Assembly: GCA_900315735.1 (NCBI GenBank)
Contig: ONAD01000002.1
Coordinates: forward strand, 13,060-77,059
DNA length: 64,000 nt
Origin: an uncultured Lachnospiraceae bacterium
Lineage (GTDB): Bacteria; Bacillota; Clostridia; Lachnospirales; Lachnospiraceae
Direction of reading: 5' to 3'
Shown here: piece by piece, positions 1-64,000 of the stretch
Layout of the letters: each line of letters starts with the position of its first letter
Position numbering within the stretch: the first letter of the stretch is position 1
The notes under the pieces: generated by a model
Seen by the model: the letters and a program-made list of their open reading frames with translations, nothing else
What the model was told of the DNA's origin: nothing
Database searches by the model: none
Position numbers and translations under genes: made by a program

Positions 1-2
1 CC

Positions 3-1046
3 CTGCGCCATAAAGTTGAGGTAACACTTGAAGTTACAGAGGTAAAAGAAAAAAGTCTGGCAGTGGAAATTGCGGTAGAAAATAAAAGCATTTTCCCGCT
101 TTCTTTCTTCCGGGGAATCTTGTATACAAGAAATACCTTAACAGGAGAAGAGAAAGAAATGCCACTGTCATTTACAGTAAACGGACGTGGTACGGAAAAA
201 TGTCAGTGTACGATTCACGTTGCAAACTGCGGGAAATACAGATGCAGCATAAAAAATGCGGCATGCTATGATATGTTATCTTTCTTTCATTTCCGGTTAG
301 CGGATACGAAAGAAACTGCAACATTAATTCTGCCGGACATGTTTCCGATGGCAGTTACGGTACGCATGAATGCAGCAAATGAAGATATACCGGAATATGA
401 AATGACCACAAAAGGCGCAGATTTAAGCGAAGTTTTCGGGCTGAAGGAGTACCAGCCGGGGGATAAGCTTCATGCCATTCACTGGAAGGCAAGCAGCAAA
501 TTCGATACGCTGGTAGTCAAAGAAGGCTCAAAATCCATGGAGCAGTCAGTCTATCTCATCTGGAATCCGGGAAAAAATGCACTTTCTCCGGAAGAGAAAA
601 ATGCACTGGCAGAGGTCTACGTCTCAGTTGCCTGCAATCTAATCGAACAAAAAGTGCCATTATACTTAGGATTCTATGAGGAAAACTTAGGCTGGCAGGA
701 AGAGGAAGTTCATGTAGAAGAGGATTTGCTGGCAGTATTAGGCAGAATCCTTGAACATGAACCAAAGGAAAATTCTCTTCCGGTTACAAACCGCCATATG
801 GTCATTGTTACGGCAGAAGATCAGGAGGCAGAAAGAAATATGCCACAGAACATGGTACAGGGCATACTTCCAATCCGAACGTTTTTGTTACTGCTTTCCA
901 AAGAAAATCAGGAAGCGGGACAGATTTTATCCGGAGGAGCAGGCAGAATCCAGAAATCCGGACAGATTGCATCTGAGGGAACAGACAGAATCTATGGATT
1001 TCATGTAGAAGAGAAGGAGCAGGAATTGTGGCAGCTGGAAATCTGA
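3..1046 (+). CDS. DUF58 domain protein, 5' end outside window
   Basis: The frame is open from base 3 with no stop, so the true N-terminus lies to the left; a GTG at 63 is only an internal candidate. The signature GLKEYQPGDKLHAIHWKASS (about residues 126-145 from that GTG) is the core motif of the DUF58 (YeaD-like) family, a vWA-like domain usually encoded between a MoxR-type AAA ATPase and a transglutaminase membrane protein. The next gene is such a transglutaminase protein and its frame overlaps this stop, so the two are an operon, and a MoxR ATPase just left of the window is a reasonable guess. The role of the family is not settled; assembly or quality control of an envelope complex is inferred from context. 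Confidence 0.85.
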   Translation: MRHKVEVTLEVTEVKEKSLAVEIAVENKSIFPLSFFRGILYTRNTLTGEEKEMPLSFTVNGRGTEKCQCTIHVANCGKYRCSIKNAACYDMLSFFHFRLADTKETATLILPDMFPMAVTVRMNAANEDIPEYEMTTKGADLSEVFGLKEYQPGDKLHAIHWKASSKFDTLVVKEGSKSMEQSVYLIWNPGKNALSPEEKNALAEVYVSVACNLIEQKVPLYLGFYEENLGWQEEEVHVEEDLLAVLGRILEHEPKENSLPVTNRHMVIVTAEDQEAERNMPQNMVQGILPIRTFLLLLSKENQEAGQILSGGAGRIQKSGQIASEGTDRIYGFHVEEKEQELWQLEI

Positions 1047-3397
1047 TGCATATAGCAAAAAATCGAAAATCGAAAAAGAAATCCGGACAAATAGAAATTA
1101 CACTTCAGGGGGAGCGTACCAGAAAATATACTTCAGAACTGATGGCAGACAGCCTTCTGGCACTGTTTTTAGTCATCGGCATAGAAGAATTTATCTGCAG
1201 CCTTTTTCAGTTAAAGACCCACATCGAATTCCTGCTGCCGGTAAGTATGGCAGTTATCCTGCTTTTTTGTTTTATCCAAAAGAGCAGAGGAATGCGCTTT
1301 CTTGCCACGGGAATCGTGGCTGTCTGGCTACTGGTATTATGTGCCTTAACGAAAAATGATATGCTGAACGGCCTTAAGATACTGGCAAATGCCATTTCGG
1401 ATACGCTGGGAAATTACTATGGCAGGATATTTCCGAAATATCAGGTGCTTGCAAAGGAATCGGATTATATGGTCTGCATTACTTTATTTTTGCTGCCGGT
1501 AGTGGTGCTTCTGGCACTGTTTTGCGTTTATCTGGTAAAAAGCGGTGGGAAGCTCTTATATTTTCTGGTGGTAGCAGCTGCACTCATGGGGCAGTTTGCC
1601 ATGGGTTCTGCTACATCACTTTTCTATCTTGCGTTGATTTTATTATGTGGAATTTTTCTTCGGATGCAAAGAAGAAAACTCTCAGAAGTATGCACCGTAA
1701 CGGCAGCGGCAGGTCTTGTGGTTGCTGCAACACTGTTGATTTTATCCCTTGCCGGCGTGAAATCTTCGGAATTTGCGGCAATTTTGCGGACAGGCTCCCT
1801 GCAGGCAATGGATGAGCTCCGCTATCATACCGCAAAGGAGACCATTCTCCCGGAGGGAAATTTCTTAAAGGCGGGAAAAATCGAGGGAGAGCATAACGAT
1901 ATTGCATTAAATGTAACTATGAGTACGCCCCAGTCCTATTATTTAAGGGGCTATGTGGGGGAAGTGTATACAAAGAGTTCCTGGCAGAAGGCGGATACCT
2001 CAAGGCTTTATGATTACCGGAATACCTTTTACTGGTTACACAAAGAGAATTTCTACGGGCAGACACAGCTTGCGGATGCGGCAAATTTACTGGATGATTC
2101 CTTAATGGAGCCAAATGACATTACCATCGAAAATGTAAATGCCAGCAGCAAGTACCTTTATATGCCTTATGAGCTGTTGAATTATCAGAATGTGCAGGAA
2201 GCCTATGCCAATGAAATCGGCGACAGCCGGGACACGGTACAGGGTCTGAAAGGTGAGCGGAATTATCATTACATGGCATGGCAGAATGAGATTAAGAATT
2301 ATCCGGTACTGGTTCAGAACTTAGGCCTGCAGGAGGATTCTGCAGATGTAAGAGATTATCTTGAGAAGGAAAGCTATTATAATGCCTTTGTCTATGATAC
2401 CTATACCCAGATACCGGACAGTACCAGAAATATGTTGCAGAATCATTTGGGGAAATATGACGGAACCACCCATATGCCGTATGAGGAAGCGAAAGATAAT
2501 ATTTTAACTTATTTATCAGAGCATGTGATTTACAGCACCGGCGTCTCTGCCATGCCTGCCGGTGGGGATTTCCTGCAGTATTTCTTAGAGGAGAGCGGCA
2601 GCGGCTATTCTGTTCATTATGCAACGGCGGCGGTTATGATGTTCCGCTATTATGGAATTCCTGCAAGATATGTGGAAGGTTATCTGGTGACACCGGAGGA
2701 TATCAAGGGCGTGGAAGAAGGAAGCACCATTTCCATACCGGAAAATCACGCCCATGCCTGGGCAGAATATTATCAGGATGGAATCGGCTGGATACCATTT
2801 GAAGTAACACCGTCTTACCTTAATGTGATGGAGCAGCCCCAGAAGGTGACCGGACTGGAAAGCCCTGATACCGAAAAGCCGGAGGATGAGACAAATCTGG
2901 AACTGACCGGAGATAATTATGAACCGGATGAACGGGACGAAGAGGCCGACAGCATATCCGGCATCGTCATTTCCCTTGTGATTCTTCTGATAATGCTTCT
3001 TTTACTGGCTGGAAGCCTTTGGTTCCTTCGCCATCAGAGAAGTAGAAAATGGCAGCAGGCACTTCATTCCGAAGCGAAGAGAGAGGCAGTGCTTTCTACG
3101 ATGGCATACTGCATGACCGTACTTTCCATCTGGAAATGCAGTGGTGGAAAGCGGGATTACCGGAAAGATGTGGAAACATTTATTCAAAAATATGAGCTCA
3201 AAGCATCAGAATTGGAGAAGTCATTTGATATACTGATTCATATATATGAATTATCCCATTACAGTACAAGACCATTAGGGGAAGAAGAAGTGCAGCAGGC
3301 ACAGGAAACCTATGGTTTATTGAAGCAGTGGATAAAGGAACAGAAGAGGGGAAAAGACCTGTTTCTTAGGATAAGAGCATTTTTCAAAGGACTGTAA
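1028..3397 (+). CDS. Membrane-anchored transglutaminase-like protein
   Basis: This is a 789-residue protein. The GTG at 1028 has AAGGAG eight bases upstream; an in-frame ATG at 1046 that overlaps the DUF58 stop is the alternative start. The N-terminal 260 residues hold several hydrophobic membrane segments, followed by a large external part with a transglutaminase core, a membrane segment near residue 640 and a cytoplasmic tail. The core has the family pattern (MMFRYYGIPARYVEGYLV, then HAHAWAEYY with His576, then PFEVTPSY). At the position where the family normally has the catalytic Cys (GYC.H.A), this protein reads GYSVHYATA with Ser528 (codon 2609-2611). It may therefore be a non-enzymatic or altered member. 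Translation is coupled to the DUF58 gene. Confidence 0.85.
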   Translation: MAAGNLMHIAKNRKSKKKSGQIEITLQGERTRKYTSELMADSLLALFLVIGIEEFICSLFQLKTHIEFLLPVSMAVILLFCFIQKSRGMRFLATGIVAVWLLVLCALTKNDMLNGLKILANAISDTLGNYYGRIFPKYQVLAKESDYMVCITLFLLPVVVLLALFCVYLVKSGGKLLYFLVVAAALMGQFAMGSATSLFYLALILLCGIFLRMQRRKLSEVCTVTAAAGLVVAATLLILSLAGVKSSEFAAILRTGSLQAMDELRYHTAKETILPEGNFLKAGKIEGEHNDIALNVTMSTPQSYYLRGYVGEVYTKSSWQKADTSRLYDYRNTFYWLHKENFYGQTQLADAANLLDDSLMEPNDITIENVNASSKYLYMPYELLNYQNVQEAYANEIGDSRDTVQGLKGERNYHYMAWQNEIKNYPVLVQNLGLQEDSADVRDYLEKESYYNAFVYDTYTQIPDSTRNMLQNHLGKYDGTTHMPYEEAKDNILTYLSEHVIYSTGVSAMPAGGDFLQYFLEESGSGYSVHYATAAVMMFRYYGIPARYVEGYLVTPEDIKGVEEGSTISIPENHAHAWAEYYQDGIGWIPFEVTPSYLNVMEQPQKVTGLESPDTEKPEDETNLELTGDNYEPDERDEEADSISGIVISLVILLIMLLLLAGSLWFLRHQRSRKWQQALHSEAKREAVLSTMAYCMTVLSIWKCSGGKRDYRKDVETFIQKYELKASELEKSFDILIHIYELSHYSTRPLGEEEVQQAQETYGLLKQWIKEQKRGKDLFLRIRAFFKGL

Positions 3398-3414
3398 AAA
3401 TATAAAAGTGTAAA

Positions 3415-3446
3415 CTACGAGAAACACGCTTTGCGAGCTACTCGCG
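3415..3446 (-). repeat. CGCGAGTAGC-family intergenic repeat, copy 1a
   Basis: Read on the minus strand this begins CGCGAGTAGCTCGCAAAGCG and continues into TGTTTCTCGTAG. It closely matches 36123-36150 (ACGAGTAGCTCACAAAGCAT, then GTTTTCT). It lies between the transglutaminase gene and its terminator. Confidence 0.6.
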
Positions 3447-3456
3447 TAAATAAAAG

Positions 3457-3502
3457 AACCGGCTCCTTAAGTTAGGTTTTATTCTAACTTAGGAAGCCGG
3501 TT
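3457..3502. terminator. Bidirectional rho-independent terminator
   Basis: Arms 3457-3475 and 3484-3502 pair over 19 positions with two mismatches around an 8-base loop, and the right arm ends in a TTTTA tract. It sits between the convergent transglutaminase and hemerythrin genes and could serve both. Confidence 0.75.
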
Positions 3503-3520
3503 TTATGTTACCATGTATCC

Positions 3521-3551
3521 GTAAGAAGCTGCCGGTGGCAGGTTCTGCAGG
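3521..3551 (+). repeat. AAGAAGCTGCCGGTGGCAG repeat module, copy 1b
   Basis: The core AAGAAGCTGCCGGTGGCAG followed by GTTCTGCAGG recurs at 34161-34191 (one change in the core) and 53204-53233. GCTGCCGGTGGCAG is itself a near palindrome. It abuts the hemerythrin stop codon. Confidence 0.6.
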
Positions 3552-4388
3552 TTATTTCTTCTGCGCCTCATCCATATAGATACCGATTTGTTTGTCCATG
3601 CCAAGGATGTGGTTAGACAGCCAGCCCAGCAGGAACTGAATCAGTTCCATAAGATAAGTCTGCTGGTTATTATCCATATCGTCCAGTTCGGAGAGGTCAA
3701 TTTCTACCAGACGCTCAACGAAAGCGGTGTGGGCACGTTTCTGGGCAGCCAGTCCCGGATAGTGCATTTTCTCCATCAGCATTTCTTCATCTGCAAAATG
3801 GAACTGGGTATAATCCTTTAATTCTGCTAAAAGCCGCATAATTTCATCATATTTGTCATGCAGCAGATCGTTTTGAATCAGGTCATTGGTTTCTTTTATA
3901 ATTTCAAAAAGCCGGCGGTGTTCTTTATCCACAAGGTCGATGCCGGTCTTGTATTTGTCAGTAAAAGCAAATGGGTCTTCGGAAGCCTCTTCCGTTGCGG
4001 ACATTTTTCCAATCATCATATCGCTGCTTAAGATATGGCGGTACAGCCAGCGCACCAGATAGGAAAGCAGCTCTTCGAAAGATGCTTTGGCAGCTTCTTT
4101 CGAGGATTCATCCAAAGCAAAGGAATTGATTTTTGCAGCAAATTCGGCATGTTCCTTTTTCTGAAGCGGAAGCTCCGGGTCATGATTCTGCTCCATATAA
4201 GCCTCTTCATGGGCAAAATGTGTATTGGCATAATCCTTCAGATGAAGAAGCAGGCTCTGGGCAATCCCGGAAACGTCCTCGGTTGTCTCAATAAGAGAAA
4301 GAGCTTCATTTATCATCTGGAATAATTTGCGGTGTTCCTCATCTATTTGCGGAATATGAATCATACAATCTTCTGTAAATTCGTACAT
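3552..4388 (-). CDS. Tandem two-domain bacteriohemerythrin
   Basis: I chose the ATG at 4388 because AAGGAG lies nine bases upstream; an in-frame start at 4415 lies before that site. The protein has two copies of the hemerythrin four-helix domain. Copy 1 shows DEEHRKLFQ, HFAHEEAYM, QKKEHAEF and HILSSD. Copy 2 shows DKEHRRLFEI, HFADEEMLM, QKRAHTAFV and HILGMD. Each therefore keeps the H...HxxxE...H...HxxxxD di-iron ligand pattern. Single-domain proteins of about 130 residues are usual, so this is an internal duplication. In anaerobes such proteins bind or sense oxygen; a cytoplasmic oxygen-scavenging or sensing role is inferred. No output domain is attached. Confidence 0.9.
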   Translation of the reverse strand: MYEFTEDCMIHIPQIDEEHRKLFQMINEALSLIETTEDVSGIAQSLLLHLKDYANTHFAHEEAYMEQNHDPELPLQKKEHAEFAAKINSFALDESSKEAAKASFEELLSYLVRWLYRHILSSDMMIGKMSATEEASEDPFAFTDKYKTGIDLVDKEHRRLFEIIKETNDLIQNDLLHDKYDEIMRLLAELKDYTQFHFADEEMLMEKMHYPGLAAQKRAHTAFVERLVEIDLSELDDMDNNQQTYLMELIQFLLGWLSNHILGMDKQIGIYMDEAQKK

Positions 4389-4433
4389 GGCATACATCTC
4401 CTTACTTCGTATCATTGATTTAAGCTACGACGT

Positions 4434-4463
4434 ATTATAAACCCTCAGAAGATAAGCCACAAT
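4434..4463 (-). promoter_or_regulatory. Possible promoter for the hemerythrin gene
   Basis: On the minus strand TATAAT (4434-4439) lies 18 bases from a weak TTGTGG (4458-4463). The -10 is exact and the -35 is poor, so this is a tentative call. Confidence 0.35.
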
Positions 4464-4478
4464 AAGAAAAATGGAAAT

Positions 4479-5345
4479 TTATAAAAATTTCACGGATAGA
4501 CCAACGCCGACTGCTCCGGGACCGGTATGACAGCCAATGCTGGCAGAAAGCGGATTGTAGAATACATCAGCGCCCGGAAACGCTTCTTCTAAAGCGTGTT
4601 TCCAGTTAAGCTGTTCTTCTTCACTAAGGCATGTTCCGGCAGCACCAATGGAAAGCTGTTCATTTGGTATATCAGCAAAACGTTTTTCTTTATCATTTAA
4701 AAGAGCTTCAATCATCCGCTGCTCACATTTTTTCATACTGCGTGCCTTGGAAAAGGAATCTAATTTTTCTCCCTGAATGGTAAGAATCGGTTTGATATTA
4801 AGAACAGAGCCAATCATGGCTGCAGCAGGGGTAATTCTGCCACCACGTTTTAAGTAGGTAAGGGTGTTGACGGAAATGTAAATGCTGGAATGATAAGCAT
4901 CTTCTTCCAGAACAGCTTTAATCTCACTTCCGCTTTTTCCCATATCGGAAAGCTTTTTCGCCATAATTGCAGAAGCCTTTAATGTAACAGAGATACGGTG
5001 ATTATCAACGACAAACACCTTAGAAGCATAATCTTCGGCAAATCCCATAGCAGCATGGCAGGAGTTGCTAAGTCCGCTGGACATGGGAATATATACAACT
5101 TCATCAAAGCCTTTTTGCAAAAGGGAATCCCAGTAATCCAGTACATCTGCCGGGGAAGGCTGGGAGGTGGTTACTTTTTTATCAGAAGCCAAAGCCTGAT
5201 AGAAAGCTTCTTCTGTTATACTTTGTCCCTCGTAAAAGGTTTCATCATTTATGATGATTGGCATTGGAATCAGGAAAATTCCAAGTTCTTCTGCCTCTGC
5301 AGAAGATATTCCGCTATTTGTATCTGTTAAAATTGCTGTTTTCAT
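4479..5345 (-). CDS. DegV family fatty-acid-binding protein
   Basis: This is a 288-residue protein beginning MKTAILTDTNSGISSAEAEE, with TSQPSPADVLDYWDSLL and YIPMSSGLSNSCHAA. These are the hallmark motifs of DegV proteins, which hold a single fatty acid; some act as FakB partners of the FakA fatty acid kinase that feeds phospholipid synthesis. No fakA is present here. A strong AAGGAGG lies just upstream of the ATG at 5345. It is divergent from a TetR-type regulator, and the shared 162-bp gap carries a palindrome, so control by that regulator is likely but inferred. Confidence 0.93.
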   Translation of the reverse strand: MKTAILTDTNSGISSAEAEELGIFLIPMPIIINDETFYEGQSITEEAFYQALASDKKVTTSQPSPADVLDYWDSLLQKGFDEVVYIPMSSGLSNSCHAAMGFAEDYASKVFVVDNHRISVTLKASAIMAKKLSDMGKSGSEIKAVLEEDAYHSSIYISVNTLTYLKRGGRITPAAAMIGSVLNIKPILTIQGEKLDSFSKARSMKKCEQRMIEALLNDKEKRFADIPNEQLSIGAAGTCLSEEEQLNWKHALEEAFPGADVFYNPLSASIGCHTGPGAVGVGLSVKFL

Positions 5346-5428
5346 AAAGCCTCCTTAATCCATTGTGTATAGAAAATCTGTGTTAAAAAATTTCTTGAAA
5401 AAATTTTTATCATACTTTATGATGTTGC

Positions 5429-5445
5429 TGTTACATTTTGTAACA
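5429..5445. promoter_or_regulatory. Palindromic operator TGTTACATTTTGTAACA
   Basis: Two perfect 7-bp arms (TGTTACA / TGTAACA) are separated by TTT, in the gap between degV and tetR. Two more half-site-like copies lie at 5482-5488 (TGTGACA) and 5502-5508 (TGTAACA), the last running into the tetR start codon. The arrangement fits autoregulation by the TetR-type protein and control of degV. Confidence 0.6.
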
Positions 5446-5507
5446 TAGTTTTATCTGTAATTCAACAGAATGGACGGCAACTGTGACAAGGAGGAATAAA
5501 TTGTAAC

Positions 5508-6053
5508 ATGGAAAACAGGAGAGTCAGCAGTTCCAATATTTTTGCGAAAGAATGCATTGTTTCTGCATTGCTTCAACTAATTGAGAAAAAACCTCTTTCT
5601 ACCATAACCATTTCAGAATTATGCGAAAAGGCTGGAGTATCCAGAATGACCTTTTACCGAAATTACGGTTCTAAGGAAGATGTATTTGATAAAAATTTAC
5701 AGGATATTGTTGAACAATATAAAAGAGATGATATTTTTCATGAAAAAGAAGGTATCTATTATGATAAGCGTCATATGATACACTATTTTCAGTATCTTTA
5801 TCGATATAAAGATTTTATGCGGGGACTTATAAGTTGTGGATTTGGAGCACTTTTTATGGAAAAGCTGAATCAGTTTATTCTGGAAAAATGGAAAGATTAT
5901 GCAGATATTTACACACTGACAGCTTTTTCCGGAGCATTGTTTAATTTATTTCATCTATGGTCTACGAATCATTATGAAGAGAATATAGAGATTCTGGCAG
6001 AAAAAATGGAGCAGATCTTTTATCAAAAAGAGACTGCTCCTGTAAATGGTTAA
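5508..6053 (+). CDS. TetR/AcrR family transcriptional regulator
   Basis: This is a 181-residue protein with an N-terminal helix-turn-helix (ISELCEKAGVSRMTFYRNYG, about residues 38-57), typical of the TetR family, and a helical C-terminal ligand or dimer domain. AAGGAGG at 5488-5494 precedes the ATG. It is divergent from degV and convergent with the prenyltransferase-repeat gene, with a 4-base tail overlap. The ligand cannot be read from sequence; the neighbouring fatty-acid-binding DegV makes an acyl ligand possible. A palindrome at 5429-5445 is the best operator candidate. Confidence 0.88.
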   Translation: MENRRVSSSNIFAKECIVSALLQLIEKKPLSTITISELCEKAGVSRMTFYRNYGSKEDVFDKNLQDIVEQYKRDDIFHEKEGIYYDKRHMIHYFQYLYRYKDFMRGLISCGFGALFMEKLNQFILEKWKDYADIYTLTAFSGALFNLFHLWSTNHYEENIEILAEKMEQIFYQKETAPVNG

Positions 6054-7294
6054 TTTTTACGTTTTTTTGAAACAAATATAGTAATTACATCAACTCCACC
6101 AACAATCAGGATTCCTCCTGCGGCAGCGAGAAAAAGCGTTGTCCGGGAGGAGTTTTCTTTCCGGTAATTCTCATGGGTCATGCCATCCGGCAGCGTCGGT
6201 GCGCTGACAGTATCGGTCAGGTCATAGAGGGAAATGCCCTGTTCCTGATATAATTTGTAGGCACATAAGGCTTCCGTTGCCTGGGAAGAGGCAATCAGAT
6301 TGCTTTCATCACCGGCTACATGGGCGAATCCGCCGTCCTCATTTTGAAATTGCATCAGTGCATCCAATACGGAATGTCCATTTTTAAGGAAACAGCTGTC
6401 ATTTTCCGGGTCAATATGTAAGGCAGTCAGTGCAATCAGAACCTGGCTGCAGCTTTCCGAGCTTGCAGATTCTTTGGAATCAGGCTTTAAGAAGCTGCCG
6501 TCATCGAGCTGATTTTCCGATAGAAAGGCAAGTCCATCCTCCACCGCAGAAGTAATCGCAGGAGAAAGTTCCTCAGAAGAAAGCTCTCTTTCGCCAAGAT
6601 AATAAGGAGCCAGAGCCGTAATAGCATTTGCCGTAATATCAATATCGCAGGATTCCACCGCATCCTCCGGGGAAGTCAGCATAAATCCGCTGCCGTCCTT
6701 GTGATAAGACAAAATGGTCTTTATCATAGATTCTCTGGTGTCGTAAGCGTCTTCTGGCAGAGGACAATCCATGGCATCCAACGTAATCAGCGCCCAGATA
6801 CAGCCGTTGACGCCCTGTGCATTCAAAGGTGTGGTATAACCACGGTAGAAAGTGCCGTCTGCTAAGAAATCAATGGATGGCATTTCACCATTTGCAGCAA
6901 AGGTAAGGCTGATGCGGTGCCATTCCGTAGCGCGGGTTGCATCTAAAAGCTCCGGTTTCCGGTAGGCTTCTTCCACATAGGAATGAAGGGCTTTCCGGTA
7001 AGACGCCGTTTCATCGGCTCGTCCAAGCCGCCCCATGCAAAAGGTCACCCAGTCTGAGACCGAGCTGTCGGCTTCGTAGGGATTTAAGGTGTCCTGCTTA
7101 TCAAACCAGGAAATAAGTTGGTTTAAGGATTCATTTACGGAATTATCTACTGCTAAGTTGGCAGAGGATTCCGAGCCAATGGAAGTGGATTCAGCAGCAA
7201 CAGAAACCGGCTCCACCACAGCCGTAAGTAAAACCGCCAGCAGAAGCAGGCATAAAATCCGCTTTATTTCATAAAATATGTTCTGTATTTTCAT
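6050..7294 (-). CDS. Secreted, membrane-anchored prenyltransferase/squalene-oxidase-repeat protein
   Basis: This is a 414-residue protein with an N-terminal signal segment (ILCLLLLAVLLTAVVEPVSV) and a C-terminal membrane anchor (LFLAAAGGILIVGGVDVITI) ending in a KKRKN stop-transfer tail. The body has QLDDGSFLKPDS and QNEDGGFAHVAGD, the Q..DGgF repeats of the alpha/alpha-barrel prenyltransferase/terpene cyclase superfamily. In Firmicutes surface proteins this fold is often a non-enzymatic binding domain, and catalytic Asp clusters of true cyclases are not evident. It starts 4 bp after the trmB stop with only a weak ribosome binding site, so translation is probably coupled to trmB. The substrate is unknown. 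Confidence 0.75.
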   Translation of the reverse strand: MKIQNIFYEIKRILCLLLLAVLLTAVVEPVSVAAESTSIGSESSANLAVDNSVNESLNQLISWFDKQDTLNPYEADSSVSDWVTFCMGRLGRADETASYRKALHSYVEEAYRKPELLDATRATEWHRISLTFAANGEMPSIDFLADGTFYRGYTTPLNAQGVNGCIWALITLDAMDCPLPEDAYDTRESMIKTILSYHKDGSGFMLTSPEDAVESCDIDITANAITALAPYYLGERELSSEELSPAITSAVEDGLAFLSENQLDDGSFLKPDSKESASSESCSQVLIALTALHIDPENDSCFLKNGHSVLDALMQFQNEDGGFAHVAGDESNLIASSQATEALCAYKLYQEQGISLYDLTDTVSAPTLPDGMTHENYRKENSSRTTLFLAAAGGILIVGGVDVITIFVSKKRKN

Positions 7295-7298
7295 GCTT

Positions 7299-7943
7299 TT
7301 ATTTATTTCTGGAAGTAATCAGCTTGCAGATAGGATTTCCCTTGGAAGAGAATTTTTCTTCGTATTCGGTCATGATATTGCCCTCGTTCATGGCGGCATC
7401 ATGGTGTAAATCCCTTGTAAATGCGTCCAAATTCCAGCCTGCAGCGTCGATTTCTTCTAAGGAGAAGTCGAAAAGTCCCACGTTATCGGTTTTAAACTCA
7501 ATCTGTCCATCGTCTTTTAAGACTTGGTCATAGCGTTCTAAGAACTGGCGGGAAGTCAGTCTTCTTTTGGCATGACGGTCTTTTGGCCATGGATCGGAGA
7601 AATTAAGATAAATACGGTCTAACTCACCTTTTTCGAAGAATTCCGGCAGAAGTGCCGCATCTTCACACAAGAGGCGTAAGTTTGGCAGCGGATTTTCTTC
7701 TAATTTCTGGAGTCCGCGGTATAATACGCTTTCGTAACGCTCCATGCCAAGATAGTTGATATCCGGATTCTGAGCGGCTAAGTCCATGATGAAGCGTCCC
7801 TTGCCCATGCCGATTTCAATGCGAATCGGGTGGTCATTTCCAAATATTTCGTTCCAGTGTCCTTTATGGGAAGCGGCATCCTTGATACAGAGGTCGCTGG
7901 CTTCCACAGCCGGCGCAGCCGCCGGGATATTGCGAAGTCTCAT
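7299..7943 (-). CDS. trmB: tRNA (guanine-N7-)-methyltransferase TrmB
   Basis: This is a 214-residue protein, the usual length. It has the SAM-binding segment IRIEIGMGKGRFIMDLA, followed by NYLGMERYESVLYRGL and the family motif LNFSDPWPKDRHAKRRL. TrmB forms m7G46 in the variable loop of many tRNAs using S-adenosylmethionine, in the cytoplasm. It is divergent from the carboxypeptidase gene and probably the first gene of a two-gene unit with the downstream surface protein. Confidence 0.96.
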   Translation of the reverse strand: MRLRNIPAAAPAVEASDLCIKDAASHKGHWNEIFGNDHPIRIEIGMGKGRFIMDLAAQNPDINYLGMERYESVLYRGLQKLEENPLPNLRLLCEDAALLPEFFEKGELDRIYLNFSDPWPKDRHAKRRLTSRQFLERYDQVLKDDGQIEFKTDNVGLFDFSLEEIDAAGWNLDAFTRDLHHDAAMNEGNIMTEYEEKFSSKGNPICKLITSRNK

Positions 7944-8039
7944 AATATGAAATCCTTTCTTTTATATATATCTTTCGAAAACAATTTATCATATTTATGG
8001 TTTAAAAGAAAGAGAATTGTGAATATTAATGGAAAGGTA

Positions 8040-8069
8040 TTGCACCATGGAAATGGATTGATATATACT
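8040..8069 (+). promoter_or_regulatory. Promoter for the D-Ala-D-Ala carboxypeptidase gene
   Basis: TTGCAC (8040-8045), an 18-base spacer and TATACT (8064-8069) lie about 30 bases upstream of the ATG at 8103. This matches the sigma-A consensus well. Confidence 0.55.
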
Positions 8070-8102
8070 TAAAGTTAAGAACAATTTAGGAGCAACAGAA
8101 AA

Positions 8103-9518
8103 ATGAAAAAGAAAAAGAGAATATTGAGCTTCGGACTGGCAGTGTGCTGTTTCGTCAGCTTATTGGGTATAAATACACAAAAGGTAAAGGCGGCAGAGTA
8201 CTGGCCTCAGGATCCGGAAATCGAATCGCCCAATGCGATTGTGATGGAAGCGAGCACGGGAACGGTTCTTTATGATAAGAATTCCACGGAGCAGCATTGT
8301 CCGGCAAGTATCACGAAGATAATGACCACGCTTCTGGCATTGGAAAACTGTTCTTTGGATGAAGTGGTAACTTTCTCACAGGATGCTGTATACAATACCC
8401 ATGGTTCCGGAATTTCCAGAGATGTGGGAGAGCAGATGACCATGGAAGAGTGCCTCTATGCGGTTATGTTAGAGTCTGCTAATGAATGTGCCTATGCGGT
8501 GGCGGAGCATGTAGGCGGAACTGTTGAGAATTTCGTTCAGATGATGAATGATAAAGCGGCGGAGTTAGGCTGTGTGAATACACATTTTAACAATCCCCAC
8601 GGATTATCTGAAGGAGAGGATGCAACCCTCCATTACACCTGCTGTTATGATATGGCGCTGATCGCAAAGGCTGCTTACGAAAATGAGACCTTCCGTGTAA
8701 TAACGGCAACCAAGACCTATCAGATTCCACCAACGAATAAACATGATGAAATCACCTATCTGCAGAATCACAATGAAATGATTCATGCATTTAAAACCAG
8801 AGGACAGTATCTCTATGAATACTGCGTAGGCGGTAAGACCGGATATACCACAGCGGCAAACAGTACACTGGTTACCTTTGCAGAAAAGGACGATATGACG
8901 CTTATCTGTGTCATTATGAATGCTCAGTCGCCGGCGCAGTGGACAGACAGTATTGCATTGTATAATTATTATTTCGAGAACTTCTCGTTATATAATGTAG
9001 CGCAGAATGAGACAAGACTTGAAAATGGAGAAATGGATACGGGAATGCTCAATACCAATTCCTCCTTTGTAAAGATAGACCCGGCGGGAAACATTGTTCT
9101 GCCAAAGAGTGCAGAATTCAGTGAAGCTACGCCGACAGTAACTTTTGATAATACTTCAGAGGATGTGCTGGCAAATATTGATTATACTTTTGCCGGACAT
9201 GATGTAGGTGGAGCCAATATCGTATCCACCGGAGTGAAAGCAGATACCTTCTCCTTTGATAATGTAAAAGAAGAAGAGACTTCGACAGAAACAGCAACCA
9301 CCACAAAGCATAAGTTCCAGATTAATATCTGGAAGGTGTTACTTGGAATTCTTGGAGTCGTTGCACTTGTGGTCATAGTATTTTTGATTCGAAGGTTTGT
9401 AGATAATTTCTATATTATCAGACACAAATATTTCTCAAAGAGCAAACCGGACAAGCGTTATAAAACCATAAAGAGAAACTACCGCAGCAAGAGAAGACGG
9501 CGCAGAAGAAGAAAATAG
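8103..9518 (+). CDS. Serine-type D-Ala-D-Ala carboxypeptidase (DacA/DacF-like)
   Basis: This is a 471-residue protein with a signal peptide (residues about 1-31). The three penicillin-binding motifs are in order: SITK (in CPASITKIMTTLL), SAN (in ESANECAYA) and KTG (in VGGKTGYTTAANST). It should trim the terminal D-Ala from peptidoglycan pentapeptides outside the membrane. Near residue 410 there is a membrane segment (VLLGILGVVALVVIVFLI), and the C-terminus is an extremely basic tail (KRRRRRRRK) that should face the cytoplasm. Most family members end in an amphipathic helix, so this bitopic, Arg-tailed form is a variation. It is transcribed alone and followed by a palindromic terminator. Confidence 0.95.
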   Translation: MKKKKRILSFGLAVCCFVSLLGINTQKVKAAEYWPQDPEIESPNAIVMEASTGTVLYDKNSTEQHCPASITKIMTTLLALENCSLDEVVTFSQDAVYNTHGSGISRDVGEQMTMEECLYAVMLESANECAYAVAEHVGGTVENFVQMMNDKAAELGCVNTHFNNPHGLSEGEDATLHYTCCYDMALIAKAAYENETFRVITATKTYQIPPTNKHDEITYLQNHNEMIHAFKTRGQYLYEYCVGGKTGYTTAANSTLVTFAEKDDMTLICVIMNAQSPAQWTDSIALYNYYFENFSLYNVAQNETRLENGEMDTGMLNTNSSFVKIDPAGNIVLPKSAEFSEATPTVTFDNTSEDVLANIDYTFAGHDVGGANIVSTGVKADTFSFDNVKEEETSTETATTTKHKFQINIWKVLLGILGVVALVVIVFLIRRFVDNFYIIRHKYFSKSKPDKRYKTIKRNYRSKRRRRRRRK

Positions 9519-9562
9519 TCTCAAAAATTACAATAGAACAATTGAAAAAGACAAGAATAAAA

Positions 9563-9598
9563 AAAACGACAATATTTAAATTTAAATATTGTCGTTTT
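9563..9598. terminator. Perfect 36-bp palindromic terminator
   Basis: Arms AAAACGACAATATTTAAA (9563-9580) and its exact complement (9581-9598) form a loopless palindrome rich in A/T, with A and T tracts at both ends, so it can terminate in both directions. Confidence 0.7.
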
Positions 9599-9645
9599 AC
9601 TTTACCTTGGACATTAACGTCAGGACAAGCTATATTCTGATAATT

Positions 9646-9726
9646 TGTGGATAATTTCATTATTATTCTGTTATTGTAGCAGAGTTATCCACACTATTTG
9701 GATAATTATCATCAATTTGTGGATAA
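9646..9726. promoter_or_regulatory. DnaA-box cluster
   Basis: Three exact DnaA boxes (TTATCCACA or its complement TGTGGATAA) lie at 9646-9654 (minus), 9685-9693 (plus) and 9718-9726 (minus). A one-mismatch copy, TTTGGATAA, lies at 9697-9705. The last box overlaps the 3' end of the adjacent gene. There is no dnaA, dnaN or plasmid rep gene nearby. Confidence 0.6.
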
Positions 9727-10224
9727 CAGAGTCTGCAGGTAGGAAATGATACGGCTGCGCTCTCTTGTATAGATAATAATGCCGTTATAAGCCTTTACCA
9801 TAGTATCATAATGTCCCTTTAAACTGATGGAAGAGCTTAAGGTATACATGAGATAATCGGCAAGCTCGGTTGGTACTTCAATCAGCAGCGGTTCGGATTC
9901 TTCCAGACTCTTTAAGGAAGCTTCACCGGATTGCAGCAGGCGGCTGATTTCTTTATCCTGCTCAAACTGCTCAGATGTTTTATTTACAATAAAGTAACCC
10001 TTTTCATCCCGGGGCATATCCATTGCTTTGATGGCACGCTGCACCTGTTTGGTCAGTGCATCGGAGGCAGGATAGAGGGACTGGAAATATCCCATAAAAT
10101 CCGAAGCCTGTCGGAAGTGTTCATTACAGCCCTTTTCCAAGACTTCCGTAACCAGAATACGTTTGATAATCTTCTGGCAGGTTTCCCGGGAAGGGTTTTT
10201 GCGGGTAGAATTTTCTGTTTCCAT
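9712..10224 (-). CDS. Uncharacterised protein, possibly ArgR-like fold
   Basis: I chose the ATG at 10224 because GAGGT lies five bases upstream; a longer in-frame start at 10308 has no clear site. The product is 170 residues, soluble and charged, with no signal or membrane segment. I do not recognise the family with certainty. The segment QVQRAIKAMDMPRDEKGYF faintly recalls the recognition helix and wing of ArgR-type repressors, and the C-terminal part (SLKGHYDTMVKAYNGIIIYT) could be an alpha/beta ligand domain, but this is a weak resemblance. It is divergent from the AbiE-like pair, and its last codons carry a DnaA box. Confidence 0.6.
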   Translation of the reverse strand: METENSTRKNPSRETCQKIIKRILVTEVLEKGCNEHFRQASDFMGYFQSLYPASDALTKQVQRAIKAMDMPRDEKGYFIVNKTSEQFEQDKEISRLLQSGEASLKSLEESEPLLIEVPTELADYLMYTLSSSISLKGHYDTMVKAYNGIIIYTRERSRIISYLQTLLSTN

Positions 10225-10363
10225 AGATACCTCATTTATCAAAAACTGACGCATATTCGAATAGACATATACGACATCAAATATTGTTCCAAGCAAATTA
10301 TACGACAAGAAAGTAACTTTTACAACGACAAATTGAAAAACTTAGGACAAATTGCAACAGAAA

Positions 10364-10392
10364 TTGACAAGCGGCAAAAATTAACTTATACT
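10364..10392 (+). promoter_or_regulatory. Promoter of the AbiEi/AbiEii-like pair
   Basis: An exact TTGACA (10364-10369), a 17-base spacer and TATACT (10387-10392) give a near-consensus sigma-A promoter 28 bases before the antitoxin ATG at 10421. Confidence 0.75.
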
Positions 10393-10420
10393 AGAAGAAA
10401 AATGCGAAGGAGCGATATCT

Positions 10421-11035
10421 ATGAATGCGAAGCAGAAAGAGCAGACCATTGAAGAGATAAAGAAGCTTTTAGAAGAAAATAATGGCATTGTGAAAGCCGA
10501 AAAATTATATCCTTTGGGATTGACATATAAGAGCATTCAGGGACTGGTGAAAGCCGGCATTCTTGATCATGTAAAGAGCGGATATTATTCCATGGGTTAT
10601 GAAGAGAAGCCGCAGGAAGAAATCATCCTGGGACTGTTTCCAGATGGAATCTTATGTATGGACAGCGCCCTTTACTATTACGGCTATATTGAGAAGCGTC
10701 CTTATGAATGGAGTATTGCCATCAGCAAGAATACTTCGAAGTCAAGGTTCCGCATGGAATATCCAGTGGTGAAACCATATTATACAGAGCCGGAGGTCAT
10801 GGAGCTTGGTGTAACGACCATTCCTTTTGCCGGGGGCGAGATGAAGATTTATGAAAAAGAGCGTCTCATCTGTGACTGCCTTAAATATGAAGAGCGTCTG
10901 GAGCGGGAAGATTTAAAGAAGGCGCTTCTGGCATTTATCAATGAGCCGAAGAAGGATATTGCAAAATTAATGGAATATGCCAGAGCCCGCAAGGTTGTGG
11001 CAAAGGTTCAGAGCAGAATTGGAGTGTGGCTGTAG
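10421..11035 (+). CDS. AbiEi-like antitoxin, type IV TA / abortive infection family
   Basis: This is a 204-residue protein with an N-terminal winged helix (IEEIKKLLEENNGIVKAEKL, then GLTYKSIQGLVKAGILDHVK), followed by GLFPDGILCMDSALYYYGYI and YEKERLICDCLKYEERLERE. These match the AbiEi_4/transcriptional-regulator arrangement of AbiE antitoxins, which repress their own promoter and block the AbiEii nucleotidyltransferase. A strong promoter precedes it, and its stop overlaps the partner gene. Because the partner here lacks catalytic residues, the pair may act as a regulator rather than as a toxin-antitoxin system. Confidence 0.8.
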   Translation: MNAKQKEQTIEEIKKLLEENNGIVKAEKLYPLGLTYKSIQGLVKAGILDHVKSGYYSMGYEEKPQEEIILGLFPDGILCMDSALYYYGYIEKRPYEWSIAISKNTSKSRFRMEYPVVKPYYTEPEVMELGVTTIPFAGGEMKIYEKERLICDCLKYEERLEREDLKKALLAFINEPKKDIAKLMEYARARKVVAKVQSRIGVWL

Positions 11036-11904
11036 TGGCAGAGTGCATACTGAGTGAATCATTAATCCGGCAGAGAAGCGAGGATTTGCAAATCCCTTTT
11101 GTGGACCTGCTTCCATCTGCCGTTACCGAGTATTTCCTATATCAGATAAGTAAATCAACATTTGCAGAGAAGCTCTATCTTAGAAATGGCAGCAGCCTTG
11201 GCGTGGAGAATTACCGCAGAAAGAGAGTCTTTTCCCTTTCTTATTATTATCAGGTGATAAAGGATGAGCATTTAACGGAAATGCAGTTAGAGCAGCTTAT
11301 GAAAGAGGTGTTAAGCCGCAAGCCGGAGTACACCTATACGATAGGCAAAGAAAAAGTGGGCAGCTATCAGATAGAAGTGCTGGCAAAATCAAAGGAGCAT
11401 GAAGTTCCCATTACCCTGCGCATTCAGGAGCTTCGGGACGAGCAGATGCAGCCGGCTCATGGAGAACTGCCATTTTTCTTACAGGAGAATATAGTAATTC
11501 AGTTCCTGCAATATCCCTATGAGCAGGTTGTGGCAGAGAATTTCGTGGAAATCTTAGAGAAAATGGAATTAATCAACGACCTGTCCTGCTATGAAGAAAT
11601 CTATGGAATCTTAAAGAAAGAGGCTTTGGATGGCAGAAAGGTTGAGCAGCAGATTATCGAAGTAGGAAAGATAAGAGAGCTGACCTTTGGAAAAGACCGG
11701 CTGGATACCGTCCTTCATTATAAAGATTATACTTATATGAAACGGAAATGGGCGGCATACCTAAAGCGTGAGCGTAAAAAAGAACCAGACTGGGCAGAAG
11801 TGATGACTCTTTTGGAAGCCTTCTTCCCACCGGTCTGGCGTGCGATTATCAAAGATGAAATTTTTATCGGAGACTGGATGCCGGAACTGTGCCGTTTCCT
11901 TTAA
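11035..11904 (+). CDS. AbiEii-like nucleotidyltransferase with lost catalytic motif
   Basis: I chose the GTG at 11035 (TAGTG overlap with the antitoxin stop) because GGAG at 11021-11024 is ten bases upstream; GTG 11026 is too close to that site. Homology to AbiEii toxins is seen in AVTEYFLYQISKSTFAEKLY, LRNGSSLG and YPYEQVVAENFVEILEKM. The family motif G[GS]...R.[ST].D.D is here RNGSSLGVENYRRKRVFSLS followed by YYY. Both metal-binding Asp residues are absent, and the later acidic residue (usually LRID) reads LRIQ. The frame is intact and full length, so this is not a simple pseudogene. Its stop is 4 bp from the convergent mobA stop. Confidence 0.75.
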   Translation: MAECILSESLIRQRSEDLQIPFVDLLPSAVTEYFLYQISKSTFAEKLYLRNGSSLGVENYRRKRVFSLSYYYQVIKDEHLTEMQLEQLMKEVLSRKPEYTYTIGKEKVGSYQIEVLAKSKEHEVPITLRIQELRDEQMQPAHGELPFFLQENIVIQFLQYPYEQVVAENFVEILEKMELINDLSCYEEIYGILKKEALDGRKVEQQIIEVGKIRELTFGKDRLDTVLHYKDYTYMKRKWAAYLKRERKKEPDWAEVMTLLEAFFPPVWRAIIKDEIFIGDWMPELCRFL

Positions 11905-11908
11905 ATGT

Positions 11909-12934
11909 TTAGTGGCTGTAGTCACGGATTAACGTCTTTAAGAAGCCAAGGATAGACCTTGGCTTGCGGGAGTCAAAGCATGGAACTTCCTCGCATTTGT
12001 AGCCGAAATCACTGGCAATGGCAACGAGACCGGAAACCGGATGCAGCGGAGTTTCATTTAATTCACTGCTTAAAAGCTCGATTTTAAAGCAATCTTCATC
12101 CTCTAAATCGCAGGTGAGGATGAGGTCAACATTCGTAATATTGGTAAAATCTTTTTCCGAATCAAAGATGGCAGCTTTTATGCCATCTTTTTTTAATGTT
12201 TCCAATAGCTGATTGCAGAAGGTCTTTTTATCGATGATGGAATCGCCAACAAGTGACACCACGGGAATACTGAAAGCAACGTTGCCTGCTGCCGGAAGCT
12301 CCAGCTCAATGTCTTCATCGAAAAGTTCTCCCCGTTCAGAAAGCAGTTTTAATGCGTGGTAATAGTGGGTGCGGGTATTGATATTAAAAAACTGCTCGTT
12401 CAGTGGAACCGGACATATTTTTGCCAGCTCATCTTCCGAGATGTAGCCGGCATTGCATTTCTCATGAAGCCGGTTAAAGGAATATTGATGAAAGAGCATG
12501 GCTTTTCCAACCTGCGGAATGCAGCTTTTGGAGTAGACAGCAGAGAGAGTCTCTAACTGGTCATTGGCACGGGCAATCGCCCAGATAGGATGTTCCTGCG
12601 GCTGTGACAGCAGGTAAAGTCCCAGTGCCGGCTCCACAAAAGGCGTATCCACGGAAATGAAAAAGGCACGCTCTTCAGAAATCATGGAAAGTGCGCTGAA
12701 GATACCGGACATCGGGCCTGCATTTCCATAGATGTCTCCAATGGTTGTCACCGGAAGATTCAGATGCGTATAATCATTTTTCTGCTGGACAGAAAGATAG
12801 ATTTTCGGAAAATCCGGCTGAAATTTCCGAACCAGATATTCAATCAGGCAGCAGTCCCCAAAAGGGAGCAAAGCCTTGTCCGTACCGATTCTTGTACTTT
12901 TTCCACCACATAATATAACCAGTGCATGACTCAT
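11909..12934 (-). CDS. mobA: MobA-type molybdenum cofactor guanylyltransferase fused to a MobB-like domain
   Basis: This is a 341-residue protein. Residues 1-195 are a MobA domain: LVILCGGKSTRIGTDKALLP is the nucleotide-binding loop, and DIYGNAGPMSGIFSAL plus SVDTPFVEP follow. MobA transfers GMP to molybdopterin. From about residue 220, IPVVSLVGDSIIDKKTFCNQ aligns with the P-loop strand of MobB, but the GxxGxGKT is replaced by GDSIIDKKT, so GTP binding by a normal Walker A motif is unlikely; the C-terminus (VPCFDSRKPRSILGFLKTLI) still looks MobB-like. No other cofactor genes are in the window, so it stands apart from its pathway. Confidence 0.85.
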   Translation of the reverse strand: MSHALVILCGGKSTRIGTDKALLPFGDCCLIEYLVRKFQPDFPKIYLSVQQKNDYTHLNLPVTTIGDIYGNAGPMSGIFSALSMISEERAFFISVDTPFVEPALGLYLLSQPQEHPIWAIARANDQLETLSAVYSKSCIPQVGKAMLFHQYSFNRLHEKCNAGYISEDELAKICPVPLNEQFFNINTRTHYYHALKLLSERGELFDEDIELELPAAGNVAFSIPVVSLVGDSIIDKKTFCNQLLETLKKDGIKAAIFDSEKDFTNITNVDLILTCDLEDEDCFKIELLSSELNETPLHPVSGLVAIASDFGYKCEEVPCFDSRKPRSILGFLKTLIRDYSH

Positions 12935-12991
12935 AACATTTACCTCATGTAATATTTTACCTTCTCAAAAGTTCTTCCATCATAACATAAA

Positions 12992-14461
12992 TCAGTCAGC
13001 CTGTAAAACAAACATATCATTTCTCATATGTACCCGTTCGATTTCGTTGCGGCGGTAGGTCTGAATCAGATAGTGATTTTTCCGGTCAAAGACCAGAGCA
13101 ATCTTCTTCGTAAATGTGGAAGTTCCCGGAGTATATTCAATGATATGTAAGGATGCACGGTACTGTTTCTTTAATTTCCAGATGTCCATCAGACCGATTC
13201 CGCTGCCGCCACTGTCCTTGTGGGTAGTGTGCTGGGTCTGACCGAAATCTTCAAAAAGCTGCACATCAAAGGCATTTCCACTGTCGGAAATCTCTATGGT
13301 GCAACTGTTCTCATCATGGCAAAGGTAAGCAGAAAGGCTGCGCACCTTGCTGTTACCAATGGCAATCATGGCATTTTCTAATAAATCCGCCAGAAGGTGG
13401 GAAAGGTCTTCCCCGGAAATCACATCCTCCGTCATCTTTACAATATCGCCTGTGATGTGCAGGGAAAAGTTGATGTTCTGCGCCAGGGCACGCTGCTGCA
13501 TATAAGTAAAAAGCGCATCTAAGACGCAGACTCCGGTTGTTGGAAGCGCATGTTCATCATGGCGGTAGGAGTTCAGCGTACCTTTCCGATCCTGTGCCAT
13601 GGTCTTTAACTCATTGGCAAGCTGTTCGCCTTTCTTTCTGGTATCACCGCCTGTAGCTTCCGCCTCTAAGTATTCGCAGACAGCCAGCTCCATTGCCGGA
13701 ATCAGCTTGTTATCCTTATGAATAATCTTAGCCAGAGCATCATTATTTTCTTCCAGTTCCCGGATGCGGTTGTCTTTCTCACTGAGTTCATTCTGCAGAG
13801 CCTTAAGCTCCGACTGCCGCAGCTTCTCCAGGTAGTCACGGGTAATCCGGAACCGCCACCAGCAGTAAAGCAGAAGTCCAATCAGGAAAAGGGCGATGAG
13901 GAGAAAGAGGAACTGCATGTCAGGAATCGTATCGTAAAAACTGATTATGGTAACAATGAGCAGAATAAAACAGCTTAAGATGAAACCTGTGGCAGAGGAG
14001 CCAATCTGATAGAGAAATGGCATACCACGGCGGAGTCTTTTGATTTTGAAGAGCAGGAACAGTAAAAGTAATTCGATAAGTCCACCTGAAATTTGGATTG
14101 CAACATAAGGTAAATCATAACGTCCATAGAAAAATGGAGCAGCTACCAAGGCTATAACAAAGGCCACAAGAAGAAAGAGTATATAATAAATAGCTTCAGA
14201 AATAACCAACGTTACAAGACTTAATGAAATTGTTTTTTTAGCAAAATGAGACAATATAAAAGTATTAAAAAATATAATTGCTGGGAAAATAAAAATAAAA
14301 TTTTTAACTTCTAAAAATGAAAAAATTAAGCTTTCTATAAGAAAGATGACTATAAAGGATATTTTATGAAGAATTTTAGGATTCTTCAAATTAAGAAGCT
14401 TATAAAAAAGATAAAAGCTACAAAGAAAGTTAAAAAACCAACGAATTAAATCTTGAATCAT
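12992..14461 (-). CDS. GHKL-type membrane sensor histidine kinase
   Basis: I chose the ATG at 14461 because GAGG lies about seven bases upstream; the longer in-frame ATG at 14473 overlaps that site. About 490 residues. The first 215 residues hold roughly six hydrophobic membrane segments, followed by a coiled coil (LRQSELKALQNELSEKDNRI), a phosphoacceptor region (LAKIIHKDNKLIPAMELAV) and a HATPase domain with LADLLENAMIAIGN, SDSGNAFDV and GGSGIGLMDIW. This is the polytopic peptide-sensor architecture seen in AgrC and VirS. The upstream same-strand gene encodes its probable partner regulator. A 13-codon frame starts divergently 117 bp away. Base composition falls sharply over the N-terminal, membrane-coding part. 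Confidence 0.9.
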   Translation of the reverse strand: MIQDLIRWFFNFLCSFYLFYKLLNLKNPKILHKISFIVIFLIESLIFSFLEVKNFIFIFPAIIFFNTFILSHFAKKTISLSLVTLVISEAIYYILFLLVAFVIALVAAPFFYGRYDLPYVAIQISGGLIELLLLFLLFKIKRLRRGMPFLYQIGSSATGFILSCFILLIVTIISFYDTIPDMQFLFLLIALFLIGLLLYCWWRFRITRDYLEKLRQSELKALQNELSEKDNRIRELEENNDALAKIIHKDNKLIPAMELAVCEYLEAEATGGDTRKKGEQLANELKTMAQDRKGTLNSYRHDEHALPTTGVCVLDALFTYMQQRALAQNINFSLHITGDIVKMTEDVISGEDLSHLLADLLENAMIAIGNSKVRSLSAYLCHDENSCTIEISDSGNAFDVQLFEDFGQTQHTTHKDSGGSGIGLMDIWKLKKQYRASLHIIEYTPGTSTFTKKIALVFDRKNHYLIQTYRRNEIERVHMRNDMFVLQAD

Positions 14462-14495
14462 ACATAACCTCATATAAAAAAAGAAAAAAGCATAT

Positions 14496-14519
14496 AAAAT
14501 GCAGTCTAAAATGCAACCC
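14496..14519 (+). promoter_or_regulatory. Two 12-bp direct repeats (AAAATGCA) upstream of the microORF
   Basis: AAAATGCAGTCT (14496-14507) is followed directly by AAAATGCAACCC (14508-14519). A TATACT -10-like hexamer lies at 14541-14546 with no matching -35, so activator-dependent transcription is plausible. CTGGTAACCAG (14519-14529) is a small palindrome at the -35 position. Confidence 0.4.
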
Positions 14520-14577
14520 TGGTAACCAGTCTGTTTTTTCTATACTCTTCTTACATTTTGAGAAGGAGGAAGAAAGA

Positions 14578-14619
14578 ATGGCTTGGTTTTTAGATTTTAT
14601 AAAAAAATATTTTGGTTAA
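14578..14619 (+). CDS. Candidate 13-residue amphipathic peptide between kinase and regulator
   Basis: The ATG at 14578 opens a 13-codon frame, MAWFLDFIKKYFG, ended by TAA at 14617. AAGGAGG (14563-14569) lies eight bases upstream, an ideal site that no other frame uses. The peptide is aromatic-rich and amphipathic if helical, with D6, K9 and K10 on one side and W3, F4, F7, I8, Y11 and F12 elsewhere. It is divergent from the sensor kinase, and its stop overlaps the stop of the convergent response regulator. Peptides this short cannot be assigned by homology. It could be a secreted signal, a small membrane-active peptide or a leader. There is no AgrB-like protease or export gene adjacent. Confidence 0.5.
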   Translation: MAWFLDFIKKYFG

Positions 14620-15398
14620 CGTCCATCCGTAATCTTTTCCGCATAGAAGTAAATGAACTCCTTAATGGTAGGCATTCCGCGGTCAGGATTAATGTGGGCG
14701 GTGTAGCAGTTAAGAAGAGTTTCGGTGTCATTGGAATTCCATGCGCGGTTAATGGCATTTTGCATGGCGCGTTCCACACTGGAATTACTCTTCTTATACT
14801 TGTTACCAAGAATCTGGGAAATGTTTGTAGTCGGGGCATCAATCGTTATCATAATAGCGTCGGTCAGGTACTTGTAACCAACAACCTTTGGATTGATACC
14901 GATTAGCTCCAGTTCCCGGTGAATTCTGCGAATCAGACTTTGTTCTAAATCTTTCTGGCTATCTTTCATATAAGAAGTGTTAGATGATGACTCAGCAATT
15001 TCAATCATAGGAAGAAGCTGTTCAAGAAAATCAACAGCAGATTCCAGTGAGTAGGAATCTTCATATTTGCCGATGATAAAATCAGCACCAAGTCTTCTGG
15101 CAGATTCCAGAGTAATTTTGCTGGAGTTGTAAGTAGTAACAAGGATATAAGGCTTTTTCTCTAACCCCAGTTTATTTAAGTCAGAGAGGAAAAACAGTCC
15201 GTTTCCCCCGCCATGATGTAATTCCAAATCAAGAATAACAGCGTCAGGAAGCGTATGCTGCACATATTGGATGCCAACATAGGAATTGTTGGTGACGCCG
15301 ACTAAATCCATATTATCTTTAGTTGCAATATAGTTTGAAATACGATTGCAGGTATTCATATCATCTTCAATTAGTAAAATGTGGAGTGGTTTTCCCAT
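14616..15398 (-). CDS. Response regulator with Spo0A-type DNA-binding domain
   Basis: I chose the ATG at 15398 because AGGAGG is eight bases upstream. 260 residues. An N-terminal CheY-like receiver (HILLIEDD, phosphoacceptor in AVILDLELHH, LVTTYNSS, Lys in IIGKYED) is followed by a C-terminal domain. Its pattern GYKYLTDAIMITI, SSVERAMQNAINRAWNS and PTIKEFIYFYAEKI matches the Spo0A C-terminal fold, including the conserved SxVERAxxxAIxxAW recognition helix. It is probably a paralogue rather than the sporulation master regulator, because it lacks the usual spoIVB neighbour and pairs with a GHKL kinase. A promoter and four 10-bp tandem repeats lie upstream. Confidence 0.88.
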   Translation of the reverse strand: MGKPLHILLIEDDMNTCNRISNYIATKDNMDLVGVTNNSYVGIQYVQHTLPDAVILDLELHHGGGNGLFFLSDLNKLGLEKKPYILVTTYNSSKITLESARRLGADFIIGKYEDSYSLESAVDFLEQLLPMIEIAESSSNTSYMKDSQKDLEQSLIRRIHRELELIGINPKVVGYKYLTDAIMITIDAPTTNISQILGNKYKKSNSSVERAMQNAINRAWNSNDTETLLNCYTAHINPDRGMPTIKEFIYFYAEKITDGR

Positions 15399-15474
15399 GT
15401 ACAAGTCCTCCTGATTTATTTATATATCATTTCAAAAAAATAACAATAAACGACGAATCTTTTTTATGAATTCT

Positions 15475-15503
15475 ATTATATCTCAAAAACCCCTTAAAAA
15501 CAA
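15475..15503 (-). promoter_or_regulatory. Promoter of the Spo0A-type regulator gene
   Basis: On the minus strand TTGTTT (15498-15503), a 17-base spacer and an exact TATAAT (15475-15480) lie about 77 bases upstream of the start at 15398. Confidence 0.6.
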
Positions 15504-15536
15504 CAAAAAACAATATAAACCAACGAAAACCAACAA
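15497..15536 (-). repeat. Four tandem 10-bp repeats overlapping the regulator promoter
   Basis: On the plus strand the units are AAAACAACAA, AAAACAATAT, AAACCAACGA and AAACCAACAA, an exact 10-bp period from 15497 to 15536. They overlap the -35 hexamer and extend upstream. One unit per helical turn suggests cooperative binding on one DNA face, possibly by the regulator itself. Confidence 0.5.
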
Positions 15537-15629
15537 CAAAAGTATAAAGTTTCAACTGGAAAAAAGTGGTAAACTACCCAGTAAGGAGTATAGATAAAGA
15601 AATTGAGTTGTGCAAAGTTATTATATAGA

Positions 15630-15662
15630 TTCGGGTGGCTGCTTTTAAAGCAGTCACCCGAA
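15630..15662 (+). other. Strong hairpin without T-run
   Basis: TTCGGGTGGCTGCTTT (15630-15645) pairs with AAAGCAGTCACCCGAA (15647-15662) with one G-T pair and a single-base loop. No poly-T follows, so it is not a standard terminator. It lies in a 370-bp stretch without a recognised gene (15399-15770), between the regulator promoter and the YefM promoter; a weak TTG-started frame runs through it but has no convincing ribosome binding site. Confidence 0.45.
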
Positions 15663-15693
15663 AGTCGTTTCTGGAGAGTCTGAATAGAAGCAG

Positions 15694-15722
15694 TTGACTT
15701 GGACATAATAGTAGAATATAAT
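15694..15722 (+). promoter_or_regulatory. Promoter of the YefM/YoeB module
   Basis: TTGACT (15694-15699), exactly 17 bases and TATAAT (15717-15722) form a near-consensus promoter. The expected start of transcription is where the operator repeats begin. Confidence 0.75.
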
Positions 15723-15727
15723 AAAAG

Positions 15728-15769
15728 TACGAAAAAACGTACGAATTTTAATACGAAAAGAGGTGCGAA
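15728..15769 (+). promoter_or_regulatory. Four TACGAA operator repeats at 12-bp spacing
   Basis: TACGAA occurs at 15728, 15740 and 15752, with TGCGAA at 15764, each exactly 12 bp from the last. The last copy ends two bases before the antitoxin ATG and partly contains the ribosome binding region. Their place from transcription start to start codon fits autorepression by the antitoxin-toxin complex. Confidence 0.65.
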
Positions 15770-15770
15770 T

Positions 15771-16022
15771 ATGATAGCAGTAAAATCAATGAATGTAAGA
15801 GACCATTTTAAAGAGTGGTGTAATAAGGTAATAAATGGAGAGACTATTATTGTATCAAGACCAAAGAATGAAAATATTGTTATGATGTCTGAAGCAGAAT
15901 ATAACGATATGAAGAAAGCTCAGAGAAATGCAGACTATCTGGCTATGCTGGACAAATCTATGTCTGAAGCAGAATCTGGAGGAGTTATTGTAAAAACAAT
16001 AGAGGAATTGGAGAATTTATAG
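15771..16022 (+). CDS. YefM/Phd family antitoxin
   Basis: I chose the ATG at 15771 (GAGGTG just upstream); an in-frame start at 15699 lies inside the promoter. The 83-residue protein begins MIAVKSMNVRDHFKEWCNKV and has IIVSRPKNENIVMMSEAEYN, the Phd/YefM DNA-binding domain, followed by an acidic helical tail that would wrap the toxin. The partner YoeB gene begins at the base after its stop. It should repress its own promoter through the TACGAA repeats. Confidence 0.92.
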   Translation: MIAVKSMNVRDHFKEWCNKVINGETIIVSRPKNENIVMMSEAEYNDMKKAQRNADYLAMLDKSMSEAESGGVIVKTIEELENL

Positions 16023-16283
16023 GTGAATATCATTTTTACACCGACTGCCTGGGAGCAGTATACAGAGTGGCAGCGGGAAGATAAGAAAATAGTAAAACGC
16101 ATTAATGAATTGATAAAAAGTATAGACAGAGAGGGATTGGCACAGGGAATAGGTAAGCCCGAACCGTTGAAATACAGGAAAGTGTGGAGCAGGCGGATTA
16201 CAGATGAACACCGCCTTACATATAATTTTGATGTAAATCAGAACTTAATTATTTATACCTGCAAATATCATTACGAAGAGTAG
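16023..16283 (+). CDS. YoeB/Txe family mRNA interferase toxin
   Basis: This is an 86-residue protein starting with GTG directly after the antitoxin stop. IIFTPTAWEQYTEWQREDKK, KRINELIKSI and GKPEPLK are diagnostic of YoeB. The catalytic residues Glu (GKPEPLK), Arg (WSRRITDEHRLTY) and the C-terminal His (CKYHYEE) are all present. YoeB cleaves mRNA in the ribosomal A site. The loop before WSRR is about two residues shorter than in the E. coli protein. A terminator hairpin follows directly. Confidence 0.94.
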   Translation: MNIIFTPTAWEQYTEWQREDKKIVKRINELIKSIDREGLAQGIGKPEPLKYRKVWSRRITDEHRLTYNFDVNQNLIIYTCKYHYEE

Positions 16284-16316
16284 CATCTGATGGAATATGA
16301 AATCAGGTGCTTTTTT
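16283..16316 (+). terminator. Terminator after yoeB
   Basis: GCATCTGAT (16283-16291) pairs with ATCAGGTGC (16302-16310) with one G-T pair, followed by six T. The stem begins on the last base of the toxin gene. Confidence 0.75.
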
Positions 16317-16331
16317 CATAGGAAAAATCCC

Positions 16332-16360
16332 TTGTCTTTTCCCCCCTCAAGCCGTACTAT
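16332..16360 (+). promoter_or_regulatory. Promoter of the leucine-rich-repeat surface gene
   Basis: TTGTCT (16332-16337), 17 bases and TACTAT (16355-16360) lie 65 bases before the ATG at 16426, which has a GGAGG site. Confidence 0.5.
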
Positions 16361-16425
16361 AGAAATAGGTATATCAATTAGAAAATCAGCCATTTATATA
16401 GAAGAAAGTACGGAGGAGTTACATA

Positions 16426-18063
16426 ATGGAGAAAAGCGCAATCAGCCGTTGGGGGAAACGGGTATCCTGCTATTTACTGACAGCCGTTCTATTGCTGGTG
16501 CAGCAGCAAGAGGTCTTTGCCATGGGGGAAGAAGAGGTACAGGCAGAGGAAATCAAGCAGGCAGAGGGAATCGAGCAGGCAGTCTATGGTGCAGAGTTAA
16601 GCACCGGAGATACTTTTGATGTAGGCGAAATAAAATATTATGTCCGCATTCCTTCATTAAAGGAAGTAATTGCATATGGAGTAGCAGATGGCACAACATT
16701 GTCCGGAACAGTAACCATTCCGGCAACCGTTGATTATGATGACGTGACATATTATGTAGGCAGCATACAGCAGGAAGCCTTTAAAGACTGCACACAGATT
16801 CAGAAAGTTGTGATTGCAGATGGAATAGAAAAAGTTGGTATCGGTGCCTTCAAAGGATGTACCGGAATAGAAGAAGTAGAACTTCCGGAAAGCGTAAATG
16901 TAATCTACTGGGAAGCTTTTTCCGGCTGTACAGCACTTCGCACCGTGAAAATGCCATCATCCATGAGCAATATTTACAACAGTGCATTTATGAATTGCAG
17001 CAGTCTGGAAAGTATTGTGATTCCAAGCGGAATTACAAGCATTGATGCAAGTACCTTCAATGGCTGTACAAGTTTGAGTCAGGTTACATTTCCAAGTGGA
17101 TTGCAGTCTATTGGAAATGCAGCATTTCTTGAATGCAGCAGCCTGACAAATATTAATTTTCCGGACAGTTGTGTAACAATAGGCGATACATCATTTTCCG
17201 GCTGCAGCAATCTTGTCAGCGTGGAAATATCTGATAAAGCACAGATAGCGCGTGGAGCATTTTTTAACTGTTTCCAGTTGCTTCAGATGAAAATACGCGT
17301 ATCCGACACAGATGGAACGGTGTCCCGGACGTTAGGTGTGAAATCAGATGAAACAACATTTGGCGGGGATACTGCAATCGGAACCGTTCCGACAAATCGT
17401 GTTTTAACATTTCTGAAAGCGGACGGAAGTTCGGAACTGACAAATGTGACCACGCCGACAAAGACAGCGGCACAGCGCGCTTATCAGAATGTAAATGACG
17501 GAGACACAACCGATAATTACTGGTATGGATGGAGCCTTGGAGCCATTGAGAATCTAAGCTATGCTATAGACATTTCCGTGAAAAAGGACAATGCTTTATG
17601 GACTGACCATGGAAAGACTTTCGTTCTTTCTTCGGATGGAACTATATTTCTGACTGATTTAACGGCAGTAGATAATGGAACATACCGCATTTATGAAGTC
17701 ATAGCCGATGGAAGAAAAGACACCGGCATGGATGTGACAGTAGCAGATGGAAATGCACAGGCAGAAGTTTCCTATTATACAGTAACCTTCTATGATGGGG
17801 ACACTGCTTATGGGGCAGATACTGATTTTGCACCGCAAGTGCTTTTAAAAGGAGAGCATCCACAGGAGCCATCCACTGAACCGACCAAAGAGGATTATAC
17901 ATTTCTGGACTGGGTTCGCACAGATGGCGGAACGGAAAGTTTTGATTTTACAGAAGCAGTAAATGATACAACCGCTGTTTATGCAAACTGGGTGCAGAAC
18001 CCGGTTCCACAGCATACGATTACCGCAGCTGCATCCACAGGTGGAAGTATCAGCCCGGCGTGA
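16426..18063 (+). CDS. BspA-like leucine-rich-repeat surface protein, N-terminal part before an in-frame TGA
   Basis: This part has 545 residues. A signal peptide (about residues 1-33) is followed by about seven BspA/Treponema-type leucine-rich repeats of 22-24 residues (for example AFKGCTGIEEVELPESVNVI, AFSGCTALRTVKMPSSMSNI). Next is a Listeria-Bacteroides (InlB-type) beta repeat (VTFYDGDTAYGADTDFAP). The frame is stopped by TGA at 18061 in the middle of a GGSISPA.SITVNEGSNSSF beta-domain motif where homologous repeats have Gly. The same frame then continues to 18795. Without the C-terminal part the product has no anchor and would be released. Such proteins bind host or community ligands outside the cell. 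Confidence 0.8.
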   Translation: MEKSAISRWGKRVSCYLLTAVLLLVQQQEVFAMGEEEVQAEEIKQAEGIEQAVYGAELSTGDTFDVGEIKYYVRIPSLKEVIAYGVADGTTLSGTVTIPATVDYDDVTYYVGSIQQEAFKDCTQIQKVVIADGIEKVGIGAFKGCTGIEEVELPESVNVIYWEAFSGCTALRTVKMPSSMSNIYNSAFMNCSSLESIVIPSGITSIDASTFNGCTSLSQVTFPSGLQSIGNAAFLECSSLTNINFPDSCVTIGDTSFSGCSNLVSVEISDKAQIARGAFFNCFQLLQMKIRVSDTDGTVSRTLGVKSDETTFGGDTAIGTVPTNRVLTFLKADGSSELTNVTTPTKTAAQRAYQNVNDGDTTDNYWYGWSLGAIENLSYAIDISVKKDNALWTDHGKTFVLSSDGTIFLTDLTAVDNGTYRIYEVIADGRKDTGMDVTVADGNAQAEVSYYTVTFYDGDTAYGADTDFAPQVLLKGEHPQEPSTEPTKEDYTFLDWVRTDGGTESFDFTEAVNDTTAVYANWVQNPVPQHTITAAASTGGSISPA

Positions 18064-18795
18064 AGCATTACTGTAAATGAAGGCAGCAACAGCAGTTTTG
18101 TGATAACACCGGATAGCGGCTATGAGATTAAAAATGTGCTGGTAGATGGCGTAAGCAAAGGCAAAATAACATCTTATACTTTCGAAAATGTGACAGAAAA
18201 TCATACGATACAGGCAGAATTTAGAAGAAGCCTGATACCGGAAGGCCCAGATAACGGAAATAATAATGGAAATCAGAATCAGAATCCAAGTCCGGAACCG
18301 AACCCAAATCCAGCACCTAACCCAGGTCAGAATCCAGATTCCGGATTGACTCCGGGTCAGAACCAGGAACCAAATCAGAATCCGGGTTCCAACCAGCAAC
18401 CTGCCGGAAATCCGCAGACTGAGCCAGCTCAGCAGACCGCAGAAAATCCACAGCAGACTGATAAAGGAACGGCTGCGGCAGCAACTGCTGATACGACAGC
18501 GGATACAGCGACGAACAATCGTACAAAAACAGGTGATGATACATTCGTGGAATTCTATGCAACCATGGCAATGATTGCCGGATTTACCTGCATTATGCTT
18601 TACTTTGCCGAGCAGGGCAAGGGCATGAGTGAGGAAGAGAAAAAGCGGAAGGTTGCCGCATGGATTGCATGGGCGAAGCAGGGAAAAGGGCTGAGAAGAG
18701 CCATTGCGCTGAGTGCAATTTTCTTCCTGCTGCTCTATTATCACAGCATTGGAAAACATTTATCCAAAGAGTATAAAACCATAATAACAGGCTAG
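18064..18795 (+). pseudogene. C-terminal part of the leucine-rich-repeat protein, cut off by TGA
   Basis: In frame with the previous entry, the sequence resumes immediately after the stop (SITVNEGSNSSFVITPDSGY). It contains a beta domain, a Pro/Asn/Gln-rich spacer of about 60 residues (PSPEPNPNPAPNPGQNPDSG), an NRTKTGDDT segment resembling a degenerate sortase-type KTGD signal, and two C-terminal membrane segments. It has no ribosome binding site of its own; a GTG at 18100 is the first start-like codon. The whole 16426-18795 span reads as one 789-codon gene carrying one GGA-to-TGA type change. A sequencing error cannot be excluded. Confidence 0.7.
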
Positions 18796-18837
18796 GGAAA
18801 CCACAACTTACAGGAAGTACAGACCGAAAGGTGAACC

Positions 18838-20352
18838 ATGACATATATAAAAGACGAATTATGTAAACTGGCAGCCTCTGATATGTATCCCCTTCATATG
18901 CCGGGGCATAAGCGGAGACTGGATTGTAATATCAATCCTTATACATATGATATTACAGAAATAGATGGATTTGATAATCTGCATGCCGCAGAGGGAATTA
19001 TAATGGAAGCCGAAGAGCGGGCAGCCGCATTGTGGGGCGCAAAGAGTTCTTTCTTTCTGGTAAATGGAAGTACCTGCGGTATTTTAGCGGCACTCAGTGC
19101 CGCATTACCGAAAAAGGGACATCTTCTGATGGCGCGAAACAGCCATAAGGCGGCATATCATGCAGCATATTTAAGAGAATTGCAGATAACCTATCTCTAT
19201 CCGGTATTTACGGAATTTGGAATACAGGGTGGAATAATGCCGGAGCAGGTGGAAGCCGCATTGGAAGCGGATAAAAGCATCGAAGCCGTTTTTCTTACGT
19301 CACCGACCTATGATGGAATCGTATCAGATATAGAAAAAATAGCAGAAATTGCCCATGAACATGGGATTCCGCTGATTGTGGATGAAGCCCATGGTGCTCA
19401 TCTTGGCTTTCATCCGTATTTTCCGAAATCAGCAATCGGATTGGGAGCCGATGTGGTAATCCAGAGTCTGCATAAGACACTTCCGGCGCCTACACAGACA
19501 GCAATCATGCATTGGAATTCTTCTTATATAAAGAAGGAACGGCTGGAATGGTTCTTAAATATCTATGAAACCAGTTCTCCATCTTACTTATTCTTAGCCA
19601 GCATGGATGAATGTGTGCGTCTATTGACAGAAGCGAAAGATAAGTATTTTGATGCATATGAGAAGCGTCTGAAAGGCTTTTATGAAAAAGCATCTCATTT
19701 TTCTAATGTGGAAGTCATGGGAGAAGGAGATTTAAAAGAGACAGAAGGCTTTGCCAAAGACCCATCGAAGCTGGTACTCCGTGCCACGAAAGCCGGACTT
19801 TCCGGGGAAGAACTGTATCAGCTGCTTCGGGAGAAATACCATTTGCAGTTAGAAATGTGTCAGGGAGACTATGCACTGGCAATGACCAGTATTTTTGACA
19901 GTGAGGAAGGTTTTGACCGGCTGTATGCGGCACTGGAAGAAATTGATGAAAATACAGTAGTTCGGAATAAGGTGCAGGAGCATGAAACAGCCGGGAAAAA
20001 TATCGTAATAGAAAATGCAGTGATAGAAAATGCCGTGGCAAACACCACAAAAAACACCGCAGCAGGAAGAACAATAACACCGCAGTTTCTGACCGAAGCC
20101 TATGGGAAGCGGACGGTGCGCATATCCATTGCGGAAGCACTGGATGCAAAGATAGCAGAAATCGGGCTAAAGGAAAGTATTGGCAAGACGGCAGGAGCAT
20201 TCGTCTATCTCTATCCGCCGGGCATTCCGATGCTGGTACCGGGAGAAGAGATTTCCAGAGAGGCAGTGGAAGTGATAAAAACCTGCCGGGAGAATGCATT
20301 TCGCATCCATGGCATGACGGAGGACGGAAAGATAAAAGTTGTCATTTCCTGA
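18838..20352 (+). CDS. Orn/Lys/Arg decarboxylase family PLP enzyme
   Basis: This is a 504-residue protein. YPLHMPGHKRR near the N-terminus and DEAHGAHLGFHPYFP, then QSLHKTLPAPTQTA with the PLP-binding Lys, define the fold type I decarboxylase of the YaaO/SpeA-like group. The likely reaction is decarboxylation of arginine, lysine or ornithine, but substrate choice cannot be read. Near residue 385-410 there is a low-complexity insertion (VIENAVIENAVANTTKNTAA) before the C-terminal domain. In Bacillus subtilis yaaO also stands beside tmk, yaaR and holB, so the order is conserved. Confidence 0.9.
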   Translation: MTYIKDELCKLAASDMYPLHMPGHKRRLDCNINPYTYDITEIDGFDNLHAAEGIIMEAEERAAALWGAKSSFFLVNGSTCGILAALSAALPKKGHLLMARNSHKAAYHAAYLRELQITYLYPVFTEFGIQGGIMPEQVEAALEADKSIEAVFLTSPTYDGIVSDIEKIAEIAHEHGIPLIVDEAHGAHLGFHPYFPKSAIGLGADVVIQSLHKTLPAPTQTAIMHWNSSYIKKERLEWFLNIYETSSPSYLFLASMDECVRLLTEAKDKYFDAYEKRLKGFYEKASHFSNVEVMGEGDLKETEGFAKDPSKLVLRATKAGLSGEELYQLLREKYHLQLEMCQGDYALAMTSIFDSEEGFDRLYAALEEIDENTVVRNKVQEHETAGKNIVIENAVIENAVANTTKNTAAGRTITPQFLTEAYGKRTVRISIAEALDAKIAEIGLKESIGKTAGAFVYLYPPGIPMLVPGEEISREAVEVIKTCRENAFRIHGMTEDGKIKVVIS

Positions 20353-20408
20353 AAATTATTTTATACTAGAAAACAGACGGCAAAACCGTAGAAACAGGAG
20401 ATTTACAC

Positions 20409-20999
20409 ATGGGAAAGATTTTCTGCCTGATGGGCAAGAGCTCAACAGGAAAAGATACCATATATAAAATGCTGCAGGATGAGAAAACCTTGCAGCTTCA
20501 GACGATTGTACCATATACTACCCGGCCAATTCGTGCCGGAGAGACAGAGGGCGTAGAATATCATTTTATTGATGATGAAAGGCTTTCGAATCTCGAAAAA
20601 GAAGGCAAAGTCATTGAGCAGCGCGCATATGATACCATATATGGAATCTGGCGTTATGCCACAATTGCAGACGGGCAGGTCAATCTGTCGGAGCACAGTT
20701 ATCTTCTGATAGGCACCCTTGCCGTGTATACACAGCTTTGTGCCTATTATGGAAAAGACGCAATCGTACCGATATATATAGAAGTAGAAGATGGTTTACG
20801 TCTGCAGCGGGCATTGGACCGGGAGCGGATGCAGGATAAGCCAAAGTATACGGAGCTTTGCAGAAGGTTTCTTGCAGATGATGCGGATTTTGCAGAAGAA
20901 GCATTGGAAAAGGCAGGAATTACCAGACGTTTTGAGAATGATAATCTGCAAAAGACAGTAGAGGAAATTGCAGCTTTTGTGCTATCATATAATGGATAG
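20409..20999 (+). CDS. Guanylate kinase-like nucleotide kinase
   Basis: This is a 196-residue protein with a P-loop ([12 protein letters not shown]) and the guanylate-kinase GMP-site pattern ([20 protein letters not shown]). It occupies the place of thymidylate kinase (tmk) in the Bacillus yaaO-tmk-yaaR-holB order but is clearly of the GMK fold. Whether it acts on GMP or on another nucleotide is uncertain; a canonical gmk usually lies elsewhere in these genomes. It is in an operon with the decarboxylase. Confidence 0.82.
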
Positions 21000-21007
21000 G
21001 TGATAAG

Positions 21008-21448
21008 ATGGAGATTAGAGTAAACGACACTGCACCGGTGAACCAGACCACCGGAACCACGCCGGTAGAGACCGGAGACGGCAGTTTTAAATTTACATTG
21101 ACCAGTGCAATCGAGGAGCAGGAGCTTCAGCAGCGGTTGAACAGCCTCTTAGATGACATTACCAAACAGGGTAATCTCATTGCACAGCATATGGACATCC
21201 GTGACATGAAGAAATACCGCGGACTGGTGAAGGATTTCTTAAATGAAGTCGTAACCCGTTCCCATAAATTTTCCAGAGAGAACTTTCTCGACCGGAAAGG
21301 CCGTCATCGTGTCTATGGAATCGTCAAATTAGTGGATAAGAACTTAGACGAACTGGCGGAAGAGCTGGTGAAGGATGAGTCAGACCACATTACCATATTG
21401 GACAAAATCGGGGAAATTGCAGGATTATTACTGGATATTTTCACGTAG
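21008..21448 (+). CDS. YaaR (DUF327) family protein
   Basis: This is a 146-residue, soluble helical protein with the family segments [34 protein letters not shown] and [20 protein letters not shown]. It begins eight bases after the kinase stop and is followed by holB, as in Bacillus. The molecular role is unknown; conservation next to holB and yaaT is the only hint. Confidence 0.9.
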
Positions 21449-21497
21449 AAACAGGGCAACCTAAGGCAGCAGGCAGCTTCAGGAGAAAGGAGCGCAC

Positions 21498-22487
21498 ATG
21501 GCAGGATTTGCAGAAATCATTGGACATGAACAGATTATAGAGCATTTACAGAATGCAATAAAAATGGATAAAATATCCCATGCATATATATTGAACGGAC
21601 CGGACAAATCCGGCAAGAAAATGTTGGCGGAGGCATTTGCCCAGACCCTGCAGTGTGAGCAGCACGGCATTGAGCCTTGTATGGAGTGCCATTCCTGCAA
21701 GCAGGCAGTGAACCACAACCAGCCGGACATTATTTATGTCACACATGAGAAGCCGAATACGCTTTCTGTGGCAGATATCCGAAGCCAGCTTGTAAATGAT
21801 GTAGATGTGAAGCCATACAGCAGCAAATATAAGATTTATATTGTAGATGAAGCAGAGAAAATGAACCAGCAGGCGCAGAATGCACTGTTAAAAACCATCG
21901 AAGAGCCGCCGTCATATGCAGTTATCATTCTGCTGACTACCAATGCGGATGCATTTTTACCGACGATTCTTTCCCGGTGTGTGGTATTGAATCTTAAGGT
22001 AGTTTCCGATGATAAAATCAGAAAATATCTGATGGAGCACTGTAAAGTGCCGGATTATCAGGCGGATGTGTGTGTGGCATTTGCCCAGGGAAATGTGGGC
22101 AAAGCAATTGCGTTGGCATCTTCGGATGATTTTCAGGAGCTGAAAGCAGCTGCCGTGCAGTTATTAAAGCGAATCCATGAGATTGAGCTTTATGAATTCA
22201 AGGAAGCCATCAAACAGATTAATGAATATAAAATGGAAATCAACGATTATCTTGATATCATGATGATCTGGTTTCGGGACATTTTATTATATAAAGCAAC
22301 AACAGATGTAAATGGACTGATATTTAAGGATGAAGTCTATGACATAAAGAAGCAGGCAAGCAAGAGTTCCTACAGTGGAATTGAAGCAATATTAGAAGGA
22401 TTGGAAAAGGCAAAGGTGCGCCTTACGGCAAATGTCAACTTTGACCTGGTAATGGAATTATTGCTGCTGACAATAAAGGAGAATTAG
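21498..22487 (+). CDS. holB: DNA polymerase III delta' subunit
   Basis: This is a 329-residue clamp-loader protein. Domains: a P-loop-like GPDKSGKKML, a zinc knuckle with Cys in CEQHGIEPCMECHSCKQA, a Walker B-like IVDEAEKMNQQAQNALLKTI followed by EEPP, and a sensor region (ILLTTNADAFLPTILSRC). Delta' is the non-hydrolysing stator of the clamp loader, and the Lys in place of the usual Ser/Thr after GK agrees with that. GGAGAAAGGAG precedes the ATG. The next gene starts two bases after the stop. Confidence 0.95.
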   Translation: MAGFAEIIGHEQIIEHLQNAIKMDKISHAYILNGPDKSGKKMLAEAFAQTLQCEQHGIEPCMECHSCKQAVNHNQPDIIYVTHEKPNTLSVADIRSQLVNDVDVKPYSSKYKIYIVDEAEKMNQQAQNALLKTIEEPPSYAVIILLTTNADAFLPTILSRCVVLNLKVVSDDKIRKYLMEHCKVPDYQADVCVAFAQGNVGKAIALASSDDFQELKAAAVQLLKRIHEIELYEFKEAIKQINEYKMEINDYLDIMMIWFRDILLYKATTDVNGLIFKDEVYDIKKQASKSSYSGIEAILEGLEKAKVRLTANVNFDLVMELLLLTIKEN

Positions 22488-22488
22488 A

Positions 22489-23400
22489 ATGACAAAAGTA
22501 GTTGGAGTCAGATTCCGCAGAGCCGGAAAGATATATTATTTTGACCCGGGCAAAGCGAAGATGGCGGTAGGCAGCCATGTTATCGTGGAAACTGCCCGTG
22601 GTGTAGAGTACGGAACCGTGCTGATTGCCCCGAAAGAGGTAGACGATAAAGCAGTGGTTCAGCCATTGAAGCCGGTTATCCGCGTGGCAACCCCGGAGGA
22701 TGACAAGACCGAGCAGAGAAATAAAGAGAAAGAAAAAGAAGCATACAAAATCTGTCTTGAGAAAATTGCAAAGCATAAGCTTGAGATGAAACTGGTAGAA
22801 GCAGAGTATACCTTCGACAATAATAAGCTTCTGTTTTACTTTACCGCAGACGGACGAATCGATTTCCGTGAGCTGGTAAAGGATCTGGCAGCAGTATTCC
22901 GTACCAGAATTGAGCTGCGCCAGATTGGTGTGAGAGATGAGACTAAGATTTTAGGCGGAATCGGTATCTGCGGAAGAGAATTATGCTGTAAATCCTATCT
23001 TTCTGATTTCGCACCGGTATCCATTAAGATGGCAAAGGAGCAGAACCTGTCCTTAAACCCGACCAAGATTTCCGGTGTATGCGGCAGACTGATGTGCTGT
23101 CTGAAAAATGAAGCAGAGACTTACGAATATTTAAACAGCCGCCTTCCGAATATAGGTGATACCGTTACCACAATTGACGGATGTAAAGGTGAAGTACAGA
23201 GCATTAACGTATTGCGTCAGCAGGTGAAGGTCTTAATTGAAGTAAATGATGAGAAAGAGCTTCGGGAATATAAGGTAAAAGAGCTGAAATTCAAGCCAAG
23301 AAGACGCAGAGACAACATCAAACTTTCTCCGGAAGAGATGAAAGAACTGGAAGCCTTAGAGGATAAGGGAGGAAAGTCTAAGATTAATGACGTCAAGTAA
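22489..23400 (+). CDS. yaaT: PSP1/YaaT (RicT) family protein
   Basis: This is a 303-residue protein with the family core RTRIELRQIGVRDETKILGG and a Cys-rich signature (GICGRELCCKSYL, then GVCGRLMCCLKNE). In Bacillus subtilis YaaT/RicT with RicA and RicF forms an Fe-S containing complex that promotes RNase Y-dependent mRNA processing and affects sporulation, biofilm and competence. It begins two bases after holB. Its 3' end overlaps the methyltransferase start by 14 bases. Confidence 0.94.
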   Translation: MTKVVGVRFRRAGKIYYFDPGKAKMAVGSHVIVETARGVEYGTVLIAPKEVDDKAVVQPLKPVIRVATPEDDKTEQRNKEKEKEAYKICLEKIAKHKLEMKLVEAEYTFDNNKLLFYFTADGRIDFRELVKDLAAVFRTRIELRQIGVRDETKILGGIGICGRELCCKSYLSDFAPVSIKMAKEQNLSLNPTKISGVCGRLMCCLKNEAETYEYLNSRLPNIGDTVTTIDGCKGEVQSINVLRQQVKVLIEVNDEKELREYKVKELKFKPRRRRDNIKLSPEEMKELEALEDKGGKSKINDVK

Positions 23401-24136
23401 TGAGATTCAATTAAAACCGGACGAGCGTGTGGACGAGCTGAATCGCAAGGGTTACCGAATCATTCAGGATACGAAGCAGTTCTGCTTTGGAATGGATGCG
23501 GTACTCTTAAGTGCTTTTGCAAAGGTAAAGCCAAAGCAGAGAGTGTTAGACCTTGGAACCGGAACGGGAGTCATACCCATTCTATTAGAGGCGAAAACTC
23601 CGGGAGAGCATTTTACCGGGCTTGAGATTCAGCCGGACAGTGCCGACATGGCAAGACGAAGCGTTGCTTTAAATGGATTGACGGATAAAATCGATATCGT
23701 AACAGGAGATATAAAAGATGCCTCGAAGATCTTTGGGGCATCTTCTTTTGATATTATAACCACAAATCCGCCTTACATGATTGGACAGCACGGCCTCAAG
23801 AATCCGGAGGAAGCAAAGGCAATTGCCCGCCATGAAATATTGTGCAATCTTACGGATATTATGCGGGAAAGTGCGAGAATACTAAAGCCGGGCGGACATT
23901 TCTTTATGGTGCATCGTCCGTTTCGTCTGGCAGAAATCATCTGCTGTATGCATGAGTATCGCATTGAGCCAAAGCGGATGCGGCTGGTATATCCATTTGC
24001 AGACCGGGAGCCAAATATGGTGCTCATCGAGGGCTGCAGAGGCGGGCGTTCCCGCATGAAAGTAGAGAAGCCGCTGGTTGTATACAAAGAACCGAATGTA
24101 TACACCAATGAAATATATGAGATTTATGATTTATAA
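23387..24136 (+). CDS. TrmN6-like (tRNA1Val A37) N6-adenine methyltransferase
   Basis: This is a 249-residue protein. The SAM motif VLDLGTGTGVIPILLEAK and the catalytic NPPY (DIITTNPPYMIG) identify a class I N6-adenine methyltransferase. The N-terminal DELNRKGYRIIQDTKQFCFG matches the YabB/TrmN6 group that modifies A37 of tRNA-Val. Overlap with yaaT indicates translational coupling, and GGGAGGAAAG lies within the yaaT 3' end. In Bacillus yabB also follows yaaT. Confidence 0.9.
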   Translation: MTSSNEIQLKPDERVDELNRKGYRIIQDTKQFCFGMDAVLLSAFAKVKPKQRVLDLGTGTGVIPILLEAKTPGEHFTGLEIQPDSADMARRSVALNGLTDKIDIVTGDIKDASKIFGASSFDIITTNPPYMIGQHGLKNPEEAKAIARHEILCNLTDIMRESARILKPGGHFFMVHRPFRLAEIICCMHEYRIEPKRMRLVYPFADREPNMVLIEGCRGGRSRMKVEKPLVVYKEPNVYTNEIYEIYDL

Positions 24137-24245
24137 GATATACAATTTATAAAATGTGAATTTATACGATTTGTGACTTATAATAAATGCAATTGCAAAA
24201 AGAAATAAAAAATCGCTGCAATCTGCGTGAGGAAAGGAAAGACAT

Positions 24246-25016
24246 ATGTTTAATGAGATAACAATTGGACCGGTAACGCTTCATATGTATGGACTGATGA
24301 TTGGACTTGGATTCTTAGCCGCATATGCGATGTGTTATTACCGTGGGAAAAAGATGAAAATGGAAAAAAGCGGAGATATCCTTTATGGAATCTTCTGGTG
24401 TGCTATCGTTGGTGGACTGGTGGGAACCAGATTGCTTTATTATATTGTAGAGATTCCGGAGATAATCAAAAATCCATCCATTCTCTGGGACTTTAAGAAT
24501 GGTTATGTAGTATATGGAGGAATTATCGGAGGAATCTTAGTATCCTGGCTTTACTGCAGGATAAAAAAGGTATCTTTCATCGAATACTTCGATTTGGTAA
24601 TGCCGGCAGTAGCACTGGCACAGGGCTTTGGAAGAATCGGCTGTTTCTTTGCCGGCTGCTGTTACGGAAAAGCAACGGACAGCTGGTTTGGAATTACCTT
24701 TACCCATTCCGACTATGCACCAAATGGAATAAAGCTGATACCGACACAGCTTATTTCATCTGCAGGAGACTTTATGATTTGCCTGATGCTGCTTGCTTAT
24801 GCAAAGCGTAAGCCGAAAAAGGGCAGAGTGGCATCCTTATACTTAATGTTCTATGGAATCGGAAGATTTGCCGTGGAATTCTTAAGAAGCGATTACCGCG
24901 GAAGCGTGGGATTCCTTTCTACTTCCCAGTTTATTTCCATTGGCGTTGTGGCAGCAGGCATCATACTTTACCGGATGCTGCCGCGTATTTATGAGAGTGC
25001 AAAGAAAGCGGAGTAA
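24246..25016 (+). CDS. lgt: Prolipoprotein diacylglyceryl transferase
   Basis: This is a 256-residue, seven-segment membrane protein. GPVTLHMYGLMIGLGFL, the RLLYYI and YGGIIGG segments, the Lgt signature GFGRIGCFFAGCCYG and the closing FYGIGRFAVEFLRSD are all present. Lgt transfers diacylglycerol from phosphatidylglycerol to the lipobox Cys, the first step for the many lipoproteins encoded in this window. It is separated from the upstream methyltransferase by 109 bases that contain a TATAAT (24179-24184), so it may have its own weak promoter. Confidence 0.95.
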   Translation: MFNEITIGPVTLHMYGLMIGLGFLAAYAMCYYRGKKMKMEKSGDILYGIFWCAIVGGLVGTRLLYYIVEIPEIIKNPSILWDFKNGYVVYGGIIGGILVSWLYCRIKKVSFIEYFDLVMPAVALAQGFGRIGCFFAGCCYGKATDSWFGITFTHSDYAPNGIKLIPTQLISSAGDFMICLMLLAYAKRKPKKGRVASLYLMFYGIGRFAVEFLRSDYRGSVGFLSTSQFISIGVVAAGIILYRMLPRIYESAKKAE

Positions 25017-25110
25017 GGAAGAAGCTGAATAAGAAATTCGAAACAGTAAGAAATTTGAATTAGTAAGAAAATAGAAATAATAAGAAAATAGAAATAGAGG
25101 TTTTGAAGAT

Positions 25111-25150
25111 AAAAAGCTGTAAAAAATTACGTTGAATTTTACAGCTTTTT
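25111..25150 (+). terminator. Terminator after lgt
   Basis: AAAAAGCTGTAAAA (25111-25124) pairs perfectly with TTTTACAGCTTTTT (25137-25150). The preceding 25030-25100 is A-rich with imperfect AGAAAATAGAAATA repeats. Confidence 0.75.
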
Positions 25151-25159
25151 GTATATAAT
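25132..25159 (+). promoter_or_regulatory. Promoter of the second toxin-antitoxin pair
   Basis: TTGAAT (25132-25137), 16 bases and TATAAT (25154-25159). The -35 hexamer lies in the loop and arm of the lgt terminator, so terminator and promoter overlap. Confidence 0.55.
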
Positions 25160-25206
25160 AAAAGTAACAGAAGTAATAGAAAATCAAAGGAAGGAGCTGA
25201 AAGAAT

Positions 25207-25455
25207 ATGGCAAATATTTTACCAGTATCTGATTTGAGAAATTATAATGAAGTCCTGAAAAACTGTCATAAGGGAGAGCCGGTATATCTGACCAAGAATG
25301 GCAGAGGACGTTTTGTAGTTATGGATATTGAAGATTATGAACGTGAACGTGCAGAAAAAAAGCTTCTGATGAAGCTGCAGGAAGCGGAAGAAGCAGTGAA
25401 AGACGGTGAAGGATGGCTGAATCTGGATGAACTAAAGGCACTTATGGGGGAATAG
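25207..25455 (+). CDS. Phd/YefM-type antitoxin of a ParE/RelE pair
   Basis: This is an 82-residue protein. The N-terminal ILPVSDLRNYNEVLKNCHKG and PVYLTKNGRGRFVVMDIEDY are the Phd/YefM fold, with a charged C-terminal helix for toxin binding. AAGGAGCTGAAAGAAT precedes the ATG. It forms a two-gene cassette with the next gene, and the cassette interrupts the conserved lgt-side to rsmI run. Confidence 0.88.
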   Translation: MANILPVSDLRNYNEVLKNCHKGEPVYLTKNGRGRFVVMDIEDYERERAEKKLLMKLQEAEEAVKDGEGWLNLDELKALMGE

Positions 25456-25456
25456 G

Positions 25457-25759
25457 ATGTTAAAATTGCGAATCAATCCGATGGTTGCAAAGGATTTGAA
25501 GAATATCCGGGATTACATTGCCGAAGATAACGAAGAATACGCAACAAAGACCATAAAGGAAATTTATGGTAAGTTTGAAAATCTTCAGATGTTTCCGGAA
25601 ATGGGTTCCGAGCTTTCGAAACGAGTCAGCTTTCGGACGGACTATAAATATGCGATATGGGAAGATTATGTAATTATCTACAAGGCAGGAAACGAGTATG
25701 TAGAGATTTATCGCGTGATTAACCGGTATCAGGATATTACAAAACTCTTTGATTCATAA
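25457..25759 (+). CDS. RelE/ParE family toxin
   Basis: This is a 100-residue protein with KLRINPMVAKDLKNIRDYIA, a middle FENLQMFPEMGSEL and the C-terminal YKYAIWEDYVIIYKAGNEYV then YRVINRYQDI. This is the ParE/RelE fold. ParE members poison gyrase and RelE members cut mRNA; the sequence does not decide which. It starts two bases after the antitoxin stop. Confidence 0.88.
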   Translation: MLKLRINPMVAKDLKNIRDYIAEDNEEYATKTIKEIYGKFENLQMFPEMGSELSKRVSFRTDYKYAIWEDYVIIYKAGNEYVEIYRVINRYQDITKLFDS

Positions 25760-25798
25760 CAAGATATATAATACCATTTAATTAAAAGAGGATAGATT

Positions 25799-26638
25799 AT
25801 GGCAGGAAAACTGTATCTGTGTGCAACACCCATCGGAAATTTAGAGGACATCACATTCCGGGTATTGCGGACTTTAAAAGAAGTAGATTTGATAGCAGCA
25901 GAGGATACGAGAAATTCCATTAAGCTCTTAAACCATTTTGAGATTAAGACACCGATGACCAGCTATCATGAATATAACAAAATTGAAAAGGCATACAGGC
26001 TGGTAGAGAAATTACAGGAAGGCAAAAACATTGCCCTGATAACAGATGCCGGAACACCGGGTATTTCAGATCCGGGAGAAGAACTGGTTCGAATCTGTTA
26101 TGAGAATGGCATCGAAGTAACTTCCCTTCCGGGACCGGCAGCCTGCATTACCGCACTGACTATGTCGGGACTTCCAACCAGACGATTTGCCTTCGAGGCA
26201 TTTCTTCCGAGGGATAAAAAAGAGCGTGCCAGAGTCTTAGAGGAGCTGGCGCAGGAAAGTAGAACCATGATTGTATATGAGGCACCACACCATCTTCTAA
26301 AGACCTTAAAGGAGCTTTATGAAGTTCTTGGAAACCGTGAATTAACGGTCTGCAAGGAGCTGACCAAGCGATATGAGAGTGCGACAAAAACGACATTCGA
26401 AGATGTCATAAGATTCTATGAGGACAATGAACCAAAAGGAGAGTACGTTTTAGTCATTTCCGGAAAGACATTTGAGACAAAAGAACAGGAAGCCAGAGAA
26501 GCCTGGGAGAGCCTTTCCATCGAGGAACATATGGCACATTATGAGGCTTCCGGCATGGAACGGAAGGAAGCCATGAAGCAGGTGGCAAAGGACCGTGGCA
26601 TCAGTAAACGTGATGTGTATCAGGCACTGTTAAAGTAG
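25799..26638 (+). CDS. rsmI: 16S rRNA (cytidine-1402-2'-O)-methyltransferase
   Basis: This is a 279-residue protein. LYLCATPIGNLEDITFRVLR, AAEDTRNSIKLL, ITDAGTPGISDPGEELVRIC and SLPGPAACITALTMSGLP are hallmark RsmI segments of the tetrapyrrole-methylase fold. It methylates the ribose of C1402 in the decoding centre using SAM. The C-terminal helix (EAMKQVAKDRGISKRDVYQA) is the usual tail. It is the last gene of the yaa/yab cluster and is convergent with a DUF885 gene 14 bases away. Confidence 0.96.
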   Translation: MAGKLYLCATPIGNLEDITFRVLRTLKEVDLIAAEDTRNSIKLLNHFEIKTPMTSYHEYNKIEKAYRLVEKLQEGKNIALITDAGTPGISDPGEELVRICYENGIEVTSLPGPAACITALTMSGLPTRRFAFEAFLPRDKKERARVLEELAQESRTMIVYEAPHHLLKTLKELYEVLGNRELTVCKELTKRYESATKTTFEDVIRFYEDNEPKGEYVLVISGKTFETKEQEAREAWESLSIEEHMAHYEASGMERKEAMKQVAKDRGISKRDVYQALLK

Positions 26639-26652
26639 ATGTTATGGTAAGC

Positions 26653-28416
26653 CTACCGGTAGTAGTCCTTTAAATATTTTTTCACAATATCAAAAGGCGC
26701 AGGACCGATGGACAACACTGCCTGGTGAAACTGTTTATCAGAATAGGAATCCCCGAAGGTTTCTTTGGCATAGTCCTTCAGCTGAAGGAATTCCAGGTAG
26801 CCAATATAATATTTGAGATAATGAGCCGGCTCCGCTACGATATAGTCGTAGATTTCGGAGGCGGCTTCTTTATTGTCGATGCCATAATCACTTAAGAAGT
26901 CCTTAAGGTCACTGAGGGTCCAGCCTTTTCCATGAATGGATAAATCCGCGGTGGCATAGAGGCTTAGAAGGGCAGACTGGTTGTGCATAAGGAGCGAAGC
27001 CTTTTCCTCCGGCAGACTGGCATAAGAGTAAGAAAGCATTTCCACATAAGTCGCCCAGCCCTCCACATAGCCGGGATAGTTGAGAATGCTTCGGATAGGT
27101 GCGCAGCCGGAAGCAGAAGTAGTGGTAGTCTGATAGAGATGTCCCGGGAATCCTTCGTGTGCCAGTGTGGTAAAAAGCTCAAAGCCTTCGTAGTGACTGC
27201 GGGGATTGATATAGATGACATTATGGGAAATATCATCGATAGGGGCTGTCAGATAGAAGGCAGGTGCCATGGAATCCTGCATACAAGGATCCACGGAGCG
27301 GACAGAAAAATCCGTAGAGACCGGCGGCAGGAAATCCGTTGTAATAGCAGAAGAAAGACAGGTAAGCATCTCTTCCGGGGTGGCATCCTTCAACGGAAAA
27401 TCATCAGTAGTAAGAGAAATACCGGGATGGCTGGCGGCCAGCTCGCTGATGGCAAGAAGGTCAGCTTTCCGCTGGTTTTCAGTCATCTCTAAGAGCTCGT
27501 CAATAGAACGGGAAGAGCCGGTGGCATCGTAGACCAGGGTGGCATAGTAGTCTGAGCCATCTGGAAAATAGCAAAGACCGGCGGAGTTACTGCCACTGCC
27601 TTTATGTTCTACCAGAAAATCCCGCAAGACTTCATAGGATGGCAGGACATATTCCGTAAAAGCCGCTTCATTTTCAGCACAGTAGGAAGTCTGTTCCTCT
27701 GCAGTCAAATCTGGAAGTTCCGCTATTTTATTGCGAAAGGTGGTAATCAGATAATGCTCAGAACTGTTATCACAAAAGGTATTTAAGTCTGCAATCAGCG
27801 TATCTGCCTGCGCATCTGATAGAAAAAGTCCCTCGCTGATTTTATTCTTTTCATAATCTAAGACAGAATCAAAGCAGGAGGGAATCAGCGAAAGCAGCGT
27901 CAGATAATCCTCTACATCTTTGCGGTCATAGAAATGGTATTCTGATAGCAGAACCGGAAGCTGGGCGGGAAATCCCGTGGAAGGCCGCAGAATTTCCGGG
28001 TAATAAGTATAGTCTGACTGACTGCGGTTAGAGGAGACATAGTCATTTAAAATATCATAGGTCAGCTTCTGCTCCGTAGTCAGCACCTCATAGTCATAGG
28101 ACTGTAACCCACAGGAGATATTTTCGATATTTAAGGCAGCCTGTTTTCTGGCATCGGCAGAATAATCCGGCAGAGCAAGTTTATAATCGGTAATGCCGTA
28201 GGCTTCCGGCTGGCTTAAGGTATAGTGAAGAGTCAGGGTATCGGAGGTTACTTCGCTTTGAAATAAAAGACCGGTATATTCCTCAAAAGAAATGGAATCC
28301 GGTGCAATATAACCGGAATCAGAAGCCGACTGGTCTTTGCTGCACCCGCTTAGAAGAAACAGGGATAAAGCAAAGCAAATGGTTATCAGAATAGGAGAAA
28401 TATATTTGTGCAGCAT
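26653..28416 (-). CDS. DUF885 family lipoprotein, putative zinc metallopeptidase
   Basis: I chose the ATG at 28416 (GAGG upstream); the longer frame starts with TTG at 28443. About 587 residues. A lipoprotein signal ends in the lipobox LFLLSGC. The zinc motif HEGFPGH (in TTLAHEGFPGHLYQ) is typical of DUF885, an M32-like gluzincin group, with the further Glu expected in the following YVEGWATYVEML helix. It should be tethered outside the membrane and cleave peptides; the substrate is unknown. It is divergent from spmA. Confidence 0.88.
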   Translation of the reverse strand: MLHKYISPILITICFALSLFLLSGCSKDQSASDSGYIAPDSISFEEYTGLLFQSEVTSDTLTLHYTLSQPEAYGITDYKLALPDYSADARKQAALNIENISCGLQSYDYEVLTTEQKLTYDILNDYVSSNRSQSDYTYYPEILRPSTGFPAQLPVLLSEYHFYDRKDVEDYLTLLSLIPSCFDSVLDYEKNKISEGLFLSDAQADTLIADLNTFCDNSSEHYLITTFRNKIAELPDLTAEEQTSYCAENEAAFTEYVLPSYEVLRDFLVEHKGSGSNSAGLCYFPDGSDYYATLVYDATGSSRSIDELLEMTENQRKADLLAISELAASHPGISLTTDDFPLKDATPEEMLTCLSSAITTDFLPPVSTDFSVRSVDPCMQDSMAPAFYLTAPIDDISHNVIYINPRSHYEGFELFTTLAHEGFPGHLYQTTTTSASGCAPIRSILNYPGYVEGWATYVEMLSYSYASLPEEKASLLMHNQSALLSLYATADLSIHGKGWTLSDLKDFLSDYGIDNKEAASEIYDYIVAEPAHYLKYYIGYLEFLQLKDYAKETFGDSYSDKQFHQAVLSIGPAPFDIVKKYLKDYYR

Positions 28417-28586
28417 AGACGGCCTCGGATGAAGAGTGTTCAAAAAAGAATATGAAAAAAGTCAGATGGATATGACAAAAGAACGTGTTATGGCAGGAGA
28501 GGGTGTGCTATAATCACCAGAGAAAGTAGTTCCTTCCGGGGAAACTGCATATAGTAGAGTAACAGAAAAGCAAAAGAGGTTCGAAA

Positions 28587-29201
28587 ATGAATTATCTATG
28601 GGGATCTATGATTCTTGCGGGCGTGCTCTACGGTGCAATTAACGGAACACTACCGGAAGTGACCGAGGCGGCAGTAAATTCCGCCAAAGAGGCAGTGGCT
28701 TTGGCCATTACGATGACAGGAGTCATGGCATTCTGGATGGGAATGATGAAAATTGCGGAATGCAGTGGCATTGTGAAAGCGGCAGTAAGGAAAATGCGGC
28801 CGGTGCTGACATTTCTTTTCCCGGATATACCCGATGACCATCCTGCCAATCATTACATAGCAGTCAATATGATAGCCAATATGTTAGGCCTTGGCTGGGC
28901 GGCAACCCCGGCAGGCTTAAAGGCAATGCAGCAATTACAGGAGTTACATATTGTCAGACTTAAGGCAGCCGGAAAAAATATACAGAAGTATTCCGGAAAT
29001 GCCACAAAGGAAATGTGTACCTTTTTGATTATCAATATATCGTCTCTGCAGCTAATTCCCATGAATATCGTGGCGTACCGCAGTCAGTACGGCTCGGTGC
29101 ATCCCACCGCAGTGGTGGGACCGGGACTTGCAGCGACCATTATCAGTACAGTAACGGCAGTTATTTTCTGCCGGATTGTAAGTCGAAGGAGAACGGATTG
29201 A
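28587..29201 (+). CDS. spmA: Spore maturation protein A
   Basis: This is a 204-residue polytopic membrane protein of the nucleoside-recognition (Gate) family. GVMAFWMGMMKIAECSGIVK and ADDHPANHY-like FPDIPDDHPANHYIAVNMIA followed by NMLGLGWAATPAGLKAMQQL are typical of SpmA. With SpmB it is needed for dehydration of the spore core in Bacillus. Its stop (TGA 29199-29201) overlaps the ATG of a response regulator that here separates spmA from spmB. Confidence 0.93.
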   Translation: MNYLWGSMILAGVLYGAINGTLPEVTEAAVNSAKEAVALAITMTGVMAFWMGMMKIAECSGIVKAAVRKMRPVLTFLFPDIPDDHPANHYIAVNMIANMLGLGWAATPAGLKAMQQLQELHIVRLKAAGKNIQKYSGNATKEMCTFLIINISSLQLIPMNIVAYRSQYGSVHPTAVVGPGLAATIISTVTAVIFCRIVSRRRTD

Positions 29202-29902
29202 TGTATACCATAGGAATCATCGAACAGGATAAAGCATTGGGGGATGCCATGGAGCAGGTACTGGACGAAAAAGGCTATTTTACAGTACGGGCGGATTCCC
29301 TTACCGATGCGGAAGAACTATTTCAGCAGGTTATCGTGGATATGGTGGTATTAGATCTGGAGCAGAAGGAATTTGCCGGAAAAGAGGATGTGGCAGCAAA
29401 ATGGGAGAATACCTTACTTGCCCTGGTGCAGGAAAAACCGCTGCTGTTGATTCGTCCGGAGAAAACCGATTCCATTTTAGAGAAGTGTCAAAAATGCAGA
29501 GAGCGGGCAGACGATTATATCAGAAAGCCATTTGATATGCAGGAATTTCGCATCCGGGTGGAAGTACGTCTGAGTAAGATTCCTGCAGAGAAAGAAAAAA
29601 TAAGATATTTCTATTATGAAGAGATAACGCTGGATATCGAGAAGAGGCTGGCAGCCATTGGCGGGCAGACCACGAAGCTAACCAGAACAGAAGCCGCCAT
29701 TTTAAAATGCCTGATACAGCGGAACGGACGCACCGTAACAAAGACTACACTGTTAGACGAAATCGCAGAGGACACACCGGATTGCGTGGAAAATTCCATC
29801 AAAGTCCATGTCAGCAACTTACGGCGGAAACTGCGGGAATTAAGCGGCAGGGATTACATCGAAACCCGCAAAGGAGTAGGACTGCGCCTGCGGAAGCAGT
29901 AA
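29201..29902 (+). CDS. OmpR/PhoB-type response regulator inside the spm operon
   Basis: The ATG at 29201 overlaps the spmA stop (TGATG). 233 residues. Receiver: an acidic pocket reduced to IIEQDKAL, the phosphoacceptor Asp in MVVLDLEQ and Lys in YIRKPFDM. The C-terminal winged helix (LTRTEAAILKCLIQRNGRTV, then VENSIKVHVSNLRRKLRELS and ETRKGVGLRL) is complete. The receiver is somewhat divergent and has a longer alpha2-beta3 region. No kinase is adjacent. Its place between spmA and spmB suggests co-transcription with sporulation genes or control of spmB through the repeats just downstream. Confidence 0.88.
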   Translation: MYTIGIIEQDKALGDAMEQVLDEKGYFTVRADSLTDAEELFQQVIVDMVVLDLEQKEFAGKEDVAAKWENTLLALVQEKPLLLIRPEKTDSILEKCQKCRERADDYIRKPFDMQEFRIRVEVRLSKIPAEKEKIRYFYYEEITLDIEKRLAAIGGQTTKLTRTEAAILKCLIQRNGRTVTKTTLLDEIAEDTPDCVENSIKVHVSNLRRKLRELSGRDYIETRKGVGLRLRKQ

Positions 29903-29960
29903 AAATTTTCCGGATAAATTTTCCAGATGAAATTCCCGGTTAGTGCAAATTCACATCTGG
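29903..29960 (+). repeat. 13-bp tandem repeats and inverted repeat before spmB
   Basis: AAATTTTCCGGAT (29903-29915) is followed directly by AAATTTTCCAGAT (29916-29928) and a degenerate third copy. CCAGATG (29923-29929) pairs with CATCTGG (29954-29960). The block sits directly after the response regulator and is a candidate binding site. Confidence 0.4.
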
Positions 29961-30043
29961 TGAGTTCATTTTTTATAAAAAGAGGCATGATAGTTCTCCG
30001 GTCTGCATAGAATGAAAAAGAAGCTCTTAGCAGGAGAATGAGG

Positions 30044-30568
30044 ATGCGCTTTCTTATGTTCCTGTCAGATGCCCTGATTCCGATACTGGTTTTCTATATC
30101 GTAGGCTTCGGCATTCTGATGAAGAAAAATGTATATGACGATTTCTTAAAGGGCGCAAAAGAAGGCATACAGACAGTAGTTGGAATCCTGCCAACGCTGG
30201 TGGGGCTTATGGTAGCCGTGGGAATCCTAAGAGCATCCGGGCTGTTAGACTTTATATCCACAACCTGCATGGGCTGGACGAAACATATTGGAATCCCTTC
30301 CGAGCTTATCCCCATCGCCATTGTAAAAATGTTTTCCTCCTCGGCGGCAACCGGACTGCTGGTGGATTTATACAAGGAAGCCGGGTGTGATTCCTTTGTG
30401 GGGATGGCAGCCTCTATCATGTTAAGCTGCACAGAGACTATCTTTTATACCATGTCAATTTATTTTATGTCGGTAAAAGTACGAAAGACCGGATTTACAC
30501 TTCCGGGAGCATTGTTTGCTACCCTGGCAGGGATTGCGGCAAGTATCTTTTTGGCTGGGCAGGTGTAG
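30044..30568 (+). CDS. spmB: Spore maturation protein B
   Basis: I chose the ATG at 30044 because AGGAG is seven bases upstream; the ATG at 30038 is too close to it. 174 residues, polytopic. GAKEGIQTVVGILPTLVGLM, MVAVGILRASGLLDF and SSAATGLLVDLYKEAGCDSF are characteristic of SpmB, the partner of SpmA in spore core dehydration. It is separated from the response regulator by a 135-bp gap with repeats, unlike the usual directly adjacent spmA-spmB. Confidence 0.93.
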   Translation: MRFLMFLSDALIPILVFYIVGFGILMKKNVYDDFLKGAKEGIQTVVGILPTLVGLMVAVGILRASGLLDFISTTCMGWTKHIGIPSELIPIAIVKMFSSSAATGLLVDLYKEAGCDSFVGMAASIMLSCTETIFYTMSIYFMSVKVRKTGFTLPGALFATLAGIAASIFLAGQV

Positions 30569-30707
30569 ACTTTCCATAAATAGTGTGCTACACTTTTCCT
30601 AGATTCATGAAGATTGCGCAGGACTTCAGAGAATGAAAATGCAATTCTTCAAAAATCAGGAATAAAAGTGCTTGTAACTGCATATTGTGTAAGGTAGGAA
30701 TAGAAAT

Positions 30708-30736
30708 TTGACATTTGCAGAAGGAAGGACTATAAT
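30708..30736 (+). promoter_or_regulatory. Consensus promoter of the initiator tRNA
   Basis: TTGACA (30708-30713), 17 bases and TATAAT (30731-30736) are exact consensus hexamers at ideal spacing, 20 bases upstream of the tRNA. Confidence 0.85.
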
Positions 30737-30755
30737 AACCTTTGCAAATAAATAA

Positions 30756-30829
30756 CGCGGGATGGAGCAGTCTGGAAGCTCGTCGGGCTCATAACCCGAA
30801 GGTCACAGGTTCAAATCCTGTTCCCGCAA
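30756..30829 (+). tRNA. Initiator tRNA-fMet (CAT anticodon)
   Basis: The 74-nt cloverleaf has anticodon CAT in the loop GCTCATAAC. Its initiator marks are the C1:A72 mismatch (starts CGCGGGA, ends CCCGCAA) and three G-C pairs GGG/CCC closing the anticodon stem. The T arm contains GGTTCAAATCC. The 3' CCA is not encoded. It has its own promoter and terminator and appears to be a single-gene unit. Confidence 0.95.
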
Positions 30830-30835
30830 CTCTTT

Positions 30836-30866
30836 AACCACTGCCTTATAGGCGGTGGTTTTTTAC
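30836..30866 (+). terminator. Terminator after tRNA-fMet
   Basis: AACCACTGCC (30836-30845) pairs with GGCGGTGGTT (30851-30860) with one G-T pair, followed by a run of T. Confidence 0.85.
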
Positions 30867-30963
30867 GCGAGTAATTCGTAAAATGTGTTTTTGGGCTATA
30901 AGAAAACTTTACCAAGCATGTTTCTAGGCTATCGTGGGAACTTGCAAAGCGAGTTACTCGCGG
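30865..30963. repeat. CGCGAGTAA-bounded intergenic element, copy 2
   Basis: A perfect 9-bp terminal inverted repeat, CGCGAGTAA (30866-30874) and TTACTCGCG (30954-30962), bounds a segment of about 97 bp that contains AAGCATGTTTCT and AACTTGCAAAGCGAG. It begins in the T tract of the tRNA terminator, like other copies of the family. The element and the 40 bases after it hold no gene. Confidence 0.6.
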
Positions 30964-31002
30964 GTTATTGCGGTAAGTAGAAGGAAAATAAGGGGTGTTA
31001 CA

Positions 31003-31842
31003 ATGACGGGAAAGATTAAGAATGAGCGGAAGAAGAAAAAGCAGCAGAATATCCTGTTTCGGATTTTATTTCTGCTGGCGCTGGCAGTATTTTTGTATGC
31101 AGCAGTAAGGTTGATTCTGTATGGAATTACTTACTGGAAGGGAAGTCATGAATATAAGGGACTGCAAAAATATGTCAGCGGGCAGCCCAGGGATGAAGGC
31201 AGTACGGAAGACAGCGGGGAATTTACCGTAGATTTTGCCGGATTAAAGGAGCTGAACCCGGATTGTATCGGCTGGATCCGGTTTGAGAATATTGATATCA
31301 GCTATCCGATTATGCAGGGAGAGGATAATGAATATTATCTGAAGCATACCTTTGAGGGACAGGCGGTAACGGCAGCAAGTATTTTCATGGATGCGAACAA
31401 TCATTCCGATTTTACCGACCAGAATACCTTCATTTATGGTCATAATATGAAGGATAAGACCATGTTTGGTAAATTAAATGACTATAAGGATGAGGAGTTT
31501 TATAAAGAGAATCCGTATTTTTATATCTATACACCGGATTATACCTACCGCTATGAAATCTTTTCCTGTTACTTGGCAAGAGTCGATAATGAAATGGATT
31601 TTTATACCCAGTTTGCATCCAAAGAGCAGTTCCAGGAATTCTTAGACGGGGTAAAGGCGCAGTCTATATATGATACCGGTGTAGAAGCAACCTCAGAGGA
31701 TAAGGTAGTTACCCTGATGACCTGTAATAAGGCAGGATATGATTACCGTTTTTTAGTACATGCAGTGCAGACAGAGGCAGTTCCAACCGGTGATGCAGTA
31801 CCGGCAGAGGATAATGCAGGCACAGAAAGTGAAGCAGAATAA
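31003..31842 (+). CDS. srtB: Class B sortase
   Basis: I chose the ATG at 31003 (AGGGGTG upstream); the frame extends back to 30934 without a better site. 279 residues. An N-terminal basic patch and one membrane segment (ILFRILFLLALAVFLYAAVR) anchor an extracytoplasmic sortase domain. Catalytic residues: His in FIYGHNMKDK, Cys in VVTLMTCNKAG and Arg in DYRFLVH. The helix between TLKFENIDISYPIMQ-like strands and DANNHSDFTDQNTFIYGHN is the class B form. It transfers surface proteins to peptidoglycan. No clear LPxTG or NPxTG substrate is adjacent; the KTGD-like segment near 18520 is a remote candidate. Confidence 0.9.
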   Translation: MTGKIKNERKKKKQQNILFRILFLLALAVFLYAAVRLILYGITYWKGSHEYKGLQKYVSGQPRDEGSTEDSGEFTVDFAGLKELNPDCIGWIRFENIDISYPIMQGEDNEYYLKHTFEGQAVTAASIFMDANNHSDFTDQNTFIYGHNMKDKTMFGKLNDYKDEEFYKENPYFYIYTPDYTYRYEIFSCYLARVDNEMDFYTQFASKEQFQEFLDGVKAQSIYDTGVEATSEDKVVTLMTCNKAGYDYRFLVHAVQTEAVPTGDAVPAEDNAGTESEAE

Positions 31843-31936
31843 GAGAGCGTGATATTGAGTTGGGAAATAATGAGTAGTTCAGGCAGCAGAAAGAAAAGGC
31901 AGGCGGACTACTTTGGATGAAACAGGAGGCAGCAGA

Positions 31937-32653
31937 ATGGATGGTATCGAGACATTGAAACAATGGGTAAAGGACTCAGATAATATTGTATTCTTTGGAG
32001 GCGCAGGCGTATCTACAGAGAGCGGCATTCCGGATTTCCGGAGTGTGGACGGACTTTATAACCAGAAATACGATTATCCGCCGGAGACGATATTAAGTCA
32101 CAGCTTTTATATGCGGAAAAAAGAAGAATTTTACCGCTTTTACCGGGACAAAATGCTGTGTCTGGATGCAAAGCCTAACGCAGCCCATAAGAAATTAGCT
32201 GAGCTTGAGGCAGCCGGTAAATTAAAGGCAGTAGTAACGCAGAATATCGATGGACTGCATCAGGCAGCCGGCAGCAAAAAGGTATTGGAGCTTCATGGCA
32301 GTGTCCATCGGAACTACTGTCAGAGCTGCGGAAAATTATTTGATGCCGAATATATTTTAAAGAGCAGTGGAATTCCAACCTGTGATGAATGCGGCGGCAG
32401 CATTAAGCCGGATGTGGTTTTATATGAGGAAGGCTTAGACCAGCAGACCTTAGAGGATGCGGTGTATTATATCAGCCATGCAGATATGCTCATTATCGGC
32501 GGTACTTCACTGGCGGTATATCCGGCAGCAGGGCTTATTGATTATTACCGGGGCAATAAGCTGGTGTTGATTAATAAGTCTACCACACCATTGGACAGCC
32601 GGGCGGACTTGCTGATACAGGGCAGCATCGGAGCTGTGTTGTCAGAGGTCTGA
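31937..32653 (+). CDS. cobB: NAD-dependent protein deacylase, sirtuin CobB
   Basis: I chose the ATG at 31937 (CAGGAGGC upstream). 238 residues. FFGGAGVSTESGIPDFRSVD and VTQNIDGLHQAAG are the NAD-binding motifs, His in LELHGSVHRN is the catalytic base, and two Cys pairs (CQSCGKLF, CDECGG) bind zinc. It removes acyl groups from lysines with consumption of NAD, for example on metabolic enzymes such as acetyl-CoA synthetase. No partner gene is near. Confidence 0.95.
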   Translation: MDGIETLKQWVKDSDNIVFFGGAGVSTESGIPDFRSVDGLYNQKYDYPPETILSHSFYMRKKEEFYRFYRDKMLCLDAKPNAAHKKLAELEAAGKLKAVVTQNIDGLHQAAGSKKVLELHGSVHRNYCQSCGKLFDAEYILKSSGIPTCDECGGSIKPDVVLYEEGLDQQTLEDAVYYISHADMLIIGGTSLAVYPAAGLIDYYRGNKLVLINKSTTPLDSRADLLIQGSIGAVLSEV

Positions 32654-32698
32654 AAGAGGCAGGAGAAATTACATATTAATATAGAAGAAAGGGACGAC

Positions 32699-32902
32699 AT
32701 GAATAATTATCAATACGAAGTAGGCGATATTGTAAAATTAAAAAAACAGCATCCCTGTGGAAGCCAGGAGTGGGAAATTCTTCGTGTAGGAGCGGATTTC
32801 CGGTTGAAATGCATGGGTTGTGACCATCAGATTATGATTGCAAGAAAACTGGTGGAGAAGAATACCAAAGGCCTTCGCAAAAAAAATGAAGCAGAATCGT
32901 AA
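32699..32902 (+). CDS. DUF951 family protein
   Basis: This is a 67-residue basic protein: YQYEVGDIVKLKKQHPCGSQ, then EWEILRVGADFRLKCMGCDH. This matches the small DUF951 family, which has an SH3-like barrel with two Cys that could bind metal. In many Firmicutes it precedes rpsF, as it does here, or lies near ychF. Function is unknown; a nucleic-acid-binding role is only a guess. Confidence 0.88.
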   Translation: MNNYQYEVGDIVKLKKQHPCGSQEWEILRVGADFRLKCMGCDHQIMIARKLVEKNTKGLRKKNEAES

Positions 32903-32920
32903 GAATAATAAGAAAAACAC

Positions 32921-32949
32921 TTGCGAAACGAGTCAGATTATGCTATCAT
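32921..32949 (+). promoter_or_regulatory. Promoter of rpsF-ssb-rpsR
   Basis: TTGCGA (32921-32926), 17 bases and TATCAT (32944-32949). A leader of about 70 nt follows before rpsF; S6:S18 leader control is known for this operon in other bacteria, but I could not fold a convincing motif by eye. Confidence 0.55.
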
Positions 32950-33026
32950 ATAGGCTCGTGATATGTAAAAATTCCTTGCTTCCCGCATAGACAGGAGGCC
33001 AGAGACCAAAAGGAGGTAAATCTAGC

Positions 33027-33317
33027 ATGAACAAATATGAATTAGCACTTGTTGTGAATGCCAAGATCGAAGACGATGTCAGAACTGCTACAGTTGAGAG
33101 AGCAAAAGAGTATATCACTCGTGCAGGTGGAACTGTAACAGAAGTAGAAGAGTGGGGTAAGAAGAAATTAGCTTACGACATTCAGAAAATGAGCGACGGC
33201 TTCTACTATTTCATCCAGTTCGAGGCAGAATCATCTGTTCCGGCAGAAGTAGAGCAGAATGTTCGTATTATGGACAACGTACTTCGTTTCTTATGCGTTA
33301 GAAAAGACGAGGCATAA
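33027..33317 (+). CDS. rpsF: 30S ribosomal protein S6
   Basis: This is a 96-residue protein, the usual length: MNKYELALVVNAKIEDD, TVTEVEEWGKKKLAYDIQKM and FYYFIQFEAESSVPAEVEQN. S6 binds 16S rRNA with S18 at the platform of the small subunit. AAAGGAGGTAAATCTAGC gives a strong ribosome binding site. It is the first gene of the conserved rpsF-ssb-rpsR operon. Confidence 0.97.
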   Translation: MNKYELALVVNAKIEDDVRTATVERAKEYITRAGGTVTEVEEWGKKKLAYDIQKMSDGFYYFIQFEAESSVPAEVEQNVRIMDNVLRFLCVRKDEA

Positions 33318-33340
33318 ATAGAAGAGAAGGAGAAAGTGGT

Positions 33341-33781
33341 ATGAATAAAGTTATACTTATGGGACGTTTAACAAGAGACCCGGAGGTTCGTTACTCCAGC
33401 GGAGATAACCAGATGGCAATCGCAAGATATTCACTGGCTGTAGACCGCAGAGGCAGACGTGAAGGGAATGATGGGCAGACCGCTGATTTTATCAACTGCG
33501 TAGCATTTGGAAGAGCAGGAGAGTTTGCTGAGAAATATTTCCATAAAGGAATTAAGGTACTTGTAACAGGTCGTATCCAGACCGGAAGTTACACCAACAA
33601 AGACGGTCAGAAAGTATATACCACTGATGTCATAATAGAAGAGCAGGAATTTGCTGAGAGTAAATCAGCATCCGACAATGCAGGCGGTTTCGCACCGGCT
33701 GACAGACCTTCACCAAGCAGTGCAGGCGATGGATTTATGAATATCCCTGACGGAATTGATGAGGAATTACCATTTAACTAA
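33341..33781 (+). CDS. ssb: Single-stranded DNA-binding protein
   Basis: This is a 146-residue protein with an OB fold: MNKVILMGRLTRDPEVRYSS, FINCVAFGRAGEFAEKYFHK and TGRIQTGSYTNKDGQKVYTT. A Gly/Pro/Ser-rich linker leads to the acidic C-terminal tip (GIDEELPFN), the docking site for SSB partner proteins. It covers single-stranded DNA in replication and repair and lies between the two S6/S18 genes as in most Firmicutes. Confidence 0.97.
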   Translation: MNKVILMGRLTRDPEVRYSSGDNQMAIARYSLAVDRRGRREGNDGQTADFINCVAFGRAGEFAEKYFHKGIKVLVTGRIQTGSYTNKDGQKVYTTDVIIEEQEFAESKSASDNAGGFAPADRPSPSSAGDGFMNIPDGIDEELPFN

Positions 33782-33801
33782 ATCAATAGGAGGTAATAGC
33801 C

Positions 33802-34065
33802 ATGGCTTTCAATAAGACAGACAGAGATGGTGCGCCAATGAGAAGAAGAGGCGGAATGCACAGAAGAAAGAAAGTTTGTGTTTTCTGTGGAAAAGACAAC
33901 ACCATCGATTATAAAGATGTAAATAAGTTAAAAAGATATATCTCTGAGAGAGGAAAAATCCTTCCAAGAAGAATCACAGGAAACTGTGCAAAACATCAGA
34001 GAGCTTTGACAGTTGCTATCAAGAGAGCACGTCATATCGCAATCATGCCATACGTTCAGGATTAA
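33802..34065 (+). CDS. rpsR: 30S ribosomal protein S18
   Basis: This is an 87-residue basic protein: [40 protein letters not shown] and [20 protein letters not shown]. It contains three Cys (CVFCGK and GNCAKH), consistent with the Zn-type (C+) S18 paralogue. It forms the heterodimer with S6 on the ribosome platform. A strong terminator follows. Confidence 0.97.
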
Positions 34066-34096
34066 TTCTGAAACCGGCAGGTACACAACGTATACC

Positions 34097-34128
34097 AAAG
34101 GACGATTCGAAAGAATCGTCCTTTTTTT
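34097..34128 (+). terminator. Terminator of the rpsF operon
   Basis: AAAGGACGATTC (34097-34108), a GAAA tetraloop and its exact complement (34113-34124) are followed by further T. Confidence 0.9.
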
Positions 34129-34228
34129 CGCGTGTTTCTCGTAGGCGATGCCAAGCATTCGTAAGAAGCTGCCAGTGGCAGGTTCTGTAGGTGTAGCGAG
34201 AAAAATCGCATGCTTGCATGCAGATTTA
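34128..34228 (+). repeat. CGCGAGTAGC-family repeat array, copy 3
   Basis: Three modules lie in a row: TCGCGTGTTTCTCGTAGG (34128-34145), the AAGAAGCTGCCAGTGGCAG module (34163-34181, matching 3523 and 53206), and GTAGCGAGAAAAATCGCATG leading into a near-palindromic hairpin CGCATGCTTGCATGCAG (34207-34223). The last is matched at 59384-59416 with compensating base changes. It directly follows the rpsF terminator. Confidence 0.6.
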
Positions 34229-34240
34229 AAACAATGAAGA

Positions 34241-34269
34241 TTGTGAAGAAGTATTTTTTATAATATAAT
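34241..34269 (+). promoter_or_regulatory. Promoter of the duplicated-domain lipoprotein
   Basis: TTGTGA (34241-34246), 17 bases and TATAAT (34264-34269) lie 40 bases before the ATG at 34310, which has AGAGGAG. Confidence 0.55.
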
Positions 34270-34309
34270 TAAAACAGCATGACTAATACCATAAGAAGAG
34301 GAGTTATCT

Positions 34310-36049
34310 ATGAAAAGAAAAATAAAACTGGCAGCCTGCATTTTAACTACTTGTTTATTAGCGTCTGCCTGCGGAAAAGACACATCAGCTACGAATAGAA
34401 ATATGGAGAGTACAGATGATGTGCAGGAAACAGAGGCAAAGGAATTGACAGAACAGGATAAAGCCTGGCAGGCATTATTGGAAAATCTGCATGTTCTGGG
34501 AGATATTGAGATTCCTACGGCAGAAGACAGCATAACCTTTATGGGGAAAGTGGAAGAAAAGTTAGAACAGAAGCCGGATTGGAAAAACAATGTATATTAT
34601 GAGCAGCCGGATGGAACCAGCTTAATGTATAATGCATATGATGATTTTGGGTCCTATACCGTCAGAAGTAATCCATATAATGAAGAACCGCCGTATTTTA
34701 ACTATGATTATACGCTGGTCGGATTTGATGGAACCGGTAAAATGACCGAATTGCGGACGCACATAAAAACTTTTAATGAGGGAAAACGTTATACAAGTGA
34801 TGAACTTGGTGGTTTCTGTGATTTTATCGACAAATATAATGTTACCAAAGAAGCCGAACTGTTGCAGGCACTGGGAATCTGGGATGAAAACATCGAGTAT
34901 GCATTTCAAAATGAAACAGCAGAGGATTATGTAGAAAATTTTGATACCTGTTATGGTAAAGTCCGGGTGGCTGTCCGTACAAATATGATAAGTCAGGAAC
35001 ATGAAAACTTTGAAACAACAGTTGCGTTATCTTTTGCTGCAGACTCTGCCAGCCCTTTTCAGACCATATATATCAGTGGAGAATCCGGGTATACGAAGGG
35101 TTATGAATCTGGTATTACAATAGATGCATATGTGATGACAGATGAGTACCGTGCATATATGGGAACTGAGTCAAAAGAAGCATCTGCATCAGATGCAGAA
35201 GAAGCCTGGAAGTTATTGGGAGACATAAAAGACATGAATTTTGCATCCTGTAATCCGGCGGAAAAAACATGGCAGGAATTTAAAGGAATGTTAGAAAGCA
35301 CTCTTAATGTTACACTGGAAGAAGAACAGTACATTCCGATTGATGAAAACTGGAAAATAATGTTCCGGGAAGAATTTATGGGACATAATGTTATGACCGG
35401 TGAAGCGATACCTATGGGAACAGAAATTTCCATGAGTAATGATTATTTTACTCTATTAGCTGAATTTGATTACGACAGTGATTTGTTTACAGGCTATATA
35501 ATTAGAACAGAAAATCCATATTATTTTGCATTGTTAAATGAAGATGATGTAAATGAAATGGGTGATTTTCTTGGATTCTGCAGTAAATATGCAGTAACGG
35601 ATGAGAAAGATGTATTGACCACTCTGGGGATAGAGTCCGATTTAGATGAGGGTAATACGACAGTGCAGACGCCATATGGAGAGGCGGATTTGCGGATTAC
35701 AAAAGATAAAGTTGGAGATTATGCAGGAGGAAATCGCAGGATCAGCGAATTAGGAGAACTCAATTTACAGATGGAAATTGAAGCTGCAGGAGGAATGACA
35801 GAGGATGGAACGATGCTGGATGGAGATTACACGGATGCGGATCTGTTTGATTTATTTGGTTTGAATGAGTCTGCTTATCTTACAGCGGCAGAGCCAATGA
35901 CAATGCATAATTCAAGCATTGTGCTTATTACGTTCCCGGAAAACGGAGATTCACCTGTCAAAAGAATACAGTTTATAGCAAGAGATATAACTGGTTTAGA
36001 TGGATTAAAGTATGGAAACTGGGAAATTTCAGCTTATCTGAATAATTAA
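34310..36049 (+). CDS. Lipoprotein with internal domain duplication, family not recognised
   Basis: This is a 579-residue protein. The lipoprotein signal ends at LLASAC, with an acidic linker after it. Two related modules of about 220 residues follow. Each begins with an AW..L.D or AWQALLEN segment, and each contains FVDK-like helices: GGFCDFIDKYNVTKEAELLQ then ALGI in the first, and GDFLGFCSKYAVTDEKDVLT then TLGI in the second. Each goes on to a YGKVRVAV or YGEADLRIT strand. This shows an ancient tandem duplication. No catalytic motif was seen. It is exposed on the outer membrane face and is transcribed alone. Confidence 0.8.
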   Translation: MKRKIKLAACILTTCLLASACGKDTSATNRNMESTDDVQETEAKELTEQDKAWQALLENLHVLGDIEIPTAEDSITFMGKVEEKLEQKPDWKNNVYYEQPDGTSLMYNAYDDFGSYTVRSNPYNEEPPYFNYDYTLVGFDGTGKMTELRTHIKTFNEGKRYTSDELGGFCDFIDKYNVTKEAELLQALGIWDENIEYAFQNETAEDYVENFDTCYGKVRVAVRTNMISQEHENFETTVALSFAADSASPFQTIYISGESGYTKGYESGITIDAYVMTDEYRAYMGTESKEASASDAEEAWKLLGDIKDMNFASCNPAEKTWQEFKGMLESTLNVTLEEEQYIPIDENWKIMFREEFMGHNVMTGEAIPMGTEISMSNDYFTLLAEFDYDSDLFTGYIIRTENPYYFALLNEDDVNEMGDFLGFCSKYAVTDEKDVLTTLGIESDLDEGNTTVQTPYGEADLRITKDKVGDYAGGNRRISELGELNLQMEIEAAGGMTEDGTMLDGDYTDADLFDLFGLNESAYLTAAEPMTMHNSSIVLITFPENGDSPVKRIQFIARDITGLDGLKYGNWEISAYLNN

Positions 36050-36088
36050 AAGTTGTACCGATAAAACGGTGGCAGAATTTCAATTACA

Positions 36089-36120
36089 AAAGGGGTTGTC
36101 ATATGACAGCCCCTTTAAAT
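36089..36120. terminator. Terminator after the duplicated-domain lipoprotein
   Basis: AAAGGGGTTGTCAT (36089-36102) pairs with ATGACAGCCCCTTT (36103-36116) with one G-T pair. T on the right and A on the left let it act in both directions, also for the convergent PHP gene. Confidence 0.75.
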
Positions 36121-36122
36121 TT

Positions 36123-36155
36123 ACACGAGTAGCTCACAAAGCATGTTTTCTACAG
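36123..36155 (+). repeat. CGCGAGTAGC-family repeat, copy 4
   Basis: ACGAGTAGCTCACAAAGCAT followed by GTTTTCTACAG is about 85 percent identical to copy 1a read on the minus strand. A small hairpin CTACAGA/TCTGTAG (36150-36168) follows. Confidence 0.55.
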
Positions 36156-36171
36156 AGATTATCTGTAGTGA

Positions 36172-37245
36172 TTAAAATACAATCGGATTTGTCCAGGCAG
36201 TCTGTCCAAGGGTATTTTTCACTTCGATGCGGACATATTGTTCCCGACCGGTGAGAGGGATAGAGACATGCTGCAATGGAATCCGATTTTCCATCATAAC
36301 GGTTTTGCTGCTTCCGATGCTGCCACCGCAGATGAAGTTCACGCGCTCGGCATTTTCGCAGTCCACATAGACTTCGCCATTGCGGATGCCCCATTGTGTA
36401 ATTACGGCACCGTTGGAGGAATAATAATTTCCTTTTAAAAGATTCGTTACAATGCTTTCGTGGTCAAGGCTTTCGGATTTTACCATGACAAAGCCACCGA
36501 AGCTGTCCTGAAAAGTTCCGCCGTTATGATTGTCATCGGAAGCAAAGCAGGAAATGTCTGTTCCATGGCGGAGCATGGTATCCCAGAATACGGTATCCTC
36601 TCCTTCGGCACATTCATTGACGGTATCGTAGTTATAGCATTCAATAGCCCATGCACCCTGTAGGTCTTTTACATCCTCGATATCAACGCGGGACCAGATT
36701 GGATGATTATAGGTGGTAAAACAGCCCTTTTTCTTTAAGCTGTCCGATAAAGTCTGTGCGGCGTTTACACCATCCCATTGATTCAGGTAAATGCGGATTG
36801 GATAAAGCTGATTGGCAGTAAAAGCATTTTCTCCTGCGGCAGCCTGCATTTCTTTCGTTCCAAGAATTCCATGGATATGATGGGCTTTTTTCAGAGTAAA
36901 GTTTACATTTTTACCACGGAAGGCCATAAGCTCCTGAAAAGTCATATCGCAGTAGCCTTTCTTTAATACTTCCGGCTCAAACAATTCGGAAAAGTCATCG
37001 GAAGTAATCAGATAAGTGCTTGCTTCCAGTCCCGGCAGGGTAATAAAGTCGTCCCGGTCTAACTCCTTTCGAAGATCGGTATAATAATCATGTTCTGAGA
37101 AACAGATAAAAGAATAGCCGTGTTCTCTGTAATAGGCGGCAGACTGTGCCGGAGTCAGGCGGCCGTCGGAATTGACCGTATGGGAATGAAGGTTGCCTTT
37201 AAACCAGGAACCTTCTTCGGAAAACATTTTTTCAACAGGCTTCAT
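36172..37245 (-). CDS. PHP-domain phosphoesterase (CehA/McbA-like)
   Basis: This is a 357-residue, cytoplasmic protein. GNLHSHTVNSDGRLTP supplies the first metal-binding HxH. ICFSEHDYYTD, FTTYNHPIWS and FASDDNHNGG supply the others of the PHP trinuclear metal site. The C-terminal 70 residues are a beta domain (YVRIEVKNTLGQTAWTNPI). It hydrolyses a phosphoester, substrate unknown. It is the last gene of a five-gene operon encoding a complete ABC importer, so it probably acts on the imported compound. Confidence 0.88.
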   Translation of the reverse strand: MKPVEKMFSEEGSWFKGNLHSHTVNSDGRLTPAQSAAYYREHGYSFICFSEHDYYTDLRKELDRDDFITLPGLEASTYLITSDDFSELFEPEVLKKGYCDMTFQELMAFRGKNVNFTLKKAHHIHGILGTKEMQAAAGENAFTANQLYPIRIYLNQWDGVNAAQTLSDSLKKKGCFTTYNHPIWSRVDIEDVKDLQGAWAIECYNYDTVNECAEGEDTVFWDTMLRHGTDISCFASDDNHNGGTFQDSFGGFVMVKSESLDHESIVTNLLKGNYYSSNGAVITQWGIRNGEVYVDCENAERVNFICGGSIGSSKTVMMENRIPLQHVSIPLTGREQYVRIEVKNTLGQTAWTNPIVF

Positions 37246-37260
37246 AGTAAGATATCCTCC

Positions 37261-38280
37261 TTAATCTTCCAGTGCCAGGCAGTTTCTCTTTTCTAAGGAA
37301 AGCCAGACGTTCTGGTCATTTTTATAAAGTGCAAAGCTTCGGAATAAGGTATCGACCTTAAAAGTAATGCCATTTACATCAATGTGATAATGTAAAGTAT
37401 TTCCAACAGAGCGGTTGTTTATGATTTTTCCGTAAATCGTGTGGACAGCATCATTTTCCTGAGGCTTTTCTGTGGAGATCTGGATAGTTTCCGGGCGGAT
37501 GGCAGTCATTTTGTTGTCCGGTGCAGCCACATGGAATGCCTGTTTAAATTCATCCGGGGAAAATACATTGTAGTGACCGATAAAGCTTGCAGCGAAACGG
37601 GTTTTCGGTTTGGTATAAAGCTCAATGGGACTGCTGACCTGTTCGATGTTTCCGTTATTTAAAAGACAGATACGGTCAGACATACTCATGGCTTCATCCT
37701 GGTCATGTGTAACGAAAATTGTCGTAATATTAAGCTCCTGCTGGATACGACGGATTTCTATCTGCAGATTCTTACGGAGTTTTGCGTCAATGGCGCTTAA
37801 AGGTTCATCTAAGAGCAGAACCTTTGGACGAGAGATGATAGCTCTTGCTAAAGCAACACGCTGCTGCTGTCCGCCGGAAAGGTTTCCCGGATAAGCCTTT
37901 TTCTTATCAGTAAGACCTACAATCTCCAATACATCGTCAATTTTTGCTTTCTGTTCGGCTTTCGGCATTTTCTGAATTGTAAGCGGAAAAGAAAGATTTT
38001 CTTCTACGGTCATATTCGGGAAAAGGGAGTACTGCTGGAAAACCATTCCGATATTTCTGTTCTGCGCAGGTGTTTCCGTCACATCTTTTCCATCTAAGAC
38101 AAAGGTTCCCTTGTCAATGGTTTCAAGACCGGACAGGCAGCGGAGCAGAGTAGACTTTCCGCATCCAGACGGTCCCAGCAGGCTTACAAATTCTCCCTGT
38201 TCTATATTCAGTGAAATACCTTTCAGTACTTCATTTTTATCAAAAGCTTTTTCTATATTTGAAATTTCCATGTAACTCAT
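37261..38280 (-). CDS. ABC importer ATP-binding protein (PotA/FbpC-like)
   Basis: This is a 339-residue protein. Walker [11 protein letters not shown]-loop FQQYSLFP, signature LSGGQQQRVALARA, Walker B VLLLDEPLSAID and the H-loop THDQDEAMSMSD are complete. A C-terminal TOBE-like regulatory domain (AIRPETIQISTE) follows. This matches the polyamine/iron/2-aminoethylphosphonate importer class. It overlaps the permease gene by four bases and stands 15 bases from the PHP gene. Confidence 0.95.
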   Translation of the reverse strand: MSYMEISNIEKAFDKNEVLKGISLNIEQGEFVSLLGPSGCGKSTLLRCLSGLETIDKGTFVLDGKDVTETPAQNRNIGMVFQQYSLFPNMTVEENLSFPLTIQKMPKAEQKAKIDDVLEIVGLTDKKKAYPGNLSGGQQQRVALARAIISRPKVLLLDEPLSAIDAKLRKNLQIEIRRIQQELNITTIFVTHDQDEAMSMSDRICLLNNGNIEQVSSPIELYTKPKTRFAASFIGHYNVFSPDEFKQAFHVAAPDNKMTAIRPETIQISTEKPQENDAVHTIYGKIINNRSVGNTLHYHIDVNGITFKVDTLFRSFALYKNDQNVWLSLEKRNCLALED

Positions 38281-39086
38281 TTGTTTCGATTCTCCTTATT
38301 TCCCTGAGGGGTATTTCTGGCTGCACATTTGTGAACGGTCAGATTGATAATCATGGTTAAAACCAGTAAAATTACGACTCCGGCACTAAACGACTGTAAA
38401 TCGGTATTCCGGTTCTTATAAAGGTAAGTCTGCACAGTCTCATACTGGGAGGATGCGATGATTTTGATGATTGCAAAATCTCCAAACAGCGCAGAAAAGC
38501 TGATAAGTGCAGTGTTCATCAGTCCCGGAAGGACAGTCGGAACAATAATCTTTAAAAATCCGTAAAATTTATTAGCACCGAGAATGGAAGCAGCTTCCAA
38601 AAGCGTTTTGGTATTTACCGCATACAGGCTGTTGCGATTGCCCTGATAAGTAAGGGGAAGGCAGAAGATGCAGTAGGTAAACATCAGCATGATAATACGG
38701 TTGGAAAATATGGTGCCGCTTCCGGCATAGGTGGATAAAATCGAAGTTGCTAAAATAATACCGTTGATGGTAGTCGGAATAATACAGCAGACCTGAATGT
38801 ATTTTTCCATCTTTGGAAAATAAACAATAACGGCAAAAAGCGTAAGTAAAATAATTATGTTAACCAGGATAACCGGGAGGGCAGAGATAAAAATGCCCCG
38901 CAGGATACCAAGGAAAAAAGTGCTGTCCTTAAATTTATCCAGATAAAACCGGAAAGTAAGATTCTGTGGCAGGATGGAAGTCCATCTTCCTGCAAACGAA
39001 TAAATAAAAGATACCGTCAGAGGAAGGAGTAAAAATATGGCAACAATAATCTGCCAGATAGCTCCGAGAATATGATTTTTCTTCAT
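38277..39086 (-). CDS. ABC importer permease, second subunit
   Basis: This is a 269-residue protein with about six membrane segments and the EAA loop (LLEAASILGANKFYGFLKII), where the ATPase docks. It is of the PotC/ModB-type fold. The start overlaps nothing but directly abuts the first permease gene, and its stop overlaps the ATPase start. It forms a heterodimeric channel with the neighbouring permease. Confidence 0.93.
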   Translation of the reverse strand: MKKNHILGAIWQIIVAIFLLLPLTVSFIYSFAGRWTSILPQNLTFRFYLDKFKDSTFFLGILRGIFISALPVILVNIIILLTLFAVIVYFPKMEKYIQVCCIIPTTINGIILATSILSTYAGSGTIFSNRIIMLMFTYCIFCLPLTYQGNRNSLYAVNTKTLLEAASILGANKFYGFLKIIVPTVLPGLMNTALISFSALFGDFAIIKIIASSQYETVQTYLYKNRNTDLQSFSAGVVILLVLTMIINLTVHKCAARNTPQGNKENRNK

Positions 39087-39935
39087 TTATTTCCTTCCTT
39101 TCTGAAACAGTTTTTTCACCAGATTGGTGCAGGTAAGAACCAGCAGCATAATAAGCAGCATGACAATGGATAATGCACTGCCCAGCTCCGGACGTTGTCT
39201 GACATCACCTACAAACATATCGGTAATCTTAATTGGTAACAGCGGAACGCCGTTGTTGACCAGTAAATATGGGGTGGTATAAGCAATTAATGCATTGGCA
39301 AAAAGCATATTAACGGTTCCCATAACAGATGGCATCATAATCGGGATGCCGATTTTACGCCAGAAGCGGAAGGCGCTGCAATTCATAAGCAGAGCCGCTT
39401 CCTTCCATTCCTTGCGGATTTCATGGAAAGCCGGTAACAGTAACAGCGTTCCCATAGGAATCTGAAAATAAAGGAAAATGATAAACATTCCCTTTAAGGA
39501 ATAGAGATTATAATTGGCAAGCCAGGAAATATCAGCATTTTTTCCAATCAGAACAAATACACCGGCAGTTCCAAGCAGTGTAACAAAGGCTAAGGTCAGT
39601 GGAAGTCCGGCAAAGGTGGATGTCAGATTTAAAAGGGACTGATACCAGCGGCGGTTTCGTTTTCCGGCATTGGTTAAAGACAACGCAAGCAGGAAATCAA
39701 TGATTGTTCCAAGAATGGTGGAACAGATGGCAATCCAGATACTGTTCTTAATAGCAACCAGGTAACTGGTTTTGGAAAAGATTTCGATATACCAGGATAA
39801 ACCGAATTGTCCGCTTCCGGTGGAAAAGCTTTTTGCCAGCATCTGGAAGAACGGAACAAATAAAAAGAAAATAATTAAAAGGAAAAAGGGCATAAAGAAG
39901 CCCATTTTCCGCCAGTTTTTTTTGAAATTTTTCAT
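39087..39935 (-). CDS. ABC importer permease, first subunit
   Basis: This is a 282-residue protein with about six membrane segments. The EAA loop is WKEAALLMNCSAFRFWRKIG, a PotB-like form. It lies 14 bases after the binding-protein gene and abuts the second permease, in the order binding protein, permease, permease, ATPase, PHP enzyme on the minus strand. Confidence 0.93.
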   Translation of the reverse strand: MKNFKKNWRKMGFFMPFFLLIIFFLFVPFFQMLAKSFSTGSGQFGLSWYIEIFSKTSYLVAIKNSIWIAICSTILGTIIDFLLALSLTNAGKRNRRWYQSLLNLTSTFAGLPLTLAFVTLLGTAGVFVLIGKNADISWLANYNLYSLKGMFIIFLYFQIPMGTLLLLPAFHEIRKEWKEAALLMNCSAFRFWRKIGIPIMMPSVMGTVNMLFANALIAYTTPYLLVNNGVPLLPIKITDMFVGDVRQRPELGSALSIVMLLIMLLVLTCTNLVKKLFQKGRK

Positions 39936-39949
39936 GCTGCCACCAACTT

Positions 39950-41056
39950 CTATTCGCCAATCAGAGGAATAATTTCTTCTTCCCAGCGATTTGCAATTTC
40001 AGAACATGCCTTGGTAACTGTATCGTTATCTGTTAAAGGAATGGTGTTGGTATATTCATCATCGGAAATCATTTTTGCTTTTAAGTCATCCGGAAGAACC
40101 ACATCATCACGGATTGGTCTTGCATAACCCTTTGCACGTTCAATCTGACCTTCATCACTTAAGAGATATTCAACAGTTAATGCTGCAGAGTAAGGATGTG
40201 GTGCATATTTATTGATAACCAGACAGTATCCGGACTGAACAGCACCATCCTGCATAACATGACATTCCATGTTGAGGTCCGGGTTGTTGGCTGCTACGAT
40301 ATCGCGGTACTGTAAAGTAAGATAATCCCAGGTTACTAAGACATCAATTTCTCCACGGTTTAATCGTTCCACACTTCCGTCACCGACATCAATACGTCCC
40401 TCACTTGCTAATTCTTTGAAGTAGTCAAAAGCAGGATCAAGATTTTCAGCATCACCGCCCATGGCATAGGCACAGGATAAAACTGCCATCTGGGAACTGG
40501 CACCTCTTAATACATCACCTAAAGTGATTTTGGCATCACTGTTCTTAAGGTCTTCCCAGGAAGTAATCGGTTCGGAAACATTGTTGGTATTTACCAGGGC
40601 ACCCATGGTTCCAAGATAGGAAATGGTCCATTTACCATCCGGGTCTTTTGCCCAGTCCGGAATGGAATCCCAGGTAGAAGCTTTATAAGGCTGTACCACA
40701 TCCATTTCAATGGCAGTCGGTCCAAAAGCCTGACCTACGTCACCAATATCTTTGGTAGGAGAATCTTTTTCACTTTCAAATAAGGATAATTCTTCGGAAG
40801 AACTCATGTCGGTATCGTCATGTACCAGACCGTAAGTATTGGAAATGCTTTCCCAGCTGTCTTTCCAGTCTGCCCAGTCATCCGGCATTCCTACGGAAGA
40901 AATGGTTCCTTCTTCTTTTGCTTTCTCTTTAATCGTATCTAAGGATACGGAAGTAAGGTCTACGGATTCAGAGGATGAACTCTTTCCGCAGCCGCTGAGT
41001 AAACCGGTTGAGAGAATACTGATAATTAATAAAGTACTTACAAATTTCTTTTTCAT
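39950..41056 (-). CDS. Substrate-binding lipoprotein of the ABC importer (PotD/2-AEP-type)
   Basis: I chose the ATG at 41056 (GGAGG seven bases upstream); the open frame begins earlier without a site. 368 residues. The signal ends at the lipobox GLLSGC. The mature part has the type II periplasmic-binding fold with KWTISYLGTMGALVNTNNVS, SWEDLKNSDAKITLGDVLRG and EYLLSDEGQIERAKGYARP, as in Fe(III), polyamine and aminoethylphosphonate binders. Together with the PHP phosphoesterase, an organophosphate or phosphonate ligand is plausible but unproven. It is the first gene of the operon. Confidence 0.9.
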   Translation of the reverse strand: MKKKFVSTLLIISILSTGLLSGCGKSSSSESVDLTSVSLDTIKEKAKEEGTISSVGMPDDWADWKDSWESISNTYGLVHDDTDMSSSEELSLFESEKDSPTKDIGDVGQAFGPTAIEMDVVQPYKASTWDSIPDWAKDPDGKWTISYLGTMGALVNTNNVSEPITSWEDLKNSDAKITLGDVLRGASSQMAVLSCAYAMGGDAENLDPAFDYFKELASEGRIDVGDGSVERLNRGEIDVLVTWDYLTLQYRDIVAANNPDLNMECHVMQDGAVQSGYCLVINKYAPHPYSAALTVEYLLSDEGQIERAKGYARPIRDDVVLPDDLKAKMISDDEYTNTIPLTDNDTVTKACSEIANRWEEEIIPLIGE

Positions 41057-41216
41057 AAATAACCTCCATAACTGTTTTTTCTTTTTCGTATAAGCACAGT
41101 GACATTCTAAAAAGGGCAGGTAAAATCCATAAGGCAGTTCCGGTAAAAAATAAACCAAGATTGTAAGAACTGTGAAAAATCCGTTGCCGTTAGCACCGGT
41201 CGAAAAGTAAAATTGG

Positions 41217-41245
41217 TTGCGTAATATAATAAGGTATGGTATATT
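41217..41245 (+). promoter_or_regulatory. Promoter of the small acidic lipoprotein
   Basis: TTGCGT (41217-41222), 17 bases and TATATT (41240-41245) lie 57 bases before the ATG at 41303. Confidence 0.55.
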
Positions 41246-41302
41246 ACTCCATGTAACTGCGTTAATGCGCTAAAGAATAATGAATGTAAGGGAGAAATTA
41301 TC

Positions 41303-41947
41303 ATGAAAACATTGAAGAAAGCATTAGTAACTGGTTTAGTTGCCGTAATGATGGTAGTAAACCTGGCTGGCTGTGGAAAATTTGATGCGGCAGCTTATGT
41401 AGAGTCCTGTCTGGATCTTTTAACAAAAGGTGAGACAGAGCAGTACATGAAAATGACTGGTCGTACCAAAGAGCAGGCAGAATCTGATTATGAATCTAAC
41501 ATCGACGCTATGATGTCAGAGATGGATCAGTTCAACTTATCTGATGAGTTAAGCAACAACTACCGTCAGCTTTTCAAAGATGTGTATGCAAAAGCAAAAT
41601 ACACTGTAAAAGATGCTGAGAAGATGGATGGACAGGACGGATATTATGTAACTGTTGAAATCGAGCAGATGACAGGTCTTTTCAATGGAATCCAGGAAGA
41701 ACTTATGACAGAGTTTACAGATTGGGCAAATTCCTTTGATGCAGATACTTATCCGACAGAGGACGAAATGTACGAGCAGATGTATCAGATGATGTATGAT
41801 CTCATGAAGGCAAGATTAGACAGCATCACATACAATGATCCACAGGAAGTAGTTGTAGAAGTGATTGGAGAAGATAACGTATACAGCATCTCTGATGGAA
41901 GCATGTCAGAACTTGATGATGCATTATTAGATGTAGCAACAGAGTAA
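41303..41947 (+). CDS. Small acidic lipoprotein, family uncertain
   Basis: This is a 214-residue protein with a lipobox at VVNLAGC. The mature part is very acidic and largely helical: DAAAYVESCLDLLTKGETEQ, then MTGRTKEQAESDYESNIDAM. It has an NTF2/DUF5105-like feel (helix pair followed by a strand YYVTVEIEQM), which I cannot confirm. Codon usage is strongly biased to common codons, suggesting high expression. It is divergent from the ABC importer operon, has its own promoter and terminator, and is probably monocistronic. Confidence 0.8.
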   Translation: MKTLKKALVTGLVAVMMVVNLAGCGKFDAAAYVESCLDLLTKGETEQYMKMTGRTKEQAESDYESNIDAMMSEMDQFNLSDELSNNYRQLFKDVYAKAKYTVKDAEKMDGQDGYYVTVEIEQMTGLFNGIQEELMTEFTDWANSFDADTYPTEDEMYEQMYQMMYDLMKARLDSITYNDPQEVVVEVIGEDNVYSISDGSMSELDDALLDVATE

Positions 41948-41977
41948 TTTAAATCAGAAATCTATAATAATAAGAAG

Positions 41978-42015
41978 AAAGCAGGTAATTGCGAAAGCAG
42001 TTACCTGCTTTTTAG
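41978..42015 (+). terminator. Terminator after the acidic lipoprotein
   Basis: AAAGCAGGTAA (41978-41988) pairs with TTACCTGCTTT (42001-42011), followed by T. The same stem sequence recurs at 43115-43150 on the far side of the Rpn gene. Confidence 0.8.
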
Positions 42016-42132
42016 GTTACATAATTTTATAAATATTTTACTTGTTTTCTTGAGGGGCATTTGTTACAATCAACACAAAGCATATGTTCTGATTTTCGAA
42101 TGGCAAAAGCCAATCTAAATTTCTGGTATCAA

Positions 42133-42192
42133 TTCAATGAATTCTATGCTTTTAAATTCTTATTACAATTAATGAACGCATAGTGCATTGAA
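42133..42192. repeat. Imperfect inverted repeat upstream of the Rpn nuclease gene
   Basis: TTCAATGAATTCTATGC (42133-42149) and GCATAGTGCATTGAA (42178-42192) pair with a short bulge. It is the only structure I see in the gene-free A/T-rich stretch 42016-42264; no promoter with good spacing was found there. Confidence 0.35.
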
Positions 42193-42264
42193 TAAGCGGA
42201 ATTTTAGAATCGAAAAGGGATATGCAATCCTGCTTTTCTTTGTACTATGGGAAAGGGAGGAAAC

Positions 42265-43092
42265 ATGAAAACTTTAGAAGAACTGAATCTGGTGGATGAC
42301 TTTCTGGTAAACAGCCTGACCAGCCACAAAATTTACGGGGAACAGTCGGCAAGGTATATTTTGGAATGCATACTGCACCGGCAGATAGGAAAGCTTACGG
42401 TAGTACCGCAGCGTTTCTTTTGCGGGGAGAATACAGAAACCCACGGCATTCGGCTGGACGTATATCTGGATGAAGAGAACGGAGAAATCTTTGATATAGA
42501 ACCGGACCAGAATGATGGGAAAGAAGAAATCGTATCACTGCCCCGAAGAGTCCGGTTTTACCATGCGAAGATTGATGCAGGAAATTTGACGGCAGGGGAT
42601 ACCTATGGAAGCCTTCGGAATGTCATCGTAATTTTTATTACAACCTACGACCCCTTTGGACTGAATCGTATGGTGTATACCATTAAAAATCGATGTATTG
42701 AAGTGCCGGAATTAGAGTATGAGGACGGCGCACAGACGATATTTTTGTATACAAGAGGCAGAGAAGGAAACCCGCCGGAGGAATTAAAACAGCTACTGCA
42801 TTACATGGAGCATTCATCCATAGAGAATGCTTCCACCGAGAGTCTGAAAAAGTTACACCGGATGGTAATAGCAGTTAAGCGGGATGGAGAGGTAGGTCTT
42901 GCATATATGAAGAGTTTTGAGAGAGAAGAGAGAATCCGCAGACAGGGCGAAGCAGAAGGAAAGGCAGTGGAAATCATACGTCTTGGACGGCGCTTTGAAA
43001 AATCCAAAGATGAGATAGTGGAATTATTAAAGGAAGAATTAGAGATAAAAGAAGAAAATGCACTGGAACTTTTAGAAATGTATGATAAATAA
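42265..43092 (+). CDS. Rpn/PD-(D/E)XK nuclease family transposase-like protein
   Basis: I chose the ATG at 42265 (GGGAGG four bases upstream); the ATG at 42247 is an alternative. 275 residues. LEELNLVDDFLVNSLTSHKI, the nuclease strands HGIRLDVYLDEENGEIFDIE and then PDQND, and RVRFYHAKIDAGNLTAGDTY are typical of the recombination-promoting nuclease (Rpn, PDDEXK_2) family. The charged C-terminus (RRQGEAEGKAVEIIRLGRRF) is also standard. Rpn proteins are endonucleases that promote recA-independent gene transfer. No inverted-repeat ends of a classical IS are evident, but similar hairpins flank the gene. Confidence 0.85.
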   Translation: MKTLEELNLVDDFLVNSLTSHKIYGEQSARYILECILHRQIGKLTVVPQRFFCGENTETHGIRLDVYLDEENGEIFDIEPDQNDGKEEIVSLPRRVRFYHAKIDAGNLTAGDTYGSLRNVIVIFITTYDPFGLNRMVYTIKNRCIEVPELEYEDGAQTIFLYTRGREGNPPEELKQLLHYMEHSSIENASTESLKKLHRMVIAVKRDGEVGLAYMKSFEREERIRRQGEAEGKAVEIIRLGRRFEKSKDEIVELLKEELEIKEENALELLEMYDK

Positions 43093-43114
43093 AGAAGAAA
43101 TACGTTAAAACTTT

Positions 43115-43152
43115 AAAAGCAGGTATGTCAGTTTTGATATACCTGCTTTTTT
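43115..43152 (+). terminator. Terminator after the Rpn nuclease gene
   Basis: AAAAGCAGGTAT (43115-43126) pairs exactly with ATACCTGCTTTT (43139-43150), followed by more T. Confidence 0.85.
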
Positions 43153-43204
43153 ACATACAATTTACAAAACCATAGCTTTGTATTTTACGTTCCCCCGTTA
43201 TGAT
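43151..43204 (+). promoter_or_regulatory. Pho-box-like repeats and -10 upstream of pstS
   Basis: TTACAT (43151-43156) and TTACAA (43162-43167) are spaced by exactly 11 bp, the pattern of PhoP/PhoB boxes in Firmicutes (TT[AT]A[CT]A direct repeats). A third partial copy lies at 43185-43190. TATGAT (43199-43204) is a -10 candidate without a good -35, as expected for an activated promoter. Confidence 0.5.
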
Positions 43205-43258
43205 AACAATTGTCACGAAGACGAGAAAGAAAAAATAAATCATTTTGGAGGAAAGAAA

Positions 43259-44209
43259 ATGAAAAAGAAATTATTATCCGTAATGCTGGTAGGAGCATTA
43301 GCAATCAGCGCATTAACAGGATGTGGAAGCAAAGATACCACATCAAATGACAGCCAGAAGGCAGACACAACAACAGAGGCAGACAGCAGCAGTGATGCAG
43401 CAGCAGATACATCAGACTTTGACAACAGCGAAACCATTAATGTACAGTCCAGAGAAGATGGTTCCGGAACAAGAGGAGCATTCATCGAGCTGTTCGGTAT
43501 CGAAGAGAAAGATGCAGATGGAAATAAAATTGATAACACAACAGAAGAAGCAAACATCACAAACAGTACAGAAGTAATGCTTACATCCGTAGCTGGTGAT
43601 GAATATGCAATCGGTTATGTATCACTTGGTTCTTTAAATGATACCGTAAAGGCATTAAAAATTGACGGAGCAGAAGCAACTGCAGATAATATCAAAGCCG
43701 GTACATACAAAATCGCAAGACCATTTAATATTGCAACCAAAGGTGATGCAACAGGACTTGCAGCAGATTTCATCAACTACATCATGAGTGATGAAGGACA
43801 GAAAGTAATCGAAGACAACGGTTATATCTCACAGGGAAGCAACGGAGCATTTACATCCGATGGTTCTACCGGAAAAATCGTAGTAGCCGGTTCTTCTTCC
43901 GTAACACCTGTAATGGAGAAATTAATTGAAGCATACAAAGCAATCAACAAAGATGCAGAAATCGAACTTCAGGAATCTGATTCTACAACAGGTATGACAG
44001 CAGCAATGGAAGGTACATGTGATATCGGAATGGCTTCCAGAGAATTAAAAGACAGCGAAACAGAAGGCGGACTTACCTCACAGGTAATCGCAATGGATGG
44101 TATCGCAGTAGTAGTAAATAACAGCAACCCAATGGATGAGTTAAGCTCAGACAATGTAAAAGATATCTTCACAGGCGCAGTAACAACCTGGGATGAAATT
44201 GCAAAATAA
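43259..44209 (+). CDS. pstS: Phosphate ABC transporter binding lipoprotein, permuted domain order
   Basis: I chose the ATG at 43259 (GGAGG upstream). 316 residues. A signal with lipobox SALTGC and an acidic linker precede the binding protein. The segment NVQSREDGSGTRGAFIELFG, which in E. coli PstS is in the second half, comes first here. GKIVVAGSSSVTPVMEKLIE, normally the mature N-terminus, starts near residue 205 and runs to the end (VTTWDEIAK). The two halves are thus swapped, like a circular permutation, with the junction at the SQGSNGAFTSDGSTG linker. Phosphate-binding loops of both halves are present. First gene of the pst operon. Confidence 0.92.
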   Translation: MKKKLLSVMLVGALAISALTGCGSKDTTSNDSQKADTTTEADSSSDAAADTSDFDNSETINVQSREDGSGTRGAFIELFGIEEKDADGNKIDNTTEEANITNSTEVMLTSVAGDEYAIGYVSLGSLNDTVKALKIDGAEATADNIKAGTYKIARPFNIATKGDATGLAADFINYIMSDEGQKVIEDNGYISQGSNGAFTSDGSTGKIVVAGSSSVTPVMEKLIEAYKAINKDAEIELQESDSTTGMTAAMEGTCDIGMASRELKDSETEGGLTSQVIAMDGIAVVVNNSNPMDELSSDNVKDIFTGAVTTWDEIAK

Positions 44210-44238
44210 ATCTGCAAATAGGATAAGGTAAGAACAGT

Positions 44239-45093
44239 ATGAATAATTTCAAAGAAAAAGCAATGAAAATTGTATTCTTACTCACAGCCAGTTTCTCCAT
44301 ACTGGCTGTTGCCTTAATCTGTGTTTTCCTTTTTGCAAATGGAATACCGGCAATCAAAGAAATCGGATTGCCGGATTTTCTGCTAGGTACAAAATGGAAA
44401 CCGGGAAATAATCTCTACGGAATCTTCCCGATGATTTTAGGCAGTATCTATGTAACCGCCGGAGCAATTGTAGTGGGAGTGCCAATTGGAATCTTAATGG
44501 CAATCTTTATGGCAAGATTTTGCCCGAAGAAGCTTCATAGTTTCTTAAAGCCAATGGTAGACCTGTTAGCAGGAATCCCTTCTATCGTATATGGATTCTT
44601 TGGTCTGGTAGTCATAGTACCATTTGTAAGAGAACATTTTAAAGGAAACGGAAACAGTATATTTACTGCATCGATTCTTCTTGGAATCATGATACTTCCA
44701 ACCATAATCAGTGTATCGGAAGCTGCAATCCGTGCAGTACCGGAGCATTATTATGAAGGAGCACTGGCACTTGGCGCAACCCATGAGCGAAGTGTCTTTA
44801 AGACTGTGGTTCCGGCAGCAAAATCAGGAATCATGGCAGCAGTTATCTTGGGAATCGGCCGTGCTATTGGTGAGACCATGGCAGTTATGATGGTTGTAGG
44901 TAACCAGGCTCGTATTCCGAACAGTATATTCAAGGGTGTACGTACCCTGACAACAAATATCGTAATTGAAATGGGTTATGCTACAGACTTACACCGTGAG
45001 GCATTGATTGCAACCGGCGTTGTACTGTTTGTATTTATCCTTATTATCAATCTGGTATTTTCAATTGTAAAAGGAAAGGCGGATAAAGAATAA
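44239..45093 (+). CDS. pstC: Phosphate ABC transporter permease PstC
   Basis: This is a 284-residue protein with about six membrane segments. DLLAGIPSIVYGFFGLVVIV and the EAA-type loop YEGALALGATHERSVFKTVV followed by PAAKSGIMAAVILGIGRAIG and ETMAVMMVVGN are the PstC signature. It forms the inner-membrane channel with PstA. Its last bases overlap the pstA start (TAATG). Confidence 0.96.
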   Translation: MNNFKEKAMKIVFLLTASFSILAVALICVFLFANGIPAIKEIGLPDFLLGTKWKPGNNLYGIFPMILGSIYVTAGAIVVGVPIGILMAIFMARFCPKKLHSFLKPMVDLLAGIPSIVYGFFGLVVIVPFVREHFKGNGNSIFTASILLGIMILPTIISVSEAAIRAVPEHYYEGALALGATHERSVFKTVVPAAKSGIMAAVILGIGRAIGETMAVMMVVGNQARIPNSIFKGVRTLTTNIVIEMGYATDLHREALIATGVVLFVFILIINLVFSIVKGKADKE

Positions 45094-45959
45094 TGACAAA
45101 ATTCAAAGATAAAATGAATTCTTATAAAAAGCATCCGGGTTCCTTCCTTTTATTACTGCTGGTAGTAGCAGCGGCAATTATAACAGTAGCAGTATTACTT
45201 TATCTGGTGGCGTACATATTGATTCACGGTGTGCCATATTTAAAACCAAGTCTTTTCGCACTGGAATATAATTCGGATAACGTATCCATGCTTCCGGCAA
45301 TGATAAATACACTGGAAATGACGCTGTTTTCCCTGCTTTTTGCAGTGCCGCTTGGAATCGGAGCCGCAGTTTATCTGGTGGAATATGCACTGAAGGGAAG
45401 TAACCTGGTTAAAGTAGTCAGAATTACGGCAGAGACCTTAACGGGTATCCCTTCTATTATATACGGTCTGTTTGGTATGTTATTTTTCGTAACTTATCTG
45501 CACTGGGGTTATTCTATGTTAGCCGGTGCGGCAACTCTTGCCATTATGGTATTGCCGGTTATCATGCGAACCACAGAAGAAGCATTACTCTGTGTACCGG
45601 ATACCTACCGGGAAGGAAGCTTTGGATTGGGAGCCGGAAGACTTCGTACCGTATTCCGTATCGTACTCCCATCTGCGATGCCTGGAATCTTGTCCGGAAT
45701 CATTCTGGCAGTAGGACGAATTGTAGGAGAGACCGCAGCACTGATTTATACTGCAGGAACGGTAGCAGACCTTGCACCAAACCTGATGGCATCCGGACGA
45801 ACCTTGGCCGTTCATATGTATTCCCTTTCCAGAGAGGGCTTACATACCAATGAGGCTTATGCAACCGGCGTAGTTCTTCTGGTCATTGTATTACTGATAA
45901 ATGGTGTATCAACTTTGATAGCCAGGAAATTCACGAAAGGAGATGGAGAAGTAAAATGA
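45093..45959 (+). CDS. pstA: Phosphate ABC transporter permease PstA
   Basis: This is a 288-residue protein. [40 protein letters not shown] and [20 protein letters not shown] followed by [20 protein letters not shown] and [11 protein letters not shown] identify PstA. About six membrane segments. It overlaps pstC and pstB by four bases or fewer, so the whole transporter is translated in coupled fashion. Confidence 0.96.
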
Positions 45960-46714
45960 GTGAGCAGGCAAAATTTTCTGTCAAAGGACTTGACTTATAT
46001 TACGGAGACTTCCACGCATTAAAAGATGTGAGTCTTGATATCAATGCAAAAGAGATAACTGCATTTATCGGACCATCCGGTTGTGGAAAGTCTACATTTT
46101 TAAAAACATTAAATAGAATGAATGATTTGGTAGAGGGATGTAAGATTACCGGAGATGTAAGGTTAGACGGTGAAAATATATACAGCGGCATGGATGTCAG
46201 TCAGCTTAGAAAACGTGTGGGAATGGTATTCCAGAAGCCAAATCCATTTCCGATGAGCATCTATGACAATATTGCATACGGTCCGAGGACCCACGGTATC
46301 CACAACAAAGCCAAATTAAATGAAATCGTGGAGACATCCCTGCGGCAGGCAGCTATCTGGAATGAAGTAAAAGACCGTCTGAATAAGAGTGCACTGGGCA
46401 TGTCCGGTGGACAGCAGCAAAGACTTTGTATTGCAAGAGCGCTGGCAGTACAGCCGGAAGTAATCCTGATGGATGAGCCGACTTCGGCATTGGACCCGAT
46501 TTCTACTTCCAAAATCGAGGATCTGGTAATCGAATTAAAAAAAGATTATACTATTATTATGGTAACTCATAATATGCAGCAGGCAACCCGTGTATCGGAT
46601 AAAACCGTATTTTTCTTATTAGGAGAGATTATTGAGAGTGGAGATACCGAAAAATTGTTCTCCGTTCCGACAGACAAGCGAACAGAAGATTATATTACAG
46701 GGAGGTTCGGTTAA
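45956..46714 (+). CDS. pstB: Phosphate ABC transporter ATP-binding protein PstB
   Basis: This is a 252-residue protein. Walker [10 protein letters not shown], the PstB-specific [20 protein letters not shown], signature [16 protein letters not shown], Walker [14 protein letters not shown] and H-loop [13 protein letters not shown] are complete. It starts inside the pstA stop (ATGA) and drives uptake of phosphate by PstS-PstC-PstA. Confidence 0.98.
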
Positions 46715-47359
46715 ATGCGTAATCGTTTTGACAGACAGCTTGAACAGTTAAACAATGAATTAATCCAGATGGGAAGCATGATTGAACATGCCATTGAAAT
46801 GGCAGTTTCTGCCCTGGTAAATCAGGATACGGAAAAAGCAAAAGAAGCAATGGCACATGATGTGGAAATCGACCATCAGGAGCGTGATATTGAATCCTTA
46901 TGTATGAAGCTTTTATTGCAGCAGCAGCCGGTGGCAAGAGATTTGCGTCTGATTTCTGCAGCATTAAAAATGATTACCGATATGGAGCGAATCGGTGACC
47001 ACGCCGGAGATATTTCCGAGATGACACTGTTGATGTCCGGCGCACCATATATCATCAGCCCGGAAGAGATTCAGGGCATGGCAAAGGAAACCACTGATAT
47101 GGTTATCAAGAGCGTGGATGCTTTCGTAAAGCGTGACATGGAGCTGGCAAAGAAAGTAATCGCTCAGGATGATATTGTGGATGACCTTTTCATGAAAGTA
47201 AAACAGGATTTAATCCAGATGATTAATAAGAGCGCAGAAAATGGCGAGCAGGCAGCAGATATCCTTATGGTAGCCAAATATTTTGAGCGAATCGGCGACC
47301 ATGCCACCAATATTGCAGAGTGGGTTATCTATTCCATTACAGGAACTCACATTGATTAA
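46715..47359 (+). CDS. phoU: Phosphate transport system regulator PhoU
   Basis: This is a 214-residue, all-helical protein with two PhoU repeats, each with an acidic metal-binding motif: DVEIDHQERDIESLCMKLLL with DMERIGDHAGDISEM in the first, and DDIVDDLFMKVKQDLIQMI with YFERIGDHATNIAEW in the second. PhoU links the Pst transporter to the PhoR kinase and limits phosphate uptake. It begins at the base after the pstB stop. Confidence 0.96.
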   Translation: MRNRFDRQLEQLNNELIQMGSMIEHAIEMAVSALVNQDTEKAKEAMAHDVEIDHQERDIESLCMKLLLQQQPVARDLRLISAALKMITDMERIGDHAGDISEMTLLMSGAPYIISPEEIQGMAKETTDMVIKSVDAFVKRDMELAKKVIAQDDIVDDLFMKVKQDLIQMINKSAENGEQAADILMVAKYFERIGDHATNIAEWVIYSITGTHID

Positions 47360-47396
47360 ACATTCTTAGACAAAAGTGAAAAAATAAGTACATTTT

Positions 47397-47434
47397 TTAC
47401 ACTACTTATACATAATTCTTACAAACTGTTAAAA
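47397..47434 (+). promoter_or_regulatory. Pho-box-like repeats upstream of the Na/Pi cotransporter
   Basis: TTACAC (47397), TTATAC (47406), TTACAA (47419) and TTAAAA (47429) recur at 9-13 bp. The spacing is less regular than at pstS, so this is a weak call in the 160-bp gap between phoU and the cotransporter gene. Confidence 0.3.
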
Positions 47435-47538
47435 TGTCCTTGCAAAATGCCTCTAAAGTGTTTATGGTGTATATGTAAGACGAAAAATATGTAAAAAATT
47501 GAAAGGTCTATGCATATACGATGCATAAGGAGGACAAA

Positions 47539-49311
47539 ATGGACATTTTTGCAGTACTGACCGTAATCGGAGGTCTGGCTCTGTTTCTCTATGGAATGAA
47601 CGTCATGGGAGCAGGACTGGAGAAAGTATCAGGTGGTAAGTTAGAGCGGGTATTAGAGAAATTAACCAATAATCCGCTGAAGGGTGTACTATTAGGTGCC
47701 GGAGTTACGGCTGTCATTCAGTCATCTTCTGCTACAACCGTAATGGTAGTAGGTTTTGTAAACTCCGGAATCATGAAGCTTTCCCAGGCAATCGGAATTA
47801 TCATGGGTGCCAATATCGGTACTACCATAACATCCTGGTTATTGAGTCTGAGCGGAATCAGCAGTGATAATATATTTATCAATCTTTTGAAACCAAGTTC
47901 TTTCTCACCGATTTTTGCAATGGTAGGTGTACTCCTGCTGATGTTAGGCAAGAAGAGTAAGAAAGCTGATGTAGGAGAGATACTTTTAGGATTTTCTATT
48001 CTGATGACCGGAATGGAAGCTATGAGTGGAGCAGTAAAACCATTGGCGGATGTGCCGGAATTTACAAATATGCTGGTAATGTTCCACAATCCATTGCTTG
48101 GAATTCTGGTAGGAGCATTATTGACAGCAATTATTCAGAGTTCCGCAGCTTCTGTAGGTATCCTGCAGGCACTTTCTGTAACCGGAGCATTTACCTATAG
48201 TTCCGCAATTCCGATTATCTTAGGACAGAATATTGGAACCTGTGTGACTGCAATGCTTTCCTCCATTGGAGCAAACCGGAATGCAAAACGTACCGCTTTT
48301 GTACATCTGTATTTTAATATAGTAGGCACAGTTCTGTTTCTGGTACTGTATTTTGCATTGAATGCAGTATTCCAGTTCCCATTTGCGGATAAGACAATTG
48401 GTGCAGCAGGAATCGCATTGGTTCACAGTATCTTTAATATATTTGCAACTGTAGTTTTATTCCCATTTACAAAAGGACTGGAGAAGTTGGCATATCTGAC
48501 ACTTCCGATTACAGAAGAGGAAAAGAGCAAAAAAGAAGTACAGGAATTCCCATTATTAGACGACCGTTTCCTTGCAACACCATCCTTTGCCATTGAGCAG
48601 TGCCACAGCATGTCCATTGAGATGGCAAACCTTTCCAAGGATTCCTTCTTAGAAGCAATCGGACTTTTGGAGAATTATACACAGGAAGTAGCGGACGACA
48701 TTATTGCAAAGGAAAATCTTGTAGATAAATACGAGGACAAGCTGAGGGCTTATCTGACGAAATTAAGCAGTCAGAATCTGACTTATGCAGACAGCCAGAA
48801 TGTATCTACGCTGTTACATTGTATTACAGATTTTGAGCGTATTTCGGACCATGCAGCGAATATCGTAGATTCCATTATCGAGATGACAAAGAAGGAGCTG
48901 GCTTTCTCTAAGAAAGCAGAGGAAGAAATGCATGTATTTGGAAAAGCAGTAGAAGACATTCTCTGCCGTACCATGACTGCATACGCTGCCGATGATGAAG
49001 AACTGGCTAAGACCGTAGAACCGTTAGAGCAGGTTATTGATGAATTAAATAAAGCAATTAAGAAACGACATATCAAACGTCTCCGGAAAGGAAAATGTTC
49101 TATCGAGTTAGGACTGGTGCTGGCAGATATCGTTACCAACTATGAGCGTGTATCCGACCATTGTTCCAATATTGCAGTCTGCCTGATCCAGGAACAGGAT
49201 AAAGAGGTAGAAGAGCATGACCTGACGGCACATATGGATGAAGAAGACAACAGAAAATTTGCAGAGCAGGTAAAAGAATATACAGAAAAATACGCTTTGC
49301 CGGAAAAATAA
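47539..49311 (+). CDS. Na+/phosphate cotransporter with PhoU-like C-terminal domain (NptA type)
   Basis: I chose the ATG at 47539 (AAGGAGG five bases upstream); the ATG at 47521 contains that site. 590 residues. The N-terminal 330 residues hold two inverted Na/Pi-cotransporter repeats with the QSSSATT and QSSAAS signatures (AVIQSSSATTVMVVGFVNSG; AIIQSSAASVGILQALSVTG). The C-terminal 240 residues are PhoU-like (FERISDHAANIVDS; YERVSDHCSNIAVC). It moves phosphate coupled to sodium, adding a low-affinity route beside Pst. Its place between phoU and the regulator pair ties it to the Pho regulon. Confidence 0.92.
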   Translation: MDIFAVLTVIGGLALFLYGMNVMGAGLEKVSGGKLERVLEKLTNNPLKGVLLGAGVTAVIQSSSATTVMVVGFVNSGIMKLSQAIGIIMGANIGTTITSWLLSLSGISSDNIFINLLKPSSFSPIFAMVGVLLLMLGKKSKKADVGEILLGFSILMTGMEAMSGAVKPLADVPEFTNMLVMFHNPLLGILVGALLTAIIQSSAASVGILQALSVTGAFTYSSAIPIILGQNIGTCVTAMLSSIGANRNAKRTAFVHLYFNIVGTVLFLVLYFALNAVFQFPFADKTIGAAGIALVHSIFNIFATVVLFPFTKGLEKLAYLTLPITEEEKSKKEVQEFPLLDDRFLATPSFAIEQCHSMSIEMANLSKDSFLEAIGLLENYTQEVADDIIAKENLVDKYEDKLRAYLTKLSSQNLTYADSQNVSTLLHCITDFERISDHAANIVDSIIEMTKKELAFSKKAEEEMHVFGKAVEDILCRTMTAYAADDEELAKTVEPLEQVIDELNKAIKKRHIKRLRKGKCSIELGLVLADIVTNYERVSDHCSNIAVCLIQEQDKEVEEHDLTAHMDEEDNRKFAEQVKEYTEKYALPEK

Positions 49312-49332
49312 AAAAGCCGGGAGGAAAATGCA

Positions 49333-50007
49333 ATGGCACTTATTTATATCGTAGAAGATGATATAAACATACGGGAAATCGAACGTTATGCACTAAAAAA
49401 CAGTGGTTTTGAAGTAGAGGAATTTGATAACGGAAAAGATTTCTTCCAGAGAGTGTCAGAGCAGGCACCATCCCTGATGCTGTTAGATATTATGCTGCCG
49501 GGAGAGGATGGACTGGAAATTTTAAGCCGTGTCCGGAAAAATCCGGCAACAGAAAAGACTCCTGTGATTATGGTAACGGCAAAGACCACAGAGATTGATA
49601 AAGTCCGTGGACTGGATATGGGTGCAGATGATTATATCAGTAAGCCTTTTGGCGTTATGGAGCTGATTTCCAGAGTGAAAGCATTACTCCGCCGCACCGA
49701 AAAGGAAGATGATGGTGATACATTAGCCTGTGGAAGCATAGAGATTGATAATAAGCGTCACAGCGTAACCGTTCAGGGAGAAACCTGTGAGCTTACTTTT
49801 AAAGAATTTGAACTATTAAAATACCTTATGATAAACCAGGGCATTGTATTATCCCGTGACAAGCTGATGAATCAGGTCTGGGGATTTGAATACGAAGGAG
49901 AAAGCCGTACTGTAGATATGCACATAAAGACGCTCCGGCATAAGCTTGGCGATGGCGGGCAACAGATTAAAACCGTCCGTAATGTGGGCTATGTGATGGA
50001 GCCGTAG
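49333..50007 (+). CDS. PhoB/PhoP-type response regulator
   Basis: This is a 224-residue protein. Receiver: IYIVEDDINIREIER, phosphoacceptor in LMLLDIMLPGEDG, Thr in VIMVTAKTTEID and Lys in DDYISKPFGVMEL. The winged-helix output has LTFKEFELLKYLMINQGIVL and VDMHIKTLRHKLGD. It starts 21 bases after the cotransporter and is followed by its kinase. The phosphate genes around it make phosphate starvation the likely signal. Confidence 0.95.
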   Translation: MALIYIVEDDINIREIERYALKNSGFEVEEFDNGKDFFQRVSEQAPSLMLLDIMLPGEDGLEILSRVRKNPATEKTPVIMVTAKTTEIDKVRGLDMGADDYISKPFGVMELISRVKALLRRTEKEDDGDTLACGSIEIDNKRHSVTVQGETCELTFKEFELLKYLMINQGIVLSRDKLMNQVWGFEYEGESRTVDMHIKTLRHKLGDGGQQIKTVRNVGYVMEP

Positions 50008-50015
50008 GAGCATTC

Positions 50016-51338
50016 ATGAAGAAAAAAATAAATATACGATTTATTATGATAGCAGCGCTTGCCATTGTGGTCACAGCGCTGTCTGCTATGTTAGTGTATT
50101 ATAATATTTTAAAAGAGCAGGTATTTGGAGATTTGAAAGCCTACGCCCATGTGATAGAGCTTTTGAATATAGATGACCTTGCAGCAGGAATAGAAAAAGA
50201 CCCGTATAATCCCATCGATGATGACCTTCGAATCACATTGATTGGAGCAGAAGGGGAAGTATTATATGAAAGTCTGTTAAATAAGGATGAGATGGACAAT
50301 CATAATGAACGCCCGGAAATTATTGAAGCAAGGGAAAAAGGCGAAGGCGAAGCCATCCGTTACTCGGCCACTTCCGGAACCCATACCTTTTACTATGCGG
50401 AGCGTTTACAGAATGGAAATGTGCTTCGAATCGGAAGGGATTCCGTCAGTGTAAACCGTATTATGGTAAATACTTTAGTGATTGTACTGGTAATTGCACT
50501 TTGTATCCTCTTTGTCTGTATGGGAATTTCCCATTATCTGACGAAGAAGCTGGTAGAGCCTATCGAGAAGCTGGCAACGAATATTATGCTGGTGGATGAA
50601 AATAATGTATATGAAGAAATCCGGCCTTTTGTGAATACTATTAAGGAGCAGCACGTCAATATTATCAATAATGCGCAGCTTCGCCAGGAATTTACCGCGA
50701 ACGTATCCCATGAATTAAAGACACCGCTGACGGCAATTTCCGGTTATGCGGAGTTAATCGGAAACGGAATGACCGGTAAAGAGGATACCATCCGTTTCTC
50801 TAATGAGATACATTCCAATGCCAACCGGCTGTTAAGCCTGATTAATGATATTATAAAGCTTTCAGAACTGGATGAAGCAGACCACCAGATGGAAATGGAA
50901 AGAATCGACCTTTATAAACTGGCAGAGAACTGTGTGCAGATGATGCAGGTGACAGCAGAGAAGCAGGGAATTAGGCTGACGTTGCAGGGAGAAAGCACCA
51001 TGGCCATGGCAAACAAGGGACTGATGGATGAAGTCTTTTATAATCTTTGCAGCAATGCCATCCGCTATAATAAGCCAGGCGGAAATGTCACAGTAACGGT
51101 AGGAACAAAGGATGAGCGTCCGTTCTTAAGTGTAGCGGATACCGGAATCGGAATTCCAAAGGAATGCCAGGAACGTGTATTTGAGCGGTTTTACCGGGTA
51201 GATAAGAGCCGTTCGAAATCCACCGGCGGAACAGGACTTGGACTTGCCATTGTAAAGCACATTGTGGCACAGCATAATGCTGCCCTTCACTTAGACAGTG
51301 AGCTGGATGAGGGAACCACCATAGAAATTGTATTTTAG
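50016..51338 (+). CDS. PhoR-type sensor histidine kinase
   Basis: This is a 440-residue protein. Two membrane segments (about residues 8-28 and 155-175) enclose an extracytoplasmic domain of about 125 residues. A HAMP-like linker, the H-box FTANVSHELKTPLTAISGYA, N-box FYNLCSNAIRYNKPGG, G1 VADTGIGIPKECQERVFERF and G2 GGTGLGLAIVKHIV complete the kinase. It is the last gene of the phosphate unit; the Mn riboswitch transcript starts 22 bases after its stop. Confidence 0.94.
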   Translation: MKKKINIRFIMIAALAIVVTALSAMLVYYNILKEQVFGDLKAYAHVIELLNIDDLAAGIEKDPYNPIDDDLRITLIGAEGEVLYESLLNKDEMDNHNERPEIIEAREKGEGEAIRYSATSGTHTFYYAERLQNGNVLRIGRDSVSVNRIMVNTLVIVLVIALCILFVCMGISHYLTKKLVEPIEKLATNIMLVDENNVYEEIRPFVNTIKEQHVNIINNAQLRQEFTANVSHELKTPLTAISGYAELIGNGMTGKEDTIRFSNEIHSNANRLLSLINDIIKLSELDEADHQMEMERIDLYKLAENCVQMMQVTAEKQGIRLTLQGESTMAMANKGLMDEVFYNLCSNAIRYNKPGGNVTVTVGTKDERPFLSVADTGIGIPKECQERVFERFYRVDKSRSKSTGGTGLGLAIVKHIVAQHNAALHLDSELDEGTTIEIVF

Positions 51339-51359
51339 GAAAAACAAGAATGGAAAGAA

Positions 51360-51388
51360 TTGACATAAATTATCATTTAGCGTATATT
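51360..51388 (+). promoter_or_regulatory. Promoter of the Mn riboswitch-mntP transcript
   Basis: An exact TTGACA (51360-51365), 17 bases and TATATT (51383-51388). Transcription should begin near 51395, just before the riboswitch. Confidence 0.8.
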
Positions 51389-51395
51389 TGAATAA

Positions 51396-51490
51396 CAATC
51401 CGTGAGGGAGTAGTTCGCGTGAATACGTGATTTGTCAACAACCTCGGTCTGATGAAGGCCTGGCAAATCTTAATGAATGAGACTCATGTA
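51396..51490 (+). ncRNA. yybP-ykoY manganese riboswitch
   Basis: The conserved elements appear in order: GAGGGAGTAG (51404-51413), TGTCAACAACCTCGGTC, then GGCCTGGCAAATC and closing TGAGACT. These match the yybP-ykoY family, which senses Mn2+. It stands directly before mntP, a known target. The 3' part of the aptamer overlaps the left arm of a terminator hairpin, so ligand binding should prevent termination and switch on Mn efflux. Confidence 0.88.
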
Positions 51491-51529
51491 TGCAGCACAG
51501 GATAACTGCATACATGCAGTCTCATTTTA
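51478..51529 (+). terminator. Regulated terminator of the Mn riboswitch
   Basis: The arm 51478-51495 (starting TGAGACTCATG) pairs with 51506-51524 (ending GCAGTCTCA) apart from one bulged C, followed by ATTTTAAAT. Its first bases belong to the aptamer's conserved TGAGACT. Confidence 0.8.
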
Positions 51530-51550
51530 AATATACTATCGGAGGAAATT

Positions 51551-52141
51551 GTGTTTATGGTAATGTTCTTTACACTCTTACTGATGGGAGTAGGTCTTTC
51601 GATGGATGCTTTTGCAGTGTCTATTTGTAAGGGACTTTCCATGCGGAAGGTAAACAAAAAGCAATGTCTTGTAATTGGCTTATTCTTCGGAGGATTCCAG
51701 GCACTGATGCCATTTATTGGCTGGGTACTGGGAAGCCAGTTTGAACAGTATATTACAAGCATTGACCACTGGATTGCATTTATCCTGTTAGGATTTATCG
51801 GTGGAAAAATGGTAGTGGAAGCAATCAGGGAAAAGGATGAAGCAGTAGAAGTCGGGAAAATGGATCCGCCACTGGATTTCAAAGAGATGTTTATTCTGGC
51901 AATCGCAACCAGCATTGATGCCCTTGCCGTTGGAATCACATTTGCATTTTTGCAGGTGCCAATCGTTGAGGCAGTTTCCATCATCGGGATTACGACCTTT
52001 GTAATTTCTGTCATTGGTGTGTATGTAGGAAACTTCTTTGGAAACAGATATAAGAAGAAGGCAGAATTGGTCGGCGGTATTATTCTTATCTTAATCGGAC
52101 TTAAGATTTTGCTGGAGCATCTTGGAATTTTGGCATTTTAA
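51551..52141 (+). CDS. mntP: Manganese efflux pump MntP
   Basis: This is a 196-residue protein of about six membrane segments. Two DUF204 repeats carry the conserved Asp: GLSMDAFAVSICKGLSMRK and ATSIDALAVGITFAFLQ. MntP exports Mn2+. The GTG at 51551 has GGAGG five bases upstream; the in-frame ATG at 51557 is equally possible. It is controlled by the upstream riboswitch, and the exchanger gene that follows is likely co-transcribed. Confidence 0.95.
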   Translation: MFMVMFFTLLLMGVGLSMDAFAVSICKGLSMRKVNKKQCLVIGLFFGGFQALMPFIGWVLGSQFEQYITSIDHWIAFILLGFIGGKMVVEAIREKDEAVEVGKMDPPLDFKEMFILAIATSIDALAVGITFAFLQVPIVEAVSIIGITTFVISVIGVYVGNFFGNRYKKKAELVGGIILILIGLKILLEHLGILAF

Positions 52142-52159
52142 AAGAAGGAGGAATATAAT

Positions 52160-53128
52160 ATGACAACAATCTGGACATATGTATTACTGGTAGTTGGTTT
52201 TGTACTGTTAATTAAAGGAGCAGATTTCTTTGTAGAAGGAAGTTCAGGAATTGCAAAGAAATTAAAGGTGCCCTCTTTGATTATCGGGCTTACGATTGTG
52301 GCAATGGGAACATCCCTGCCGGAATGTGCCGTCAGTGTGGCTGCATCCATTTCCGGAAACAATGCCCTGGCAGTCAGTAATGTAGTTGGCTCAAATATCT
52401 TTAACCTGATGGTGGTTTGTGGTTTCTGTGCCGTAATTACACCACTTGCAGTAGGAAAAAGGACCTTAAAGCAGGAATTTCCGTTTTCTGTGCTTATGGC
52501 AGCCCTGCTTTTAGTGCTGGGTTACATTGGAATGAGCGTTGGCAGAATAGATGGTGTGATTTTATTGATTTTCTTTGCTCTCTTCATGTTCTGGATGGTG
52601 CATTCTGCATTAAAGGCAAGAACAGCAGGAATTACAACAGATGCTTCTGAAGAAGCAGATGAGATTGAACGTGCAAAGCCAATCCCGGTATGGCTCTGTC
52701 TTGTATACATTGTAGGTGGAGCAGCAGCCATTGCCGCTGGTGGTGATATGGTAGTAGACAGTGCTTCTGCCATTGCAACTGCATTTGGTTTGAGTCCAAA
52801 TTTAATCGGGCTTACGATAGTAGCAATGGGAACGTCATTACCGGAGCTGGTAACCTCTATTGTGGCAGCCCGTAAAAATGAAGTAGATATGGCTTTGGGA
52901 AATGTCATTGGTTCTAACATTTTCAATATTCTTTTCGTCCTTGGTATTGCAGCAACCATAAGTCCGGTAGCATTTGTCATGGAAAATGTGATTGATATTG
53001 TAATCTTAATTGTAATGAGCGTAATGGTATTGCTGTTTGCCTGGAGCAAGCAGAAAATAAACCGCATAGAAGGAGCAATTATGCTGCTTTCCTATGCGGG
53101 CTATATGGTCTATATCTGTATGAGATAA
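52160..53128 (+). CDS. Calcium/sodium antiporter (YrbG/CaxA type)
   Basis: This is a 322-residue protein with ten or so membrane segments and two inverted repeats, each with the ion-exchanger alpha motif: TIVAMGTSLPECAVSVAASI with VSNVVGSNIFNL, and TIVAMGTSLPELVTSIVAAR with LGNVIGSNIFNI. It exchanges Na+ for Ca2+. It lies 19 bases after mntP and thus probably also responds to the Mn riboswitch, which suggests that it helps with divalent-cation efflux in general. Confidence 0.93.
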   Translation: MTTIWTYVLLVVGFVLLIKGADFFVEGSSGIAKKLKVPSLIIGLTIVAMGTSLPECAVSVAASISGNNALAVSNVVGSNIFNLMVVCGFCAVITPLAVGKRTLKQEFPFSVLMAALLLVLGYIGMSVGRIDGVILLIFFALFMFWMVHSALKARTAGITTDASEEADEIERAKPIPVWLCLVYIVGGAAAIAAGGDMVVDSASAIATAFGLSPNLIGLTIVAMGTSLPELVTSIVAARKNEVDMALGNVIGSNIFNILFVLGIAATISPVAFVMENVIDIVILIVMSVMVLLFAWSKQKINRIEGAIMLLSYAGYMVYICMR

Positions 53129-53143
53129 TATATTTGATGAAGA

Positions 53144-53175
53144 AATAAGAAGTCCGCTTTTGCGGGCTTCTTATT
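53144..53175 (+). terminator. Terminator after the antiporter gene
   Basis: AATAAGAAGTCCGC (53144-53157), TTTT loop and GCGGGCTTCTTATT (53162-53175) pair with one G-T. Confidence 0.85.
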
Positions 53176-53180
53176 ATATT

Positions 53181-53239
53181 ACGCGAGTAGCGGGAAAAAA
53201 TCTGGAAGAAGCTGCCGGTGGCAGTTCTGCAGGCTACTG
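53181..53239 (+). repeat. CGCGAGTAGC-family repeat, copy 5
   Basis: ACGCGAGTAGC (53181-53191) directly follows the terminator; the AAGAAGCTGCCGGTGGCAG module (53206-53224) and GGCTACT (53232-53238) complete a unit with AGTAGC/GCTACT at its ends. Confidence 0.6.
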
Positions 53240-53240
53240 A

Positions 53241-54482
53241 CTAATTTTCGGATTCTTCCAGTTGGGAAAGTACATCGTTAAGCTGGAAGGTGGAGCTGTC
53301 TATCAGGTCCGGAATGGAACCTAAGTATTCCAGATGAAAGCCGGCATAGCGGAAGAAATAGGTTGTTCTTAATCCATCATCCGGGATGGCAAGCTCGATA
53401 TATTCATCTGTTGTATCAAGGTCAATGAGATAATATTCACTGGTCATATCAGAGGCAGCACTGCGGGATAAGGTAAAGTCACCATCATAAAGCATTTCGG
53501 AATAATCGGTTCCATCTACTGTTAAAGTAGAAGAAAGAAGTCCGGTTTCTTCATTATAAGAGGTGTTATAGTAAACCGCATCCATTTCTCCGTTTCCATC
53601 CATATCTGCAGAAACCGCAGACCCCATTAAAGCATTCAACTGGAAATTACCGGTGTAATGATATTCAGCCTTCAGAGCATTGAGCTGCTGATAAGGGACA
53701 GAAAATAAAAGTGTACCGGAATAGGATGGCGTAATCGTTCCGCTATTGGCGATAAAAGTAATGCCGCCTTTGGTGAAATACCAGTTGCCATCAATCAGCA
53801 CATGGGTTAAAAGGTTCGAAGATACATCGGAACCGTCATGCTTGGCAAGCTGACTGACTTTGCCGTAGTTTGGTAACAAAAGCTGCTGGTTGATAAAAGA
53901 AAGTGCACTGTTTATCAGAGCATTGGAATCTGTAGCAATGTCAGAAAGCGTAAGTGCTTCGCCATTTTCCAAATCATAATTAAATCCGCCGTAAGCAACC
54001 CCTTTGGTCTCTTCGCTGGTAAATTCCTTCCGGGTGCTCACAAAGGATAAAATCCGGCTGTCCTGTCTGGTACAGGAGAATTCCTCGTCTAAGTGGTATG
54101 CAGAAAAAGAATCCGGCGATTCTGCAAAAGAAGCTCTTGCAGAAAGCAGGCTGTCTAATCTGGCGTCCTGAAAGGAATCCTGTTCCGCATTCAGGGACTT
54201 GGTAATGGTTTTGGAAATCTTCGGATGCCCGTCAATGGCTACCGTCGGTTTCTGATAGGAAGTATATAATAAAACAGTAGACAAATCTTCGGCATGATAA
54301 GTCTCCGTTTTCGCTTCAAAGGTAATTGTTACCGGGTCATTCTGGAGTTGTTCTGTTGACTCTTCCGCAGTATCCGGCTGTTCGCTGCCGGAATCCGTCT
54401 GGGATGAATTCTGTTTTTTCCCGCCACATCCGCTAAAAACCAGGGTGGCAATACAAATCAGGGCAATAAATCTTTGTTTCAT
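53241..54482 (-). CDS. Lipoprotein with DUF3298/RsiV-like domain
   Basis: I chose the ATG at 54482 (GAGGAG seven bases upstream). 413 residues. The signal ends at LVFSGC. The linker is Ser/Glu/Asp-rich. TVLLYTSYQKPTVAIDGHPK and the segment GVAYGGFNYDLENGEALTLS, then NALINSALSFINQQL, match the DUF4163-DUF3298 pattern of RsiV and related surface proteins, the extracellular part that in RsiV binds lysozyme. There is no sigma factor gene adjacent and no transmembrane signalling segment, so a binding role outside the cell is inferred. An EF-hand-like SADMDGNGEMDAVYY loop is also present. Confidence 0.8.
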   Translation of the reverse strand: MKQRFIALICIATLVFSGCGGKKQNSSQTDSGSEQPDTAEESTEQLQNDPVTITFEAKTETYHAEDLSTVLLYTSYQKPTVAIDGHPKISKTITKSLNAEQDSFQDARLDSLLSARASFAESPDSFSAYHLDEEFSCTRQDSRILSFVSTRKEFTSEETKGVAYGGFNYDLENGEALTLSDIATDSNALINSALSFINQQLLLPNYGKVSQLAKHDGSDVSSNLLTHVLIDGNWYFTKGGITFIANSGTITPSYSGTLLFSVPYQQLNALKAEYHYTGNFQLNALMGSAVSADMDGNGEMDAVYYNTSYNEETGLLSSTLTVDGTDYSEMLYDGDFTLSRSAASDMTSEYYLIDLDTTDEYIELAIPDDGLRTTYFFRYAGFHLEYLGSIPDLIDSSTFQLNDVLSQLEESEN

Positions 54483-54547
54483 CAGATATCTCCTCGTGGT
54501 TCGCATTCGTACCTAGAGTATAGCACATTTTATCTGGAAAAATCCTT

Positions 54548-54917
54548 AAAAAAGAATGAAGTTTTCCGGGGAAAGCGTTAGGGGTGAAAGAAGCGTAATG
54601 TCCGTGCTGTTCAGTGAGTCCGAATGCGACATAAGGGCGGCAAGGGGCACTAAGAATTTCGAAGGGATATGAGATTGGCTGGCAACCGGCGCAAATTCAC
54701 ATCCATGTTCATCTGCGCCTCGCCGGCACGTCCCTGTGCCGGCGATGCCTGGCACTATCCGAAATTCCAAGTGCCCCTAGCTGCCCTTATCATGCATCCG
54801 CACTTCGCTGAACAACACGGACATTACGCATTCCAAGTGCCCCTTGCAGCCCTTATATCGCATCCACACTCGATAAACCGTGGGGATATCCATTTCGTTA
54901 AAACTTTATTCTTTTTT
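54548..54917. repeat. 370-bp structured inverted-repeat element
   Basis: Outer arms AAAAAAGAATGAAGTTTT (54548-54565) and 54900-54917 are complementary at 17 of 18 bases. Inside, a 69-bp left unit (54593-54661) pairs with a 70-bp right unit (54760-54829) at about 83 percent. The right unit is followed by a direct second copy with a 66-bp period (from 54830). The GC-rich centre holds CGCCGGCAC/GTGCCGGCG (54721-54744) and GGCGCA/TGCGCC hairpins. This fills most of the 530-bp gap between two divergent genes. No protein gene is credible here. It could be a mobile miniature element or a structured RNA. Confidence 0.65.
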
Positions 54918-54930
54918 AAGATTCGTCCGA

Positions 54931-54959
54931 TTGAAAAGCCCTATCAAGAGGTATATAAT
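54931..54959 (+). promoter_or_regulatory. Promoter of the zinc-ribbon gene
   Basis: TTGAAA (54931-54936), 17 bases and TATAAT (54954-54959), about 50 bases before the ATG at 55012. Confidence 0.65.
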
Positions 54960-55011
54960 CAGGTAAAGTGCGGACGCACAGGGGAATATAGTAAGAACAG
55001 GAGGATACAAA

Positions 55012-55377
55012 ATGGATTTTTTTGACCGCATGGGCGAGAAACTGGTAACCGCAGGAAAGGATGTCACACAGAAGGCAAAGGATTTATCCGGAACTGCAAA
55101 GCTAAACCTTGATATCAAGGCAAAAGAGGATTTTATTGAAAAGCAGTATGCACAGATTGGAAAGCTTTATTATGAAGACCACAAGGATGAAGCAGATGGT
55201 GCATATGGACAGCAGATGCAGGCAATCGCAGAGGCATTTGCATCAATTGACCATATGAAAGAGGAAGTATTAAAAATTAAAGGAGCACGGCAGTGCCCGC
55301 AGTGTGGTGCAACCGTTCCGGAGGACACCGAGTACTGTGGAAAATGTGGAGCAAAACTGAATATCTTTGAAGATTAG
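55012..55377 (+). CDS. Coiled-coil zinc-ribbon protein
   Basis: This is a 121-residue protein. Residues 1-90 form a helical segment (FFDRMGEKLVTAGKDVTQKA) likely to coil, and the C-terminus is a zinc ribbon with four Cys (CPQCGATVPEDTEYCGKCG). Such small proteins are common in Clostridia and of unknown role. It has its own promoter and terminator. Confidence 0.85.
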   Translation: MDFFDRMGEKLVTAGKDVTQKAKDLSGTAKLNLDIKAKEDFIEKQYAQIGKLYYEDHKDEADGAYGQQMQAIAEAFASIDHMKEEVLKIKGARQCPQCGATVPEDTEYCGKCGAKLNIFED

Positions 55378-55382
55378 TGGAT

Positions 55383-55430
55383 AACCTACCCGTTTGTTTT
55401 AGAAAAATGAGACAAATGGGTGGGTTGTTT
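55383..55430 (+). terminator. Terminator after the zinc-ribbon gene
   Basis: AACCTACCCGTTTGT (55383-55397) pairs with ACAAATGGGTGGGTT (55412-55426) with two G-T pairs, followed by GTTTTC. Confidence 0.8.
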
Positions 55431-55453
55431 TCTAAAAAAACATAAGATATAAT
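55425..55453 (+). promoter_or_regulatory. Promoter of the BMP lipoprotein-chemoreceptor pair
   Basis: TTGTTT (55425-55430), 17 bases and TATAAT (55448-55453). The -35 overlaps the end of the preceding terminator. Confidence 0.5.
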
Positions 55454-55512
55454 ATTAGAATAAATGGTATACCAATGCGAGAAAAGAAGGGTACAGGGAG
55501 GTGCAGCAATTT

Positions 55513-56715
55513 ATGAAGAAACGAATGATAAAGCTGACCGGTGCTTTATTACTGATAGCCAGTTTTGTTTTTTCCGGGTGCGGGAAAAGTACACAGCTAG
55601 ACGATTATGCCACCAACGAGGGCAGTGACAGTGTAGAAGAAGGCACGGAAGCAGTAGCAGATAATACATCGGAGGACACCGGGGGAATACCGAAGGATGA
55701 GATTAAGGTAGGTGTCATTCATTTATCCGACCCGGCAGAGGGAAGTGGTTATACCTATACCCATGACCTTGGTATTCAGGGCATGCAGCAGAACTTAAAT
55801 CTTTCCGATGATCAGATTGTGCGTAAGATTAATATTTCGGATACTGATGCAGATGCAACAAGAGCAGCAATACAGGAATGCATTGACGAAGGCTGCAATA
55901 TTATTTTCACTACAAGCTGGGGTTATATGGAGACCACCGCAGAGATGGCAGAAGAATATCCGGATGTTTATTTTTCACATGGAACCGGATATATGAGTAA
56001 TGGAAAGAATTTCAACAATTATTTCGGAAGAATATATCAGGCACGTTACTTAAGCGGAATCGTAGCGGGCATGAATACAAAGTCCAATAAAATCGGTTAT
56101 GTAGCAGCAATGGATTCAACCAATTCAGAGGTAACCGGCGGAATTGATGCATTTGCATTGGGAATTTATTCTGTCAATCAGGATGCGAAAGTCTATGTAA
56201 AAGTTACAAACAGCTGGTTTGACCCGGATGGAGAGAAAGCGGCTGCGGAGACGCTTCTTAATATGGGCTGTGATGTAATTGCACAGCATTGTGATACGGA
56301 ATATCCGCAGACACTGGCGCAGGAAAAAGGCGTTTACAGTATCGGCTACAATTCCGACATGAGTAAAAATGCACCGGAGGCTTGCCTTTGCAGTGTTATC
56401 TGGAACTGGAGTGCTTATTATACAACAGCAGTACAGAGTGTCATTGACGGAACCTGGGATGGCAGCAATTATTATGGTGGAATGAGTGAGAACCTGGTAG
56501 GACTTACGGCACTGGCTGATTTCTGCGAGGATGGAACCAACGAGAAAGTGGAAGAGGCAAAGGCAGCAATCCTCTCCGGGGAAAATGGTGTATTTGATGG
56601 CGTGATTGAGACAAATACCGGAGAAACCGTAGGAGAAGAAGGAAAAACGTTAGATGATGCGACAATCACCGGAGGAATAGACTGGTATTTTAAAACGGTT
56701 GAAGTCGTAGAGTAG
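55513..56715 (+). CDS. BMP family substrate-binding lipoprotein
   Basis: I chose the ATG at 55513 (GGGAGG about ten bases upstream). 400 residues. Lipobox FVFSGC, acidic linker, then a BMP/PnrA-type periplasmic-binding fold: [40 protein letters not shown], and [20 protein letters not shown]. Related proteins bind purine nucleosides or similar ligands. No ABC permease follows; instead the next gene, ten bases on, is a chemoreceptor, so ligand binding may feed chemotaxis rather than transport. Confidence 0.9.
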
Positions 56716-56725
56716 GGGGAAGCAA

Positions 56726-58426
56726 ATGAATCTAAAGAAAAAAATTCTGGCAATTACAGTTGGACCGGTATTGATATTAGGAATTATCACCATACTATTT
56801 ACCGTAACCATGGTAAAGAATTCCATGATGGATGAGACAAAGGATGCATTAAAGGGAACCGCGGCTGCAACATTGGCAGCTTATGACCAGAATACCGGAG
56901 ATTATCTTGAGACCAGCAATGGGGACATCTGGAAAGGAAGTTACAACATTTCCAAATCAGAGAATCTGGTAGACCGAATCAAGGATAATACCGGCATGGA
57001 TGTAACTTTTTTCTATGGGGATAAACGAATCATGACTTCTGCAATGGATGAGAATGGAAATCGTATTTTAAAATCCAAAGCGGGAGATGTCATTGTAGAA
57101 AAAGTATTAAATGGTGGAGAAGAATATTTTAGTCAGGCAGTATCCATAGAAGGAACCATAAATTACGGCTATTTTATGCCGGTATATCAGAATGGCTCGG
57201 ATACGGATATTGTGGGAATGATTTTTGTAGGAACCAATAAGCAGGAAAAGGATGCCGTAATTGTCCGGCTTTTAAATTCCATCGTAGCTGCTGTAGTAGC
57301 AATTATGGTGGTCTGTCTGATTATCAGTACAAAGCTGGCAAGTACCATCAGTAAGAATATCAGAACCAGTATTAAAACGGTAGAGAAGATTGCCGCAGGC
57401 GATTTGAATGTGCAGGTAAATAAGAAACTTCTTAAGAGCAAGGATGAAATTGGAGACCTTTCCCGGGTTACGGTTACTCTCCGTGATGCGATGCAGCGGA
57501 CGATTCTTGAAATCAACCAGAATGTGCAGAAGCTGTTAGAGGCATCTTCTTTACTTGGAACAGCAGCAGACAATACCAATGGAACTATGAATAAGGTACG
57601 CTCCGCCGTAAACCGGATTGTGGAGAATTCTGCCGAACAGGCGGAAAATTCAAAAAGTACTTCCGAGCATATGCGCCTGATGGGAGAAAATATTACAGAG
57701 ACTTCCGCAGAAGTAGAAGCATTAAACAGCAATGCGGAATTCATGCATCAGTCCAGTGAAAAAGCAGCAGAGACACTGGCAAACCTGCAGCACATCAATG
57801 GCGAAGTAGAGCGGATTATCGGTGAAGTACAGGAGCAGACCAACCGCACCAATGATTCTGTGCAGCAGATTCATAAGGCAACGGCATTTATTACATCTAT
57901 TGCAGAAGAAACCGACCTGCTCAGTCTGAATGCGTCCATTGAGGCAGCCAGAGCCGGTGAAAGCGGCAGAGGATTTGCGGTCGTTGCCGAGCAGATTAAG
58001 AAATTATCCGAGCAGTCCAACCAGTCCAGCAGTGAGATTGAAGAGACTGCCATGATGTTAAGTGAAGATTCCCAGAAGGCTGTAGAGATTATGCAGAAGA
58101 TGCAGGAAATCATTATGAGCCAGAGCGAGAGCATGCAGGATACCCAGAAGGTAGTAGAAGAGGTTGTGGCACAGATTGCTCACTCCATGCAGAGTATCCA
58201 GCAGATTAAAGATACCACAGAGCATCTTGCAAATGTGAGAAATGAGGTATTACAGGCAGTTGAGACTCTTTCTAGCATTGCGCAGGACAGCGTATCCGGA
58301 ACGAAAAAGACTTACGAAGATACGGAAGAGGTTGTAGATACCTTTAAGCAGGTATACATGAGTGCAGAGCAGCTTCGTGAGATTGCAGACCAGCTGGCAG
58401 GAAGCGTGCAGTATTTTCATGTGTAA
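56726..58426 (+). CDS. Methyl-accepting chemotaxis protein
   Basis: This is a 566-residue protein. A first membrane segment (residues about 7-27), an external Cache-type sensor of about 160 residues with [20 protein letters not shown] and [20 protein letters not shown], a second membrane segment, a HAMP linker ([20 protein letters not shown]) and the cytoplasmic signalling domain with the hairpin tip [20 protein letters not shown] and then [14 protein letters not shown]. It should report to CheW-CheA. No other chemotaxis gene is in the window. Coupling to the upstream BMP lipoprotein is likely. Confidence 0.95.
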
Positions 58427-58470
58427 TAAATATACAACCATAGCAATTCTAAAATTGTGAAAAAGTGCCT

Positions 58471-58499
58471 TTGAAATCGCAGACTGAAAAGTTTATCAT
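58471..58499 (+). promoter_or_regulatory. Promoter of the CarD-family gene
   Basis: TTGAAA (58471-58476), 17 bases and TATCAT (58494-58499), 36 bases before the ATG at 58535. Confidence 0.6.
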
Positions 58500-58534
58500 A
58501 AAAAGAGAAAAGAAGCGATGTCAGAGGTGAGAAA

Positions 58535-59032
58535 ATGTATCCAATTGGAGCATATATTGTAAAATCAACAAATGGAGTATGCAAAATAGAGGACATTGTA
58601 AATCCGGATTTTGTAGCAGATTCCAGCAAATTATATTATAAAGCAATGCCATTACTGGACAAAAGTGCAACGTTATATATCCCGGTGGACAAGGTGGATG
58701 AAACAATGCGGCTGGTGATGACAGAGTCAGAAGCAGATGCATTATTAAAAAAGATTCCATCCATAAATCAAATCTGGATTAGCAATGAAAAAGAGCGGGA
58801 ACGAAATTATAAGCAGGCAATTCAAAGCAATAATCCGGAGCAGTTGATTGGTATTATCAAGCTAATCTACCAGAGGAAAAAGACGCGCCAGGAGCAGGGG
58901 AAGAAGACAACTACAGTAGATGGCCGTTATTTTAATCTGGCAGAAAACCTTCTGTATTCGGAACTGGAATTAGTATTGCAGAAAGATAAAGACGAGATTT
59001 ACCAGATGATAAAGGCAAATTGTGAAGCTTAA
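58535..59032 (+). CDS. CarD family transcription regulator
   Basis: This is a 165-residue protein. The N-terminal Tudor-like RNA-polymerase interaction domain (MYPIGAYIVKSTNGVCKIED, YYKAMPLLDKSATLYIPVDK) is followed by a helical DNA-binding half (EQLIGIIKLIYQRKKTRQEQ, VDGRYFNLAENLLYSELELV). CarD proteins bind the polymerase beta subunit and stabilise open promoter complexes. It is monocistronic with its own promoter and is followed by the T-box transcript. Confidence 0.93.
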   Translation: MYPIGAYIVKSTNGVCKIEDIVNPDFVADSSKLYYKAMPLLDKSATLYIPVDKVDETMRLVMTESEADALLKKIPSINQIWISNEKERERNYKQAIQSNNPEQLIGIIKLIYQRKKTRQEQGKKTTTVDGRYFNLAENLLYSELELVLQKDKDEIYQMIKANCEA

Positions 59033-59059
59033 GGATATCGGACAGTCGGGCTGAAAAGG

Positions 59060-59088
59060 TTGACTTTTCGAAAAAATTGTGTTAGTTT
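59060..59088 (+). promoter_or_regulatory. Promoter of the T-box-metG transcript
   Basis: TTGACT (59060-59065), 17 bases and a weaker TAGTTT (59083-59088), just upstream of the T-box leader. Confidence 0.45.
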
Positions 59089-59094
59089 TACACC

Positions 59095-59378
59095 TAGATG
59101 GTAAACGCGAGGAAGAAGAGAGTACATCTATCGGAATTGTACAGAGAGTTCCAATGAACCGCAGGGTTTTGCTGAGATGGAATCAAGGGTGATAGATGGA
59201 AGATGGCTTTGGAGTGGCGAGGCTGAATCCTAAGAGACAAGGCTTCGACAGGACCGCCTGTTATAGCGGGAAGTATTGCAGGATACTTCATGAGGCGCAT
59301 ACTGCAAGGTATGTGTAAAATAGAAGTGGTAACACGGATAACACCCGTCTTCTTTCATTAGAAGGCGGGATTTTTTTT
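59095..59378 (+). ncRNA. T-box leader controlling metG
   Basis: A Stem I upper part is seen as CAGAGAGTTCC (from 59142) with GCTGAGATGGAATC. The probable specifier is ATG (59203-59205) in GAAGATGGCTTTGGAG, matching methionine. The T-box bulge TGGT (59327-59330) sits in GAAGTGGTAACACGG. The terminator CCCGTCTTCT (59344-59353) with AGAAGGCGGG (59360-59369) and eight T closes it. Uncharged tRNA-Met should pair with the specifier and the TGGT bulge and allow read-through into metG. Confidence 0.9.
59344..59378 (+). terminator. T-box terminator hairpin
   Basis: A 10-bp stem (59344-59353 / 59360-59369, one G-T pair) with a 6-base loop and ATTTTTTTT tail. It alternates with the antiterminator that contains TGGT. 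Confidence 0.85.
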
Positions 59379-59514
59379 CGCGAGTAGCGATGAAAATGCC
59401 GTGCTTGCACGAGCATTTGAGGAGCACCGCGAAAACCTGTGAAACGAAGTTTCTCAGGTCGCGAGTAGCGAAATGCGGCTCGCAGGAACACTTGAGAAAC
59501 GAAGTTTCTCAGGT
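59379..59514 (+). repeat. CGCGAGTAGC-family double repeat between T-box and metG, copy 6
   Basis: CGCGAGTAGC occurs at 59379 and again at 59460, and GAAACGAAGTTTCTCAGGT at 59441 and 59496 (exact 19-bp copies). The repeat GAAAC-GAA-GTTTC is self-complementary. The hairpin AAATGCCGTGC/GCACGAGCATTT (59394-59416) corresponds to 34204-34228 with compensating changes. The block lengthens the metG leader by about 135 nt. Confidence 0.65.
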
Positions 59515-59536
59515 AGTGAAGAAAAGGAGAATGAAG

Positions 59537-61537
59537 ATGAGCAGCAAAGGAAAGTTTTACATGACCACCGCGATTGCCTACACATCAGGCAAACCGCACA
59601 TTGGAAACACCTATGAGATTGTACTGGCAGACGCAATCGCAAGATACAAGAGACTGGAAGGCTATGATGTATATTTCCAGACTGGTACCGATGAACATGG
59701 ACAGAAGATTGAATTAAAGGCAGAGGAAAAAGGAATCACACCGAAGCAGTTCGTAGACGAAGTTGCAGGAGAAGTAAAGAGAATCTGGGATTTGATGAAT
59801 ACTTCTTATGATAATTTTGTGCGTACCACAGATGAAGACCATGAGACACAGGTTAAGAAGATTTTCAAGAAACTTTATGATAAAGGTGATATTTATAAGG
59901 GTTCCTATGAGGGACTTTACTGTACTCCGTGTGAGTCATTCTGGACAGAATCCCAGTTAGTAGATGGAAAATGTCCGGACTGTGGCCGTGAAGTGCAGCC
60001 GGCAAAAGAAGAAGCATACTTCTTTAAAATGAGCAAATATGCAGACCGCTTAATCGAGCATATCAACACTCATCCGGAATTTATTCAGCCGGTATCCCGT
60101 AAGAATGAGATGATGAACAACTTCTTACTTCCGGGACTTCAGGATTTATGTGTATCCAGAACCTCATTTTCCTGGGGAATTCCTGTAGATTTTGATCCAA
60201 AGCATGTAGTATATGTATGGCTGGATGCACTGACCAACTACATTACCAAGATTGGATATGATGCAGATGGCAATTCTTCTGATTTATTCAAGAAGAACTG
60301 GCCGGCAGATTTACATCTGATTGGAAAAGACATCATCCGTTTCCATACCATTTACTGGCCGATTTTCTTAATGGCATTAGACCTGCCACTGCCAAAACAG
60401 GTATTTGGACATCCATGGCTCTTACAGGGTGGCGAGAAAATGAGTAAGTCTAAAGGAAATGTAATTTATGCAGATGATATGGTAGACCTCTTTGGTGTAG
60501 ATGCAACCCGTTATTTCGTATTGCATGAGATGCCATTTGAAAATGATGGAATCATTACCTGGGAGCTGGTTGTAGAGCGTTTCAATTCTGACCTTGCAAA
60601 CATCCTTGGAAACCTGGTAAGCCGTACCATTTCCATGAGCAATAAATATTTTGGCGGTGTTGTAAAGAGTACCGGAGTAACAGAAGAAGTAGATGATGAC
60701 TTGAAGGCAGTTGTAACCGGCGCAAGAGATAAGATTGCAGACAAGATGTCCGGACTTCGTGTGGCAGATGCCATTACAGAAGTATTTAACGTATTCCGCC
60801 GCTGCAACAAATATATCGATGAAACAGCACCTTGGGTATTGGCAAAGGATGAAGCAAAGAAAGACCGCTTAAGCGAGGTACTTTACAATCTGACTGAGTC
60901 CATCACCATCGGTGCAAGCCTTTTAGCAAGCTTCTTACCGGAGACTGCAGAGAAAATCGTAGCGCAGCTTAATACAGGACTTCGTGGCTTTGATGAGCTG
61001 AATCAGTTTGGACTTTATCCAAATGATAATAAAGTAACCGAGAAACCAGAGATTCTCTTCGCAAGATTAGACCCGAAGGAAGTAATGCCGAAGGTAGAGG
61101 CAATCCGTGCTGCCCAGAAAGCAGAATTTGAAGCAGAGCAGAAAGCATTAGGCAAAGAAGTTGAGACCGAAGCAAAAGCAGATGCTGCTGTCATCGACAT
61201 TGAGCCAAAAGAAGAAATCACTTATGATGATTTTATGAAAATGCAGTTCCAGGTTGGTGAAATCATCGAGTGTAAAGCAGTAGAGAAATCCAAGAAATTA
61301 CTGTGTTCACAGGTAAGAATCGGAAGCCAGGTAAAACAGATTGTATCCGGTATCCGCAAACAGTATACACCGGAAGAGATGGTCGGCAAGAAAGTTATGG
61401 TATTAGTAAACTTAAAACCGGCAAAACTTGCAGGTGTATTATCTGAAGGAATGTTACTTTGTGCAGAGGATGAAAATGGAGAATTAGCACTTCTGACACC
61501 GGAAAAGGATATGCCGGCAGGCGCAGAAATCTGCTAA
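59537..61537 (+). CDS. metG: Methionyl-tRNA synthetase
   Basis: I chose the ATG at 59537 (AAGGAG seven bases upstream); ATG 59531 is too close and longer frames run into repeats. 666 residues. Class I motifs HIGN (GKPHIGNTYEIVLAD) and KMSKS (GGEKMSKSKGNVIYADD) are present. A zinc knuckle with Cys (CTPCESFWTESQLVDGKCPD) is in the connective domain, then the anticodon domain, and a C-terminal tRNA-binding OB domain (FQVGEIIECKAVEKSKKLLC) that dimerises the enzyme. It is regulated by the T-box leader. Confidence 0.97.
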   Translation: MSSKGKFYMTTAIAYTSGKPHIGNTYEIVLADAIARYKRLEGYDVYFQTGTDEHGQKIELKAEEKGITPKQFVDEVAGEVKRIWDLMNTSYDNFVRTTDEDHETQVKKIFKKLYDKGDIYKGSYEGLYCTPCESFWTESQLVDGKCPDCGREVQPAKEEAYFFKMSKYADRLIEHINTHPEFIQPVSRKNEMMNNFLLPGLQDLCVSRTSFSWGIPVDFDPKHVVYVWLDALTNYITKIGYDADGNSSDLFKKNWPADLHLIGKDIIRFHTIYWPIFLMALDLPLPKQVFGHPWLLQGGEKMSKSKGNVIYADDMVDLFGVDATRYFVLHEMPFENDGIITWELVVERFNSDLANILGNLVSRTISMSNKYFGGVVKSTGVTEEVDDDLKAVVTGARDKIADKMSGLRVADAITEVFNVFRRCNKYIDETAPWVLAKDEAKKDRLSEVLYNLTESITIGASLLASFLPETAEKIVAQLNTGLRGFDELNQFGLYPNDNKVTEKPEILFARLDPKEVMPKVEAIRAAQKAEFEAEQKALGKEVETEAKADAAVIDIEPKEEITYDDFMKMQFQVGEIIECKAVEKSKKLLCSQVRIGSQVKQIVSGIRKQYTPEEMVGKKVMVLVNLKPAKLAGVLSEGMLLCAEDENGELALLTPEKDMPAGAEIC

Positions 61538-61601
61538 TCATAAGATTTTCAGATTAGTCGCATAAAGAAACAGCATATAAGGAAATAGCTATAGAAAGAA
61601 G

Positions 61602-61641
61602 CCCCGGAAGAACCATTGTAAATTGGTTTTTCCGGGGTTTT
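61602..61641. terminator. Terminator between metG and the ABC-2 permease operon
   Basis: CCCCGGAAGAACCA (61602-61615) pairs with TGGTTTTTCCGGGG (61624-61637), followed by TTTTC. It can stop both convergent units. Confidence 0.8.
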
Positions 61642-61644
61642 CTG

Positions 61645-62820
61645 TTAAGCGTTGTGGCTGCGTTTCTGGTATTTGCTGGAAACCAGATAAATACAGAACA
61701 CTGCGACGAAGAAGCCAAACTGGATACCGATAAAGCGCCAGTATTTTCCGGTGGTAAGTATTTCGTCCGACATGCCGCCCAGCATGGAATTGATACGGAC
61801 GTACCAGTAGGTTGGCAGGAAATGTGCTATAGCAAGAACACCTTTTCCCAAAAGGTACTGTGGAACGAAGATTCCGGAGAGGAAACTCAACCCCAGGGAG
61901 ACAACATTTGCAATCATACTGAGGGACTGCGCTTTGAGTGAAAAAGTACTTATAAGGAGTGAAAGTGCTACGGAAAACAGCAGAACCATGATACTGTTTA
62001 AAAGGCTGCGAAGGCCATTTACTGAAAACAGGCTGTCTGCTCCATAGATGAAAAGTGCAGTCAGGATAAAGAGCAGCCATACAAAGAGGCAGAATACAAT
62101 ACATCCTAGCGTAATCTGTGTATTTTTGGACTTTAAGGAAAGAGAGGAGCAGGAAATCCTTGCGCCTAAATCTTTCTGGTTAAAGGTTATCAAAATAGGA
62201 GTCATACCAAGTAACAGCATGTTAATGAGCACATAAGGAAGATACTGGAAGAAATAGGTGAGCCCAATCTGTGTACCTTTGACATTGTCCTCCTCAATGT
62301 TAAGAATCGAAGTATCATTTCCTTCGGAAAGTGCTTCAGCAGATTTTGTGACCGCTTCGGAAAGGGAAAAGCCACCCGCCATAAATAAGCGGACACTGGA
62401 AAGATACTCATTCACCTGCTGGTCTACAAAATAGCCATTGGAGCTGTCCTTGCGCATGGAAATCTGAAGAAAATCTTTGGCATCAGAGGCAGTAAGCTGT
62501 TCTTCAAAACCTTCCGGAATTGTTAAAATATAGTCAACCTCCTGATAATAAAGTGCATCCTGCAAGGTCATAGTATCCGTATCCTTTAAAGTAACCGGAT
62601 TGTGTATTGAGAAAAGATAATCACTTAAAGCGTGGCTTGCAGTGCTGTCATCCTCATCCATGATACAAATGTCTGCTTTGGTGGCAGTAAAAGAAGTCTC
62701 ATGGTCGGATGCCCCGATTTTGCTCAGGGCAATTACAATAACTGTAAAAATAATATAGTATAAAAGCACAGAAGGAAATCTCTTCTTTGCAATTTTCAGA
62801 AAAGTTTTAAATACTTGCAT
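61645..62820 (-). CDS. ABC-2 type exporter permease, second
   Basis: This is a 391-residue protein. An N-terminal membrane segment (SVLLYYIIFTVIVIALSKIG) is followed by a large external loop of about 160 residues (ADICIMDEDDSTASHALSDY). Then come five membrane segments, including LPYVLINMLLLGMTPILITF and NVVSLGLSFLSGIFVPQYLL. This is the YhgE/DrrB-like ABC-2 permease layout (PF12698 type). It overlaps the next permease gene by 14 bases. The substrate is unknown; drug or peptide export is common for this class. Confidence 0.9.
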   Translation of the reverse strand: MQVFKTFLKIAKKRFPSVLLYYIIFTVIVIALSKIGASDHETSFTATKADICIMDEDDSTASHALSDYLFSIHNPVTLKDTDTMTLQDALYYQEVDYILTIPEGFEEQLTASDAKDFLQISMRKDSSNGYFVDQQVNEYLSSVRLFMAGGFSLSEAVTKSAEALSEGNDTSILNIEEDNVKGTQIGLTYFFQYLPYVLINMLLLGMTPILITFNQKDLGARISCSSLSLKSKNTQITLGCIVFCLFVWLLFILTALFIYGADSLFSVNGLRSLLNSIMVLLFSVALSLLISTFSLKAQSLSMIANVVSLGLSFLSGIFVPQYLLGKGVLAIAHFLPTYWYVRINSMLGGMSDEILTTGKYWRFIGIQFGFFVAVFCIYLVSSKYQKRSHNA

Positions 62821-63976
62821 ATCTTTTCCTCCTTGTCAATAAGAATCCGCCAAAACAGAACAGGGCGGAAATGCCAACCAGTGTCAGAATGCATTGATAA
62901 TACTGGTTTAAATTATCCTGAATGCCTAGTGTATAGAATGCACGGGAAATCAGGGCAGCCGGTGAAATCCGGTTAATAATCGGGCAGGCATTTTCTACGA
63001 TAATCCACATATTTCCAACCATAAGTCCGCTTAAGAAGCAAAGCAGCAGGCTGCCGGAGGTAAGAATTCCCTGTTTCATTCCTTCGGAAAAGGTTCCGAT
63101 GGCACCTACGAAAAAGCCCATGGTAGTTCCGGTCAGACATCCTACAAATACAGTAAGGATTGCCAGTGGGAGATGGTAGGTTAAATCAATCTTAAGCACC
63201 AGTACAATAAATGCAAAGGAAACCATATTACAGATAAACTGGAATAGTACATTGGCAAAAAGCTCTGCTACAATGACCTTCATTTTATGAACCGGAGAGA
63301 TATTGCGTCTTGCACCGATGGCGGAGAGATTTCCCTGGTTATTAAGGGAAACATACAGTCCGGAAAGGCTGGTAAAGAGACATGCCATAGCCATCAGATT
63401 GTAAAAGTACTGTGTATAGGTATCAGTATTATGTTTATTTAAAGAAACTTCCTTTGTATAGGAAACCTGCTCAGAGAGGCTTTTAAGCAGTGCTTCTAAG
63501 TTCTCCGGGTGATTTTTGGCAGTATCCACAATGGCAGTAACAGAGGAATTGTACTGCTTTACAAATGCCTGCAAAATACTCTGATTCATGCGGACGGTAT
63601 CAGAGTTGGAAGAAGAAACCGTAAGGGAAAGTGTGGTTGTATCAGATGAAGAATCGTCTGTATACAAAATACCATCCACCGTCTGGTCCTTTAACAGGGA
63701 CACGGCTTTCTCTTCTGTGCAGTAGGTTGGAACAAAGAGGGCGACCCCATCTTTTATTTCCGTTTTTTCTAAAAATGTCTTGATATTTTTTAATGCGACC
63801 GAATTATTTTCTTCTACAACAGCAACGGAAATCGGTTTCTGTATTTCAGAACTGCTGATATTGGAAAATGCTGCCTTGAACATAATGCCAAGCAGAATCG
63901 GAAAAAGCAGTATCCAGAACATCTGCTCCCTATTTCTAAGGAGAATCCGGAAATGATATTTCATGATTTGAAGCAT
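62807..63976 (-). CDS. ABC-2 type exporter permease, first
   Basis: This is a 389-residue protein with the same layout as its neighbour: YHFRILLRNREQMFWILLFP near the N-terminus, a long external loop, then membrane segments (MACLFTSLSGLYVSLNNQGN; ILTSGSLLLCFLSGLMVGNM). AGGAGG lies eight bases before the ATG at 63976. A TAG-terminated minus-strand frame (AGA GAC TAG, ending near 63989) just upstream is probably the end of the ATP-binding protein gene, which lies outside the window. The two permeases likely form a heterodimer. Confidence 0.9.
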   Translation of the reverse strand: MLQIMKYHFRILLRNREQMFWILLFPILLGIMFKAAFSNISSSEIQKPISVAVVEENNSVALKNIKTFLEKTEIKDGVALFVPTYCTEEKAVSLLKDQTVDGILYTDDSSSDTTTLSLTVSSSNSDTVRMNQSILQAFVKQYNSSVTAIVDTAKNHPENLEALLKSLSEQVSYTKEVSLNKHNTDTYTQYFYNLMAMACLFTSLSGLYVSLNNQGNLSAIGARRNISPVHKMKVIVAELFANVLFQFICNMVSFAFIVLVLKIDLTYHLPLAILTVFVGCLTGTTMGFFVGAIGTFSEGMKQGILTSGSLLLCFLSGLMVGNMWIIVENACPIINRISPAALISRAFYTLGIQDNLNQYYQCILTLVGISALFCFGGFLLTRRKRYASI

Positions 63977-64000
63977 ATCTTTTTCCTCCTAGTCTCTTAA

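Follow-up and report, generated by a model that had tools for sequence, protein, structure and literature searches.

Quorum sensing in gut and rumen Clostridia is known mainly from systems of the Agr or RRNPP type. The phenol-soluble modulins and delta-toxin, the gene of which lies beside agr, are leaderless, amphipathic helical peptides that are presumably N-formylated; modulins have 20 residues or more and serve as effectors, with a dedicated transporter of the ABC type for their export. The streptococcal SHP and ComS/XIP systems have very small, Trp-containing peptide genes, and display pherotypes and positive feedback (PMC8605241). In agr, a hypervariable block takes in the 3' part of agrB, agrD, and the 5' part of agrC (PMC3673130). 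PhoQ is inhibited by MgrB, a product of 47 aa that is encoded within the regulon (PMC8404706).

In the 64,000 nt of DNA analysed here (the window), annotation misses a gene of 13 amino acids situated between a sensor kinase and a response regulator. This leaderless frame, MAWFLDFIKKYFG, was read directly on the plus strand (nt 14578 – 14619, stop included), with its ATG at nt 14578 – 14580 and a TAA stop (14617 – 14619) that overlaps by two bases the minus-strand stop of the convergent regulator gene (14616 – 14618). A Shine-Dalgarno (SD) sequence, AAGGAGG (14563 – 14569, plus strand), precedes the ATG with an 8-nt spacer, and a strong SD is present in nearly all homologous loci. Among all ATG frames of 9 – 24 codons in the 64-kb window, this one has the best anti-SD energy (-12.2), the next being -11.1. 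The start, SD and stop given in the original prediction were confirmed on the sequence, as was divergence from a six-segment GHKL kinase, which begins with an ATG at nt 14458 of the minus strand. A -10-like element of the peptide promoter, TATACT (14541 – 14546, plus strand), lies 37 nt 5' of the ATG, and in homologous loci the pattern TAT[CA][CA]T occurs between -26 and -48 more often than expected (16/52, compared to 2.7). Since nothing closely homologous to the window peptide itself was found, the case for it depends on the family pattern described below.

The kinase (488 aa; nt 12992 – 14458, minus strand) matches Pfam HATPase_c and HATPase_c_5. It has six membrane segments according to Kyte-Doolittle and, in a structural model (pLDDT 90), an additional N-terminal helix; in this model the membrane-helix bundle is followed by a long signalling helix and then the catalytic domain. 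The H-box His (H247 in the 488-aa numbering) is invariant in 57/57 kinases, and the N- and G-box residues are conserved. Matches of the model to PDB structures span the cytoplasmic part only, with the sensor fold lying outside them, and over this part S. aureus AgrC is among the best matches (Z 14.7; 203 residues at an rmsd of 7.3), tied with other kinases. The regulator (nt 14616 – 15398, minus strand) consists of a receiver and an output domain (Pfam Response_reg and Spo0A_C, the latter at 83 bits). All receiver active-site residues are kept (D12, D13, D57, K111 and T89 are invariant), and the pair retains the phospho-acceptor His and Asp and the catalytic boxes of a two-component system. 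The regulator scores 117.5 bits against the NCBIfam Spo0A equivalog, below the cut-off of 200, and the Spo0A of the same genome (L002) scores 352.5 bits. Judged by these profile scores, the regulator is a Spo0A paralogue and not Spo0A itself. Just upstream of its gene are a YefM-type antitoxin (Phd/YefM, 83 aa) and a YoeB toxin (86 aa; together nt 15771 – 16283, plus strand). The window also carries a BspA-type leucine-rich-repeat surface protein with a Listeria-Bacteroides repeat (16426 – 18063, plus strand) and a TwoAYGGAY RNA motif (54629 – 54792, minus strand; 86.7 bits, well above the gathering score).

Regulator homologues were gathered from the family, order, genus and class, together with a profile search of genome contigs. 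Scanning the contigs with one regulator protein gave no matches, and it was the scan based on an alignment of eleven regulators that found homologues. Candidate peptide genes were called by a rule (anti-SD energy of -8 or better, 9 – 24 codons), the limits of which were picked after the first examples had been seen; dinucleotide shuffles and the opposite strand were scored identically. A passing frame is present on the expected strand in 61/67 kinase-paired intergenic regions, against a mean of 4.05 (maximum 7) in shuffles and 3, i.e. chance level, on the opposite strand. In about 60 other Clostridia a frame of 11 – 21 codons occupies the same place in the same orientation, between the regulator stop and the divergent kinase. 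Six regions fail the rule, among them L038, where reading by eye gives MWDWWKFILDLLNQ behind AAAGGTGG; L074, where the peptide (MWAAVLATVRWFFSF) is encoded on the other strand, co-oriented and before the kinase; and L103, which has no kinase at that place. No peptide was seen in the kinase-paired loci L047, L062, L068, L084 and L092. In another family the peptide is co-oriented and lies between regulator and kinase (L119 MEEWFDALWQWVSKWL, L120 MNWLDALIRWMRKWGQP, L121 MNWYEDFLWWLKYWLY and L123 MDWFDRMVYYVMYLMGL), and regulator homologues lacking an adjacent kinase have no such frame. The carriers are Lachnospiraceae, Oscillospiraceae/Ruminococcaceae-type genomes, Family XIII and others, and their distribution is patchy (13/299 genomes of the family carry the system). 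Clustering of neighbours within 5 kb over the loci showed only the regulator and kinase to be conserved. The part of the original prediction that spoke of a minimal system is borne out family-wide, in that a conserved peptide gene goes together with a kinase of the GHKL type and a Spo0A-type regulator; signalling itself is considered below.

In a genus-mate, two tandem regulator copies stand 5 kb apart (L113 and L115; G637 contig C6, about 87.0 – 93.2 kb), with a peptide (MDWFWWFINIFCV, TTG start) and kinase adjoining the first copy only. At L066 / L114, a foreign-looking insertion with near-inverted ends (tgtcttgtctcgttgat...) directly follows the regulator stop and parts the regulator from the expected position of peptide and kinase.

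The 67 peptides have a median length of 15 residues (range 11 – 21), contain Trp in 65 cases, Cys in 11 and Pro in one, and have a net side-chain charge of -2 to +3. Examples are MGFWEWFWSLFSI, MRDFWHWFLYLFGI, MSFWKWFWGLFG, MKGYWKWLLKFFGY and MAEFWRILRDLFAA, the last from the cultured isolate 1XD21-13 (L067). When calculated by angle, the mean hydrophobic moment reaches its maximum at 100 degrees, the alpha-helix value, and lies above residue shuffles in 96%; the window peptide has the same helix-type amphipathicity. Frame 0 has 13.6% Trp and no stops, while the other two frames of the same DNA have 1.8 – 2.5% Trp and 6 – 7% stops. The nucleotide sequences of homologous peptide genes have diverged and their products are similar and leaderless; what is conserved is evidently the peptide rather than the DNA. 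Between the peptide genes of L023 and L049, for example, five codons have changed synonymously and five conservatively. Conservation of the frame and its SD in related loci, and synonymous change within it, had been proposed beforehand as the observations that would support a peptide gene; the former is seen across the family and the latter in L023/L049. An SD and ATG brought together by chance, a small RNA or an untranslated leader could be imagined at a frame of only 13 codons without a close homologue, but such an origin is very improbable given the strand-specific excess over the four frames expected, the restriction of helix periodicity and Trp to the SD-led frame, and the lack of nucleotide conservation. 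A conserved RNA was rejected, with no Rfam match at the site. The 13-codon frame is almost certainly a translated gene.

Helix periodicity and the absence of a leader are also what the phenol-soluble modulins display, and Trp-rich amphipathic helices are membrane-active by composition. The peptide might then be a membrane-active effector (a short modulin-like or leaderless antimicrobial peptide) under the control of a kinase and regulator that sense something else. A net charge near zero (see above) is unlike that of most antimicrobial peptides, however, there is no conserved immunity or exporter gene, and there is no need for an effector to diverge along with the sensor domain, as is seen at a few of these loci (described below). 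This explanation is considered quite improbable, even though in one lineage a C39-type bacteriocin export ABC transporter (L057:2532-4811, minus strand) is divergent from the regulator with boxes in the shared promoter region. That transporter is a possible exporter or target in its own lineage.

De novo motif discovery in 56 regions upstream of peptide genes yielded direct repeats in tandem, of 10-bp period and with the half-site NCAAYRAAAA (log-likelihood 172.6, compared to 61 – 71 in five shuffled sets), beginning mostly 90 – 110 nt 5' of the peptide ATG. The matrix from peptide promoters, untrained on regulator promoters, also detected repeats of the type CCAACGAAAA in front of the regulator gene in most members of the family, so that in most loci tandem 10-bp boxes precede both genes. 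We infer that the regulator binds and activates at these predicted boxes. The window has four tandem box-like repeats (acaacaaaaa acaatataaa ccaacgaaaa ccaacaacaa; nt 15500 – 15539, plus strand; 17.1 bits) upstream of the regulator gene. They are the sole such cluster in the genome, with no further arrays beyond the regulator promoter, and the best family-box score in the region upstream of peptide and kinase is only 3.6 bits. It had originally been suggested that the regulator controls the peptide through two direct repeats of AAAATGCA with 12-bp spacing, located between kinase and peptide (nt 14496 – 14515, plus strand; copies at 14496 – 14503 and 14508 – 14515). As these are not the family motif, of which the window has an intact set at the regulator promoter only, they were rejected as the regulator's operator, and are a possible local operator. 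Regulator boxes occur at other genes in a few relatives: two paralogous small secreted-protein operons of G1169 (L162 and L186) each stand behind three or four of them and are likely targets of this regulator family, and at L163 an extra array precedes an ACP-like gene.

L025, L027, L028 and L029 represent a common locus with regulators 92 – 97% identical; L027 – L029 share the upstream XRE-type gene, and L025, L027 and L028 the downstream gene. L025 and L028 have an identical peptide and sensors that are 93% identical. In the DNA of L027 and L028, the final 400 bp of the regulator genes are about 86% identical; identity falls to 30 – 58% from the regulator stop onwards, through the peptide gene and promoter and as far as about residue 197 of the kinase, and is then about 80 – 90% until near the kinase end. 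The break point coincides with the end of the transmembrane part of the kinase. At this locus, with near-identical regulators (93%), the peptide gene and kinase sensor diverge as one block, as they do in the agr specificity groups. Similar block divergence is seen in L028/L029 and L020/L076. Across all loci, peptide and sensor similarity gave a partial Mantel r of about 0 once kinase-core and regulator similarity had been removed, no correlation was found in close pairs, and covariation was dismissed as not significant after correction. The argument from joint divergence thus rests on few independent same-locus comparisons. The L061 and L086 peptides are 10 codons apart with no exchange of the sensor, and a peptide gene inherited jointly with its neighbours would likewise be carried along.

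Block divergence of sensor and peptide fits physical contact of any kind, also that of a microprotein that never leaves the cell, its amphipathic helix lying in the inner leaflet and tuning the kinase sensor in a feedback like that of MgrB on PhoQ. The lack of a leader, exporter or processing gene agrees with this, and the presence of boxes for the regulator before the peptide gene implies feedback. Rapid block-wise diversification at one locus, on the other hand, is what intercellular signals under social selection typically show, agr being an example (PMC3673130), and would not be expected of private feedback; furthermore, 11 – 16 residues are too short for a transmembrane anchor. An internal microprotein is regarded as unlikely, and an exported pheromone is favoured over both it and the membrane-active effector.

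The proposal of a peptide-signalling role is strengthened by the conserved boxes at the peptide promoter and the joint divergence of peptide gene and sensor. As a whole, a three-gene module in which a regulator-activated peptide is the ligand of the kinase, and probably an exported pheromone, is a reasonably probable reading. Taken separately, the peptide is quite likely the ligand of the adjacent kinase, and its export as a pheromone is somewhat probable. In such a module, the leaderless 13-residue peptide would form an amphipathic, aromatic-rich helix and would get to the membrane or medium without a leader or dedicated processing. No conserved exporter or protease was found among neighbours within 5 kb of the loci, and export, if any, must take a general route. 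This lack counts against the module, as do the poor box at the window's own peptide promoter and the kinase-paired loci in which no peptide was seen; the boxes between the regulator and the divergent bacteriocin-type exporter in L057 count in its favour. The peptide would be read by the adjacent kinase, AgrC-like in architecture, through its fast-evolving membrane sensor, and the kinase would phosphorylate the regulator. The latter would bind tandem 10-bp boxes before its own gene and, in most relatives, before the peptide gene, leading to autoinduction. Translation, export, kinase binding, the sign of the response and density dependence are all points that we infer from sequence.

More tentatively, and with slightly less than even confidence, these loci may constitute an undescribed class of cell-cell signalling in Clostridia, with ultrashort, leaderless, unprocessed, amphipathic Trp-rich peptides that would act through the membrane, no dedicated exporter, hypervariable AgrC-like kinases, Spo0A-paralogue regulators, and pherotypes exchanged as peptide-plus-sensor blocks. 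No earlier description of the module was found in the open-access full texts searched. If true, a widespread, unannotated peptide language would be added to the gut and rumen Clostridia. Genes of 11 – 16 codons are below usual annotation limits and can be found through conserved gene order; the family also supplies cognate peptide/kinase sets, and evolution at the L025 – L030 locus bears on the question of pherotype diversification in the absence of a processing enzyme.

Among described systems, MgrB (PMC8404706) would have in common with the module that the regulon encodes a small membrane peptide with its own kinase as target, but MgrB, an enterobacterial transmembrane protein of 47 aa, has no sequence relation to the module peptides. 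Like the phenol-soluble modulins, the latter are leaderless, amphipathic, helical and presumably N-formylated; unlike them, they have 11 – 21 residues, are very Trp-rich and diversify in linkage with a kinase. Very small Trp-containing peptide genes are likewise common to the short hydrophobic (SHP) and double-tryptophan (ComS/XIP) peptides, which are re-imported and bind cytoplasmic Rgg/ComR, whereas here a membrane kinase that has a response regulator of its own would be the partner; no adjacent RRNPP-type cytoplasmic receptor was found, the regulator and kinase being the only conserved neighbours. Regarding Agr (AgrBDCA, S. aureus and Clostridia), the module has no AgrB, AgrD-type precursor or thiolactone, and most peptides have no Cys. 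AgrB (PF04647) has no match in the genome (94% complete), as originally predicted, nor do the relatives have a conserved neighbour of this kind, and the 67 peptides of 11 – 21 aa do not resemble an AgrD-like precursor with conserved Cys/Ser and a C-terminal recognition tail. The regulator has a Spo0A_C output domain in place of the LytTR of Agr, and the peptide gene is mostly convergent with it rather than part of one operon. The original view that the system does not resemble Agr is nevertheless not supported in the evolutionary sense, the joint divergence being agr-like: a polytopic GHKL kinase (HATPase_c_5, six membrane segments) with an AgrC-resembling cytoplasmic part lies adjacent to a signal-peptide gene, the regulator would act near a divergent promoter, and, as in agr (PMC3673130), a hypervariable block extends over the peptide gene and the sensor half of the kinase.

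Follow-up and report, generated by a model that had tools for sequence, protein, structure and literature searches.

TwoAYGGAY (Rfam RF01731) was described in 2010 by Weinberg et al., who found it in the human gut, in Gammaproteobacteria and in Clostridiales and judged it to be a probable RNA, probably without a cis-regulatory role (PMC2864571). Gardner and colleagues hypothesized in 2014 that it binds CsrA (PMC4333381); both the motif and this hypothesis were known before the present work. A CsrA/RsmE site is an A-N-GGA-N loop closed by a C-G pair, with the consensus RUACARGGAUGU (PMC7652899). According to PMC4333381, CsrA-sequestering RNAs had been identified only in Gammaproteobacteria, and CsrA of the firmicute Bacillus subtilis is controlled by a protein, FliW (PMC7652899). 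The decoy sRNAs CsrB, CsrC and RsmZ (RF00018 and relatives) carry GGA in hairpin loops, with many sites per molecule and one or two sRNA genes. Repeats of the MITE, REP-BIME and ERIC types are short, non-coding, palindromic, dispersed and patchy between species, and those of ERIC or BIME type protect, cleave or insulate transcripts between neighbouring genes.

The window, a stretch of 64,000 nucleotides from an uncultured Lachnospiraceae bacterium, contains an element with traits of both groups. Positions 54545-54920, about 376 bp, form a single giant hairpin on either strand. For the 386-nt stretch that was folded, the minimum free energy is -186.9 kcal/mol on the plus strand and -194.9 kcal/mol on the minus strand, compared to shuffle means of -109.9 and -116.4; the z-scores are -13.4 and -13.7, and 0 of 100 shuffles per strand folded as well. 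A sequence-only reading had proposed nested inverted and direct repeats here, and every unit it described was recovered, far beyond chance. Its 70-bp inverted unit of about 83% identity appears as 69-70 bp at 83% when the element is matched against itself, its third, direct unit has exactly the period proposed, and its GC-rich double-hairpin centre consists of an inverted repeat (54717-54729 with 54736-54748) and a second hairpin. The outer arms are present, but not at the 18 bp proposed for them. A further ungapped inverted piece pairs 54598-54657 with 54830-54889 at 75%. Coordinates of the features, including the two genes whose divergent arrangement around the element had been recognized correctly, are collected in Table 1.

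Table 1. Features of the window copy and its surroundings, in window positions
Feature	Position	Strand	Details
Lipoprotein gene, DUF3298, divergent neighbour	53241-54506	-	
Extended -10 of lipoprotein gene, TGTGCTATACT	54517-54527	-	between element and gene; inferred from sequence inspection
Left terminal arm	54545-54565	.	21 nt, 95% complementary to 54900-54920
3' outer stem extension	54593-54617	-	inverted repeat with 54805-54829, ungapped, 92% complementary
Closing stem, 3' inner arm	54617-54661	-	inverted repeat with 54760-54804, 80% complementary
TwoAYGGAY core, Rfam RF01731	54629-54792	-	cmscan, full model 1-168
Hairpin 2	54688-54719	-	loop region AACAUGGAUGUG; sequence and 35-genome alignment
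Candidate CsrA site 2 (GGA)	54702-54704	-	hairpin 2 loop
Hairpin 1	54721-54744	-	9-bp stem, hexaloop AGGGAC (A-N-GGA-N), C-G closed
Candidate CsrA site 1 (GGA)	54731-54733	-	hairpin 1 loop; sequence, 35-genome alignment, loop census
Closing stem, 5' inner arm	54760-54804	-	inverted repeat with 54617-54661
5' outer stem extension	54805-54829	-	inverted repeat with 54593-54617
Third unit, direct duplication	54830-54870	-	41 nt, 85% to 54764-54804, spacing exactly 66
Right terminal arm	54900-54920	.	pairs with 54545-54565
Promoter of zinc-ribbon gene, TTGAAA-17-TATAAT	54931-54959	+	scan, 11/12 consensus bases; just outside element, facing away
Zinc-ribbon protein gene, 121 aa, divergent neighbour	55012-55377	+	

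Relatives have no element at the locus orthologous to that in the window. In an alignment with one such relative (L097), shared host sequence stops at about 54549, so that the start proposed earlier, 54548, lies close to the true left edge. Because the left arm had resembled host sequence of the relatives, we considered whether the terminal arms stem from the host, and rejected this; past about 54549, shuffles reach the same similarity.

The core of the element matches the RF01731 model over its full length, at 86.7 bits against a gathering cut-off of 43 (E = 1.7e-13), and has two hairpins with AYGGAY-type loops, in a Clostridia lineage like that of the family. The suspicion of a large structured RNA is thereby supported for the centre, which is a conserved structured-RNA motif, and the statement that no known pattern fits is right for riboswitches but not for RNA families in general. 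E. coli csrB, put through the same search, falls into the same Rfam clan, CL00106, and TwoAYGGAY, like the decoys of that clan, carries GGA in ANGGAN-type hairpin loops. The window copy presents its loops, CACAGGGACGUG and AACAUGGAUGUG, on one closing stem, the first with G replacing the Y of AYGGAY. When 35 genomes contributing one sequence each are aligned, both-sided changes occur in 31 of 32 predicted stem pairs, and no column is invariant apart from the GA in each of the two loops and the G that closes loop 1. A census in which the hairpin-1 loop was placed by pairing alone, with GGA not required, found GGA in 38 of 42 cases and CGA in the other 4. Within the organism's own genome, GGA is kept in hairpin 1 of 59/59 copies and in hairpin 2 of 58/59. 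The invariant letters are those of the CsrA-site pattern. SELEX ligands of CsrA typically have shorter stems than the 9-10-bp hairpin-1 stems seen here (PMC7652899).

Because 59 matches score over the RF01731 cut-off in the 2.8-Mb genome, the element is a dispersed repeat. The earlier description of it as a composite miniature element is supported as to the dispersed, high-copy repeat, with composite applying only loosely; the third unit is a duplicated piece of the window copy's own 5' arm. Alignment of the copies with their flanks shows that the Rfam model, 168 nt long, stops inside the element and covers the tip only, whereas the full palindrome measures 230-640 bp. When pairing is extended outward, about 25 copies are imperfect palindromes of roughly 450-640 bp and most others of roughly 230-420 bp. 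Many of the shorter copies have arms that resemble those of no other copy, yet pair with each other, a property that sets them apart from MITE, REP-BIME and ERIC repeats. Terminal inverted repeats are common only to subgroups of copies, and one end sequence is found almost exclusively adjoining cores. Three copies (L020, L028 and L030) have a different terminal inverted repeat in common, TAGGCGATTGCGA / TCGCAATCGCCTA, which suggests a subfamily or an insertion into another palindrome.

Distribution within the genus is very patchy: among the matches listed, several congeners have 0-3 and others at least 14-19. A plasmid collection gave no match to the element, and IMG/VR gave none to the one exact 30-base pattern searched. 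Sixteen faecal virome contigs, unannotated and deposited as phages (MT835487, MT835536, MT835472 and 13 others), contain relatives of the core, through either phage carriage or bacterial contamination.

Two sister species, about 94% identical around copies and with 13 occupied sites in common, show how the element changes in place. At two sites (L104/L124 and L114/L131), an element of 264-318 bp is inverted relative to both flanks. At a third (L113/L179) the tip is lost and both arms are kept, apparently between short TTAGATT repeats; at a fourth (L129/L177) the centre and one arm are gone. Each species carries an element at metG (L107/L176), but the two are oppositely oriented and their outer arms differ. 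The element is missing from one species at three further sites (L106, L115 and L120). We looked to these absent sites for an insertion footprint, and set them aside as such; they look like deletions with boundaries that are not sharp, and no clear target-site duplication was seen in the comparison of the two species. Both genomes also contain, beside transcript ends, dozens of copies of another short palindromic repeat that is unrelated to this one (TACTGTATAGGAAATTCC..GGAATTCCTATACAG) and was noticed at the loci around L129.

In the stems, G-U and A-C pairs number 11 vs 4 in hairpin 1 and 230 vs 311 in the outer arms, and by hand count the two kinds of cell are about equal in the 35-genome alignment. 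As G-U has no clear lead over A-C, the outer stem gives no indication that the GGA strand is under selection as RNA. An inner-stem ratio of 119:20 was discarded as proof of such selection, as it rests partly on recurrent columns common to related copies. Both-sided changes with very few G-U intermediates are what template switching during replication would yield (PMC8794818), and quasi-palindromes of this origin also undergo spacer inversion (PMC8604942), as in the inversions above. Close orthologues here differ from that model in showing mostly single changes: 11 orthologous pairs have 7 double and 95 single changes, with 2.2 doubles expected, and five of the seven doubles come from one pair with a rearranged tip. 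Template switching, which on these counts we do not regard as demonstrated, is suggested as the mechanism of arm pairing. In our reading, selection acts on the loops as protein-binding sites in RNA, and the arms owe their preservation partly to processes at the level of DNA.

The genome encodes one csrA, with 74 aa from its likely start and in an intact pair with fliW, in the order flgL-fliW-csrA-flaG (flgL, fliW and flaG being named from sequence). Judged by eye, the MLAL start and VYR segment of its product correspond to the E. coli CsrA residues Leu4 and Arg44. A candidate partner for a decoy RNA of the CsrB clan is present. In a family sample of 299 genomes from 298 genera, csrA was found in 44 of 45 genomes with TwoAYGGAY and in 110 of 254 without it (p = 1.7e-13). 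A class-wide sample gave 31/36 vs 94/355 (p = 2e-12); the TwoAYGGAY genomes with no csrA detected, five at class level and G198 in the family, include several that are incomplete. An association specific to csrA was rejected, because flagellin, present in 45 of 45 TwoAYGGAY genomes of the family sample, is associated equally. What the element tracks is the csrA/motility module as a whole.

A promoter scan found neither a promoter of the window copy's own nor one reading the minus strand, and no terminator or coding capacity was found for the copy. Neither neighbour's promoter transcribes the tip, because that of the zinc-ribbon gene reads away and the lipoprotein -10 lies beyond the element; the TATAAT block of the former, and a block resembling the latter (TATAACATAT), occur in relatives as well. 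The window copy may be silent or transcribed by read-through. Over the 59 copies no conserved promoter was found, and a terminator-like T-run after the stem is absent in 57; unlike CsrB, TwoAYGGAY copies do not have the appearance of a discrete sRNA gene with promoter and terminator of its own. Genes were called by simply taking the longest ORF, and neighbours were counted if they had 140 aa or more and lay no farther than 450 nt from a core; of the 50 cases that could be scored, 39 have a sense-oriented gene on the downstream side of the GGA strand (p = 9e-5). Divergent pairs outnumber convergent ones around copies by 12 to 2, and tandem contexts, counting all calls, have a sense excess of 24 vs 11 (p = 0.04), so part of the sense bias reflects position, not orientation. 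The downstream genes that could be recognized by eye are functionally mixed and have no common theme. A riboswitch, for which genes of one pathway and an expression platform would be expected, was rejected on this ground and on the lack of a terminator.

Some individual positions deserve mention. In the sister species, copies lie between T-box-like terminators, recognized by eye, and metG (L107) or valS (L102). Copies upstream of a spoIIIAA-like gene, again by eye, in two species of the genus (L073 and L129) are possibly a conserved site. Elsewhere in the window, at 59390-59540, the metG product as predicted begins with an unusual N-terminal extension that is itself repetitive (EHLR..EHLRNEVSQ); the start was probably called wrongly, over a small repeat.

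Of the possible functions of the TwoAYGGAY element, CsrA binding is the likeliest, and we hold it probable, with some reservation, that the element is a dispersed long-hairpin repeat with a TwoAYGGAY tip and predicted CsrA sites, acting as decoy or leader. The arms of a minus-strand transcript would form a long stem presenting two A-N-GGA-N hairpins, each of which would offer a high-affinity-type site to one face of a CsrA dimer, and the copies jointly would constitute distributed CsrA sites. As decoys they would titrate CsrA by a CsrB-like sequestration over some 60 loci rather than by one sRNA gene, with two sites per copy at dozens of loci; as leaders they would place CsrA sites on individual mRNAs. 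A bolder form of this proposal, which we put forward only tentatively, is that paired CsrA sites are spread through Clostridia genomes by a palindrome that inverts itself and reaches high copy number, acting as a distributed sponge or as wiring of the CsrA-FliW motility circuit, with arms kept complementary through DNA template switching and only the loop GGA selected in RNA.

It is unlikely, though the best of the rivals, that the element is a selfish or passive miniature mobile element similar to MITE or REP sequences, whose palindrome and hairpins some transposase recognizes as DNA, any likeness to CsrA sites being incidental or borrowed. High copy number, the patchiness within the genus, presence/absence differences between sister species, the lack of promoter or terminator at copies, both-sided stem changes for which G-U intermediates are very scarce, and outer arms that favour neither strand clearly would all suit such an element. 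Its many dispersed copies have terminal inverted repeats as a MITE would, with ends common within subgroups only. Against this, no target-site duplication or clean insertion footprint is readable, most differences look as if a palindrome already in place had been deleted or inverted, no letters are invariant but those of a CsrA site, and the element follows csrA/flagella genomes across 298 genera. We give a poor chance to a cis-acting transcript hairpin that works without CsrA, protecting transcripts between genes, insulating them or having them cleaved by RNase III. It would account for the long stems close to where genes begin or end, their depletion between convergent genes and the sister-species copies between T-box-like terminators and metG or valS, and it leaves the two invariant GGA loops and the association with csrA genomes unexplained. 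A decayed protein-coding gene or phage remnant, to which two short ORFs overlapping the element and the virome contigs might point, is very improbable, since neither ORF has a Pfam match, conservation is that of a helix and not of a reading frame, the element exists in 59 copies and not as a single decayed gene, the plasmid search and the IMG/VR search with one exact 30-base pattern were negative, and the virome contigs may contain bacterial DNA.

New here is information on the extent, copy number and dynamics of the element and on its association with csrA and motility; as far as we could find in the literature, it had not been described before as spread alongside csrA in the form of a high-copy, flippable palindrome. 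If the CsrA sites are real, the repeat would give Clostridia a second means of setting CsrA activity, and its dose would differ among species of a single genus, which range from no detected copies to dozens. How diverging palindromes stay paired can also be studied on the copies, which are long hairpins and natural paralogues of one another.
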